Below, piece by piece: positions 1 through 64,000 of a DNA stretch of 64,000 nucleotides. Where the stretch lies: positions 62,001 through 126,000 of the forward strand of contig BCIV01000015.1 of NCBI GenBank assembly GCA_001600055.1, in the 5' to 3' direction. The translations under genes and the position numbers were made by a program. The stretch comes from Filobasidium wieringae. Taxonomy: Eukaryota > Basidiomycota > Tremellomycetes > Filobasidiales > Filobasidiaceae. The notes beneath the pieces are model-generated. The model was not told where the DNA came from. It made no database searches and worked only from the letters and a program-made list of their open reading frames with translations. The stretch's first letter is position 1, and every line of letters starts with the position of its first letter.

Positions 1-1402
1 ATTATAGTAAGTTTCCATCGGTCCCTTTGATGAACCCGTGAACTCGTGAAACTCGAGAACTCGTGGACTGATCGGATGGACGCGGGATTCGAACAGTGGT
101 TCATTCTGATTTATCTACCACGGGGTGAGTCACCCGCCCTCCCAACTCCCAATTGATAAAGACGAGAGGGAGAGACAGAGAGAGCTCACCCCATGTTTAC
201 CACTTGGATGGATGGATAGGACGTTACGATGGGGAGACGTTCCGAAGGAAGACGGGAGGTTGGTCGCTTTCTCCGCTTTGGGGAGTCATGGGTTATGGCC
301 TGCCGTGGGGGAACATATGTATATAAACGTGAGTCCGTCCCGTCCGCGTTGCCGTCTGTCGTCGAGACGAACGGACTGAACCTCTTCCCCCCCCCCCCCC
401 CTACTTTCGTCCCCGCACCTCGCGACAGGCATGGAACATCCTCAAACTGGTCGACTCCACGGCTAAAGGCGCACTCTGGGACTCAAGGGATCATCTCATT
501 CCCATCCAATGGCTCAACACGTCCGCACCCGCTTGGCCCTTCAAGAGGAGGCACGATCCTCATTCCCCCCTCGGCTGGTTGAACTTTAGGGGTAGGTGGG
601 GGAATAAGGGGGACGCGCTTTGCTGGTGGGGTTGGGTCAAACCGGTCTGTCAGGTCAGTTTGGGCGGGTCCTGGATTGCGATAGGGGAGGGAAGGCTGAT
701 TTGCGGGGGGTTTGGATGGGACTTTTGTTGTAGTTTGGGGATGGACCCTTGTGAGTCGAGTCTGATCGGTGCGACGGGACGGGATGCAGGACATGACTGA
801 GATGGACTTTGCCCTGCAGCGGACCTAATCGTGAATTCCGAGCTCCTCCGCAATGTATCATAGCACCCCTCGCTTCATCCCCTACCACATCCACCTTTAA
901 ATTCAAGATCGATCCGGCACCCGTGCGGAGAGCGAACATGCGAGGGATGCGTTACGTCGAGCTCACGCAGACTTGTTCTCGTTGGAGAGAGACCATGGCC
1001 GGCAGTCGAGGTTCAGGGAACGACGCGTTGAACGATATGGTCACTCAGGGACAGTTGGCCAGTTTGGCCGCCAGGGAGGACGTCAAGTTGAGGACAAACG
1101 TGCCGCTTCATCTGCACGATCATTCTTTCAAGGTCAGTCTCGAGCGCTCTAGCTCATTCCTTCCCGCTGACCCATCCGACCCGTATGACCTTCAGATCAC
1201 TACAAGATCGTGCCCCGCTCATCACGCCGTCTCCTCCTACACGCTCACCATGTGTAACTCCAAAGGACGTTGTCGATGGCCTTCCATCGCCCGAGACGTC
1301 TGTACCTACGTCAACGGCACGGACGCGGGGTATACGAGCGGTCGATCGGTCGAGATGGACGATCCGGACCCATGGACCTTTTTCGATTGGTCCAGATCAT
1401 AG
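1..1402 (+). CDS. Vps62/DUF946-like protein, 3' part (5' end outside window)
   Basis: This is the 3' portion of a multi-exon gene whose start lies upstream. The exon ending at 328 reads ...GRLVAFSALGSHGLW...GEHMYI, the hallmark 'YSAKGSH..y...G.H' block of the Vps62/DUF946 family. The next exon (429 on) reads LKLVDSTAKGALWD and then WLNFRGRWGNKG, matching the family's 'D.t..G.lWD' and 'WL...GRWG' blocks. A later exon (from about 820) has GPNREFRAPPQCI, and the last intron (about 1132-1194, 63 nt) ends before the terminal exon, which finishes ...DPWTFFDWSRS at 1402. Family members are fungal proteins linked by name to vacuolar sorting; molecular function is unclear. I could not find a consensus splice pair between about 590 and 820 that keeps frame, so that join is uncertain. 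A 15-C run lies in the first intron seen. Confidence 0.6.
387..401. repeat. 15-nt poly-C run in an intron
   Basis: An uninterrupted run of cytosines lies in the intron of the Vps62-like gene, within the pyrimidine stretch before the acceptor ending at 428. It probably acts as, or arose from, a polypyrimidine tract. Confidence 0.9.
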
Positions 1403-2379
1403 GATAGGGGCGTTCTCATCGGAACGGACGTTTCTAAACCAGGTGTAGCTTTGAATACGTGGATGGATACCTTACTGTATATATCGGGACTGGGTTGTAT
1501 TTGACTTTCGGGCTATAGATGCAGAGTATATGTGCATTCGCGAAGGGGTAGACTTTTCACTCGGGCTCGAACGTTGTGAACAGCCTCGCCGATGAAGCCA
1601 TGACAGGGGCATTTCCATAGCCAGCGGGAAAGTCGTTTGCTATTCGTACCACCCGATGTTGTGCAAGTCGCAGTGTGAGCACCAGCCTTGGAAGGACCTG
1701 CGATGGAAGGACTCGCAACTGCAGTGACCGGGCGTCATCCGTCCATAGATACTTCATAACTTCCAGGAGCACCCTCTCTGCCTTTCGCTTAGCAGGACGT
1801 GCAAGGCGTATCTCTGCCCTTTGCAACGCATGCGTACATGTCCGTTCCATCTGTCAGATCACAGCGATTCTGCCTTCCGGCAAAGGTCACAACAATTCGT
1901 TCCCAAGAGCAAGGTGGCAGTTGGATCGTCCATGGTTCTCAGAGCAGTGTCTAACAACATCGTGCTGGCAGCATAGTATAAATGGATGTCGTGAAACCCG
2001 TTGACTTTAGGCGGCACAAACCAATTGTGATTCTTACGGATACGTCCCGTCGGGCTCTTGATGACCTTCCCTGAGGGCTGGAAGATTCGTACCCTCCAAA
2101 CTAGAAGCTCGATACATTTCAACCGCTTTTGCCTGTCAAACGATATCAATGCAGAGCTCGCTTTGTCTGACTGATCGGAAACAGTATGTTGCAACGAAAC
2201 CTGGAAGGCTGGCGAGCGCCACCATCGCTTCCACATCACACGATCCTTGTTTTTCGAGGGAGGGTTTAAATTTCGATAGTCTACATGAACCAATTACATC
2301 CACGCCCATATTTCCAAACCCCAAAGCGCCCAACGCATAGTCAGACCATCAGATCGCTCTCTATTGTACAGTTGCTCGC
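1403..2379. other. intergenic; possible weak hypothetical on the minus strand
   Basis: There is no recognisable gene here. Two minus-strand open frames, 1557-1850 (ATG start) and 1859-2293 (no ATG at its 5' end), could be exons of one small protein. The upstream one has a CCDLCRK stretch and the downstream one is Arg/Leu-rich. I recognise no family and the splice joining them is unclear, so I do not call a CDS. Confidence 0.4.
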
Positions 2380-3253
2380 TCATTGAGCAGCGATCCCGTT
2401 GTTCGTACCAACCCCGACCCTTCCCCCCTCACCCCCTATCTCGCCTTTACCGATCGATTGGAGATATCGCTTGAAGACTTTGCATTGCTGGAATCCCATG
2501 TAAAGATCGATCTTCGTGTTCTTCTCCGTCGCCCATGCCTGACAACGTATCAAGGCTTCGGATATAGGTACCCATTCTCTTTTACGTTCTGCCTTTTCTG
2601 GCCTATAGACCCGGGAATATCTCGACTGAGTGCCTCATTTCACACTCCTTGATCCTCAAGCACAACGTACCAATCTTCACATAGACTTCCTGCATCTATT
2701 TCCAGTTCGAAGACGTGGTAGTCGATTCGACGTTCTCCATCGCCTGACATTGAAGAACCAGTGTATACCTCCGAACCGATTTGAGAAGCGGGGACGTTTT
2801 TGGGAGTTCCAGCTATGCGTGAGGTGGACCGGGACGAGCAAGTAGATTGGAATGATACGATAATAGGAGTTGAGCAGGAGGTGGAAGGCGAAGATTACGA
2901 TCAATACATGCCCAACAGAGAAGCAAAAGAGGACAGACTGACCTTCTTCCCAGGATTCTCTAATAGCTGCTTCGGCACAGGATTCTCCTATTTCCTTCTC
3001 ATGTCCTCCCTTCGGAACTGTATGTCCATCGAGCAAAGCGGACCGTAGGATAAACAAATGCAAAGCGGAACAATCTAATCAGCTCCCGGCCCTTTCTCGA
3101 ATCGACGAGCAGAATCAAAGGCGTACATATCCATTTCGTGTCGTGTTTCCTCGAAGTGATCATCAACACTCTCTCACTCGCGACATCAACGGGGATAGCT
3201 ACGCAGACTGTTCTCTGCTTGAGTCCTGCTCGGGATGAATTGGGGAGGGACAT
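2380..3253 (-). CDS. Nudix hydrolase, diphosphoinositol polyphosphate phosphohydrolase (Aps1/DIPP) type
   Basis: Four exons on the minus strand encode a compact Nudix protein. Exon 1 starts with ATG at 3251-3253 and reads RTVCVAIPVDV...HDTKWI. A phase-1 intron leads into FPKGGHEKEIGESCAEAA then IRESWEE, a full Nudix box (G-x5-E-x7-RE-x2-EE). Exon 3 begins AGTPKNV and carries a beta-rich segment ending FELEIDAGSLCED. Exon 4 reads WPEKAERKREWVPISEAL, the typical DIPP C-terminal block. DIPP/Aps1 enzymes remove the beta-phosphate from inositol pyrophosphates and cleave diadenosine polyphosphates and polyphosphate, usually in cytosol and nucleus. The DIPP assignment rests on the KWI-FPKGG and WPE..R.R.W patterns. 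The stop at 2380-2382 follows a Gly-rich tail that could instead hide a further intron. Confidence 0.8.
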
Positions 3254-4182
3254 GATTGTCGTGCGGTTTGAGTGGGTGTTGAGAATGAGTAGGTGGTATC
3301 AAAATCCAAAAGTTGTATGGCACGGAGGAGTAGTAGGTTCTGAGGGTAGACGATCTCAAAGAAGGATATAGATGGTTGAGATCTACTTGTCGTTCATTAT
3401 TGTCGTCTTTCGTAGAGTGTCGGTTCCGATCGATGATTCTCACTAAACGTGCGTGTCTGTTCGGCTCGTCAGCCTGACAATAAACGATGGCGGTACGCTG
3501 TCCGGATTGAAGGTGATCGAAGAGGATGTGATATCCTGGACTATCAAACACGATTGAGTGAGATGTACATCGTCAATTTCAAGAGGAGGTGCTGAGGTGA
3601 TTATGCGAATGTGTGGTTGTTTGAATTCTGTCGAACCTTGGCGAACGCTCGGTCGTTGTTCCCGTTTGTTGGGCGCTCACACGACAACCGGCATCACTTT
3701 GGGTGCACGGACATCGGTAGTCGAAGCATGTCCGGTAAGCAATATTCGGGGCAAAAACAAGAAAGGGCGACGCATGAATGGAACACATGACCTCATGATG
3801 GTCAATAAAATAATGGTATTGACACAAGCCATTTCGGCCGTTTTTTGCAGTTTAAACCCCTGTAGAGCCTTGCTAATGGTTCGGAAACGCTTCCAGAGAA
3901 ACCACATCAAAAAGGTACCGACAAACATTGCGTCCATCGTTGCACACTTCCCCAATCCCAAGCCTTGACTCAATCTAAATTACTTAGAGACCTAGGGTTG
4001 ACTAGTATACCCATGGGCTACTTGGATCAGTAATGAGAACACCCATTTTATGCAATCCATGTATCTTATGTGTTTTGACTTGGCGCTTGCACCTCAATTG
4101 TCAACCAGACGGACCACTCGAACACCTCCAGCTGTGGAAAGCCTGACCTCTTCTCTTCGACCAATACTCGGAATCGTCCACA
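3254..4182. promoter_or_regulatory. intergenic between the divergent Nudix and TMEM70-like genes
   Basis: These 0.93 kb hold the upstream regions of both divergent genes. A minus-strand frame at 3677-3973 has one hydrophobic segment (MFVGTFLMWFLW) but no ATG at its 5' end and no recognisable family. I see no convincing gene. Confidence 0.4.
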
Positions 4183-5096
4183 ATGCAACGATACAAAATC
4201 CCATCATCATGGCCAATCCTTCAACGTTCTTTACGAAGCCCAACGTCCCGGGTTTCGCTAGGACTCCGATATAATAGTAACTTGACGAAACCTACAACCT
4301 TACTTCTACCCAAAGACAGCCAAGTAGTGTACGAGGGGCCATACTCCAAGACCTTCAAGTACCTCAAGTTCGTATCTTCCCTCGAGATATGTAGCCCAAG
4401 GAAGCTGATACCAAGGCGCGATCAGGCTATTCTCCCTCTCATCGCTGGGGTTGTCAACAGCTCTATCCCCCTTCATCTTTATCCTAGAATCATCTCTACC
4501 CACCTCAGGCCGGATCTTCCTAGCAGGAGTAGCGATCTCCGTAAGTCGTCTCTTGTACTACCCTAATAAATCGTCATTTCGGCTCTTGACCGGCCTCTAT
4601 GCATTTGGTTACCATGACGGGAAATAGACGACAACCTTCTCAACCTATCTGATCTCCCTCTTCACGTCCCCTTATGTCACCTCTATTCTCCGTGCGCCTC
4701 CAGGCTCCCGCTATCCTTTCGTTCTGGGGACTATGAATATGTTCCTTCAAACTCGACGAACATTTATCAGCGATCAAGGGCTGCTGGCTACTAGCGAAAG
4801 GCCATTGACTGTTTGGAAACTGAAGGAAGGAGTGGCTCAAGGTGAGCAGGCCGTTGAGGAGGATATGGAGGCCGTCACTACGGACTCGAGTGGGAAGGTT
4901 TTGGGTAGATGGGTGGTCAAGGACGGCTTGCACAGTCAGGAGGGTTCAGTCGTCCGGTAAGTTCAGGCTACGGTGACTTCTGCACGATCATTGCTCGTTG
5001 CTTATCGCTTATTTCATTCGATACGCGGCTTGACGATACAGATATTTCAACGTACATCCAGAACTATTGGAATCCAAATTCTCTTCACCACAATGA
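4183..5096 (+). CDS. TMEM70-like mitochondrial protein (predicted ATP synthase assembly factor)
   Basis: Four exons (4183-4367, 4426-4540, 4628-4956, 5042-5096) join in frame to 227 codons plus stop. The N-terminus (MQRYKIPSSW...LRYNS) is Arg/Ser-rich with no acidic residues, like a mitochondrial presequence. Residues from about 48 read VYEGPYSKTFKYLK|LFSLSSLGLSTALSP, the signature 'VY.GP..KTF..LK.FSLSS' block of the TMEM70 family. It is followed by a first hydrophobic segment and a second region ending TYLISLFTSPYVTSIL, the usual '..W..sPYV..L' hairpin. Animal TMEM70 is an inner-membrane protein needed for assembly of ATP synthase (and complex I). The fungal relatives are poorly studied, so that role is inferred. 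The gene converges on the RecQ gene with only 79 bp between the stop codons. Confidence 0.8.
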
Positions 5097-5175
5097 TCGA
5101 TCCTACATGATGATACCGATTCACAATCGTAGTAGTCTGACGGCTATTCCACTAGCATCCAGCATGAAAACGTTC

Positions 5176-8100
5176 TTACACGCGAAATCCTTCAGTCCAA
5201 CCCCTTGTCTCCTCTTCTGAATCTTCAGAAGGATAGTCGTCTGTATGTATCGCTTCCAGTTCCTCCCGCATTGCCAACTCCTCGATGTCCGTGGACACAG
5301 ATGGCTCTCTTTCTCTTTTCTTGCTTCTCGATGCGGATGATGCAACTGAAGCGGTCTTGCGTTTCTTAGCTGGTGGAGAGGACTCCTTCCCTCCTTTGCT
5401 CCCACTTGTAACCGCGTTCTTCGACTTCGGTTGAGCTCTAGGTTTCGCGCTCGTACCAGTACCAGCTGCAGCTGCAGATTTCCTTGTACCCGAACCTGAA
5501 AACGTATAATCATAAGTCAATGGCAATTGCCCTGCGTCCACCTGATCCATCGTCAGTCGGGTGAGGCGGGTAGATTGTCTCCCCAGCTTGACGTAGACGT
5601 TCACAGCGTAGGCGTTGGCGTGGTAATCTTCTTCGAGATATCCGCGTAGAATCATATCCAGTGCAAGCGTCTCCGTTCGCTATAGAATGCCGCGAGGTCG
5701 GGGAGTCAGTAACTGTGGGTTTCGTCTGAGATGCAACTCACATCCTTGTTCAATGCCACCTTCGCTCCACACAACTTCGCAACGTCCAAAAACCCTTTAT
5801 CATCTACGACCTTCCCCTTTCCCCTCTTCGGTGCGTTCGCAATCGCAAAACTTCCCCCTCCTAATCCCCTTGCCAACTCCGCGAGCGCGCTCAGGGTAAT
5901 CCGGCCTCCAGAGTGATCTACCTCCTCCATCACTTTGAGAAGCTTCCATACGTCTACGGTGACATCAAGAGTATCACGATCGTTGGATCCGCGCAAGCAG
6001 TTATCGCAGTGACCACATGCTTGGGTGGACCCCGTGCCGTTCTCCTCCCAAGCATTCGCAGAAAGAGATGCGCTTGTAGAAAAGTACTATTGGGATGGAC
6101 AGATGTAAGACAAAATTCCAACAAATCATGTGAGTCGCGGGCTTACTTCTGCGAAGGCGAGTTTGCGGCAGGTGACAACGTCTAGACACGATGCGTTTAA
6201 CCATTTAGTTTACCTTACCTATGTCTTCACCTAGAATCAAGCTTACCTTGGGCGTATCTAAGCATATCATGAACTATAGTGAAACAGGTAAGTCAGATAT
6301 ACCGAGCCCGAGTCAGGTAGTGAAGATTGATGAACCTTTGCTCTGGCCATCCATCTCTCCTACTGTCAACGATGAAATCCTGAAGAATGCAAACGTTCAG
6401 GGCTGTCTGCAAGTAAGGCTACAAGGGAGATCTCACCTAGAGGCGTCTTGTAACCTGTAGTAGAGAATACAGTCTGCATCCTTTCCGTCTCGTCCAGCTC
6501 GACCAGTCTCTTGATAATAGCCATCCATAGATTTACTCATCTACACATCCTGGTCAAAAGTCGCCCTTCGGCTAAGACGACATCATAAATTCTTACCGCA
6601 GCGTGCAGAACATATCGTGTTTCAGCCTTGTCGATACCCAGCCCGAACGCGGTAGTTGCCGTAACACAGCTGGAGAGCGAAGATGTTCACATTCTCGACT
6701 GCTTTCGGGGTATAGACAGCCTGATGACATACTGTATCTTGCCTCGCTTCCAATCTCGATGCACCTGTTCCTTCGCTGCATCACCGATATCTGCGTGATA
6801 CACACCTGTCTGTCAAGGGACCAATCAGCCCCGAAGGTATTGCAAGGTTCGAATGACTATACCTTGATCGCTCGTCCAGAGGCATCAGACAACCCTTGGG
6901 CGACAACCTCAGCGTCTTTTCTGCTTAGACAATACACAATTCCGGAGTCGTTTCTATCGAAACGCGCGCGTCAGGACAGCCAGGTGTGCTGGACTGTAAA
7001 TCAGACTGACAGGTGGTTCGCAACGATATACTTCGCCATCTCCTCGATAGCTGCTTTAGCGTTTACTGGTTTCGGTAGTACCTTGTAATGTAGATTTTTC
7101 CGATAAAGGGGGGAAGAGAACACGCATGTCCCTTTAGCGTTTGCGGCTGTTTCCAGTGATCAGTCGTCGGCGACAGACGCGCGGAAATGAGTAGGAGACT
7201 GTTTCGGCTGACCTCGTCCATCTGTAACCGGCGGTAGTCGCAGGATTCTGAGCAGATCAGGGAGAACCTTCTGCGATAACGTTGCTGTCTGTGGGAGTGA
7301 CGCGTGAATTTCTAAGCTTGTAATCGACTGTGCGGAGACTGACAACCGCAAGTAGTGGCACCTGAGGAAATAACGTCTTGAGAATCGATAGCTTCTTGTA
7401 ATCGGGCCTTAACAAAGAGTCCTCAGGGTTAGACGCTCGATACACCGTCTGTATACTAAACCTACCTGAAATCATGCCCCATAGCAGAACAGCAGTCTGA
7501 CAAATAGTCGTTAATCAGATCCGTTGGATCACCATATTGTTTACCTCTACTCACGGGCTTCATCTATAACGATTCTTGCTAATACACATATGTGCGTGAT
7601 CAGTGACGATCGGCCAATTATTTCGGCTACTGACCTACACAGTCGTCCGCAACTAGCTAGCTTCTGCAGTACCGACACGAAGCGCTTGCTTTTCGCCACT
7701 TTTTCTGGCTGCATTCGTTGCTTTACTCAATTGCGCGATCCGGCCGGCATCCGATCTGCACGTACCGTCACATAACATAGCTTCGTCATGTCGTCATTAG
7801 CAAACTTGCTTATGGATCGGCGAAACCAATACTCACTTTTATAGCTGGCCTAGCCCTTCCTTTGGGCTCTTCAGTCATCCTCGCAAAAGCTTCATTCTGT
7901 TGTTCCTTCGTAGTAGTACCAGTTAACATGACGCATTCTACCTTCTTTTCTCTCAGATGCATGACCTGGTCCGCAATAAGGGATATAAGCGGGGAGATGA
8001 CAACGGTGGTTCCAGGTGACAGAAGAGCCGGGAGTTGATAGCAGAGTGATTTCCCTCCTCCTGTTGGCATTACACCTGGATCAAGGAACTATGAGCTTGG

Positions 8101-8777
8101 ATTGCTCAATCCAGTAGACTTCCTGCTTACATAGAATGCTAGTAAAGAACCAGATCGTCAGTTCGGAACACATCGATTGCCCTACAACATGGAAGACTTA
8201 CTCTCTTCCATCCATATTTGCGTTGCATACTCCCTCTTGACATAGTCTATCATTAGCGGTAAGCTTCAGTATGGTATCAGCATAAGCCAATCGACCTGCA
8301 GCTCACCGGAACGCATCAATCCCCCATATCTCTCTCATTATCCGTCTCAACTGGCCACTCCATTCAAAAGATTCTTCTGAGTTTAGATAATCAATGCCTT
8401 TCGTTTTGGTAGGCCCAAGCTTCTGATCAGAGGAAAGACTTCGGTTTGAGTTGCTGCCCTCGGCTTTTTCAGACGCTGCATATTTATTTGCGAGGCCTTT
8501 ACGTTCCGCTGCTAAGGTTGCTCGTAATGTACGAAGGTTGGCAATCTGTTCGTCGATCGATGCTATCTATAAAATATGAGATGAATAAGATGACGATGTA
8601 GTACAAAAGACAGCAATAGTATTACCTCTTCATCTAGCCTGATAAGGTCCTCTCCTAACTCAGCTGCAATACGGTCAGATCCCATCCCGACGAAGGACGT
8701 CGCACCGTGAGCTTTCTCCATCGGGTTCCCGTCAAGGACCTCAAAATCGTCTTCGTCCGAGGGCCAGTAGTCTGGCA
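5176..8777 (-). CDS. RecQ-family ATP-dependent DNA helicase, RECQ1-like
   Basis: About twenty exons on the minus strand, ATG at 8775-8777. The N-terminus has a short coiled-coil ([16 protein letters not shown]) then [11 protein letters not shown]...FRLCQEGV, as in animal RECQ1. Helicase motifs can be read in order: MPTGGGKS (Walker A), LCYVTPEK, IVIDEAHC (DEAH box), [45 protein letters not shown]. The RQC domain follows with the zinc motif ACGHCDNCL and a winged helix ending [20 protein letters not shown], close to the RECQ1 version. The tail is Ser/Lys-rich and probably carries a nuclear localisation signal (PAKKRKT). The enzyme unwinds 3'-5', with roles in fork restart and recombination. 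No HRDC domain is seen, which also favours RECQ1 over Sgs1. Several exons are tiny (8, 15 and 20 nt), see findings. Confidence 0.9.
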
Positions 8778-9023
8778 TGTTGAAAGACGCCTCTATATAT
8801 CATTACGATTGTGCAATCGGTTAATAGTAGTCAATGCCAGTCGTTGAAGAGTGGAAGGCTACTCCCAAGCTGCCTCCACCTTTACCTTGGGAGAAACCTT
8901 TGTTTACTTTGTGCTCCGGCCCAATTGTACCGATCAACAACACAACCTTCGGAGAACGATATCTGCTGTTCCCAAGGACTCCAAACCTGGAGATTAGTGA
9001 CAACCCTGTCTTGTTTGCGCAAC
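8778..9023. promoter_or_regulatory. divergent intergenic region, RecQ / unknown protein
   Basis: A short bidirectional upstream region. A plus-strand frame opens with ATG at 8834 and runs to 9046 (MPVVEEWKATPKLPP...). It may be a real 5' exon of the following gene, but I could not join it to the main frame with consensus splice sites. Confidence 0.4.
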
Positions 9024-10373
9024 ATGGATTCACTTATCGACCATGAACGAATCACTCTATCCAAAAAAGCATCTCAAATTACCCCGGACACTCTCAGACG
9101 GTTGGAAGGCGATTGGCGTGATCGACGACGCATTCGAATGGAAGACAGTATGCGTAGGAGAACTCGATCCACAATATCTCCCACAGTCGAAACAACTTCG
9201 AACGAGAGCAATCCGAGCTCAGGAGCATTAGATGAGGCGGAACCGCCGGCTGAGCAGCTCGAAAGGAAGGCCGACTTTCCGCTAGAAACCCACTCAGCTC
9301 ATCGGATTCGCTTCACTGCGGCGGGGAAGATATCCTTAAAGAAGCATTGTCCTTCTCCTCTACCCCCTCAAAGCCCAAAGAAGTCTTCTTCGAGGACCTC
9401 GTCTCAGTCTGCTTCTCGAGTCGCACTGCCACCGTCCGACGAAGCCGATTTATCGCATCAAAGGCATCTTGCTAAGTCCGAAGAGAAGCAAAACAAAGTG
9501 ACACATCCGGTCCAACCTTTCAACCTCAGCCAGCTACCTATAGGAACATACAACGTCTCAACGGGATACACACTCTCTATATATCACACACCTCATACAT
9601 CGCTTCCAAGGGTTTCCAGCAGTCCGAGAGCATATGGAATCTCGCTTGTCTCGCGTAGTATCCGGATCCATTCAACTAGCGAAGGATCCTCTTGTAAAGT
9701 GGTCATGAAGAATTCTACAAGCGGTACCTGGGAGAAGAACCTCGTGGATGTAGAGAGTCAAAATAGATGGAGTGAGAGGGATCAGAAAGCATGGGGTGTG
9801 ATGGAGAACGCTATCGAGAAAATAAAGTCCAGGACCGATAAGGTAAGCATATCCCTACATCAAGTTGAAAAACCATCGTTGATCTACCTTACATCATCTC
9901 AGGCGGTTCACAATCTTCCGAATGGGAAACTACATATCACATTCTCAGACCCACCAGATATCATTTTCTATTCAACCGATGAGTCCTGCATGACAACGGG
10001 TGAAAAATGGTCTGTTCCAGCGGATGCGGACCTTAGCATCGCTACTTGCCAAGCCATTCAAACCCCAGCAATTCGCACGAGAGTGTCTTTGACGCCTAGG
10101 AAAAAAGCGTGTACGATCTGGTGTTCTAAGCGAACCAAGGGGGGCCGCAATCTCTCTGCTGACACAGGGGAGAACCGTGCTAGCGAGCAGTATCTATCGA
10201 AGAGAACGATATCGCTAAGCACCAGTCATGAGCTGGCTAGCCTTGTCAACAGGCTCCGTGAGAATTACGCAGCTGGAGGATCGGCGGACTGGAATAAAGT
10301 CGAGATCGATGCATTAGATCGATTCCTAAAGACCTCGTCTCTGTGGACTGCTACCAACAAAGGTGCTATATAA
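9024..10373 (+). CDS. unrecognised protein, possible polo-box-like region
   Basis: The main frame opens with ATG at 9024 (MDSLIDHERITL) and runs to a stop at 10371-10373, with a probable 60-nt in-frame intron (GTAAGC...CTCAG, about 9843-9902) after ...KIKSRTDK. Residues about 10-50 are Arg-rich and basic, then comes a Ser/Pro-rich linker. A beta-rich central part reads LPIGTYNVSTGYTLSIYH and, after the intron, NLPNGKLHITFSDPP. The spacing of an IY strand, a helix ending 'IKSRT' and further strands loosely recalls the cryptic polo box of PLK4-type proteins, but there is no kinase domain and the similarity is only impressionistic. The last 40 residues look helical. No firm family can be named. 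The start is uncertain because of the extra open frame at 8834-9046. Confidence 0.55.
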   Translation: MDSLIDHERITLSKKASQITPDTLRRLEGDWRDRRRIRMEDSMRRRTRSTISPTVETTSNESNPSSGALDEAEPPAEQLERKADFPLETHSAHRIRFTAAGKISLKKHCPSPLPPQSPKKSSSRTSSQSASRVALPPSDEADLSHQRHLAKSEEKQNKVTHPVQPFNLSQLPIGTYNVSTGYTLSIYHTPHTSLPRVSSSPRAYGISLVSRSIRIHSTSEGSSCKVVMKNSTSGTWEKNLVDVESQNRWSERDQKAWGVMENAIEKIKSRTDKVSISLHQVEKPSLIYLTSSQAVHNLPNGKLHITFSDPPDIIFYSTDESCMTTGEKWSVPADADLSIATCQAIQTPAIRTRVSLTPRKKACTIWCSKRTKGGRNLSADTGENRASEQYLSKRTISLSTSHELASLVNRLRENYAAGGSADWNKVEIDALDRFLKTSSLWTATNKGAI

Positions 10374-10401
10374 CTACATTGTCTTGACGAGAGGATCTAC
10401 T

Positions 10402-13400
10402 TTATTTCTTGCCTTCTAAGAGCATCTTCCGGAAATCATCCTGTCCCTTCATCGCATTATCAGTCTTTGTCGCGCCGTCCGCGACATCCATAGCGGGCTT
10501 GGTGCTTGTTTTTGGAGTGGGCGCGACTAGGTTTACCATCTTCTTCCTTCCTGCAGCTCGAGGTGGTCGAGGTTTAAACATCTGTGGTTGTGAGGTGGTA
10601 GGCAGCGCAGTAGAGGTTTCGGTCATTTCTATCTCAGGGGTCGAAGCTGCCTCAACAGGGGCTGATGCGACGGCTGGTGAACCTTTCGTCGAGGCTGCTA
10701 CTTTAGGCGCCGACGTGGCTTTTGTTGCAGCGGCTGGTACTGAAGCATTTGCTGCGGCGATGCGTAGAGTGTTACCCCCATAGACAATCGCTTCGGCACG
10801 AAGGAGCAGAGTTCCAACGTCCTGATAAATAGATGATTTGAGCTTCATGTAGAATGGTAAAGGTTAAGGCAAACTTACAGCGGGTGAGGATAGCTCGACT
10901 AGCGCTTCGGCTTTATCGTTGAACACCTCTAGCTTCTTGACTGTTGTGATCTTCTCTAATGCTTGCTGTAGCAGCCCCTCTTGCGTTTTCTCCGGCAGAC
11001 CAAGTATCCTAACGCTGCGAGCCGATAATGCAGCCTTGTCACTGGAGCTGATCTCAGTCTTCCTGCTCACATGCCGTAGTTTAGTGAGAGTTCTCATGTT
11101 TTCTTGGAAACGGCTCACGTGTTATTCTTCTTGGTTGAATCAGCCTGCGACACTTTCATCTTTCTCTTCTTGAGCTCAGTTCCATCCATGACCAATGCAG
11201 AGCGAACAGACAACTAGATAGAAAAGAAATCAGATCGAGGTAAATCAATGTGTGGTCATCGTGGACCTACCTCCTCAGCGAATTCGATGAAAGCGAACCC
11301 CTTACAGTGTCCTTCATCGTCGGTAGCAATATTGATACGCTTGATCTCACCAAACTGGCCGAAGTAGGCTCGGTCAGATACAAATCGGGATTGATAGTAA
11401 GTGCGACGTACCGGATCAAACAGCCTGTTCAAGTCTTTGGCAGCAGCAAATCTGGACAGTCCGGTGATATAGATTTCTCGTGCATCGGCATTGGCATCGC
11501 TTCTCTGCTTCTTGCGTTCAGGATCCGATATCAATGCCGTCAACGGCATATCCGGTTCTAGTTCCCGACCATTTAGTTCGGTAGCAGAATGCGCAGAAGA
11601 CTATTTCAAATTTGGTCAGTAAATTTGGTCGGTAAAGGAGTTTCCGCCGTATAGAGGTACTCACGGTTGTCAAGAATTGAACGTAGCAGAATCGGCGACT
11701 GTCTTTGTACTTCTTGCTTGGCCATCTCGTCTCCAAGATCTCTCCATACTATCAGATAGACAAATCAGATGCGTCAAATATCACTGGGTACCGCTACCGC
11801 GACTCACTGGTGCGAAAAGTTCCCTAAGTTTCTCGTCATCCATCGTTTCCGGGAAGTTGGTTACGAAAAGCGTTGTCTGTCCAGCTTGGTAGACATTGAT
11901 TTGAGCCTCTCCGATCGTCTTCTTGTCCTTAGTAAGAGCTGCTGGTACAGTATCCTGTTTCAACGTATTTAGTGCTGTTTCTGATCATTGGAGAGAAGGC
12001 TCATAACTAACCCGGCTCATGAACTCAACGGCCGCGACTGCCGAATCCCCCTTCACTGTGATCGTCACTTCGCGAACTTCGCCACACTGCTCGAAATTAC
12101 GAAGTTCAGTATGTTAGTATCAGGACAAGACGCTCGAGTAACTCACATCCTTAAAGCGATCCTTGATCATATCTTCGGTCACATCAGCCGTAAGGCCTGA
12201 TACTAAGACCGTAGAGAACTCTCGATCCCTATGAACGTATGTATAAATTAGCAAACTAGCAGCTCCTTCATATGACAGCATAACTGACCGTTGCGATGTG
12301 GCGACAGCTGGTTCTTCCGTTTCCACCTTGGATCGCTTCTCCACTTGACCCTCTATCGGTTCCTCGGCCTTCCGTTTGCGAGTGGAGTCTGGTTCAATCA
12401 TCTCTGCATCAATAGCTGGGATCTCGGTCGCAGCGAGCGGTTCCTGAGCATAGTATTGCGCAGGGGCAGCTGCCGCAGCCGCTGCAGTCTGTATCAAACT
12501 TGGTAAACAACGGAGTCGAATGTCGCCGTAACTCGAACTTACCTCTTGTTGCCGCTTCTTGTTCAACGCGTCCGTCAGAGTAGCGACTTTCGCCTTGGCC
12601 GCAGAAACATTATCGACAGATCCATATCTCTCCTCGAAAGTGATCCAGACGGCCCAGATGGCTTCGGGCCAATCCAGTCCTTGCCTGTTCGATGCGATCT
12701 TCAGAACCGATCGTGCTTTTGGGTATTCGTTGTGACGTCTGGGAAGCACCACGTAGATGATCAGTTTCAGGCTGATGCGCAGGCTAAGAGGACAACTGAC
12801 ATGAGGAACTCTGCATATCCAGTCCAAGCGAGATAACTCTTCCCATGTGATTTACTAACCCCCTCCCAGACCTTCATGGCCTGTTCGATCTTTCCCTTCC
12901 TTTCGAGCTATATAGGTTCAGTCCGATCAGATCAGTGATACATCCTTTTAGAGATGTCGGGGACGACATCACTTACCCAACTGATGAGGTACGAGTCTAA
13001 TTTGAAAGTAGGGTCGCCCTTAGGGAAGAACATCTTAACCCTATCAATACTCTCTCTCAGAGTCGTCTCCACCGCATCCATGCTCTCCATCTCAACATCT
13101 ATATTTTTACTCGAACATCAGTAATCGAGTTGTCCCACCTCATACCTTATACACAGCTCACCTTCAGGTTCATCTTCGATATCCCCCAAAGCTCTCCTGA
13201 TATACCCGCCCCAAGCCATTTCAAGCGTAACGAGCTCATCTACAGACCCTCCTTTTTCCGTAGTGAGTTGTCCCGTACCCAAAGCGCGCATGTAGGTTTC
13301 TGTAACGACATCAGAATCTTTCCCGTTCCCTTCCTGCAACCAGAAATTGAGTCCATGAAGCGCATGTCAATAACAACATAAACGATGATGGACCAGTTTG

Positions 13401-14778
13401 ACTGACCTGCGCTCGGAGCAAAGTAGCCCATAACTCTCCACTAGAAGGACAACACCTAACACCTCTCTCTAGAACCTTGGCTGTGTCCGCTTTCGAAATT
13501 CCATTCGTATTAGCCTATTCCCGAACGTGTCAGCTTTCTTTCCTATCATTGCGCCTTCATTACAATCAACCTACCATGAACCCCCAATACCCCACCCACA
13601 CTCCCGCCTCCAATGCCTTCCCCCCCTCGCCCCAAGTGCTTAACAGGGTCAACATCCGTTCGTAAACCCCAATAACGCATCTCGGCTCCAACTTGGGTGC
13701 ATCCCCTTCCCTTCCCTTTCCCTTCGCGTTCTTGGCAGGCTCCGGTACGTTCGTCTCCCATTCCAACCAAGCGGCTAGGAAAGCGAGTTTCTGTTGTCTC
13801 AACTCTGGGCTATCCCCCTGCGCACACAAATCCGTCCAAGAACTTTCCAACCCTTCCCTAGCTTGGTACTTAGCCATGGATTTGGACATGACGTTACTCC
13901 CCTTGATCATATTAGCCTCATAGTCCAGCTCGAAATGGGTCGTATTGAATGTCGAATAGATCTGGGAGGTTTCCTCCAGATGAACTCCAGGTACGGCCAA
14001 GCGACCTAAGAATCGGCCGTGCATTGACCGAAGAGCTGCAAGTCGTTCTTCGCCGTCGGGTTTGAGTAGGGCTTGGGATTGTTCCCATTGAATATACTTT
14101 GACCAGATATCGTTCGTACTGGAGAGGGAAACTTCGCTGACCGTTACAGCGAGTCGGAAAAGCCGACGAACTTCTGGTTCGGGGAGTAACGGCTCTTTCT
14201 GCTCTGACACGGTTTCTGATGATGGTTGTTCGGCTGCGGAAGAAGGGACGGGAGATAGGAGTAAGAGTATTGAACAGATCTGGCGGGGGATTTCTTCATC
14301 TATTGTACCGAGATATATGAGGGGCGACATCAGCGCAGGGTCTTCGTCATGAGATCAAGGAACCGCTTACAGTAGTAATCCGAAAGAGCTAGTTCCAAGA
14401 ATTGTACAATGATTGAAAGACGCTCAGGCTGGAGATCAGGTAATTGAACCTCTTGCTCTATCCGGTCCAAGAGTTCGATCCAAACATCTATCAAGCAAGT
14501 CGTCCCATCAGTTGAATAACCCTGCTTTCGCTGAAGCTACCTGACCTACCTGATCCACAGCCTACAGCTCTAACCAGCATTTCCAGTGCATTTCCCACTT
14601 GGTCTTCCATTCCTGCCTTCTTAGCTAGAGACAGGTGCTGCTTAAGAAGAGCGATGTCGCCGGGTTGAGCTTCCAGGAGGGGTATGAGCTCAAGGAGTTG
14701 AGTGAGAGATTGTTCTTGCTCCAACATATCGCTCTGGGAGATCTCAATTGGGACGGGATCAGACATACTTGTGTCCAT
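10402..14778 (-). CDS. U4/U6 snRNP recycling factor, Sart3/Prp24-like (HAT repeats plus RRMs)
   Basis: A long minus-strand gene with many introns, ATG at 14776-14778 (MDTSMSDPVPIEI). The N-terminal half consists of HAT/TPR-like helical repeats, e.g. NDIWSKYIQWEQ and KLAFLAAWLEWE (13566-14330), ending in the 12.6-12.8 kb region with WAVWITFEERYG. Three or four RNA-recognition motifs follow: TVLVSGLTADVTEDMIKDRF, TTLFVTNFPETMDDEKLREL, EIYITGLSRFAAAKDLNRLF with GFAFIEFAEE, and a final RRM around 10865-11118. The C-terminus ends QDDFRKMLLEGKK, matching the short Lsm-binding tail typical of Prp24 and SART3. The protein reanneals U4 and U6 snRNAs after splicing, in the nucleus. The HAT region makes it SART3-like rather than like the budding-yeast Prp24. 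Confidence 0.88.
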
Positions 14779-15096
14779 GGTGATATCCTCGATTGTTCAA
14801 GACGAGTGAGGATGAGTTGTATGTAAAGGGGAACCCTGTCCGTTCTACCATATCTGAGCAGGTTACTCATAACCCAACCTGACATTTACGTCTGAAGCTA
14901 CGGGGCTGACAACTAAACCTGCACGCGCTAAATCGAAAAGGTGCGAAAACTCGTTCCACGACTGACAGCGCGATCGATTTCCTCGATCTTGGTTCTCTTT
15001 TCTTTTCTTTCTTATAACAACCCAACCTTCCTCTTTCCTCTTCTTCACCTCCTCCCCCCCTTTCTACTTCACAAAACAAAAAACATCTATACAAAA
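14779..15096. promoter_or_regulatory. divergent promoter, SART3-like / SAH hydrolase, with CT-rich leader
   Basis: A 318-bp gap between divergent start codons. From about 14998 to 15070 the plus strand is strongly pyrimidine-rich (TTTTCTTTTCTTTC, CTTCCTCTTTCCTC), followed by an A-rich stretch immediately before the SAH hydrolase ATG. CT-rich leaders and A-rich start contexts are common in highly expressed fungal genes, so this is probably the SAH hydrolase core promoter and 5' UTR. Confidence 0.6.
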
Positions 15097-17366
<2,270 letters not shown>

Positions 17367-20300
17367 ATGGCGCTGTCAAGACCACTAATCCCCTCTGATC
17401 AAGCTCTCGGGCTTCGTCGATCAGAAAAGGATTCCATCACACCTCACCACCGACCTCTTTCTGAAGCAGACGCTCGTTTGAAACAAGCTCCCTTAGGAAC
17501 AGGCGCAGGCTATCCTGGGTATACCACTGCAAGGAAATCTACGGCATGGTACGGTACCCCGAGGGAGATGTATGGGGAACCTGTGATGACGCGGAATGAG
17601 AAGATTATGATTGTTGGATTGGTACTGGTCGCTGCTGCTGTTAGGTTGTGGCATATCTGGTCACCGACGAGTGTGGTGTGAGTAATAACCGGGACTGCGC
17701 GTTCTAGTGTTGTTTCTCCTGAGCTGACGAAGAGCACCAGGTTCGATGAGGTTCATTTCGGAGGATTCGCTTCGAAATACATTCGACAAGTGTTCTTCAT
17801 GGATGTACACCCTCCCCTGGCTAAGCTCTTGATCACCCTAGCCGCCAAGGTTGGTGGATTCGATGGTAACTTTGACTTCAAGGATATCGGAAAGTGAGTA
17901 ACGAGTGGACGAGTCGGCGTGTGTTTGTTTCGCTGATATATCGATTGGCAAAGGGAGTACTTGGGAGAAGATGTCAACGTTCCTTACATCACGATGAGAA
18001 TGCTGCCAGGTATCCTCGGAGTCGCTCTCGTCCCCATTGGATATCTCACATTACGTTCTCTCGGAACTAGGCGGACTACAGCTATGCTAGGAGGAGCCTT
18101 GATCACTTTCGAGAACGGACTTGTCACGCAATCCCGTCTGATCCTGCTCGACTCTCCCTTGGTCTTCTTTACCGCCTTAACTGCCTTGTTCTGGGTCAAG
18201 TTCTCCAACGAGGACTACGCCGGAACACCCTTTGCAAAAAAGTGGTGGACTTACCTCATCCTGACAGGTTTATCCCTTGGAGCAGTCGTTTCCTGCAAAT
18301 GGGTGGGACTGTTCACTATCGCTACTGTAGGACTCTGTGTCCTCCGTCAGCTCTGGCTACTGTTGGGCAACCTTAAAGTCACCCCCAGAATGTGGATGAG
18401 ACATTTTGCTGCCAGAGCTTTATGCTTGATTGTGGTACCTTCGATCTTCTATATGATGATGTTCCAGATCCACTTCATGATCCTGAACCGCAGCGGAGAT
18501 GGGGATGGGTTCATGAGCTCAGAATTCCAGCATACATTGATCGGACATGGAATGGACAACACCTTCGCAGGTAAATTTGGCGCGATGCCGCTGGGGATCA
18601 TAGCTGATTCATGATTTGCAGACGTTTCTTTGGGTTCTACCGTCTCGATCAGGCACGTGAACACTCAGGGTGGATATCTGCATTCTCACGCACACGCCTA
18701 TCCTGGAGGAAGCAGTCGTACGTATACAGAATAGCCCGACGTGTTCGTCACTGATATCGGTGTAAACCAAAGAGCAACAAATCACCTTGTACCCGCATCG
18801 CGATGCCAACAACGATTGGCGGATCGTCAATGCTTCATCTCAATCCGGCCCAGCTATCATTACTTATAACGATTTGCCTCTGGTTCATATCGATAACGGC
18901 ATGAAGATTCGATTGGAGCACATCACGACCGAGAAGCGTCTTCATTCGCATGATGTACGACCGCCCGTTAGCGAGGTGGACTTCCAGAATGAAGTATCCG
19001 GTTACGGTTTCCCTGGGTAGGTCAACGGACTTTGAGATCGAAATGGAGATGCTGAGAGTGGTGCATTAAAAAGGTTCGCAGGCGATGCCAATGACGATTT
19101 CATTGTCGAAATTTCGCCACATACACGTGGAGGTAAGGATAAGAGCAAGGCTAGGAAGCGGCTGCGAACCCTGCGCAGTCATTTCAGGCTTAGGCACGTC
19201 ATGACTGGATGCTATCTGTTCTCGCACAAGGTCAAGCTACCCGAGTGGGGATTTGAGCAGCAAGAGGTGAGGCCGCTATCGTCGATAGTCATAGGACGCC
19301 AATTCTAAGCCGGTGTTATCTCGCTAGGTTACTTGCAACAAGAATCCTACATGGGAGAACTCGCTTTGGTATATCGAGACGAACACCCATGATCTACGTT
19401 AGTAATACGAACTAGCTCCAAGGATCAAAAATACTGACAGTAAGCTTGGTCCGATAGTTGGACCTGGAGACGAGACTGTCAACTATCAGAGACCCAGTTT
19501 CATGGCCAAATTCTTGGAGTTACAGGCTGTCATGTGGCAGACGAACGCTGGTTTGACTGAGAGGCACGCGTACGATTCGCGACCGAACCACTGGCCTTGG
19601 CTGAGACGCGGGATCGTAAGCAAATGCCGTTGACTATCAGAGCCTAAGGGGGAGTTAACTGTATCATTTATTAACTATTTCGGTAGAACTTCTGGGTCAA
19701 GGATCACAAGCAGATCTATCTCATTGGAAACCCTGTGATCTGGTGGAACAGTACCCTGGCTATTGTCGCATACCTTGCTGTGCGTGGGTTGATCGTCCTA
19801 CGTAGCAAACGTGGTTATAAAGATTTCCGTATACGTGAGTACGATCTCGAAGATGGAGCGTTTCAGGCCTGACGTTCTCCTATCTATCAGCTTTAATCAA
19901 CTCTTATGATGAAGTCTGCGGATTCTTGGCTTTGGCCTGGGCCCTTCACTATCTACCTTTCTTCCTGATGCAGCGTCAACTCTTCTTGCACCACTATTTT
20001 CCGGCACTGTATTTCGCCATTCTCTGCCTGTGCGCGACCTTCGATTTCGCTACGCGCAACTTGAAGCCATCAAGGAGGATGCAGGCCGTCGGGATCATCC
20101 TTCTTTTGGTAATTTACGCTTTCCGACATTTCAGTCCTTTGAGTTATGGAACTCCTTGGACTAAGCAGCAATGCGAATCAAGCAAGTATCTGAAGACTTG
20201 GGACTTTTCATGGTAAGTGACGGTTTCACTGGCAGCGAAATTCGGGTACGAAGCTAACCATTACGGCGTATAGCAATGAGTTCCTCGATGCCAAGGCAGA

Positions 20301-20828
20301 TTACATAGCCAAACCCTCTTTCAGCGAAGTATTCCCTGAACCGGCTCAATCGACAGCTATGGTCAGTTTCCTCAAACGCCACATTGCTAGAAAAGAAACT
20401 AAAGTACCTCTGAACAGGCTGGTGTGCCTGAACCGGTTCCAAATGTCTTTGAGGAGTTAAAGGACAAGGAAGCACCAGAGGAAGCTACCTCTGGCATACA
20501 ATTAAACCCTCCCCGGATCGATAAGATGCTGAAGGCTTCTTCCCCCGAAGATCCTGGCCGACCAGGTTCTGAAGCAGAGAAGGGACAGGATACTAGAGCC
20601 CCTGTAGGCAAAGATGCGGGTGCGGCTGAGAATACCGGTACTGGAGCTGCGGATGGATGGCAAGGGGGTGCGGAGGACGAGCCAGGTGTTCAACCGACAA
20701 CCGAAGTGGACCAGGACCAAATTGCTCCGGCCGAACCCACTTTGATGGAGCTGGATTCCGAGAGGGAAGATCTGGTCAACCGGGCATTAGCTGCGGATGG
20801 ATCGGAGTCGCTTGAGATGTGGCGATAG
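17367..20828 (+). CDS. PMT1: dolichyl-phosphate-mannose:protein O-mannosyltransferase, PMT1 subfamily
   Basis: A multi-exon gene, ATG at 17367. A cytosolic N-tail of about 70 residues precedes the first membrane segment (MIVGLVLVAAAVRLWHIW). The luminal loop 1 block FDEVHFGGFASKYI, with the catalytic Asp-Glu pair, and FFMDVHPPLAKLLITLAA identify the PMT1 subfamily. Next come several membrane helices (17960-18560) and a MIR domain region with GGYLHSHAHAYPGG, ITLYPHRDANNDW and KRLHSHDVRPPV. Then NFWVKDHKQIYLIGNPVIWW and C-terminal helices (19870-20130, LALAWALHYLPFFLMQRQLF). PMT1 works in the ER membrane, usually with a PMT2 partner, starting O-mannosyl glycans on Ser/Thr. The last exon adds an acidic, Pro/Glu-rich tail of about 130 residues after the last membrane segment. 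Confidence 0.95.
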
Positions 20829-21145
20829 GCTCCTTATGGTAGATCGAATATATATATTGCATGTCTGACTGTCGGGAATCCTTTCTAACTTCATGATCAC
20901 CGATTTAAGCGGAATGATGGCATTTCGTCCCAAGCCGTTCACTGATTCAATTGGCAAGTGAAGGCCATGAAACTGTGAAACAAGAGTGACCGGGATCTGC
21001 GCGTTGTTTAAATTGTCTATGTCACGTGATATTACCAAACTTCCAAAAGTTGGGACTTCGCCGAGATTATCTAGATTGGTGCTGAACACTGCAACTCGTA
21101 TACATTCCTGCTTAGATCGTGTTTTTATCCCCAACACATACAAAA
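20829..21145. other. intergenic, PMT1 / PUF6-like
   Basis: A 317-bp gap between tandem plus-strand genes: the 3' UTR of PMT1 and the promoter of the next gene. No further feature seen. Confidence 0.6.
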
Positions 21146-23669
21146 ATGGCATATCCAGGTTCCGCTAACAACAAAAAGCGCCCTGCTGCAGGATCATCCG
21201 GTCCTCAAGGCAAAAAACCTCGAACGGGCGGTGCTCCTCCGAGCAAAGGCGGGAACAAGAGCAACAATAATGCTGGTAGCAAAGATAAGCCTTTCAAGAA
21301 GATTGTAACAAGAGAGCCCAAGAAACCCGAAGCCGAGTCGAAGAGGAAATTGCCTATCACCGGAAGCGTGAAGCAAGATTCTGAAGAGGAAGATGATGAT
21401 GTTGATATGATCGACGGCGATGAGGACGAGTTTGAGGAAGACGCGGTAGATATAGAAGTTGAGGGCGAGCCGACGGGAGAGTCAAAACTTGACGGAGAGC
21501 AGGCTAAGCGATTGTCAAAAGGTGAGCTCAATCGTATGCAATTCGCACGATCGCTTCTGATCTAACTGCTCGGATTTGCCGAATCAGCCGAGAAGGAGGC
21601 CCTCCACGCTCAACAACCACACAGAACAACCCTTCTTCCCTCTCATCCTCTTCTTAAAGATACCCTTCTGCCTATGTGGGAAGACGCTCGAAGGGCAGAC
21701 CTCAGTAAAGAAGAGCGAAATAAGAAGATCAAGGCGTTGTATCAGGCTGTCAAGGGTCGAGTAAGGGAGGTCGGGCGTGGACACAAGGGAGGAAGAGTTT
21801 TGCAGACCGTAAGTCATGCAGTATTTCATATTGTTTGGAGTCTTAATTTTTCAATGATTTTCGTTGAGGACAGATTGTCAAGCATGGTGGAAAGGAAGAG
21901 CGAACGGGAATTGCAGTCGAGCTCGATGGACTCTACAAGCAAATGTTGGAGAGCAAATACTCCAAGGTTGGTTTATCGGTTTCTCTGTCAACTTACTCAT
22001 ATTGCTGACGATTCGTTCCGCGGCGTAATCAGTTTCTAATGGCTAAGTTGATCCGTCACTGCCCTTCGATCCGATTGTCCATGATTTCCCAGCTTTCCCC
22101 CCACATCCCCAACCTCCTCGGACACTCTCATGCTGTAACCCCTCTAGCCGATTTCTACGAATTACACGCCTCATCGAAGGAGAAGAAATTGATGGTCCGA
22201 TCGTTCTACCCGAAGGAAGTACACCTGTTTGACGGGTTAGGGATCGGAGGAACTAGCCCGGAGGGCAAGGAAGAGATCAAGAAGAATGTCGAGAAGGGAA
22301 TCGAGGTCAAGGGATTGGTCGAAACTCTGAGGACTATGGGGGAGGGAGCTGTAAGGACAAGGGTATTGGAGCAGATCCAGGAGAAGATCAGTACAGTGTA
22401 AGTGCTTTCTATAACGTATCCTGTAATGAAGCTCGGCTGATTTGTGCCTCTGCAGATTCAACTCCACGCAAAAGGAAGCTTTGGCTCAGGCCATGTTCCA
22501 CCGTCTTGTGCTCGAATACCTGCAAGCAATCTATGCGTTCTTGACTCCTGAGGAGGCAGACAAGAAGATGCACGAACTCTTAGATAGCTCTATCGAATCG
22601 CTTGCAGATATCGTCCACACTAAGGACGGTTCTGCGGTTGCTAGGGAGCTGCTTGCACGAGGAGTTGCCAAGGACAGGAAGAATATCTTGAGGGTGTTGA
22701 AGCCCCATTTGGAGAAACTTTGTCAAGATGCTGAGGCCCAGATGGTCCTATTCACTGCATTTGACGTAGTCGATGACACCAAGATGATGGCAAAGGCAAT
22801 TTTGGCTGTGAGTATATCCCCACTATATTTAGCGATATCTTCTAAAGATTTTTTGACAGGATATCGGAGCTATGGCTCCTGCTCTGGCGGTACATAAGAC
22901 TGGTCGTAAAGTTTTGCACTACCTTGTCACTCCCCGTTCAACTCGACACTTCATCCCCTCTGTTATCAAAGATCTTGAGGCTACCGATGTTGCCGCTGCC
23001 ACCACAAGTAAGAAGAACAAGGATACTAGGCGGAAAGAGTTGCGAGTGGCTATCAGCCCAGATCTGCTCAAGATGGTTGCCGAGCAGGGCGAAGAGCTCA
23101 TGAGGGAAGCGGGAGCGAGTTTGTTAGTCACCGATATCATGCTCGAAACTGAGGGTGGTAAGTCCTAGATCAAAAATTTAATGTTTGTCCCGTTGCCTGA
23201 TTCGAACTTTACGATAGACAAAACCGCCGCTATCGAGGCGCTACTCAAACCTATCGGACAGACATATCCTAACCCTGCATCCGCTGATCCTGTCGAGGAC
23301 TTTAGCACCGCCCCTATTCTGGATATTTCGTACGCAGACCGAGCTTACAAAACCTTCCTTGCTGGAGGAAGGTTCAAGGCTGCCACACAGGGCGCTGAGA
23401 GTCAAGATGTAGAGTTTAAGTCTCAATTCGGTCGTCAATTCTGGGACGCGTTGACCAGCGAGGAAGCTGGAGGAGAACAGAATGCCGTGAACCTTGCCCT
23501 TGGAAACGCGCCATTCGTCGTGGTTGAGCTTGTGGACAATTTAAGGAACGACGACAAATATGGAAAGGAGGTCAAACGGGTACTTGGCCGCTCTGACGTA
23601 ATCGTGCAAGTGGAGAAGAGTTGGCGAAAAGGTGCAAACCTACTGCACGAGAAGTTGGTTTCCCTGTAA
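21146..23669 (+). CDS. PUF6: Pumilio-repeat nucleolar protein, Puf6/PUM3 type
   Basis: The gene starts MAYPGSANNKKRPAAG (ATG 21146) and has about eight exons. A Lys-rich N-terminus is followed by an acidic stretch (DSEEEDDDVDMIDGDEDEFEED). The Pumilio-like repeats then begin: LLPMWEDARRADLS, RVREVGRGHKGGRVLQT, IVKHGGKEERTGIA, FLMAKLIRHCPSIRLSMISQ, and LLGHSHAVTPLADFYELH. The CPL-type C-terminal part includes DIGAMAPALAVHKTGRKVLH and YLVTPRSTRHFIPSVIKDLE, ending KGANLLHEKLVSL. The family works in the nucleolus on large-subunit ribosome assembly, and yeast Puf6 also represses ASH1 mRNA. The divergent repeats and the CPL region distinguish it from classical Puf1-5 mRNA regulators. Confidence 0.92.
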
Positions 23670-23906
23670 ACGACCTTACTTGTATATGACTATGTAATAT
23701 GTAGGGTGAATGGTTCACGATGTTTCACTGTTCAGTCTCAATGATATGCTGTATGCTGTTCTGTGCATTATGAGTCGCTACAATCGCCCTTCCAGCATTA
23801 AGAGGTCATATACATCTCTACGTAAACGTTTCTGTCATGGGCGTGTCATGATGGTATGCCTTCTACAAATTGTAAGTCGTTCATTAATAAGTAAACCTGT
23901 GTGCGA

Positions 23907-26900
23907 TCAGTGATGTTTCTTCAAGTCATCGACCACCACCTCCAAGACTGGACCGCATGCGTTCCTTGCGATCAGCTGCTCTGCGAGTTGATCTCCAGAA
24001 AATTCGGATAGCAGGCCTGACCAGGTCAAGGTTGGTCTCTGCAAACACTCTGAACAATGGGTTAGCTTTTTGCTCGAAGTGCTAGTGCGAAAGACTCGCT
24101 TACTTTTCGAAGTTGGCAAAGAAGTCAGTCTTGTCTGCCGTCGGCGCTACGTGTCCAGGCAAGCCTTGCACAGCCGATAGAGTCCACCCGCGTGCTTCTC
24201 CTGGACATAGTTTCACCAATTCCTTGACGATATCGATGATCACATCTTGAGTCTCTTCGATGTATTCCTGTACCATTCCATTGATGGCAATCGTTACTAT
24301 CCGTTCTCCATAAGTCTTGGCAGCGCCTGTGATCGTAGCGACATAAGCTGATCCTGGCTGGGTACCTGCATCAAAGAACTCCATGATGGCTTCGAGAGCA
24401 TTCATTACGGCACCAGAGGACGGCAGGGTGAGAGATACCAGACACAAGTCGAATATGGTGGGAAGGGATGGGCTGGACAGAACGATAGATGGAACCCTCT
24501 TGACGTAAGTCCGTACCATGTGTAAATAATCGTCCAGGACTGTGGTACGAGAAACGGATATCAGCTGCTGCGGATCTGAACCTGATATCAATACTCTACA
24601 TACCATCAGGGATTTGTGTCGCTCCTTGTTGGGTCTCCGAGCTCTTGACAAGGCTAGTCAACTGTTCCAATGCTGAAGTGAGTGCCCCCTCGAACGCCGC
24701 CGATTCTTCTGCAGCCAAGGTGGCCCTTCCTTTACCACCCAACGAGGAAGCTACGCGGTCGACCAACCAGATGTAGCTGGAGTGGCCTGAGCTCTCAAAG
24801 CAGGCGACAGACCTAGCTAGGATACGAGGAACTAGCGGCCTAATAAGAACTTCCGGGAAGAACGATAAACCTCGGCGAATCACCCTTGTAGCCTTATCAG
24901 CGACTCCATAAGATGAACTGTACTTGGCAAGTAGTTCCTCGATTACTCCGTAAACTGCATTTGGCGTAGCAACACACGTTGCAGGCAAGGTAGTAAGGCC
25001 TTTAACGTTGACGATATAAGCTTCCAACTGGTCAAGAGCACCTGTGTGATAGCATTATCAGCGCTGATAGAGACTTGATTTCCTGGCATCATGACTCACC
25101 AACAACAGGATCCAGTTCTTCACTTGTTGAGAGTGTTGGACCGGTACAAGCCTGTTGAATTTGCTCCAATAACGGCTGAGTGAATCGCTGTAGAGCTTCG
25201 GCCGCTTCTGCTTCACCCATTGATCCGATGACGTATCCGATAGCCTCGGCCACGTCCAATTTCTCTTCGAGCGTCAGTTTGAGCCCTGCAGTCGTCACGA
25301 AGCTGTGAAGCTGCCCAAGATAAGGTACGAGGTGTTCCTGGCAGTCTTGACACATGAACTTCATCGCCAAAGCCGCAGCGAGGGACACATCATTCTCGGT
25401 CACATTGAAACCTTCTGAGATATAGTTGAGTTGGAAAGGAAGATATTGAGGATGAGCAGCGATCCAATGGGTGTATCGAGAAATGACAAGGATTGCAGCG
25501 TATTGAATTCTCGTCTGCCGCGGGAGTGTCGGCAACATGTCCATGATCAGCGGAAGGACTGATTCATCCATCGCATCGACCTGAGCACCCATTGCACGTA
25601 TCGAAAAGAGAGGAGCCTCGATCTCTTGCCAAGATGCCGCGGTCCCCTTCTGCAATGCTGCCATCACGGAGTCATAAGCCCTCTTCATGCAAACGTTGGA
25701 TCCTAGCACTGAGCAGCAGTCTTTGAGCGTATCTCCCATTCGATGACGGAATTGTCTAAAATCATCACGTTGTGCCGCTGTCTGACTCGACTCGTCTTGT
25801 GGGAACCGCAAGTGGACAGTCATTGCCTCTTGCAGCTTCGCGTACACCTCCATGTATGGCACGTAAATTGATGACTTTGCCTCCGGTGACTGTTTTTGCA
25901 AAGCTTCGGCAAGTCTCCACCAGAAATCGAAAGTAATCGGTACGATGTCCAGATCGTGATAGGATGCACACTCCCCGATGACCTGAACCAACGGGGTAAA
26001 TGTATCAGGATGCTGTAATATGAGTTGTTGGTATGTTTCTCCTGCTTCCGTGAAAATCCGACAGTATCCTCGAACACTGTCATCATCTTCCGCCTCGAAA
26101 GCACTGAGGAACGCTTGCCGTAATCCTATTACCCTTGGAACGATGAGCTGGACCGAGTCGACATGTTCCTCGACTTCCTGCGTCTCGTGTATCAAGTCAC
26201 AGATCACATCCACAGCCTGATCGAACAGCTCAATCTTGCCTAATGCCTCAAAGGCAAACACGAACAAAGGGGATTTTGTGATCAAAGTAGCGTCTAACTC
26301 GCCTGCCTGGAGCCAGCTCCGCAACGTTTCAAAGACAAGACCTTGGAGCCGAGGCGTCACTCCTGATCAAGGTAACCGTCAAATCAGGAAGGCGTGATGA
26401 TGACAGTCATACCGGTCAACTCACCTGGAGCATTTATGTACATGGCAAGCAATGCCAATATCCTCTCATTCTGACTTGACAGCAACTCGTACGATCGTTC
26501 TGAGGCTTCGGAGCTCTGTTTTGACACTACTGCTCAGTATATAGGCAGGTTTTGCTTTCGAGAAGGCAAAACTTACGCTGATCGGTATTCTCCCGTTCGA
26601 TGCCTCCTCCACTAAGCTTTTCAGGAACTCCAGCAGCATCTCGACACATTCCGCCCTTGTCCCGAAGTTGTCCACCATGCTCGGCACTACATCTTTCCAC
26701 TCGGGCATCTGGAAAGCCAAGTCCGCTAAGGCAAGGCATAGTTGAGTAACGATCGTTCGGGATCCTGCTGGGGCGGTTGGAGAGGCATAAATGGTAAGGG
26801 ATTGCAAGAAGGAGTCTCGGAGAGATGGAAGAGAAGATTTCGGTAATTGTTTGAGGTCATACACAACCTAAAAGTAAAAGCCATTCGGGCCGATTGTCAG

Positions 26901-27286
26901 GCGTCATTCTGGCTATGGAATATCCGTATGCAGCGAAAGGGCTTGCGCTCACCTTTGACCGTAAAGTTTGGGCTGCCATCATCCTCGCCTCTTGAGGTAC
27001 CTCTGTAGAAGTAAGAAGCCCGTGGCATGTTTGCCATGCTTCTTCCTGCAGGTCGAGAGATTCATGTTTAAGTCGAGACAACGAGAAGGGAGATTACGAT
27101 TCAAGAATATGAAGTATATGGCATGAATTCCCTATTCAGAGAGCGAAATCATACAGACGTACTTACCGTATGCTGAAATTCTGATAACCACTCGTTTGCT
27201 TTTCGTTTATCCTCTTTATCTGGGTTATGAAACAATGCATTTACGGCTAAAAGTGCCATTTGCGTGGGGTCTTGCGTAGCAGCCAT
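23907..27286 (-). CDS. MTR10: nuclear import receptor, Mtr10/transportin-3 (importin-beta family)
   Basis: Minus-strand gene, ATG at 27284-27286 (MAATQDPTQMALLAVNALFH), stop at 23907. The N-terminal importin-beta domain reads DKRKANEWLSEFQ and, in later exons, ARMMAAQTLRSK and TQLCLALADLAFQMPEWKD, which match the TNPO3/Mtr10 pattern. The rest is helical HEAT-type sequence to the C-terminus (LGQLHSFVTTAGLKLTLEEK, FSGDQLAEQL). Receptors of this group import SR and SR-like RNA-binding proteins (Npl3 in yeast) and release them on Ran-GTP binding. Several short introns interrupt the 5' half, while one exon (about 25,089-26,360) carries over 400 codons. It converges on PUF6 with about 240 bp between stops. 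Confidence 0.9.
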
Positions 27287-27856
27287 GTTGTAGGATCTGA
27301 GCTAATTGAGCTTCTCTTATGGAGGATTTCTTATTCGATCCGATTTAATAGATATGATGTAATCCCTTCGCTAACCCTATCCCGTGCAGCTAGGCTTCGT
27401 GTCGAAGTAGGTATGTTTGACTATTGTGGTGGGCTAGCTTTTATGTCGTATTGCTCCGCAAGTCCAGCCAAAACAGAGATTCTAACGCGAAGCGGTGCTT
27501 GAGGTTGATACTGCAGAATGTTTCTTGACAGTACGAATGTGATGGTCAGATAGAATGACCCTGATAGAATTTACAGATGAGGGTATGAGCCCTTATTGTA
27601 ATCATGGCTTCACAACATTACGTCTCGATATACCAGTCAAGCTAAGCGGAAGGCGCCGCACCAATTAGAAGCGCGAGCGGGTGTTTCAGGTCTCGACCTC
27701 TTGACGACCTTGCAAAATGAACTCAGGCTTGGGGCTTTCTGGACAATACCATAACATAAAACCATTATTGCCTTTGTACACATCTCAGCTAATATAGCAA
27801 CAAACTTCGAAATAAACAAGCCTAAGGCTATACACGATTCTTCATGCCCAAGGAGC
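27287..27856. other. intergenic, Mtr10 upstream / transporter 3' end
   Basis: About 570 bp holding the Mtr10 promoter side and the 3' UTR of the transporter. No gene or repeat recognised. Confidence 0.6.
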
Positions 27857-30146
27857 TCAGTTCTTGTGACCGAGCGTCCTGACGTCCTCCTGGTGCTCGA
27901 TATCGGTGTTGTACTTCTCCATATCGACTTCAGAGGAAGCGTCCCCGAGCTTGTTGTGGTGTCCAGCAGGACCAGTCTCGAAAGCCTCCTGGATAGCCCT
28001 CATTCGGTCGTCCTTGGTGACGGATCCGAAGACAATGTCCATCTGCTCGAGAGAGAGCTGTGTCAAGGGATATCAGGGTCAGTGATCGCATCAGGAACGC
28101 CTCAGTAAGATATTGTGCATACCTTAATAGTCTCGGGGATCCAAAGAGAGAAACAAAGGTTGACCATGTTCATAGCACCGAAGAAGAAGAAGATACCTCC
28201 CTTGTTAAGCTTGATGACCATGAGAGGCTAAAAGATCGCGGAGCTATAATCAGATCTCGAGCGAGTCTCTGTTGTCACGCTTTCACTCACAGTAGCCCTG
28301 GTAATGGCAAAGTTGTTCAACCATTGAGAAGCGTTGGCACACGCGATACCGTAAGAACGACTCCTGGTGTCGAACAGCTCAGAGATGTAGACCCAAACGA
28401 GACCTCCCCAACTGAAACAGTAAGGAATGACGAAGAGGTAGATGAGGACGGCCATTCCGATAGAAGCTCCAGAGACCGGACCAGCTTCGTCTGCAGCACG
28501 CTTGACAGGGGGGTGGGTGTTGAAAACGGCACCGATCAAGAAGAGGAACGTTCCCATTCCCAAAGCACTACGATAAGGCAGATGATGTCAGCGATACTCA
28601 ACTTTATCGCTCCTTGCACAGACGTACCCGAATACAAAGTACTTTTTCCTTCCAGCCCTCTCGACTCCGAAGACCATGAACAAGATAGTAGCGACGATCT
28701 TGACGAGACCGTAGACACCAGAGGCGAGAAGACTTCCGGTAGTTCCGGTGATACCGATCGAAGAGAAAATGTCCGGTGCGTAGTAGTTGATGCTATAGGA
28801 GTAACGCGGTGATTCAGTGTCTGACTTCGCGATGGAACCGGCCAAACAACTCACGAGTTCTGACCGGACCACTGTTGACAGATGAACATGGTAATAGCGA
28901 TAAAGAATCTGATTGGCTTTCCCTTGACAGTGAGCTCCTTGTACCAAGATACTCCGGCAGTAGCTTCCTTCTCAGCATCAACGGCGGCGACAATTTCAGC
29001 GTATTCTCCTTGAACTCGGTAGTCATCTTCGGGCCTTAGTCGAACCCAAGCGAGATTTTTGAGTCCTTCTGCGTTACGGCCCCTGGAGGCCAACCAACGA
29101 GGGGATTCCTTGATGAAGGGTAAAATGAAGAACATGATCCCGACTGGGACCAGTTGCATAGCTACGGGAATTCTCCAAGAGTTGGTCTGGGAAGGCATGA
29201 AAGAACAGGCGTAGTTGATCCAGTAAGACAGGGCTGGAGAGGGTTTGTGGCGAATCAGTATCTGCTTCTATGGGACGAACGAATGATCAAAGAGACTAAC
29301 CGACACCGATGACGACACAGACTTGGAAAAGACCGGTAAGGTTACCACGAATGGCAGCGGGAGCCAACTCGGCGACATAGGTAGGACAGACAGTGGATTC
29401 GATACCGACTCCGACACCGGCAAAGAAACGTCCAGCGTATTGCCACTGGAGTTTCATACCAGCGGTTTGCATGATACCTCCCATAGCGAAGATGGTACAT
29501 CCGATCAAGAGGGATCTCTTTCGTCCAATAGCGTTACTGAGAGGGGCGGCTCCTAGGGCTCCGAAGAAAGACTGAAGGGAAAATGAGTTATTAGGACGCT
29601 AGACTTGTCAAGCGAAGAAGACTTTCGACACTTACTCCTCCCTGAAGAATGGAAACGATGTTGGCCTTGAGATCAGCGAGCTCGGTACTACCCTTGGGGT
29701 AGGTGATTTTCATGTCGTGCAAGAACGCGGGCTGTGCAACCACTCCTCCTCCAAGTCCAGTGTCCTACAAGTGTGGAGTAAGGAAATCAGTTTCATCATC
29801 CTCGGTTTGATGTCGCGCGTAGCACTCACGTATCCGAACAGGACGATACTGTGAACGAGGTAGCGCAAGGTAGGCCGAACGGGATCAGCTAATTGTTTCA
29901 CTTGTTCATCACCAGCGAACGTGCCAAGACTAACCCCATATAAGCTGCCAAAGCGAGCAGATAAGCACGGTAGTTCTGCTTGTAACCTCCAGCGTTATCT
30001 CTGCCTCCCTTTACGTTGATGTGCTCTTCGCCGTTGTCATTGGCATCGTGGTGGTTAGCCACTCGGGCAGTCAACGAATCCTGGTACTCCTTGACCTCCC
30101 AGGCGTCCTTCTCCGCCTGATTTCGCGCGAAACCGAGTCGCACCAT
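27857..30146 (-). CDS. MFS sugar porter, quinate/hexose-transporter-like
   Basis: Multi-exon minus-strand gene, ATG at 30144-30146, stop at 27857. A hydrophilic N-tail of about 55 residues (NHHDANDNGEEHINVKGG) leads into the first helix. Sugar-porter signatures appear in order: VLFGYDTGLGGGVVA, GAAPLSNAIGRKRSLL, YAGRFFAGVGVGIE, FIKESPRWLASRGR, FICQQWSGQNSINYYAPDIF, GVERAGRKK, ELFDTRSRSYGIA, and SLWIPETIK with SLEQMDIVFG. That is twelve membrane segments with both halves of the motif set present. The long cytosolic C-tail ends TLGHKN. The 'SYWINY' and 'PYCFSWGGLVWVYISE' blocks resemble the quinate permease branch (QutD/qa-y) more than glucose carriers, but substrate cannot be told from sequence alone. 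It acts in the plasma membrane by proton symport or facilitated uptake. Confidence 0.9.
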
Positions 30147-32007
30147 CTTGTTGTCTTCTGTTGGTTAAGTCTTGCGGTGTGGTTGGGGAAAGAAAGTGCG
30201 CGTTGTAGGCCGTTGAGTGTCGGTTGGTGGCGAGCCTTTGATATCTGGGAATACGAAACCAGTGCTCGATCAACTATCCCACACTTGGGCTGTCGAACTT
30301 ATATATACATCAGATCAGCACCATTATTGTTAGCTATCTACCCCACGGTGTCCCGGATCTGGCCGGGCCGTCTGCGATGTAACAACACGGGGGGGAAAGT
30401 CCCTGCCAAGAGATTGGTAACGCGTGAATAGGAGGACCAAGCGTCAGCTGTAGCACCTTTCCAAAGCGAGTCTCTTGTCAAATGCCGTAGCGATCAGCCA
30501 AAGGAATGAAAGAAGCTCCTCTCCTCTCTGTTTCCCACCGGTTGCACTGGTCCGGTCCTCCGGTTCGATCGTGCAGCGAGTCGATCTGGAGACCGTGATT
30601 GATCTCGACCGAAGTCAGCTGCCACAAAAGGCTTGGCATTGGAGACAATTGCCTCCTTGGCAACCTTTCGTTCTATTGTTGGGAAGCACAAGTCATGATG
30701 TGCAGCATCGATGATTGTTGCGACGGAACATGCACAGAAGCTCAGAAGCGAATAAAACAGCTGCAACATGTAAGATGAGACGCGGAGACGTACGGGACAT
30801 GTGCTTTGAACAGCGCAAATCACGCAGAGCATCCCGCTTCGAAGTGTAAGTCGCCCATCTTTCGAAACATGCTTCGATCCAGATAAGCTTCATCGCTCGA
30901 ATCAATTCACCTCTCACTCGTCTCCCCTGCTTACCGGATTCGTGCGGGCCGGTAACATGCACGACGAAAAAGGACAGCATTCCGGTCATTTGCCAAGCAT
31001 AAAAAGGTTGGTCGGTCAAATACGTCGACCGACCTCCACTTTTGCATCCTGAAGCGCGCCTGCGCACCCTATACTCATAGAGTACGCGCGCGTCAAGGGG
31101 CGCCATAGAGGTGCGAAATTCGAAACTGCATCGATTTCATGTCAAGCGATCCAGGGAGAGACGACGAGGCGTCCAGGAGACTTGTCCGAGAGCACGCTAT
31201 GAATCCTGATCCGTGGCGATATCGTTAAAGATGTAGATCGGCAGTGATGGTCCCGCTATTCGGCCCTGCGAGATCCTGTCCTGTGATATAGGGGGAGAAA
31301 AGACGCTTGATTGCTGCTGGGGGCGACCAGCAGAGAAACAGTCTAGACATGAGGGTACTGAACCGAATCTCAAATTGATAACGTATTCCGGATCAGCTAT
31401 ACTGATTGGACGATTTTGGGATACAGGCGTCTTTTGGATATCTTCTGTTAGAGGCGTCCATACTTCGCATCAATCGGGAACAATACACCTGGATTTCACA
31501 CTCAATCCTAATTGGGTGCCATACCTCCTATATCGCGCACATTCAGACTACCTCGGATCTTTCCGTATGCATACATCACGGCCGAACATCGGCAAGAGGA
31601 GCTTGAGTCTAGTTCAATAAATGGCCATCTGAGCATTCTCTGGAATCGAAGCTACAATGGTTCTCTTGAGATACTTTCGCGCGTGAGGGAGGTTTCTTAG
31701 GGCAGCAGTCGAAGAATCCCATTCGGGACTTCCTCGCTGCTATCTCGTACAATCACAGACAGTCGTTGGTCGAGGAAGATAAAGGACATGAGTACAATTC
31801 TTATCGAATCGAGAAGTTTGATGCCTTTAGAGGAGACAAATTGCGTCATACTATCCACAGATCGCGATAACGCTCAAGTGGGTTGAAGAGATCTAGAAGA
31901 GCCCAGTAGTCTATCTTCATTCCTGTCCGTAGATAGGTCAGCCCCTCACATAACGCCATCGTCACCGTGAATGGAGGGACCACTCGCTCGCTTTCTTGCC
32001 TGGGTCC
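30147..32007. promoter_or_regulatory. 1.86-kb intergenic region, divergent upstream regions
   Basis: This is a long gap for this window. It contains the promoter side of the MFS transporter and of the Cys-motif gene at 32008. I see one clean inverted repeat (31010-31034) and no convincing coding exon. Minus-strand frames such as 30693-31106 lack any family resemblance. Confidence 0.5.
31010..31034. repeat. 8-bp inverted repeat with 9-nt spacer
   Basis: GGTCGGTC (31010-31017) and its exact reverse complement GACCGACC (31027-31034) flank a 9-nt spacer. Placed in a long intergenic region between divergent genes, it could be a dimeric zinc-cluster factor site or a weak hairpin. The role is not established. 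Confidence 0.6.
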
Positions 32008-33309
32008 ATGGCATTCCTTGAAACGACAGACCTTCCTTTGTATGTTGATCCTAACAACCCCTTCCATACCATACTGCAATCACCAGGGGAATATATATGC
32101 CATGCTGCACTGATGATCCATGACCGCTCATTCTTCCACCCCAATTACGGGCTCACTTTCCGTATTTCATACCCTTACTCAGACTGTGCACACGTCGGCC
32201 ATGTCAGTCCCGCTGATTATTGCCGAAAAACGCTTGTGATATGAAGACGTTACTGATAGATGGATTGGTTTATAGGGCTGTTTTCGATACCGAAGAACTC
32301 GGAAGAAGGCTTGCTTCTATTGGCTCGGATTCAGATGCATCAACCACCTCAGGACAATCGTAAGCACGTACGGAGGCATTAAGTTACCTACCGTTGATTG
32401 CTCCAGCTACAGTAGATCGAGATATTCCGACTCAATCCACTCTGATATCAGTATCGAGGCGGGTGATGAGCCCATCGATGTCCTTCATGTCAAGGTAATT
32501 GATGGCCGATGCATTCTCTGCGGAGATCACACATGGCAATCAGGTACTCTCTGTTATACTTATAGAGGGCCCGATGGATGGGTACAGTGCCCAAGTAACT
32601 CGTTCTGTGAGATTCACCATCAGTATCTTGCCGACGAACTGGGGGCAAAGCAAAACAAAGCCCATACCCTTTTTATTGCGGATCCGATCGGCCAGATCTG
32701 TGCTAATGAGGACGTGATGAACGATTGCGTCAGGACTAGAGGGTTTTATGGTAAGAATGACGATGTGGAGAATCGCTCTAATTCTGATCCTCGATCATGT
32801 CTTCAGCATCAGCGGATAATTCAGCTTCTGAGGGAGAAGAGTAAGCTGTTGTCAGAATTTCACGACAAGTTCCCTCTCATCAGTTACATTACAGCACGGA
32901 CGAAGAATCGGACCAGTCCTTCTCGATTGGTAATGGTAGTGAGAATAAGAGCAGTATCCGGGACGTCAGCATTTACGCCTATAAAGAAGACGGTAAATGT
33001 ATGTTTTGCGAAGAAATTGCCTCGCCACGTTCTGCCGTACGAGATATCTGTTACGCTTACAAGCGACGAGAGGGTACCGGCTGGATGCTTTGCTCAAGCC
33101 AATCATTTTGTGGGGTCCACTATCAACAATTCGAGGGAATGTTGAACGGTAAGACGGACACACCGCACGATAACGTACTGAAAGGAACGGGTGGTCATAT
33201 CTTTGCAAATCCCGCTGAGATGGAGTCTTGGGTCGAAACCAACGGGTGTTCCGGAACCGATCACCTGGAAGATCATCCAGTGAGCTTGGAGGAGAAGAGT
33301 GGGTCCTGA
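32008..33309 (+). CDS. unrecognised protein with two Cys-rich C-x2-C...GW...C...C-x2-H repeats
   Basis: Probable start ATG 32008 (MAFLETTDLPLYVDPNNPF), stop TGA 33307-33309. Readable exons include AVFDTEELGRRLASIGSDSDAS and YSRSRYSDSIHSDISIEAGD. Two homologous segments follow. The first, at about 32500-32730, has DGRCILCGDH, a CYTYRGPDGW block, then QCPSNSFCEIHHQYL. The second, at about 32990-33250, has DGKCMFCEEI, ICYAYKRREGTGW, then LCSSQSFCGVHYQQF. The shared spacing C-x2-C / CY.Y / GW / C-x5-C-x2-H suggests a zinc-binding module. Between them is a Ser/Asp/Glu-rich linker whose exact introns I could not settle, because the two repeats lie in different frames. I recognise no family. Two genes at 54-57 kb share the motif. 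Confidence 0.6.
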
Positions 33310-33687
33310 TTCATTGACATGCCAAGCTCTGGATACTGACGCGATACTAATCGTTCGCAAACTCAGATGAGGCATAGGCTCTATAGTCAGTACCGCAGAA
33401 ACCTTCAATTCTATTGAGCTACACTGTCGACATCCAAATCTAATTACGATGATTCCACGCTCGCGGTGATTGTGTTTTTCTGAAAACAGGTTTCCGGTTA
33501 GTAGAGTTGAAAGGAGGGATATGTATCTCTGACCTGAAGAGATTGTAGGTTGAAAAAATGCATCGGTATGCTAGAAAGGCGAAGGGCAGAAGCCGAAACG
33601 GTCAAAACGATTGATGTAAAATCCCGCTCTGTCTATCTTGATACGCAAATTGTTTTGTCTGGTATCGGAGTAGGTACACATGCGCAT
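33310..33687. other. intergenic between convergent genes
   Basis: 377 bp between the stop of the Cys-motif gene and the stop of the Bmt5-like gene. No feature recognised. Confidence 0.6.
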
Positions 33688-35170
33688 TTATCTCCTATCT
33701 TTCCCGCGTCCCGCCCCACCCCTCCCTCTACCCGCGCCCCCTCTTCCCCTTCCAGCTCCAGCTCCACCTCTTCCTCTCCCTCCAACCTCCGCCCGTCCAA
33801 ACCTCTTCAATCCAAACTCCCAAGTCCTCAATCCTCCGCCCCTCGTGATGACCTCCCCATGTTCCTCCTTCCCACCTCGGGTCTTGACATGCGCGTAACC
33901 CGGATAAAGTTCCGGAGAGAAAGCGAACGATCGGATAACATCGTACCTCGGTTGAATCGTGTCCGTTTTGAATTTGTTTAGAGCTAGGAAGGAAGGATGG
34001 TTTTGGATCGTTTTGGGGGGACGGACGGCGAGCGCTCTGATATCCCATAAAGTATATGGGGCTGAATCTTTGAGAGTAATTAAGATCGATCCTTGAGTAC
34101 GAGGGGTCCGGAATGCACGGGGGTCATCGTCTTCAGGAGCGATGATCGGTTCGGATTTCGAATTAAGTTTCTCAACGTGAGAGTGTTTTGCAAGGTAAGA
34201 ATTGATGTCTATACCTAACCCTAGATCTTCTTCTTCTTCCTCTTCTTCTTGTACGATGTCATTTTCAAGTGCCTGGTCCGTAAGAGGTTTCATCGGCTCG
34301 TCTTCATCATCGTCATCATCCTCATCTACCGCTTCATCCGCCTCTTCCAGATCACCATCACCCGCATCTGCATCTCGATCCTCATCCCCGTCCTCCCCCT
34401 TCTTCCCGCTCCTCGAAACGTTTCCAAACGTATTCAGCCGAGGTTTCCCAGCGGTCAACAATGGGCCTGCCGATCGGAAAAAGGAGAGGATCAGGTGTTG
34501 ATTCGTTAGGATGTTTCGATCTTGGTCTTTGATCCCAGCGCCTATTGGTATTCGATAAGAAGTTCAGGATCAGGGTTCTGATTGTTGAAGAGAGAAGACG
34601 AATGAAGGGAAGAGACGAGCAAGACTCACCAGCATGAGGGAAATTGAATACGATTCGACTCCAACTTCTAGACTTGCCAACGGCTTTACACCTCTCCAAT
34701 CCACCCGCGTCTACTTTCCATTCCACCCTTCCTCCCAGTTCTATGATCTTCTCCACCACCGCTTGAGCATTTGGGTATTTCGAGTAACAATCTTGTTGTG
34801 AGTCGTAGGACGTTGCCAAGACGAGGTGAGATGGATGAGAATGGGGTGCGGAGAGGAGGGAGAGGGTGAATGTGAAATCTCCTTCTCCTACAAGAAGGAT
34901 CGTATCCGTCTTATCAAACGGATAAGTCAACTGCCTAGGTTTTTGTGCTGGTTTCTTCAAGCTCTCGGTGATGGGACCACTAAGAGCTTCATTCCGAACG
35001 ATAGACTTCTCTAGTTGAGATTGTTTTCGACTCTTCTGCTTGTTCCCACCACCATTCATGGACTTTTCTTTGCGCTCGATGGCTTCCTGGACTTTGAGCT
35101 GAGCAGCTTTCCGGGCAGCTCGATCTTGTTGCTGGATCAGCGCTGCTTTCAGGGAACCTCCTTTCGCCAT
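33688..35170 (-). CDS. 25S rRNA (uridine-N3)-methyltransferase, Bmt5-like (DUF2431)
   Basis: Two main exons, ATG at 35168-35170 (MAKGGSLKAALIQQQDRAAR). After a Lys/Gln-rich N-terminus the DUF2431 Rossmann fold begins with DTILLVGEGDFTFTLSLL, the 'GEGDFSFS' SAM-binding signature, then HLVLATSYDSQQDCYSKYP and IVFNFPHAG. After the intron near 34,560-34,630 come DQDRNILTNQHLILSFFRSA and PLLTAGKP. A long acidic stretch (DDDDDEDEPM, EEEEEEEDLGLG) interrupts the domain before ILITLKDSAPYTLWDIRALA. Bmt5 methylates U2634 of yeast 25S rRNA in the nucleolus. The C-terminus is a Gly/Arg repeat (GGRGRGGAGAGRGRGG...), an RGG-type RNA-binding tail. Confidence 0.88.
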
Positions 35171-35473
35171 GACGGGTAGATGTAGGCTGTCTGTGGGTGA
35201 GTATGTGGTTGCAAAATCGCTCCGGATGAGATCAACTAGATCTGTGCAGCTGCTGATAACCGTTCTTGAAATCTCTCGCGGAAGCAAATTCGAGATCAAG
35301 ATCGACGACCTCCACCTCTCAGAAACTCGAGCTCGTACAATCATCTTGACCTAAATCGTTCACAACCGTACATGACTCAGCGTTCAGTCTGGCAGCATCG
35401 GTTCGCATCCAAGCAAAGACAACAAAGTCTCGATCCCTAATCCTGGTCTACTCTCCGAACGAAGACGAACGCG
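35171..35473. promoter_or_regulatory. bidirectional intergenic region, Bmt5-like / HUS1
   Basis: A 303-bp gap between divergent ATG codons that must hold both promoters. No specific site recognised. Confidence 0.6.
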
Positions 35474-37084
35474 ATGCGATTCCGAACTAAAATTACCAAT
35501 GCGGGTCTTATGGGAAGTAAGTCCGTACCCATCTTCATTCTGTCTCTGTGAGGCGAAACATCCTGACTGAAAATCTCTTGCGCGTCCGAATCATCTTCAG
35601 AGATCGTCAAATCATTATCAAGCTCAGCGAAATCATGCGTCATCAAACTGACACCGGAGACGGTATGCTTTATCGTCTCTGGTAAAGAAAGTGGGCCAGA
35701 AGGGGTCCAGATCTGGTCGTACGTCCTGATCACCTCTCTCATGTGTGTTCAAGCCTTACGATTTCTGATTACTGTGATGGCGTTAAATAGATCTATCAAA
35801 ATAGTCTGTTTACCATCATATCTCCTGTTCCTCCATCCTCCTTAACTCAACCGTCTTGAATCCCGTCCCAGCGCACCCTATTCGATGAATACCGTATAGA
35901 ATCCCGAACATCCAACGAAATACACCTAGAGCTCCTCCTTGAGCCCCTTTCCAAAGCCCTACGGTCGGCAGAGATGGCCGGATCAGAAGCCGAGGTCGGA
36001 ATCAAGCTTAGTAAGAAGGATGGAAAGGCTTGTTTGTGCTGGGATATCGTTACTCAGGTCAGTACATCTTCGTCTAACACGGAAGGAACAGAGAGGTGAG
36101 ACTGATGATAGAGTTGTACTGCGCATCGATCTAGGGAGCCATGGAAAGTCTTATCTCTATCACACATGATGTTGCATGCACCGTATTAGCTCCTAATCGA
36201 GTGGCGGATCTTAAAGAACCTCTTTGTCCGGTGCCCGATGTAAGTGTCTTGTCTGCCTCTTTCTTCCGTTGTCTCCGTTGCTTCTAATAGGGTATGACTG
36301 ACAGTCTTGGTTTTGATTTGTTTGATTTTTCCGGCGATCATGTATATGCGTGATACGAACGGACGGAACATTTAGATTCACGTCAATTTCCCAAGTCTCC
36401 TCCAGCTCAAGGGATTGGCAGGAAGACTAGGACATTTAGGTAATGCAGTGAATATCGCTGCAAACAAGGTTCGTCCCTGTTCTTCCTCCTCAGATCGAAG
36501 TGGATCAAGAAGCTCACTTTTGGATGCTATGTTGTTTCACGATGGGTACTGCAGAAAGGAGAAATGTACTTTACAGTGGAAGATCAAGGATTAGAAGTCG
36601 TCACTAAATGGACGAAGTTGGCTATGCCTAAATTCCGTACGTCGGTCCTGCCTCTTCTGTCTCTTCCCCTTTTCTCGTGGACTAAGAGATCCTTCGCTGC
36701 ATCGATTTTAAACGCCTGTAGGAAACCCACAAATTCCACCGGAAGAAGAAGATCCTGAAAAGTTTTACGACGTCACGATAGGCGTGAAGAGCTTGCAGAA
36801 GTTTTTGGCTACTAATATGACTAACACCACTACCATCGCTTGTAAGCTCAGCCTCTTTTTGTTTGCCTAATGAACAGAGGCGTAGAGCTGATCGGATGAG
36901 AGGGAATAGGTATTTGTGACAGTTATTGCTTGATTGCTTATGTGTATATTGGTCAGTACTCATCTTTCCTGCACAAGACGAACGGGAGGAAGGAGCTCAC
37001 TATACCCCTATATCATCTTTTACAGGAGAACCGAATGAAGCTGCGGGGGTTTTGACGATATTCATACCGAGATTGGACGTCTAG
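35474..37084 (+). CDS. HUS1: checkpoint clamp subunit Hus1
   Basis: A multi-exon gene starting MRFRTKITNAGLMG (ATG 35474). The second exon reads KIVKSLSSSAKSCVIKLTPE then TVCFIVSGKESGPEGVQIW. Later exons give RTLFDEYRIESRTSNEIHLE then LLLEPLSKALRSAEMAG, KDGKACLCWDIVTQ, SLISITHDVACTVLAPNRVA, FPSLLQLKGLAGRLGHLGNA, YFTVEDQGLEVVTKWTKLA, DVTIGVKSLQKFLATNM, and finally GVLTIFIPRLDV. This follows the whole Hus1 layout of two PCNA-like folds. Hus1 forms the Rad9-Rad1-Hus1 ring loaded at damaged DNA to activate ATR/Mec1 signalling in the nucleus. The exact splice join after VQIW is uncertain: the consensus donor there gives a frame mismatch, while a non-consensus GTCCTG donor would keep frame. Confidence 0.88.
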
Positions 37085-38260
37085 AGGGGCCTAGGGGTGC
37101 AAACTAAGCATGGGCGGTCAGGCACGCGGTATCAGGCGACTGACCTGGCTGGAACTGCCCCACGGCTTTAGAGGAGGACATACGCGAGTATGGACGGACA
37201 ATCTCAACATGAGAGGATTGGATCGATAATCGCACGCATGCCAAGGAGAATACATCCAACGGTTCCAACTCGCGCACCGCCATGGCAAACCTCATAGGCA
37301 GCAGGTTCGTATACTGCTCCTACAACACGAAACGACACATCGTCTCTCTCGCTGTGTTTCGAGCTGAGCAACGAAGCTGAGCCTGTAGCACCTTATCTTA
37401 AGCCAGACGAGGAGCTCGGAATGATGTTGTATCAGTGTATTTGTCGTCGTCATAGCATTAAAGAGCGCTCGAGATTCCACAATGACATTCACCATGTCTG
37501 AAAGAACGGTCTGAGTGTTCACAGGTGCTTCCCTTCCAGTGACTTGGAAGTCGCGGCATTCAAATTCCGTATCTCGAGCCGCCTTGCCCTGTCTTTGGCC
37601 CAGCAATCTAGCTCACTTCCACCTCAATTGCCGGTAGAAGCTGCAAAGACGTCCTGAGTCTCGGTAATCCTGTTATGCTGGCGTACAGGAATCGCGCTTG
37701 CCTACGGAGCAGGTGGCAAATACGTTCCAATTCGCCCAAGAGCACAAAACGTCAAGGTGAACATGTCAGTCCGATCAAATTCAGTCTCATGTAACCCAGA
37801 TGGGACTGGGGAGGGGCTGGTGACGATCAAAGTAAAGTCCAGTAGGATCCAGCACCCCTCCAACATCTGTTCTGTTATGTTCAATGAACAGTTGCAATCG
37901 ATATGGAGCAGGACCTTGTATAGGAAAGTTCATATAGGGCTGATGTACGGGTGAGCTAAACCAAAATAGCCTGTTTTTGAGAAAAGACTCGCCCGTCTGA
38001 CCATGTCTCTGATTTCCCTAATTTCTGGCATACTTGTAGATTGTATTGATGTGCTTGTTGTATAGGTTGTAGGTTGTAGTTAATAGACTGAGGGAGTTGG
38101 GGATTCATATCCCTCCCGCAAAAACACTCTCTCTCATGGTTGCTTTGTCAGTCTCTGTAGCTGACTGATCGATCCGAGCGAAAACAACCAAAAGGGGGTA
38201 TCTCATCAAGCGCACAAACGATGCTACAACTCATTCCCATTCGTACAACCCTGAACACTC
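37085..38260. other. 1.18-kb intergenic region between convergent genes
   Basis: Between the HUS1 stop and the stop of the spartin-like gene. Only short open frames without recognisable composition. No RNA gene, repeat or mobile element seen. Confidence 0.5.
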
Positions 38261-40324
38261 TCACCTCGCCTTCTTCTTCTCATCCAACGCGAGGCTCTCC
38301 AACCTTCTCTGTAAATCCGCCCTCTCCCCCGGCCCATGAAGAGCGGTCGAGGTCCCTACGGAAGGTCTGTCCAGCTGGACGGTAACGTCCTGACTGACCT
38401 TGCCTCCGTGAGCCAATTGGATCTCCCCCTCGCCTTCGGGTTTCAGGGTGACTTCCTCCCCCGATTCGAGTCTCGTCTTGATCACGCCCTTCATCCCCTT
38501 TTTCCCCGATTTTATCAACGTCTTTCGACCCACGCCGCGGACGTCGACGTAGACGAGGGCGACGTTGTGTACGGAACCGCCTAGGATCTGAGCCGCTCGT
38601 TCGGCTTCGGGACCGTATTTATGTCTGTCCCCCGGCGAGGATCGATGGACGAATCAGTCCCTCATCGTCCTGTACGATCGTGTCGGACTCACCCGGCAGC
38701 GGTAGCAGCGGCACTAGTCGTACTCTCTACCAAATTCGCCGTGGTGGCTTCGATACTAGTCCCCACGACTTCCGCAGCGGTGAGGACTCGTAACCAAAAC
38801 CCTTTCTGTTTCTTGCCAGGGGGAGGGGTCTCGCTACCTTGCGCCGTATAGGAAGGTGGTGGGGAGGGGGAGGATTTATCGTCCATGTATCCTTGTCCTG
38901 AAGCTGAACCTGAGCCGGAGACCATACTGCTTCGACGTGAAGGGAGGTTGGATCCGGGTGGAGTGTTTGTTTTTTTGAATTCATCGTATTCCTGAAACCC
39001 AGCGGTGGCTGCTTTATTGATCACCCCTCCTATAGCCTGCGAGTGATTGAGTGAGTGAGGTCGAGAATCGAGATCGACGATCCATTGCGATCAGTCAGTG
39101 GACGATCGAGAGGCTGGAAAGACACGCCCCGAACGGGGGACTCACGTCCTGAACCACCCCCAAGCTCTTCCTAGTGACCTTCAACCCCTTTGCCGAGACG
39201 TTATGGACCTGTCTGATCCCCTCCTTGGTCCCCCTACTGAGTTTCACCGGCTCCGTCCCCGGTTTCGTATTCTTGGTGTAAAACTCGGCGGCCCCCGTGA
39301 CCCCCGATTTATACGTGCTTCCCAGAGACAAGATCCCCTTGGACAGGTAGTGCGCGGATTTCAAGATCCAGTCGCTCTGGAGGTCGGACTCGTCCACCGT
39401 CTTGACGCTGATCGTGGTCGCGTAGCCCGATTCCAGCTGACCGAAATCCACCACGACGGGTTCCGAGGGGTTGGTGGTCCCTTGGACCTGGTGGCCTTCT
39501 TCCACTTGAAGGGATTGGTCCAGTTCCCCGAGGACTTGACCGGTGGATTCGTCGACGAGGACGAACCGGCCGCCGGAGGGGGAATGACGCATTCCCGGTC
39601 GAGGAGGGATGGGGGGTGGGGGTTTCTTCCCTTCTGTGAGTTTGGGAGCGGGGGAGGAGGGTTCGGTAGAGGTCGCGGTGGTGGGCGCCGTGCTGGTCGT
39701 GCTGCCCGTCGCGGTCGTCGCGGGGGTGGTGGTATCGATCAAACCATGACCAGGTATATCCCTATTCACAAACGCCTCGGGAACGTCCAACGACCCATAC
39801 TGTTTGAAAAGGATCTCCAGAGTCTCCAAATCCTGTTCGTCCTCCTCGCTCAAGGGTTTAGGCAGGACGATCTCCACGAAAGCGTCCTTCGAGTTGGACG
39901 AGGGGATGGTGAACGTGACGTCCCTATCCAACCTCTGGCTCGAGAAACCGGGGGAACGCTTCATCTTGATCCCAGGGACGAGACACAGTTCGAAATCGCC
40001 CGCCTTGAGGATGAGGTAGAGGTCGAGGTGAGGGGGAGGAGGATCGGAGAATGGGTTGGGTCGAACGACTTGTCCACCGGGGGAAGTGAGGTTGGCCGTG
40101 GCGTCTGTGGGGAGAGCTAGACATTCTAGTAAGAGATCGCCCGTTGCGAGAGGAAGACGTTGTCCCTGGAAGAGCTGGGCGGGTGGCGGGTGGGCAGATC
40201 AGTCCAAGCAGTCCTGTGTGTCTGTGTGTCTGTGTGCGCTGGCTGGCTGGACGTACCTGTCTCACTTGAACCTGAGGAAGAGTGAGCAACAAGAAACCTT
40301 GGGCGTCTTTAGGAACGTGTGTCA
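38261..40324 (-). CDS. spartin-like protein with senescence/plant-dehydration-associated domain
   Basis: Minus-strand gene, ATG at 40322-40324 (MTHVPKDAQGFLLLTLPQVQ). The N-terminal part is beta-rich with NPFSDPPPPHLDLYLILKAG then DFELCLVPGIKM and VTFTIPSSNSKDAFVEIVLP. A Thr/Pro-rich linker with PPPPIPPRPG follows. The senescence domain starts near SDWILKSAHYLSKGILSLGS and continues through YKSGVTGAAEFYTKN, HNVSAKGLKVTRKSLGVVQD, GGVINKAATAGFQEYDEF, and VVGTSIEATTANLVESTTSA, ending LESLALDEKKKAR. Animal spartin is found on endosomes, mitochondria and lipid droplets. Fungal members are mostly uncharacterised, so a lipid-droplet or membrane-trafficking role is inference. Confidence 0.82.
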
Positions 40325-40575
40325 TTGTTGTGTCACTGGTGTTACTGCTCGTGTTGCAGTTGTGCTGCAGTTGTTACCAGCAGTGTCACTCGATTGTTAT
40401 ACTGGCCACCACTAGAGACAGAGACGAGGGAAGCCACAGATCTACAGCAGAGATCTACTCGATCACTTCTCATTCTCTCCTACGTCATCGATCACCTGAA
40501 ACGACCACGACCCAAGGTGGAAATAACAGACACAAACACCCGCACCCCACATCCATCCCCACATCTCCCGCTCGC

Positions 40576-43500
40576 TCAAGCATCCTCCACCTTTTCCCTG
40601 TAGAAAGCGAGAACCCGCTCGATAGCCTCGTCCACCTTGTCAACGTCGTTCCCAGATCCCATGGCCGAATCGGGTTTCCCACCTCCCTATCAACAAATCA
40701 AACCCAAGGGCGAGTTCAGTTCCATCTGGTCTCCCTCTCGCTCTCCATCTCTCGCTTCTCAGAGCGCGCACAGGACTAACCTTTCCTCCCAAGACCTTGT
40801 TGGCCTGTTCCAACCAGACCTTGGCATCGATCTTCTTACTCTTGACCAGTTCCTGCGGGACGTAGTTCACATGGGCCACCTTGCCCGCCGTTCGATCGAG
40901 GGAGAACAGGTAGATCGATTTGTTATGAGCCTTTCCGTAGTCTGGACCGGATTTCATCACCTGATTCCGAGTCGGGTCGGGTCGAGTCGAGTCGAATGAA
41001 AAGACGTGCGGTTCATCAGCTCCACCCCACTCTCCCAGAAAGCGACCTGACGAGGGATAGACTTACAGCTCGATCCCCATCCACGTCCACTTGCCCAGCG
41101 AACACGTTCTCATTAGGGTTCTCTTCAAAGTATTTCGCAATGGTCGCCGCGATCTGTCATCAGAAAAGCTCATCAACATCACGCATCAACCATCAACGCA
41201 GCCTCTTCCCCACTCTCCGCCTCGCCCTCCCTCTTCACGCCAAGACAGAGACGCGGGGGAAGGACTCGGAAAAAGACAACTCGACCGACCTCTTTCCCAC
41301 GAGCGGCCTGTTGAGCCTTTCCCTCGGCCGCGAAAGCGTTTTGAACCTTGTTGAACCTCTCCCTCAGTTGGTTCTTCTTCGTGACGCTCATATCACGTTG
41401 CGCGAGTTCCTATGAATCAACACCCCCGCCCCTCAGCCCAGCTCGCCACCCCGCCCCGCCCCGACTCACACTCAAATAAGGCCTCAGAGCCGCATCCTTC
41501 TCTTTCCCGCTCAACCCCTCGATCCAATCCAATTTCCTCGAAAACTCGGAAGCGCCCCGGGATGCTTCGTGAGCTTCCGTACCCGTCACGGCGACGATCC
41601 TTCGGATGCCCTTGGCGATGGAGGATTCTTCCGTGATGACGAAATCCTTGATCTCGTCCGTCTTCCCTACGTGACTGTCCGAGGCGAGGCGAGGCGAGAG
41701 GCGTATGAGCAAAGGGGAAACGTCGTCATCGAAATCTCCACAGTGGACTCACGTTCCTCCACAAAACTCGGCACTGGTCCGGGCCCACTTGGGATTCTCG
41801 ATATCCCTCGTGATCTCGTCCAAGCTGAATTCCAGCGTGACGACCCGGACCGGATCGGGGTAAGCTTCCCCAAAGACGGCCCTCAACCCTGGAATCTTCT
41901 GAGCTTGTGCCAGAGGCAATTCCTTGGAAAACACCTTGACGGCCTTCTTGACCCATTCGTTGGAAAGGCTCTCGATCCTTTCCAAATCTTCCGCAGAGAT
42001 CGAGGTCTTGTGGGAGAAATCGAACCGGAGTTTCGTCGGGGCGACGAGGGAACCTTTCTGATCGATATGATCCCCGAGGACCTCGCGCAGGCTAAAGTTG
42101 AGGATATGGGTGGCCGTGTGGTTGTTACGCAAGGGCCATCGTCGTTCCTACCCAAAGTGAAACTCGACCGTTTCAGCCAGCTGGACGTATCCACCACCAC
42201 CACCACCGTCGAACCCGATCTCGCACGCCCGGGCGACTCACCTCGCTATAAGTACAGACGACCTCGTCCCCCACCTTCAACTCGCCCTCCTTCATGAACC
42301 CTACATGGAGCACGTAACCGCTAAACACCTGAACGTCAGTCACCTCGAAATCGGCCTTTCCATCGACGGTCAATGAACCCGTATCGTTCTCCTGTCCACC
42401 CGATTCGGCGTAAAAGTTGGTCTTGTCCAGCAAGATCCCAAAGGGAGATCCCGCGGTGATCTCGGAGGTGGATTCGAGGAATTTGGAAGCTTGGTAGATC
42501 CCCTTGACGGTCCCGTTCGTGTTCCCGAGAACTACAGGGGGGACGTCCATCAGCCCTGCGTCACAACGGTTCCACCCCGGCCAAGCACTCACGAAACTTT
42601 GCAGAATCGTCCGTCTTTGGAATCGCATCGTTCTGCTCCAAAGCTCCCAAATCATGCACGTCCAACTTGACGCTCTCCTTTCCCTTGCTCTTCCCCCCAG
42701 CCTTGCTCGCCTGCCAACTCTCCATCTTTGCCTTTTCAAACGCCTCCTCGTCCACCTGTAGCCCCCGCTCCTCGGCCATGATCCGGGTGAGATCTCCGGG
42801 GAAACCGAACGTGTCGTACAACCTCCACACGTCCGTCCCATCCAAGACCTTGGAATCGGACCGCATCGCCTTGGTAGCATAGGTATTGAACAGGGCTTCC
42901 CCTCGGTAAAGCGTCCTCGCGAAACTCTCCTCCTCCTCGTCCAGGATCTCCTTGAGGTAATCGTCCTTGCCGTTCAACTCGGGGAAGAACGGTCCGAGTT
43001 CCTTGACGACGGTGGGGAACAGGCTGGAGAAAAAGGTCCCGATCTTGACTCCAAACTTTGACGAGGCGTACCTCGCTCCACGTCGGAGGATCCGACGGAG
43101 GACGTAACCCCTTCCGATGTTGGAAGGCACTCCTCCGTCACAGATCGCGATCGTCAGCGTCCTCACGTGATCGGCCAAGACCCTGTAAGCCGTGTCCAAC
43201 CCGTCCTTGTCGTCCTCGCCCAACTTTCCCGTATAAGGGCGAGCCCCGGTGAGTTGCTGGATCCGATCGAAGAGCGGTCTGAAGACGTCCGTGTCGTAGT
43301 TGGACTCGACGTTTTGGAGACAAGAGACCAACCTCTCGAAACCCATCCCGGTATCGATGTGCTGAGCGGGGAGGTTCCTCAACGATCCGTCGGCCTCGCG
43401 GTTGTAAGCCATGAAGACGTTGTTCCAGATCTCCAAGACGTTCGGGTCGTCCTGATTGACGAGATGACTGGCGTTCCTCCCACCTAGACGATCGAAATGG

Positions 43501-44473
43501 ATCTCACTGCACGGTCCACAGGGACCTACGGCGCCCATCTCCCAAAAGTTATCCTTGATGTTTCCAGGCAAGATATGATCCTCCTTGACCCCTGCCTTGA
43601 TCCACAGTTCCCTAGTAGGACGACGGATGAGCTTCCCCCCTCCCCCGTCATGCATGACCCGTCAGACGAACGCCCCGCACTCACTTGGCTTCCAAATCAG
43701 GCTCCAATCCCAACCCCTCGTCCCCTTCGAAATAAGTCACATAGAGCCTATCCGCGGGCAACCCATAAACCCTCGTCAACAAATCCCAACTGAACCCGAT
43801 CGCCTCCTTCTTGAAGTAATCCCCGAAACTCCAATTCCCCAGCATCTCGAAAAAGGTATGGTGGTAGCTGTCCTTGCCGACGTCGTCCAGGTCGTTATGT
43901 TTTCCTCCCGCTCGGATACATTTCTGAGAGTTTACGGCTCGACGGAGTTTACCGAGCGAGGTGGAGGGGTCGGAGGTACCGAGGAAGAGAGGTTTGTATT
44001 GGTTCATTCCCTGTGCGCAAGGCAAGGTATGAGGGACGGGGCGTGAATCGTAAGGGAAAGACGAATGAAGGGAAATCGAACCCCAAATCAGTTTCCACAT
44101 GTTTTGCCCCCTCGTTCGATCCAAACGGACGACGGCGACTTACAGCATTAGCGAAAAGCAAAGTCGGATCCTCAAAAGGGATCACGCTACTACTCGGCCA
44201 GAACGTATGTTCCAACCCCTTGTTACTCTTGACGAAATAATCCATGAACGTCTGCCTGACCTTGGCGGCGGGCCAGTTCTCGGGGTTGGGCCATGAGGCG
44301 GGGGAGGTGGAGGGGAAGGCGGGGGATGGACCGGTCATCCTTTGCGTTTGTTTCTGTTTCTGTGTTTGCGTTTGCGTTTGTGTGGTGCGTGTGTGCGTGG
44401 GTGGTCGGAGGTTTGGGAAGATGGATGTACGTGATTGGAACAGGAGACGAGACGATTGTCTGTTCAATAGCAT
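40576..44473 (-). CDS. ALA1: alanyl-tRNA synthetase, probably dual cytosolic/mitochondrial
   Basis: A complete class II synthetase. The catalytic core has [40 protein letters not shown] (motif 2) and [17 protein letters not shown] motif 3 ([16 protein letters not shown]), plus [15 protein letters not shown]. The tRNA-recognition part includes [20 protein letters not shown]. The editing domain carries the zinc/His motifs [10 protein letters not shown] and EFCGGTH. The C-Ala region ends [20 protein letters not shown] with stop at 40576. Two in-frame ATGs are available. The upstream one (44471-44473) gives an Arg/Ser-rich leader ([19 protein letters not shown]) with no acidic residues, typical of a mitochondrial presequence. 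The downstream one (44336-44338) begins [13 protein letters not shown] directly before the core. About eleven introns. Confidence 0.97.
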
Positions 44474-45022
44474 GTACCGTGCGCTGCTGGATGCGAGGTG
44501 TACCGGATGGCAGATGCTAGCTGATGTATGCTGTATATGCTGTAGGGTGACGGGTGACGGGTGAGCAGAGCGATGTGAGTGAAGTGCTGATGGTCGCTCG
44601 AATATGCTGATCCGAATTCTTGCGTGGGAATAGGCTCAACCACGCCCAGGCATGATATCGCATATGCGTTGTCGCCCGTGTCAGCAGTACACTACCTGTA
44701 CCCAGCCAAGACGTACCAACCAGAGCAAGAGCAAGGCCTAGCAAGGTGAGGTCATGATGATTATTATCAAGGAGGAGCTTTCTCTGTGCAACACGTAACA
44801 TAGGGTCATGTACGTTACGTGTGGTCGTGGCAGGGGAGGTTGTCGAGTGGAACGAGTGACGAGAGAAGTGAAGCAGCTGGGATGCTGCGTTTCATGTGAA
44901 CGTCGCGCCATGGCGATACGCAATAGCAATACGTGATTCCTCGTATCCTATTCTAGTCAAACTCTCCACCACACCACCCTCCTCTCTCCTTCTCGTCCAG
45001 CCCACCGCCAACGCCAACTGGG
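44474..45022. promoter_or_regulatory. intergenic between divergent AlaRS and cupin genes
   Basis: About 550 bp shared by the two upstream regions. It contains several short direct near-repeats of GTGACGGGTGA type near 44548-44565. No gene recognised. Confidence 0.5.
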
Positions 45023-45625
45023 ATGCCACTCCACCCCAACCCGCTCACCTCCCTTCGCGTCTCGCACCACTTCATCCCCTCCCACCTCTCCTTCCCCAAC
45101 ACCTCCATCCACCCCACCCGTCCGCTCCTCATCTACCACTCCCTCTTCCCCGCGCCCACCCCTCCCAGCGCAGTGGAAACCTTTCTCCGCGAGGTCGGAG
45201 TGGTCATCCCGGAATGGAGGTACACGATGTACAAGACCCCGCATTACCATTCCACGACCAACGAGGTCCTCTACGTCTTCTCCGGCCGTGCCGAGTTGAG
45301 TTTCGGCGGGTCGGGAAAGTCCCCTGGGCGTGGGCGTGGGCGAGTGGAGGTGGGAGTGGGAGTACCAGTACGGGTCTCGGTCCGGGCGGGGGACCTGATC
45401 GTCATCCCCGCCGGGGTCGGACATGCGTTGAGCGATTCGGAAGGGGATTTCCGGATGATTGGGAGTTACCCCAAGGGAGCTGAGGGGTGGGATATGTGTA
45501 CGGAAGAGGATGAGGGGGAGGGGGAGAGGAGGGAGGAGAGGTGGGAGAGGATCAGGAGGGGAGGGTGGTTCCAGAGGGATCCGGTTTATGGAGAGAGAGG
45601 ACCTGTTTTGGATCGATGGGGGTAG
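45023..45625 (+). CDS. cupin-domain protein (YjlB-like)
   Basis: Single exon of 200 codons. The cupin core is readable: YTMYKTPHYHSTTNEVLYVF (His/Glu metal-binding motif 1, HYHSTTNEVLYV..G), followed by RVSVRAGDLIVIPAGVGHAL (motif 2 with its His) and FRMIGSYPKGAEGWDMCT. The last block is characteristic of the bacterial YjlB-type cupins, from which fungal relatives are known. Function unknown. A GGGCGTGGGCGTGGGCG minisatellite at about 45328-45345 encodes a Gly/Arg/Val insertion (SPGRGRGRVEVGVGVPVRV) between the two motifs. The acidic, Arg-rich C-terminus is low complexity. Confidence 0.85.
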   Translation: MPLHPNPLTSLRVSHHFIPSHLSFPNTSIHPTRPLLIYHSLFPAPTPPSAVETFLREVGVVIPEWRYTMYKTPHYHSTTNEVLYVFSGRAELSFGGSGKSPGRGRGRVEVGVGVPVRVSVRAGDLIVIPAGVGHALSDSEGDFRMIGSYPKGAEGWDMCTEEDEGEGERREERWERIRRGGWFQRDPVYGERGPVLDRWG

Positions 45626-45876
45626 CGCAGCGCTATTGGTCTCGATTGTTACTGTATCCATGAGAAATTGAACGTTGACATGATTCTTGAATTCCATTGA
45701 TTCTGTTTGGATCGATTCAAAGGAAAGAATCGCCAGCTGAGCCAGTAAATTCGATCCATTCAAGTCGGATTCGTCATCCACCTCTTCCTCTTCCTCACTC
45801 GAATCCATCGTCGACCTCATTCAACCGCACTCAACCACTCAACCCCTTCCCTCGCTCCCACCCTCGCCCACCAACA

Positions 45877-47600
45877 ATGTCCGCAATCCCACCCGACACC
45901 AACTCCTACTTCATCTTCCACGGGACCGGCACGTCCACCGCCCTCCCCATCATCCCCTGTATAACCTCCCACCCCCTCCCCCACGGGATCCCGTGCGATA
46001 CCTGCCGCAGCTGCGTGGACGGGAGTCATGACGGTTGGAAGAACGTGAGAGGGAATACGGGCGGGATCTGGAGGAGGTTGGATGAGGCGGGGGTTTGGAG
46101 GTGAGTCTCGCGGTGAGGGGGGGGGGGGCGTGAGGGGGAGGTGCGGAGTGTTGAGGGGTTTGGATCGGGTAGGAATATCGTGATCGATGTGGGAAAGACG
46201 TTTAGGCAGAACGTACGTCTTATGACCCGTTGAAGGGGTTTTGCGTTTTCGATGACGACAAGGTCGCCCCTTGTTGACAGGCCCTCAAGATCTTCAGGGA
46301 ACATCAGATCACCAGGATAGACGCTGTCATCCTCACCCACGGTCATGCAGATGCTATCGCAGGTCTCGGTCCGTCCCNCCCCCCCCCCCCTCTTCTTTTT
46401 ACTTTTCGGGAAACTAACCCTTATCCACCATCCCCATGCCGGTCGGTTCCCATCAGACGACCTCCGTCCCTTCACCCAACCGCCCTACCCCGGCGCACCC
46501 CGTCCTCCCCCCCTCCCCGTACACCTCTCCGCCCAAACCCTGAACGCCGTGGCGCTCCAATACCCTTATCTGGTGGATAAGAACAAGGCTACGGGAGGTG
46601 GGAGCGTGCCTACCCTGGATTGGAGGGTTTGGGGGGATGAGATGAGTGAAAACGAAAACGAAGGGCAGGATGAGTTTTGGGTGGCCGGGTTGAAGGTGTT
46701 GCCGCTTAAAGGTGAGTTTCGAGCTTTGAGTTTTTGATCTACGCATTTTGAAGATCAGGGGGGTGGGGGTTCTTGATTCGTGCTGCGAGTGACTGGCCGG
46801 CTGATGGGAGCTCCGGGGTTTGGGCAGTTCATCATGGACAATACTTTACTCCCCCTTCCAAGAAAGACCCTCCACCGCTCCCCCTCACTCAAGGGTCCAA
46901 CACACCCATCAACCCACACCCCAACCCCAACCCCGACCCACAGCCACAGGATCGATCCGATTCCTCCCTCACCCCCACAAACATCGATTCTCTTAAACAA
47001 AAGACCACCCTAGCTTTCAACCAGATCAACGAGCGTCACAACGTAAAGGAACTGGAACTAGAGGCGGTCCCGTTCTGGTGCTACGGGTTCCTGTTCGATG
47101 AGAAGACGCTCTACATAAGCGACGTCTCTTACATCCCGGAAGAAACGTGGGAACTGCTCTTGCGGAACTTGAACGTCGCTCCGTCCGATCACTCAGCGGA
47201 GGGGAAACGGGATCAACCCAAGTATCTCCCCTACCCCAAAGGGTCGAGGGGATTACCGGAGGGAAAGATCGAGACCCTCATCCTAGATTGTCTGAGGATC
47301 GAACCGTACAGTTCCCACCTCTCCTACGTCCAAGCGGTGTCCATTGCAATGCACATGAAAGCACGGGAGACCCTCTTGGTAGGGTTCACTCATCCCGATC
47401 GACACGCTCTGTGGGAATCGTTAGGTCGGGTCTTACGGGACGGAAACCAGGCCGGACTGGATGCGGAGCAGGAGACGTTTTTGAACAGGATCGAGAGCGG
47501 GGCGGAGAGGCAGGGGTTGGAGGGGGTTTGGGAGGAAGCGAAGAGGTGGGGTGGGATCGTCATGCCTGCTTTTGATGGGCAGATCGTCAAGACGGGTTGA
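45877..47600 (+). CDS. metallo-beta-lactamase-fold hydrolase, PhnP/RNase Z-like group
   Basis: Five or six exons from ATG 45877. Exon 1 reads FIFHGTGTSTALPIIPCITS with CDTCRSCVDG. Exon 2 (from 46173) gives NIVIDVGKTFRQ. The next carries AVILTHGHADAIAGL and joins DDLRPF after an intron, so the metal motif is H-G-H-A-D-A where the classic form is HxHxDH. Later segments include LEAVPFWCYGFLFDEKTLYI then SDVSYIPEE, ETLILDCLRIEPYSSHLSY and LLVGFTHPDRHALWE. The pattern LDCLR..p...H......A......A....L.G.tH is usual for this fungal family of predicted phosphodiesterases. Substrate unknown. A Pro/Asn repeat (HPNPNPDPQPQ) near 46,915-46,950 forms a linker. The only N of the window is in one of its introns. 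Confidence 0.82.
46117..46128. repeat. 12-nt poly-G run in an intron
   Basis: Homopolymer just downstream of the first donor site of the metallo-beta-lactamase gene. Confidence 0.85.
46375..46390. repeat. poly-C run with an ambiguous base (N at 46378)
   Basis: The only ambiguous base in the window lies inside a C homopolymer in an intron of the metallo-beta-lactamase gene. It most likely marks uncertain homopolymer length and does not touch the coding frame. Confidence 0.85.
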
Positions 47601-47774
47601 ATGGCGAGACGAAGAGTTGAGCAAGTCGTTGTGAGGATGATACATAGATGTTACATGTCGACCGTCTGGACCGTCTGTCGATCACTGATGATGATCAAGT
47701 CTTACTTGACCACCCAATATCGAGCCCCCTTCATCTTGCGCTCGTCCGTCGAACTGTGCAGACGATTCCCCGCT

Positions 47775-48146
47775 CTAATGACTCAAGAACCTCCTTCCCA
47801 AATGCCTCCTCCTCCTTAATATAGACAACCCAAGTTTCCCTCCCTTCAACCTCGACAAGAACCCGTGTTTCCTCTTCCTCTTCCTCTGGGACGGCTGGTA
47901 CTCGGCTCCATAGGCTTTGAATCGGAGTTGCTGAAGGATGGGGGAAGCGGAAAGAGGAGTAAGGAGGGAGATGGATGTAGGTCGGAGGGCAGAGGTTCGG
48001 GATGAAGCCATGAGGGAGAACGATCGAGAGGATGAAGCCAGAAACGATCGGGAAGAATTGATGGCTGTGGATTTGGGGAGGCTGGCCGTTATCCTACATG
48101 ATCGTAGAGTGGCCGCCAAGGCGGACCATGAGTTGAATCGAGGCAT
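47775..48146 (-). CDS. MRPL34: mitochondrial large-subunit ribosomal protein bL34m
   Basis: Single-exon frame of 123 codons, ATG at 48144-48146. The first about 75 residues are Ser/Arg-rich and lack acidic residues apart from isolated positions, as expected for a mitochondrial targeting sequence. The C-terminal about 45 residues are a clear bL34: [39 protein letters not shown] and the terminal LSH. It is imported into the mitochondrial matrix and packs into the large ribosomal subunit. It converges on the metallo-beta-lactamase gene and lies downstream of, and parallel to, the Egt1 gene. Confidence 0.92.
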
Positions 48147-48457
48147 GACTGGACGTAACTTCTGTTAGCTTGCGAGACTCGTTTGATGCTGCATTTCGCT
48201 CTTACTTGTTTGTTCTCTTTCCCAGTCCGATAAGATCCGTTCTCCGTTCCAATCGAATTACTGAATTGATTGTGCTTGTGGTTTGTTCAGCTGGTAATAC
48301 GGAACCCCAAATCGGCAACAGTAGGCATTCAACAAGATATCCACACCATCTGATCCTTTTCGCTCGCAAAAGCGCATAAAACGTATTACATAAGCAGGAC
48401 ACGACATGGTATTCCTCTTGCAACCTATTTTACAACTGGGGGTATACCTAACCGAAT
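48147..48457. other. intergenic, Egt1 3' end / bL34m upstream
   Basis: 311 bp between tandem minus-strand genes. No feature recognised beyond expected UTR and promoter. Confidence 0.6.
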
Positions 48458-51400
48458 CTAATTGTCATATACCACACGTCCTCCGTTCCATGCAAACGGA
48501 TAGTTGTCTTGGAAGAAGTTGCGGAGAGACGATCGACACGCCAATCGCGGGATCGTCACGTACGAACCACCGAGCTGTCAAGCGTAGGCTTAGCATTCGA
48601 TGCAGAGGATACATCACGAGGACCAACTCACCACGACAAGATGGATATCATCGTAAAAGTCTGTACTGTAGCCCGGGTAGACCTCCGAGGTTTCGAAATC
48701 CGGATAGCTTGCGAATTTGGTCGATGTCCATTCCCAAACACCACCATTATGGCCGTGCAGGATTCTGCCGCAAGAATCGATGCGCGTGTTTGTTGGACTG
48801 GAGCAGGATGCGTGATTTATTAGTATACGATTTGCACCTTCGCAATCCATGACTCACGGTACAGGGTGCCATCGCTTGACTCCCACGTTACTGCTCAGGC
48901 CAGCAGGTCGAGGCCCAACATCCGACTTCCAAAGCATCCTCAGTTCCGACTCGGTGGGAAGTCGCCCACCCTTCCACTTTGCGAAGCTTGTAAGCTCTTT
49001 CCCGCTAGCCATCAATGGCCAATGTTGAGCTATAGCCATGGGCACAGGACCGTACAAGGTTTTGACATCCGGAACACCGTCCGTCGTGTACCAAGACCCA
49101 GGAATCTTCTTGATGCCATTTTGTCGCATGTACGTCCAGTACTCTCCATTCGTCACAGGCAAACTGTCTACCTTGAACGCCTTGACGTCAACAACAGTCT
49201 GAGGATTTTCATTGTCCCATCCGAACTCATGCCCAGACCAAGACGATGGTTCCAAGTGTAACTTGTCTTCGGATTCCTTGTCGTCATGTCCAAGTGCGAT
49301 TTGACCGGCCTCGATGTCCAGGATGACGGACCGGTCCTTCCTTTCATCCCATTTGCGAGCTAACTCTGCCCACTTTGGACGGGCGAATCCAGGGGGTGGT
49401 AAGGTCTTGGGCGACTGTATGAGCATGAACAGAAGCGTCTATGGAGCACAAGCGGATAGTCAGAGAAAGCTTGCCAAGTGTTTGCTCGTGAAGTGAATCA
49501 CTAACCTCCATATGGAACGCCTCATGTTCGTAAGTCATCCACAAGATCCTTGCGGTCCGCCTGTTATATACTCGCTTGCCATTCTCAACCTCGTCATAGA
49601 TACTAAGCAGACGCCTTCTGACTCGGTCTCGGAATTCCAAGATCTCTTGGAGAGCTGGCCAGTCCTCGTCATTCTCTGGCACAGCAGAATGGTCCTTAGA
49701 TGACGTAGGACGAAATGAGTTAGAAGAAATGGTTGAGCATCAAAGAGCAGCTTACATGACATTGATTAGGATCATCAACGTGAGGGTCGATACCACGCTC
49801 AAAGATATCCTTGAAATGTTCTGGCTCCGAATGTTTGCCGTTTGTCAGACGAGTAAGATGGATATCAAGGAAGGTAGGACTATCATGAGAAGCGGCATGA
49901 TCAATAAGCTGACGCACTTTGGGAAGTAGGACTGGCGGACTCACATATGTCCGAGGTAGAACAGGCCTGAAAGATAGCTCGGATTCAGTCTACATGTCAT
50001 GGAACAAAAAAGGCCTAAGTCGAACGTGGACCTACACTTGTGCCTAAGATCGATTGGTTTCTCGTGCAACATCTGCTCCGGGATCATCTGAAGGGTGATA
50101 GCGTCCCAGGTTTTCCACAATGCATGCCATTCGCCCCGACTTGGTACAGTCTCGAAGCGCGATTGTTTCGCCGAAATTTCCTTTCCAGACACATCGGTCG
50201 CTTGGACAGGGAAATAGAACGGTGGACGCCGAAGCAGCCACAAGCGGTAGTTGCTATCCTTGTCCTGCCACGAATCGACAGGGACCAACCCAGCTTTGTC
50301 GAACAGCTCCAAACTTTCCGTCATCGAATACTGCAGGACACAAACCGAAAGGGTTTTAGCACATAAAGCAACTTTGCTTGGTGTTGGAGCTTACCTTGAG
50401 GCTCCATTCGATGTTGAGAAGTTCGCCTTTGGCAACATCAATAGAATCCCTTCGCCCGTCTTTCGCCTTCCATGTGACCTGTTGATCTTCGTTGGACCCT
50501 ATGTAGGCTTCATGTCTTCCCAACTTCACGTTATATCTACTCTTATAGCTCCAACTCTCTCGCCTCATACTGGATGTTCTATGCTTGACAGGTTGTTCTA
50601 TGCTGTCCTCGACGGCGTCTTCTAATTCTAGTGCTTCAGCCGCGACTTCGACTCCATGCATGATGAAGTCTCTAGTCTTGCCCTTGGGGTCGTCGTAAGC
50701 TACTTCGATTTTTCGTTTTCCGTCTTCGTACATCGGTTGATGGGGCAAGTGGCCATCCACTATCGAATCTCCATTACTAGGAGATGGCCGACCGTCCAAC
50801 CCTAACAACAAGCTATCCGAGGAGCCTGGACGCATCGGTAAAGAGGCTAGGAAAGATGCAGCGGAATCGCGAGTAAAGTTTCCCAATGACGATCCAAGGA
50901 AAAGGAAATGCACCGGTTTGTCTTCTTCTTGTGCCATGTTGCTTCCACCAACCTGCGATTGCGAGAAAGCGCCGAGCTCTGCCGCCTCTTTACGGAACAT
51001 TTCGATACGGCCCAGCGCGTAGGCCTAAAGCAGATCTGATTAGCATTAACATAGTTATCGCGTTGGCATGATAAGCTCACAAGGTAGTCGAAATCAACCT
51101 GTGCGGGACCTCCCTTGGCCAACGCCATGATCTGCTCCTCCCCCTGTACGATTCCCCATAAGGCCCAAAAGACGCTCGAGGCCGGACTCCATAGGCGTAC
51201 TTCCCTCTCCAAAGCCTCGATTCGAGTTTTCTCAACCTTAGTCTCATCCGTGATGGTCTCATGCCCGTCATGCGGGTCCATATGAACAGAAAGATACGCT
51301 CGGTAGAACCGCTCCCTGTCGTCCATCGATGGATAGGGAGAGTGATAACTCAACGAGTGGGCGTGAGTTGCGTGATGATAGTCCGCTTGCCACTCATGGA

Positions 51401-53776
51401 AATGATTGGCGATATCGAAACCTCTATAATTAGGAGCAGCGTACTCAAAGTCGATAACGATCAATTGATGGTGCTTGGGAGCACCGGTAGGTAAGAGTTT
51501 GTCCAACTCCAGGATATTCCCGTATTGTGTATCGTTGTCTGTGGTAAGAGATAGATCAAGTCAGATACTTATTTTAGCGCAGATAAGCGGTTACTTACGA
51601 CAGAACACCCTCCCTTTTCCCTTCTCTTCCCTGGCATCAACCCAGCTCATGTATTGCTCTACCTCGTCACCGAGAGAGTCCAGTCCAAACTTCTTCAACC
51701 ATTCCTGACCCTTTTCGACGCCTTTCAACGCTCCAGCAGCCTTCTTTGCAAGCGGTAACCACTCCCGGATCCTCTGCCACACTGTAGGTTCATTCCTCTC
51801 CTCGAAACCAAGAGCGTCAAGATCGACCGAGTGAAGTTCTCTCATCCTCCTTGCAATCAGAACAGATGTATTGGGGTCCCTCAGATGTTTAGGCGTAAGA
51901 GCGTGCGAGGGGAAGAACTGCTCGACTCGTCCGTTACGGAAAGTACCCTCAATTCTCGGTCCTAGGCCATAATCAGTCGAAAGCGTGTGCAAAATCCTTA
52001 GTTCCTCGTCCCTCTCGATCAAGGTACCAGTCGAAGGTCCGTAGACGCGGACAAGCAACGTTGGAGGTTTCATACTACCATCCTGAGCACTGATCAGAGG
52101 CTCCATCCCGGGTACTTTGGGAGTCAACAACGGGGACATTGTTGGTTCGAGAGCTCGATCAGAAGGGTTGAAGGAACAGAAGAAGACCGCATTCGTTAAA
52201 GCACCAGAGACTTTCTGTAGGTGTAAGTTATGTGCCTGGACCTTGGGTGACGACCAAAGGGGAAGCCGCTGAAGAGAAGCTATTCTCAGCCAATAGAACC
52301 TTCTCGGCTATTTTGATCAAGAATGCACTCACCAGCTCCCTCAGCATTCCTAAAATCTCGTCTTTAAATCCAGTTCGTTTCCATCCGACCGGATCCAGGC
52401 TGACTCCAGAATGCCTGACCCCTCTGACTCTGGGACCATCGTCCTTCTCACTTTCTGTCTCATGCTCATTCTCTTCCTGCAATTCGATCAACGGGCCATC
52501 GTCCAGGGAGAAGGAGTTCAAGGAGGTGATCGATGATCGCCTTTTCGGATCGGTTTGTGACCTAGAAGCTTTGTGAGTCGTACGAGGCTTCAACAGAGGT
52601 GAAGGAGCAGGTCGAGGAGCTTTGATGTGAGCAGGAGTGACAGAAGGCAGGGCTTCCGATTCATATGGTGCAGGAGATTCCGTAACTCTCCCTCGTTCCT
52701 CAGTCACAGCATTCGAACCGAAATAATCGCTTTTCTCCTTTTTCCCCACTTTAGGCCGCTCCTGTTTCTTCTGCTCGGTTGCTTTAGGAGTAGTTTCATT
52801 CGCTCCATTTGTCTGAGAATGGGCATCTCTCTTTCGTAGTCCTCCAAGTCGCACAAACTCAAGGCCTCGTTCATAGTCCCCCCATAAACCTTTCACTGCG
52901 ATTTTCCCTTCATACTTCTCCTTGTTTGCTGATTCAAGCTGTTCCAAAGTCCGCTCCAATTCAGGCTTGGAGAGATCCAAGGCATGGTAGGTGACAGGAG
53001 GTGATCGGGTTGACGAAGCGGGAGGCAGGGAAGAGGCTATAGCGTTAAGGAAATGAGAGGTCTTGCGCAAGGATCTGGAATTGGCAAATAAACGAACAAC
53101 ACGATTAATGTTGGATCCTCAATTATCATGCCTTGAGTTCGGCAATGTTTAGAAGTCGCTGCACTCACCCCGCTCCAAGCTCAACGACATCCCATCCATT
53201 TCCAGCCTTCTTCTCTCCGTCCAACCCTTCCTCTCCGTTAACCCCCCCATTCCACCTTCCTACAGTCTCATCTCCCCATTTCTGACCCTCCACCCCAGCT
53301 TCTTTCTTCAGACGGCGCTGATGTTCCCGCTCAGCCTGATGATCAAGTTGAGGCGCTTCCTCTTCGTTCTGTTGGGAGGTTTGGGAGAAGATAGAGGGGA
53401 ACCCCATGGAAGCGGTAATAGCCGGTCCATACGTTTTCAGGAGGGACAGCTCGGCCTGGTAAAGGTAGTATTCTGGAGCTTCTTCTGTTATCTGGTCATA
53501 CAACCTATCACCAAAACCAGAAAGGAACACGTTCAATCCCCGGCGATTCGTTCCGTTTCGATTGACTTACCTCAGACCTTTCTCGTCATACAGTACCATA
53601 GTGGGGAGACTCCTTTTGTACTTCCATTCAGCATCCTCCGGTTCTTGTCCGGGAACAACGGGTTCTTGAGTCCCCTTGAGACCTTTAATTATTTCGTCTC
53701 TCAAGGTAAGGGATCCTCCACCCTGAGCAGACGAGGATGTCGCTAGATGCGGCAGTGAGATGATTTCGGGTGACAT
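48458..53776 (-). CDS. EGT1: ergothioneine synthase Egt1 with a choline/ethanolamine kinase domain inserted in the EgtD methyltransferase
   Basis: One gene of roughly 1,450-1,550 codons. Residues about 1-260: EgtD half 1 (SLTLRDEIIKGLKG, YDEKGLRLYDQITEEAPEYY, VVELGAGSLRKTSHFLNAI, TYHALDLSKPELERTLEQL, GLWGDYERGLEF). About 260-360: Lys/Ser/Pro-rich linker. About 360-825: a complete choline/ethanolamine kinase (VRGVRHSGVSLDP, FKDEILGMLRELV, KVSGALTNAVFFCSF, GPRIEGTFRNGRVEQF, FCHNDTQYGNILEL with the catalytic Asp, IDFEYAAPNYRGFDIANHF). From about 835: EgtD half 2 (HFLFLGSSLGNFTRDSAASF, LLLGLDGRPS). Then the DinB/EgtB part with DSPTFLDIHLTRLTNGKHS and the iron-binding HEAFHME, and the FGE-like domain ending NYPFAWNGGRVVYD, stop 48458-48460. 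Egt1 makes hercynine from histidine with SAM, then its cysteine sulfoxide. The kinase would phosphorylate choline or ethanolamine. Both junctions lie in unbroken frames. Confidence 0.9.
50925..52540 (-). other. choline/ethanolamine kinase domain within EGT1
   Basis: Span of the inserted kinase. Its N-terminal region starts near KRRSSITSLNSFSLDDGP (about 52500-52540), as in stand-alone fungal choline kinases. Its last helix is AYALGRIEMFRKEAAELG (about 50965-51023). The HND motif is split by an intron (CAC formed across the junction at about 51552-51599). The catalytic HNDTQYGN and IDFEYA..NYRGFDIANHF..W motifs are intact, so activity is expected. No Met codon lies between the EgtD half and FKDEILGM inside the kinase. 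Confidence 0.85.
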
Positions 53777-54344
53777 GACAAGATCCTTGAGCAGGTCTGA
53801 TCCTGCGTGGTGACGATCCTCGAGGAAACTAGATCAACGACATTGAATGAACGTTCTCGCTGCTCGAAGCAGCGTGTTCCCTCGAGCTGACGATCGGTTC
53901 ATCAGACCTGAGACTCACGGTCATCCTTTCCCCCAACATTCCATTGCGGGGTCTCCTTTCATTCACGACGTCACGGTGACGTAAGGCGTTTCAGCCAGTG
54001 AGTCTTGAAACGTATCGTCGAACTCGATGTTTTGATACATCCTTTCATAGCCAGGATTCTGAATGCGATACGATGGTTTCGACCTCTCGAATATATATAT
54101 ATTGCACATGACCTCTCGATTCTTTCAACTGCGTACATCACCCGCATTAGTCAAACGCCTTAAATCGACACACAGCCATGTCCCGTCGGAAGTAAGTTTG
54201 TCACATCACAAAGCGTCTATTATCGCGGATGATGCCAGTCAAGTTAATTCGAAGTGAGCAGTAACAGTGACTATAAATCATGGAACGCCCGCAATCCGTG
54301 AGTGCCCGACAGCCTATATTACTGTTAAAAAGACTTATCTGACC
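53777..54344. promoter_or_regulatory. intergenic between divergent EGT1 and Cys-motif gene
   Basis: About 570 bp with a TATATATATATA stretch near 54091-54102 that could be a TATA element for the plus-strand gene. No other feature recognised. Confidence 0.5.
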
Positions 54345-55351
54345 ATGACCTATCTCAGCCCACCTTCATCTTGCTCCAGGACTCAAAACAGCTATGATAC
54401 CTATCATACCTACAGTAACAGCCAAAGTTATGCCAGTCAAGGTAAGACGAAAAACTGCGTTCTCACAGCTGAGAGGTTGATTTGCGTGATAGACCTGTCG
54501 AATCTAACCCATAATACCAGGGACATGGAGGAATTCCAAGTGGTCGATAGTACAGGAACACCCCGATACGCTGGGTCAGTCTTCATTCTAAATCACTCCA
54601 CGACTCATTGTTTGACGCAATACGAATTAGGGATTACAAACCTTCTGCTACCCAAGTGAGAGGCTGGACATATTTCGAAAACAAATGGTGGTTGCCTTCG
54701 TGAGTAAACTATGTACAGGAGCGCTAGACAAGCTTTGTTAAGAATAAACCTACTCAGGGCGTTGAAGCTACATTTCTACTTAAACCCTGCTGTGTCTGCA
54801 CAATCTAGCTCGACGCGCTCCACAACCCAGCCGACATACGAACAGTCGCACACCACATATCGTACTGGTCAGTTCATGATCCGTCGTCGAGAATCTTGTG
54901 ACGAAGCAAGACTCCAAATGAACGCTCAGCCTAATCATTTTCTGTTTTCGCTCCACCAGATCCTCAAAAGACGACAACAGCATTGCGCCCACAAGCTCCG
55001 ACGAGTTACACCAGGCCGCCAGAGATCCGAGTGGATTGGCATGGCTTGAGGTCATCTTCGGAGTGCATCCTGTGTGACAAAGCCATCGAAGGAGAACTGA
55101 TCGTCAAAGGCTACCTTGCTGCTGGAGTCCTCGACGGCGGAAGAGAGTGGTTGTGGTTTCAAGCAGTCCAGAGTTGCCCCGATCATCACCTCGACGTGAA
55201 GGCGATGGTAGATAAATTAGAAAGAGTGTGTGACGACGCCCAACGCGATTACGAAGGAATCAAAACGTTTTCCGACAGATTAGGTGTCAACATATACGTC
55301 TTCAAGTCTAAGTCCGCAGCGTTAAAAAGGCGTCCTCTCAGGCAGCTTTAG
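54345..55351 (+). CDS. unrecognised protein with one Cys-motif (C-x2-C...W...C-x2-H)
   Basis: Probable start ATG 54345 (MTYLSPPSSCSRTQNSYDTY), several short exons, stop at 55349-55351. The N-terminal half is Tyr/Ser/Thr-rich low complexity (YDTYHTYSNSQSYASQ; STRSTTQPTYEQSHTTYRT). The last exon carries ECILCDKAIEGELIVKGYL, GGREWLWFQAVQSCPDHHLD and a helical end (MVDKLERVCDDAQRDYEGI). The spacing C-x2-C, then W, then C-x2-H resembles the repeats of the 32-kb gene and the C-terminus of the 56.6-kb gene. No family recognised. The lack of conserved enzymes and the low-complexity N-terminus suggest a fast-evolving, lineage-specific protein. Intron positions are approximate. Confidence 0.55.
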
Positions 55352-56576
55352 TGGGGCCTGACACAAGGTCGTGAAGATCCCAGGTCACATCGAATCACCA
55401 AAGCTTTGTGAGCTTCTCACTCCGAAATGGTCTGTTAGCATAGCGTGAGATCCTCGAGAGGAACGAGCGTATCTATTTGGTGTCCCTATCATCTACTTGT
55501 AGACTCTTCGTCTAACAGGAATATGTGCGGTCCGAGGTACTAGGTCGTGTACCATTATCCAATTGCAATTCTTTGTCTTAGCGGTCTGTCGGACCGCTTG
55601 CCTAGTGAGCGACACAAGGGCTATGAGGGGATTGCGATTTAATCTGCGTGGTTTGTCGATTCTCAGCGATTTCTCATGCCATTCATCCAGTCAGTTATAA
55701 GTAGAATCGTGCTTGGCGCCTTCGTGGTAGGCAGAGCCTATAGGTATCGACATACATTCTCATACTGCCTTAACGCCCGGTGTCAGATGGTGTATGTGAA
55801 CAACATGATGTTATGAGTGATGAAGGTATGGCAATGATCGATCATTCCCATCAGCGCAGCGCGTACACTCTCCTGGATATGTTTTTCCCGCGACGAGATC
55901 TTTCCGTGCCGACTCTTAACTTACGGCTCATCTAGCAGCAGCAGTTCGATTAGTATAGCAGATCTTTTGGCGAAGTAGCCAGCTCAGAATCATCTAGCTC
56001 AATCGTTTATGTGACGTCATGGAGAAAAGCATGCGGTTCCATTCGTCGAGGCGAGCGTACACGAATACCTTGGTCCAGGCACTAGCAGCGGCAGGAGTCA
56101 CCGGAGTGTCGAATTTGAAGGGACTTCGACACCTGTTTTTCTATTTATTATCACTGCAAGGTTTGAAAAGGCAAAGAGAGATCTCACTCATCAATTGCAG
56201 CCTGCTACGGTAAGGTACCACGAGTAGTATTGGTGGCAAACAACCACGGTTTTGGATTGTGCTAATCATCATGCCTTGTCAATCGATATAAGCTCTCGAG
56301 CAACTGGCAATATTCATGTTGGAAGCCTAGAGACTCTTTTTGAGTCCACAAATCTGTCTATCAGCTTATGGCGTGAAGTGATCTGAGACGTGATAAACAA
56401 AGGTACAGTCAGACCATGGCGTCATAGGACGCGCCGGTTGCGATAAGGCATTAAAGGAAGGAATCTCAACGCAGAAGCAGATTATAGGTCGGTCTTCTAT
56501 ATAATACACTACAACCGATCAATACAATACATGCTCCCGTTCTCGCTTGAATTCTCTTTCAACAAAGACGCCAGTT
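55352..56576. other. 1.2-kb intergenic region
   Basis: Between the two Cys-motif genes. A short frame at 56019-56213 (MEKSMRFHSSRRAYTNTLVQ) has an ATG but no recognisable family. A TATATAA-like element (CTATATAATACA, about 56,498-56,509) precedes the next gene by about 70 bp and could be its TATA box. Confidence 0.45.
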
Positions 56577-57323
56577 ATGTCCTACATTCCTACTTCTCTT
56601 TATGTAGGCCATTATCGGACGCCAGATGGCGAGTATTGGTATAGCGATGGTTCTTGCTCTGTACACCTCCCACGAGGCCTTAATCATCCTGGCGTTTACT
56701 CGTGGACTCCACCATCTTGTGTTCCCAATCATGGATCCTACGGATCTCCACCGCCATCACAGTCTTGTATCAGGACAGTGGCCGATGGAGACAGCTACAT
56801 ATCCTATGGATCAAATTCGTCAAGTAGTTATCCTCGAGATACGCAGGGTAGCAGCGGTATCAACCAGAGTTTTCATTTGACAAACGGACCCTCACGCAGC
56901 TACAATTCACGTAATGGCGGTGGGACCCCAGAAGTGACCAGTCGGGATTCCAATAGGGCATCCTCACAGATCCCTTACGCACAACAAGCATATCAGGAAC
57001 CGATACCGGATGCGACAGGAGACATAGCGGAGTTCAGCTCGAGAGACATCACTTTAGCGAATTTCAGCTCGAGATGCATCGCTTGTGGCGACAAAGGTGC
57101 TAAGAAGCCTTTGCCCAATCTTGGATTTGCAAACTGGGAATGGACAACGAATGGTTGGGAGACATTTACCACTTCAACAAAAGATTGTCAGAGGAAGATA
57201 TGCACTGCCTGCCTTGAAGGTGCAGGCACGTTGTTGAACGATGCTCGTACAGACTTACCATATGTGTCGGGACTGAACGGTCGGGTTCAAGCTAAATATA
57301 GGCCGCGACCTGTACATCAGTGA
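56577..57323 (+). CDS. unrecognised protein, Gly/Ser/Tyr-rich with C-terminal Cys-motif
   Basis: A single open frame of 248 codons from ATG 56577 (MSYIPTSLYVGHYRTPDGEY). About 150 residues are Ser/Tyr/Pro/Gly-rich with no clear fold. The C-terminal 75 residues read FSSRCIACGDKGAKKPLPNL then NWEWTTNGWETFTT and KDCQRKICTACLEGAGT. That gives C-x2-C, NGW, C-x4-C-x2-C, the same general layout as the modules in the 32-kb and 54-kb genes with a final Cys for His. A local duplication of TTCAGCTCGAGA (56,031-57,078 region, codons FSSRDI / FSSRCI) precedes the motif. No signal peptide or membrane segment is evident. Function unknown. Confidence 0.55.
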   Translation: MSYIPTSLYVGHYRTPDGEYWYSDGSCSVHLPRGLNHPGVYSWTPPSCVPNHGSYGSPPPSQSCIRTVADGDSYISYGSNSSSSYPRDTQGSSGINQSFHLTNGPSRSYNSRNGGGTPEVTSRDSNRASSQIPYAQQAYQEPIPDATGDIAEFSSRDITLANFSSRCIACGDKGAKKPLPNLGFANWEWTTNGWETFTTSTKDCQRKICTACLEGAGTLLNDARTDLPYVSGLNGRVQAKYRPRPVHQ

Positions 57324-58592
57324 AATGTGATACGACGATGAGACATGGCCCAGAAGCTTCAGAAGATGATATAGTTGTTGCTTGTTAGCTAATTCAGTAA
57401 ATATAGCGGCTCATACTTCGATAGCCCTTCAGGCACAAGCAACAGGGATCGGCTTGTATTCTTATTTTTGTGAGAGTTGCCAAGGATCCCAAAGAACCTC
57501 GCTGGACATCATATTTTCAGCAATTTTCCATGAGAACCCGCACTGCAAAGACAGCCAAAAATCCCCATCTGTATCGTGTGTCCTGATCACAAGCGGTGAC
57601 AAGCGATCAACTTCTCCAAATTTGCTACTCGTTTCGAATGCTGCTGATCATTCAGCCCTAATCATCACTGTGCTGTCAGGTTCTCAGGTACGACTGCGTA
57701 TTTGATTGAAGTGGATAGGACTGCGTCATGCGATTGATTATAATCTCTATAGAGTCGAAGCTAGAAATCTCGCCCGGCATTGCCGAATATAATAATCAAC
57801 TCTACTTGGGAGTTGGTACTATACAGTCAGTTTAGGTATAATATTTCTGTAGCGTCAATAAGCCAGATTAAAAGGATTCTGACATCCTGCTAGATTTCGG
57901 TCGAAACTGCCTGACCGAGCCTGCTACGCCCGGCTCCATCCGAACTGGCAGCCAAAGTCTATCGGTAGACGTCTTCTCAACCTCGGACCATCGTCAGCAG
58001 CTACTTCATTCTTTGATGAGGTCGGAGACGATGAACATTGAGACATCCCCACCACAGGCAGTAGAAGGAGGAATTGGCTGGAGCGATCTCCATCAAAGGG
58101 AGATTCTCTGCTTCGACTGCTCGAGTAAGTTCATGCTCTCGATATTGAAGTAAATCTAACAATCGCCGTGGACCCACGATCAGGTGATTCGATGTGATCA
58201 ACTTGGAAACTTGAGAACTGGAAAATCGGAAATCTTGAACCGGTTAGAAGGCGGAAGCATCTGCGTTTCATTCGTTTCAGCGCGGATCGACTTTTGTATC
58301 CGAGACACACCCAGACAATAACGCATAACTTACATATATCATTTCTTGTCTGCATGTGATCGAACCGCTTCTAGCTTCTGTAGAGCGATGCGAGATGCAA
58401 GATCACCTCGCCGTCACAGAGCTTGTACCTTATTCCCGACGGCTGTGACTACGAGAACCTCTCGCTCAGGTCATTTGGGGCAGCCCAAATTCAAGATCGT
58501 CAAAGGCTACTGCCTCCCTGACCGATCGGATCCCTTCGAACGATTGATCTTCCGCGAACCGGTAGTATCTCAAAGGGCAGTCATTATTCAGC
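57324..58592. promoter_or_regulatory. 1.27-kb intergenic region upstream of the PDK1-like gene
   Basis: Only short frames without ATG or recognisable composition. It probably contains the promoter and 5' leader of the kinase gene. Confidence 0.5.
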
Positions 58593-61500
58593 ATGCCTTA
58601 TCGAGAACCGATTCGGGCGATTAGGGAACGTCCCCCTTCTCCTCCTCAACGCAACATATCGCAGTCTTCTACCCATACTGCATCCTCCACTTCCTCCCTC
58701 GAAGCCGCTCCTATCCGACCTCCTCCCATCCAGACTCGGACCGCTGCGACGAGAGGTGATCAGCTTCCTTCCGCTGAAGAAGTCCAAAGACAGGAAGAAG
58801 CAATCAGAAGTTATTCCAGAGAAAGAAGTAGCCGAGAGGAATCTCGGAGTCCAGTCACTCCAAGACCTGATAGGTATTCCTTCGGGACGCGCAGGGAATC
58901 TCCAAAGAGCCCTCGGTATGGGTATGGACAATCGCAATATCATCATCCCGCTCCTTCCCATCTCCTTCCTCTCGAACTCCGGCCATCGGCTTCTGGGCCG
59001 GATCTGGCTTCTTTGAGAAAAGAAATGCTACGGGGAGAATCGGCTATCGCGGAAGATGTGGATCTACCTCCTTCCCCTTCCAAAGGATCCTCTTTGGCGG
59101 CGGGAATGGATACCTTGCTGATTTCTAGCAAGAGTAGGGCAAGAAGCTCTTCAGGACAACCTAAAGGACATGGGGCAGGGGGTTCCAACTCGACTAGCTC
59201 GGTAGGAGCTACAGGAGGCTCTGGAAGAGGAGATGTTAGGAAGGCTGTAGGGTTGCAAGATTTCACGTTCGGGGAAATGATCGGCAGAGGGAGTTACAGT
59301 ACCGTAAATATTGCTCGGCTTGCTTCGACGGAATGTGAGCTTGTTTCTGACTTTAATCACACAGGTTGTGCTCGCTCGTCAAAACGCTACGAACATCCCC
59401 TACGCCATAAAAATTCTGGACCAAGCACATCTCATCCAACAGAAGAAGACCAAATATGCCAAAATCGAACGAGACGCTCTCGTCCGCCTCGGACCGCAAG
59501 TTCGATCTAATGGTAACCGAGGTTCTACCATGAGTATCATGAGCAATAGTACGGTAACGGGCCATCGTAGAAGAGGAAGTGGTGCTTCCGGGAGCAGTGC
59601 AGGTGGATCTGGGTCGGGGACGTTCCTGGGCGCGGAAGCCGCGAAGGCAGGGAGAAGGAGGGGTTCGAACGATACCGGTTCTTGGGGGGCGGCCTCGTTT
59701 ACCGAGCGAGGAAACGCTTTTCTTCGGCAGCAAGCAACAGGGAATGGCGATGCGTCGGGATCTCCTTCCATACCGCCTATACCTATAAGAGAGGGCAGGC
59801 CTGACAGTCAAATCACTGTTCGTAACGATAACAGTCCACCTCTCGGATCAGACGGTACATCCCCCTTTGACAAGCCTGATCTCAGTCGCTTGACCATTCC
59901 TACGTCGCCCCGAATGGGAGCGAACAGTAACGGAATGGCTTCCCTTTCATCGTCCCAATCTACCATCACTTACAGCCCTACGGAAACAATCGCACGGAAA
60001 TCGGGAGAGTCGGAGCGCCAAGAGGTCTTGGGAAAGCCCCCTGTGGCAAGAAAGCGAAAGAGGGCTAGTCATCCGGGTGTGATCAAGTTACATTATACCT
60101 TCAAGGATCATACGAGTTTATGTGAGTTGTCCCTGGTTTACTGGCTATGGGCATATGGTTGATTGCTTGCCTTTTCGTAGACTTCGTATTAGATCTTGCC
60201 ATCAATGGAGAACTATTAGATCTAGTGAAGAAGGTTAGTCTTCCGACGTCAGGATGGTTTCTTAGCTGTATGTTGACGCTCAGGCCTACAATTAGCATGG
60301 ATCGCTTGATCTCGATTCTGCTAGAAGGTATAGTGCCCAAGTTATCGACACGATCGATTTTATGCATGAAAGGGGAGTGATACATCGGTAAGTCACTGAT
60401 TGTCCTTGGCTTGAAATTGATCATCTAATCTGAATACAATACACATACACAGGGACTTGAAGCCAGAAAAGTAGGTCTGTCGTAAAAATAATTTTCGGAT
60501 ACAAGGTTGAACATATCACTTGAACGTAGCATTCTACTGGATGACGACTGGCGTATCAAGATCACAGACTTCGGTAGTGCCAAGGTTGTCGACCCTGTCA
60601 CTCTAGAGCCGGTCGATGTTGGTGACGGTACGCGTTCGAAGTCGCAGTCGAACGGAACCTTCAATCGACTGACCAAAACTTAATAGGTCCCATGGAAGGC
60701 AAGAAGCGCTCGTTCGTGGGGACAGCTGAATACGTTTCACCCGAAGTGTTACGCAACGAGCATGCTGGGATGGCGTAAGCGACAAAGCTTCGACTGTATA
60801 TGTCGATCAATCGTCTGATTCAGGTCATGATAGATCGGACATCTGGGCCTTCGGATGCATACTCTATCAGCTGATTGCCGGAAGACCTCCTTTCCGAGGA
60901 TCGACGGAATATTTGACTTTCCAGAAGGTGCTGGCTTGCGAATATACGTTCCCGGAGGAATTTGATCCCGTTGCCAAATTGCTAGTGGAGAGGATTCTCG
61001 TAAGTATAGGCACTAGGTGGTCTAAGAATACCGTTGTTGACTAGTTTGTATTCAGAAACTGGATCCTCTGGACAGGCCCCCCATCGATTCCATCAGAAAC
61101 GACGCGTTCTTCGAATCCATCAACTTTGCTCATATGTGGACGGACCATATGCCAGAAATCAGAACTGGAATTGCAGCACCCGTCAAGACTGCTCAGCAAA
61201 CCGTTAGCTTTACAGAGGCCTTCGGCACAGCCGCCAGCGACGGAGAGTCCGATGATGGGATCTATTCAGCTTCATCGAACGACGAGGATCACCTCAGGAA
61301 GGATCGTCTACCAGTGCAAGAATCGCAAGCCGCCCAGACTACTACACCCATGCTTGCTTTCCCCAGACAAGTGGACACTGAAGTGCCGCAGTTGAGAGAG
61401 CCTCAGAGGCAATGGATTGAGAAAGGAGGTAACACTTTCTCTAGTACCGAAACGGTTGAAGAAGCCGCTGCCAAGGCGCAAGCTCGGTTAGTAGATACTG

Positions 61501-62084
61501 GCAAGGGGGAGAGCGGAGGCGCTCCTCTTGCCAGGAAGATCACTCATCAGTGGGAGCAGGAAGAACGACGAAAGTTGTGGTAGGTGTCGCCGGAGCATGT
61601 ATAGAACTTGTCGTACTGATTCCCGGTCGATCAGGTCTGAGCACTTGAGAGAAGGAGAATCCATCATTTACCAGTCCCCAATTCTTACACGAGCGGGTAT
61701 ATTCCTACCCAAGCGTCGTACACTGGTCCTCACCAGCGCGGCAAGGCTGCTTTGCGTTAAGGAAGACGCTGTTAAAGGCCGGATCAAGATCGAAAGCGAA
61801 TGTCTGGTTACCAATCCATTGCGTCTGACTGCAATCGACGAAAAGAGCGAAGTCGAGAACAAGAAAGCTAGGGATTCTTCAGCGATTCGGGGTAAAGTTG
61901 TGAAGAACGTACAAGCCAAAGGACCGAGAGCGTTCCAAGTTCAGACTGTGAGTAATGATGCTTCGTCAGAAGCGATCGATAACTGACAAAGCGAATCCAG
62001 TACGATAAGGATCATACCTTTTTGGCGGATAGGGAGGATATTCGCGCACGATGGATAGCGGAACTGAAATCTATCGATATTTGA
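58593..62084 (+). CDS. PDK1/Pkh-type AGC protein kinase with C-terminal PH-like domain
   Basis: About ten exons from ATG 58593 (MPYREPIRAIRERPPSPPQR) to TGA 62082-62084. A 235-residue Ser/Arg/Pro-rich N-terminus precedes the kinase domain: FTFGEMIGRGSYSTV|VLARQNATN (intron 59304-59364), YAIKILDQAHLIQQKKTKYA (catalytic Lys), IERDALVRL, then a long insertion, then HPGVIKLHYTFKDHTSLYFV, GELLDLVKK, IHRDLKPENILLDDDW, KITDFGSAKVVD, FVGTAEYVSPEVLRN, SDIWAFGCILYQLIAGRPPF, and LDPLDRPP. The C-terminal part EHLREGESIIYQSPILTRAG through IRARWIAELKSIDI is the PDK1 PH-like domain. The kinase phosphorylates the activation loops of AGC kinases (Ypk, Sch9, Pkc1) downstream of sphingolipid or phosphoinositide signals. 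The insertion is discussed in findings. Confidence 0.93.
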
Positions 62085-62542
62085 ACAGTAACGGCAGGAA
62101 CTTGCAGTCGCAATCAGAAACATAAGGCATCAATCACCTGCAGCTAGTCTACGAAATCAAATGATAGTAGAACAGTTGGGATTCAGAGACACGAAATCGA
62201 CGCATGCTGTAACCGATGTGGAGGGCACGTTGTACCAATACCCGCAGCCAATAATATATATGCGATGATAGCATCATAGGTCGATCGAGGCTTACCGGAA
62301 GCAAATGCCATTCCCCGACCGAGCGAACGGCTTGGTCCTTGGTGATTTCTTGCTCGTCACATCGTCTTACCTCAGCTCATGATCGTCTGGATCTTGTGGA
62401 CATAAATCCTGTTTCTCTGGTAGAGAGCATGTGTGGTCAATCAGCTCTCCCTATGTTCATGCCGACCTTGTGTGCGTGATTAATAAATACACAAAAAACA
62501 CCATAAACGACCTCCACATTCTGAGCCGGCCAGACCTTCAGC
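62085..62542. promoter_or_regulatory. intergenic, PDK1-like / BEACH-like
   Basis: About 460 bp between tandem genes. It includes a TATATATGCGATGATAGC stretch near 62255. No further feature recognised. Confidence 0.5.
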
Positions 62543-64000
62543 ATGTTCCGACTGTTGAAAGAAGCTCTTACAGCACCAGAAAGGTCGCCTTCGCCGAATC
62601 GCAGAGTCCCTCGACCTGTACGTACCACGGAGGAGCGGAAGTTGGCCGAGGAGAAGGGAAGGATAGCTCGTGAAGCTGAAGAGGCAGATGAATCCATACC
62701 GGATCTAACGGATGATGATCTCATGGTGAAAGATGTCATTGAAGAGTTGCAGAGAAGGAAAACAACCACTCAAGAAGAACTGGAGTTGACGTTCAAGGTA
62801 TGTACTGACGGCGGAGGTTTTTCTTGTCGTTCTGAGCTGATCTCTTCGCAACAGACTTTGAACCAGATCATTCAGCTCCTGACCCCGACCCATCCACCTC
62901 GTCAAGCTCTATTCCGCAAAAGCCGTGGTTTCAAGGCGCTCAAGAACATATTAGAAGATCTTGATCAAACGAGTAGTACTCGGGATTTGCAAGACCCGTT
63001 CGGCCAGACTCAGCTATTCTCAGGTATCGCAAATCTTAGGGATGGACATGAAAGTCGAGGTAGAAGAAGAGAATTTATAGCAGAATCTCCTACTGCTGAG
63101 ACTCCCAGAGCTGGCAGTAATGGGCCAGCTGGAAAGTTTCCTTTCAAATTGGACTTACAGGACAAGCTCGATGTGCTACGGCTGGCAATGAAAGCCATCT
63201 TAATAGCTCTCGAGGATAAGCGGAACCGAAGATGGTTCGATGTGAGTGAACGGAATTTCTGTTCTGGTTGCAACATACTAACTCTTTGAGATCAGGACAA
63301 CATCGGATGGAACTCTTTCGCTAGCATATTCAGCCAAGCGTATAAGTGGACGAACGATCCGCAAGCCTCAAGCTCATATCCGGCTGCCGGTCGTGTTCTT
63401 GGAATACTGCTATCGAACACTCTCTCCAATGACGAGACTTTGCCGGCGTTGTTTTTGAATACGACAGCAAACAGTCTTGCACCCTTTCCTGACATGCTCC
63501 CCATCTCCTCACACCTCAATCTGTCCGACCCAAAGTTGCTGGCGGTAATCCTCGATCAATTACCCTTGCCATACATCTTCAGTGCGGCTAGTAAATTCGA
63601 CAAGATCCCGGATAAAGTTCAAGATTGGCCTAGGACCGGGCCATCAAGTCGAGCACATCTAACCATGACATCGGAACTGATGTTTCTTGAAAGTACTTTG
63701 TGGAGGGTGATGCTAGTGGTAGTTCAATCGAGTTGGATCAATCTATTTGAGCTTAGCAAGTCGATGGGAGAGGGTGGTTTGGTGGAATGCGTGCTAGATA
63801 GGCTTTATCCACCGCGGAATCGTAGAAACAAACAAGCTACCACAACAAGGCGACCTGAGAACCTGAGGATGGGTATATTTGGCGGGGACGAGGATTCGGA
63901 TTATGATGCCAGTCACGATCCGTTCGCAATCCAGTCGGGTCCTATTATACCGTTTGGCAGGAAGCCTAAGTCAAGGGCCAGACTTCCTGCCGCAGATGGT
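62543..64000 (+). CDS. N-terminal part of a large protein, probably BEACH family (truncated by window end)
   Basis: ATG 62543 opens MFRLLKEALTAPERSPSPNR. An Arg/Glu-rich segment (RKLAEEKGRIAREAEEADES) is followed by TLNQIIQLLTPTHPPRQALF then RKSRGFKALKNILEDLD, RLAMKAILIALEDKRNRRWF, and DNIGWNSFASIFSQAYKW. The repeated 'FR...GF..L...L..L' and 'AM.ai..AL.D...NR.yF....GW..f...' patterns fit the ARM-like N-terminus of fungal neurobeachin/Bph1-type BEACH proteins. The diagnostic BEACH and WD40 parts lie beyond the window, so this is a moderate-confidence call. Introns after TFK (about 62798) and WFD (about 63241) have consensus borders. Such proteins act in vesicle and lysosome trafficking. Confidence 0.5.

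What the first reader, a model, noticed from the sequence alone, without database searches (positions are those of the whole stretch)
48458..53776. Choline kinase nested inside the methyltransferase domain of ergothioneine synthase Egt1
Seen: on the minus strand, EgtD half 1 stops at GDYERGLEF, is followed by a roughly 100-residue linker and a whole choline/ethanolamine kinase with intact HNDTQYGN and IDFEYA motifs, and only then resumes with HFLFLGSSLGNF, the next EgtD strand. The frame covering the first junction (52340-53072) and that covering the second (50389-51023) have no stop. No Met codon lies in the linker, so the kinase has no start of its own, and no stop follows its last helix. 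Known: in other fungi EgtD is continuous, and choline kinase is a separate gene. Inference: the two enzymes form one polypeptide, joining histidine trimethylation (hercynine, a betaine) with choline phosphorylation. Both concern quaternary amines and SAM flux. I know of no description of this arrangement.
Basis: partly seen in the sequence, partly recalled or inferred. Interest (0 to 1): 0.95.

Follow-up and report, generated by a model that had tools for sequence, protein, structure and literature searches.

The report
Choline kinase nested inside ergothioneine synthase
In one group of yeasts a complete choline-processing enzyme appears to be built into the middle of the enzyme that makes the antioxidant ergothioneine, as one long protein, so an unexpected link between membrane-lipid and antioxidant metabolism can be tested directly.

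Summary
On the minus strand (53776-48458) a 13-exon model encodes 1511 residues: first half of the EgtD methyltransferase, linker, whole choline kinase, second half of EgtD, then EgtB. Both junctions lie inside exons (3 and 6), without competitive splice sites or an in-frame start for the kinase in the linker. The same order occurs in Naganishia cerealis, N. vaughanmartiniae and a metagenomic sequence (52, 53 and 51% identity); the last looks like one uninterrupted genomic frame of 1509 codons. Three more metagenomic frames cross the first junction. This speaks against an assembly error and an intron-nested gene. Kinase and Egt1 trees each put the fused rows in one clade inside Tremellomycetes: I infer one origin in or near Filobasidiales. 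The kinase keeps 57 of 57 residues invariant among 24 stand-alone kinases; the Egt1 part keeps 139 of 143. It is the only choline kinase locus that three genome searches found. The insertion site is a disordered loop in a model of an unfused Egt1. Eight literature searches showed no description. Transcripts, activities and any functional coupling are untested.

The parts
48458..53776 (-). Whole gene, 13 exons, 12 GT..AG introns of 56-94 bases, 1511-aa product
52855..53776 (-). EgtD half 1 (residues 1-254; introns 1 and 2 inside)
52537..52854 (-). Linker, residues 255-360, no Met, in exon 3
   Evidence: disordered in the model of the relative P0123
52266..52536 (-). Residues 361-429, homologous to the N-terminal extension of stand-alone choline kinases (intron 3, 52332-52269, inside)
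50971..52265 (-). Choline/ethanolamine kinase domain (residues 430-822; introns 4 and 5 inside)
   Evidence: PF01633; 57 of 57 invariant residues; coordinates
50911..50970 (-). Second linker, residues 823-842, in exon 6
50223..50910 (-). EgtD half 2, from HFLFLGSSLGNF (residues 843-1050; intron 6 inside)
   Evidence: PF10017; coordinates
48461..50195 (-). EgtB (DinB-like and FGE parts), residues 1060-1511
   Evidence: PF12867 and PF03781; coordinates

Best explanation
The gene encodes one trifunctional protein of about 171 kDa. A formerly separate choline kinase, together with its own N-terminal extension, was inserted in frame into a surface loop of the EgtD part of Egt1 in an ancestor of Filobasidiales; it lost its start and stop, and the separate copy is gone. 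Shown by sequence: continuous frame, conserved catalytic residues, same order in relatives, a single kinase locus found in the genome. Inferred: EgtD folds around the guest because the loop before the strand bearing LGSSLGN was already flexible; the kinase hangs as its own globular domain and phosphorylates choline (perhaps also ethanolamine) for the CDP-choline pathway, while EgtD and EgtB make hercynine and hercynylcysteine sulfoxide as in other fungi. The tether fixes the enzymes at 1:1 in amount and place; passing of substrates between them is not expected, since their substrates and products differ.
Against: No transcript or protein data, and no proof that either enzyme works when nested. 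The whole fusion exceeds the length limit for modelling and was not modelled. N. onofrii P0241 is annotated with kinase and linker but without most of EgtD and joined to another gene: an annotation error or a real change. The four Egt1 differences in the window (L174I, E452R, Y625F, Y896F in P0024 numbering) may matter. Within the fused clade the two trees disagree: P0003 is outermost in the kinase tree (98/90 for the rest), the window outermost in the Egt1 tree (95/76). Choline as the substrate is assigned by similarity only. The genome search scores only best candidates and may miss a gene broken by introns.
Confidence: 0.88

Rival explanations
1. Nested gene: the kinase is a separate gene within a large intron of EGT1 and is spliced out of the EGT1 message.
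For: Same-strand nesting is possible in principle, and no RNA data are at hand.
Against: Both junctions are inside exons; no competitive donor or acceptor; no in-frame start in the linker and no stop after the kinase. P0003 appears as one frame through all domains, and P0122, P0123 and P0147 as raw frames across junction 1.
Confidence: 0.03
2. Assembly or annotation artefact.
For: A single assembly was examined for the window; raw reads are not available. P0002 and P0241 show that gene models in this region can go wrong.
Against: The same order in N. cerealis, N. vaughanmartiniae and the metagenomic P0003, at 51-53% identity to the window, plus three fragments.
Confidence: 0.01
3. Two products by alternative splicing: exons 4 and 5 (most of the kinase) are skipped in some messages, leaving an Egt1 with a long loop besides the fused form.
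For: Exons 4 and 5 together keep the frame (670 + 458 = 1128 bases, phase 0 on both outer sides).
Against: A frame-keeping pair arises by chance about one time in three. P0123 and P0003 seem to lack introns 3 and 4, so this skipping could not occur there. No RNA evidence either way.
Confidence: 0.06
4. One polypeptide, but one of the two guests is dead weight: EgtD is inactivated by the insertion, or the kinase is inactive.
For: The methyltransferase domain is split by about 590 residues; four Egt1 invariants differ in the window.
Against: 57 of 57 kinase invariants, 39 of 41 EgtD-part and 100 of 102 EgtB-part invariants kept in the window; P0001 keeps 142 of 143. Ordinary branch lengths in both trees.
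Confidence: 0.08

Closest known systems
Fungal Egt1 (EgtD-EgtB), e.g. S. pombe egt1 (PMC4020840; search listing and start of abstract only) and the unfused Tremellomycete Egt1 among P0004-P0024
   Same: EgtD and EgtB in the same order; 139 of 143 invariant residues kept
   Different: 595 residues lie between GDYERG and LGSSLGN in the window. By a rough motif count on 114 of 120 relatives the gap is 23-192 in the unfused ones and 554, 591 and 592 in the three fused ones
Stand-alone fungal choline kinase, e.g. Cryptococcus neoformans 6whp and P0137
   Same: Kinase fold, catalytic motifs and N-terminal extension
   Different: No start or stop of its own; joined to EgtD at both ends
Egt1 with a TAD2-like deaminase inside its EgtB part (P0038, P0045, P0072, P0080, P0094)
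   Same: A whole unrelated enzyme nested within Egt1
   Different: Another guest (PF00383/PF14437), another host domain (FGE, near P0024 position 797), another lineage

Membership tests
Fungal Egt1 (EgtD-EgtB) | PF10017 followed by DinB_2 and FGE-sulfatase in one protein | tested here: met
   PF10017 in three stretches, PF12867, PF03781
Fungal Egt1 (EgtD-EgtB) | Conserved EgtD residues, among them the histidine-binding ones | tested here: met
   39 of 41 EgtD-part invariants kept. Histidine-site residues named in passages of PMC8593015 have counterparts by the alignment, read by eye
Fungal Egt1 (EgtD-EgtB) | Continuous methyltransferase domain | tested here: not met
   Interrupted after residue 254 by a kinase. 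Hence filed as a variant, not as an ordinary Egt1
Fungal Egt1 (EgtD-EgtB) | Makes hercynine and hercynylcysteine sulfoxide | not testable with these tools
   Needs an assay
Choline/ethanolamine kinase (PF01633) | Family profile over nearly its whole length, above cut-off | tested here: met
   239.3 bits against a cut-off of 29; profile 4-299 of 300
Choline/ethanolamine kinase (PF01633) | Invariant residues of the family's fungal members | tested here: met
   57 of 57 columns invariant among 24 stand-alone kinases that I chose
Choline/ethanolamine kinase (PF01633) | Choline rather than ethanolamine as substrate | not testable with these tools
   Assigned by similarity to 6whp only
Intron-nested gene | Own start and stop, with splice sites of the host gene around it | tested here: not met

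The most novel reading that the evidence does not exclude
Egt1 of these yeasts is a regulatory hub: the only choline kinase found in the genome is physically part of the histidine trimethylase, so that choline supply and the use of SAM for ergothioneine and phosphatidylcholine sense one another within one molecule (for instance choline or ATP binding in the kinase altering EgtD). More broadly, Egt1 repeatedly takes in whole enzymes, as the nested deaminase in smut relatives suggests.
Probability: 0.12. Interest if true: 0.9.

Novelty: new variant of a known kind. Interest (0 to 1): 0.74.

Why it matters
Two enzymes of unrelated pathways, each found at a single locus in this genome, appear to have become one obligate polypeptide, one inserted into the other's catalytic fold, and this has been kept among sequences only about half identical. 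It bears on how methyltransferases tolerate large insertions, on the annotation of choline kinase and Egt1 in these yeasts, and it makes a link between quaternary-amine metabolism, SAM use and antioxidant synthesis testable. Together with the Egt1 proteins that carry a nested deaminase (5 of 121 rows) it points to Egt1 as a repeated host for whole enzymes.

Tried and rejected
Assembly chimera, intron-nested gene, and a second kinase elsewhere in the genome were considered and found unsupported. Retro-insertion of a spliced kinase message is disfavoured: the intron after DYL seems to be shared with P0146, a metagenomic kinase that falls among the stand-alone ones (frames run on as DYLVS). That rests on reading a donor from translated residues; DNA of relatives could not be fetched.

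The species could not be named. Filobasidiales is inferred from Naganishia and the trees; Phaffia was checked, while the orders of the other genera in the trees are recalled. P0138, sister to the fused clade in the kinase tree, has a C-terminus like that of stand-alone kinases, but its contig has 1969 bases and its state is unsure. P0121, P0125 and P0162 are too short to show fusion. P0025, P0083 and P0120 were flagged by length and not pursued. undercounts the kinase insert (210-215 counted), since insert columns aligned with core columns in part.

Selection of rows: the kinase tree used the window and 35 of the 357 proteins returned; the Egt1 tree used 31 unfused rows and 4 fused; one search used the same 31 and 24 stand-alone kinases; all chosen by me. 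could measure 114 of 120. One search listed 120 of 304 hits, 120 of 888, 120 of 187 (only 7993 best candidates scored), so further fused or unfused relatives may be unseen. Results less clean than the window's: P0002 keeps 137 and P0003 129 of 143 Egt1 invariants (8 of P0003's 14 losses are gaps from its missing end); P0122 and P0123 keep 54 of 57 kinase invariants. NCBIfam on P0024 and P0137 gave only matches below cut-off.

Literature: eight searches bear on the question. None of the listed papers was about this fusion. The library holds openly licensed papers only, and in four of these searches only part of the matches was listed: 20 of 43, 12 of 19, 8 of 184, 10 of 267. Searches were for background. 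Of PMC8593015 I saw passages; of PMC10858013 only that six terms do not occur in it; all other papers as search listings.

Full report
What is there. The minus strand from 53776 to 48458 carries a gene of 13 exons with 12 GT..AG introns of 56-94 bases. The product has 1511 residues, about 171 kDa. Pfam finds the histidine-specific methyltransferase in three stretches, a choline/ethanolamine kinase between them (E 7.9e-71, profile 4-299 of 300), then DinB_2 and FGE-sulfatase, the parts of EgtB (run on an earlier 1493-aa model that lacked 18 residues at the start of exon 4; relatives showed the right acceptor of intron 3).

Is it one polypeptide? Both junctions lie within exons: exon 3 runs from EgtD half 1 into the linker, exon 6 from the kinase's last helix into EgtD half 2. 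Scored with matrices from the gene's own 12 introns, the best donor-like site in exon 3 after the junction scores 4.7 (true ones 6.3-11.5) and the best acceptor-like site in exon 6 before EgtD resumes 3.6 (true ones 5.4-9.9). The matrices rest on few sites, so this is a rough test. The first in-frame ATG after the junction is Met424, inside the kinase's N-terminal part. Relatives give stronger evidence. A search of 5.8 billion proteins with the whole sequence gave 304 hits, 120 listed; three of these hold both kinase and methyltransferase: Naganishia cerealis P0001, N. vaughanmartiniae P0002 and metagenomic P0003, collinear with the window at 51-53% identity over 97-99% of it. P0003 ends in a stretch that fits reading on into an intron donor at the place of the window's intron 12, and aligns without extra residues at the other 11 intron places, so it appears to be a single genomic frame of 1509 codons through all domains up to near the end of EgtB. 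P0122, P0123 and P0147 look like raw frames across the first junction.

Where it came from. In the other Tremellomycetes listed, Egt1 and choline kinase are separate proteins. In a tree of 36 kinase rows ten rows form one clade (98/93): seven shown to be fused, P0241 partly, and P0121 and P0125 too short to judge. It lies beside P0138 and then the stand-alone kinases of Cryptococcus, Kwoniella, Tremella, Vanrija and others, with Mrakia outside. In a tree of 35 Egt1 rows without the insert the four fused ones form one clade (100/100) in the same place, with Phaffia outside. Inside the fused clade the two trees disagree on whether P0003 or the window branches first (98/90 against 95/76). This fits one insertion in or near Filobasidiales, the order of Naganishia. 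The second part of the linker matches the N-terminal extension of stand-alone kinases, so nearly the whole kinase was taken in. The host loop was already long and variable: by a rough motif count, 23-192 residues between the flanking motifs in unfused relatives, against 595 in the window (114 of 120 measured).

Function. The kinase keeps 57 of 57 columns invariant among 24 stand-alone kinases; the window keeps 39 of 41 EgtD-part and 100 of 102 EgtB-part invariants of 31 unfused Egt1 proteins. The histidine-binding residues described for mycobacterial EgtD (passages of PMC8593015) have counterparts in both halves (alignment, read by eye). Three searches of the window's genome, with the Pfam profile and with two stand-alone kinases, found only this locus; PF10017 likewise was found only here. 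The tool scores best candidates only, so a gene broken by introns could be missed. Profiles for PEMT, cytidylyltransferase-like and CDP-alcohol transferase families give hits, so choline salvage and PE methylation both seem available; the individual genes were not identified. I conclude that the protein most likely carries three working activities. Why they are joined is unknown: fixed 1:1 amounts, a SAM-sparing logic (choline salvage saves methyl groups that hercynine formation spends; established pathway knowledge), or neutral fixation are all open.

Against known things. It has the tested features of Egt1 except a continuous methyltransferase domain, and those tested of the choline/ethanolamine kinase family. 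Eight literature searches showed no description, within the limits stated under Tried and rejected. In passing, five of 121 Egt1 rows carry a different whole enzyme, a TAD2-like deaminase, inside their EgtB part (positions in P0045). Nesting one enzyme in another is a known kind of arrangement; this pair and place is a new variant as far as I could see.

Noticed in passing
P0038, P0045, P0072, P0080, P0094: In these Egt1 proteins (named ones: Thecaphora, Pseudozyma, Violaceomyces, Kalmanozyma) a TAD2-like deaminase (PF00383/PF14437; residues 940-1067 of P0045) sits inside the FGE part of EgtB, with 237-243 extra residues at P0024 position 797: a second case of a whole enzyme inside Egt1.
   Followed up: partly
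P0241, Naganishia onofrii: Annotated as a PF03031 protein joined to the linker and kinase, with nearly all of EgtD half 1 skipped and no EgtD half 2: probably a faulty gene model, possibly a real change.
   Followed up: no
P0002, Naganishia vaughanmartiniae: The annotated protein runs on into a beta-eliminating lyase (PF01212) in place of the end of EgtB: probably two neighbouring genes merged by annotation.
   Followed up: no
window 51081-52268, exons 4 and 5: The two exons together have 1128 bases with phase 0 on both outer sides, so skipping them would remove most of the kinase and keep the frame; no evidence that it happens.
   Followed up: partly
window 47775-48146, minus strand: The next frame downstream encodes a ribosomal protein L34 (PF00468, E 3.7e-12), probably mitochondrial by its N-terminal extension (inference).
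   Followed up: partly
P0025 (Rhizoctonia solani), near P0024 position 646: A 288-residue insert in the EgtB part, flagged by length; nature unknown.
   Followed up: no
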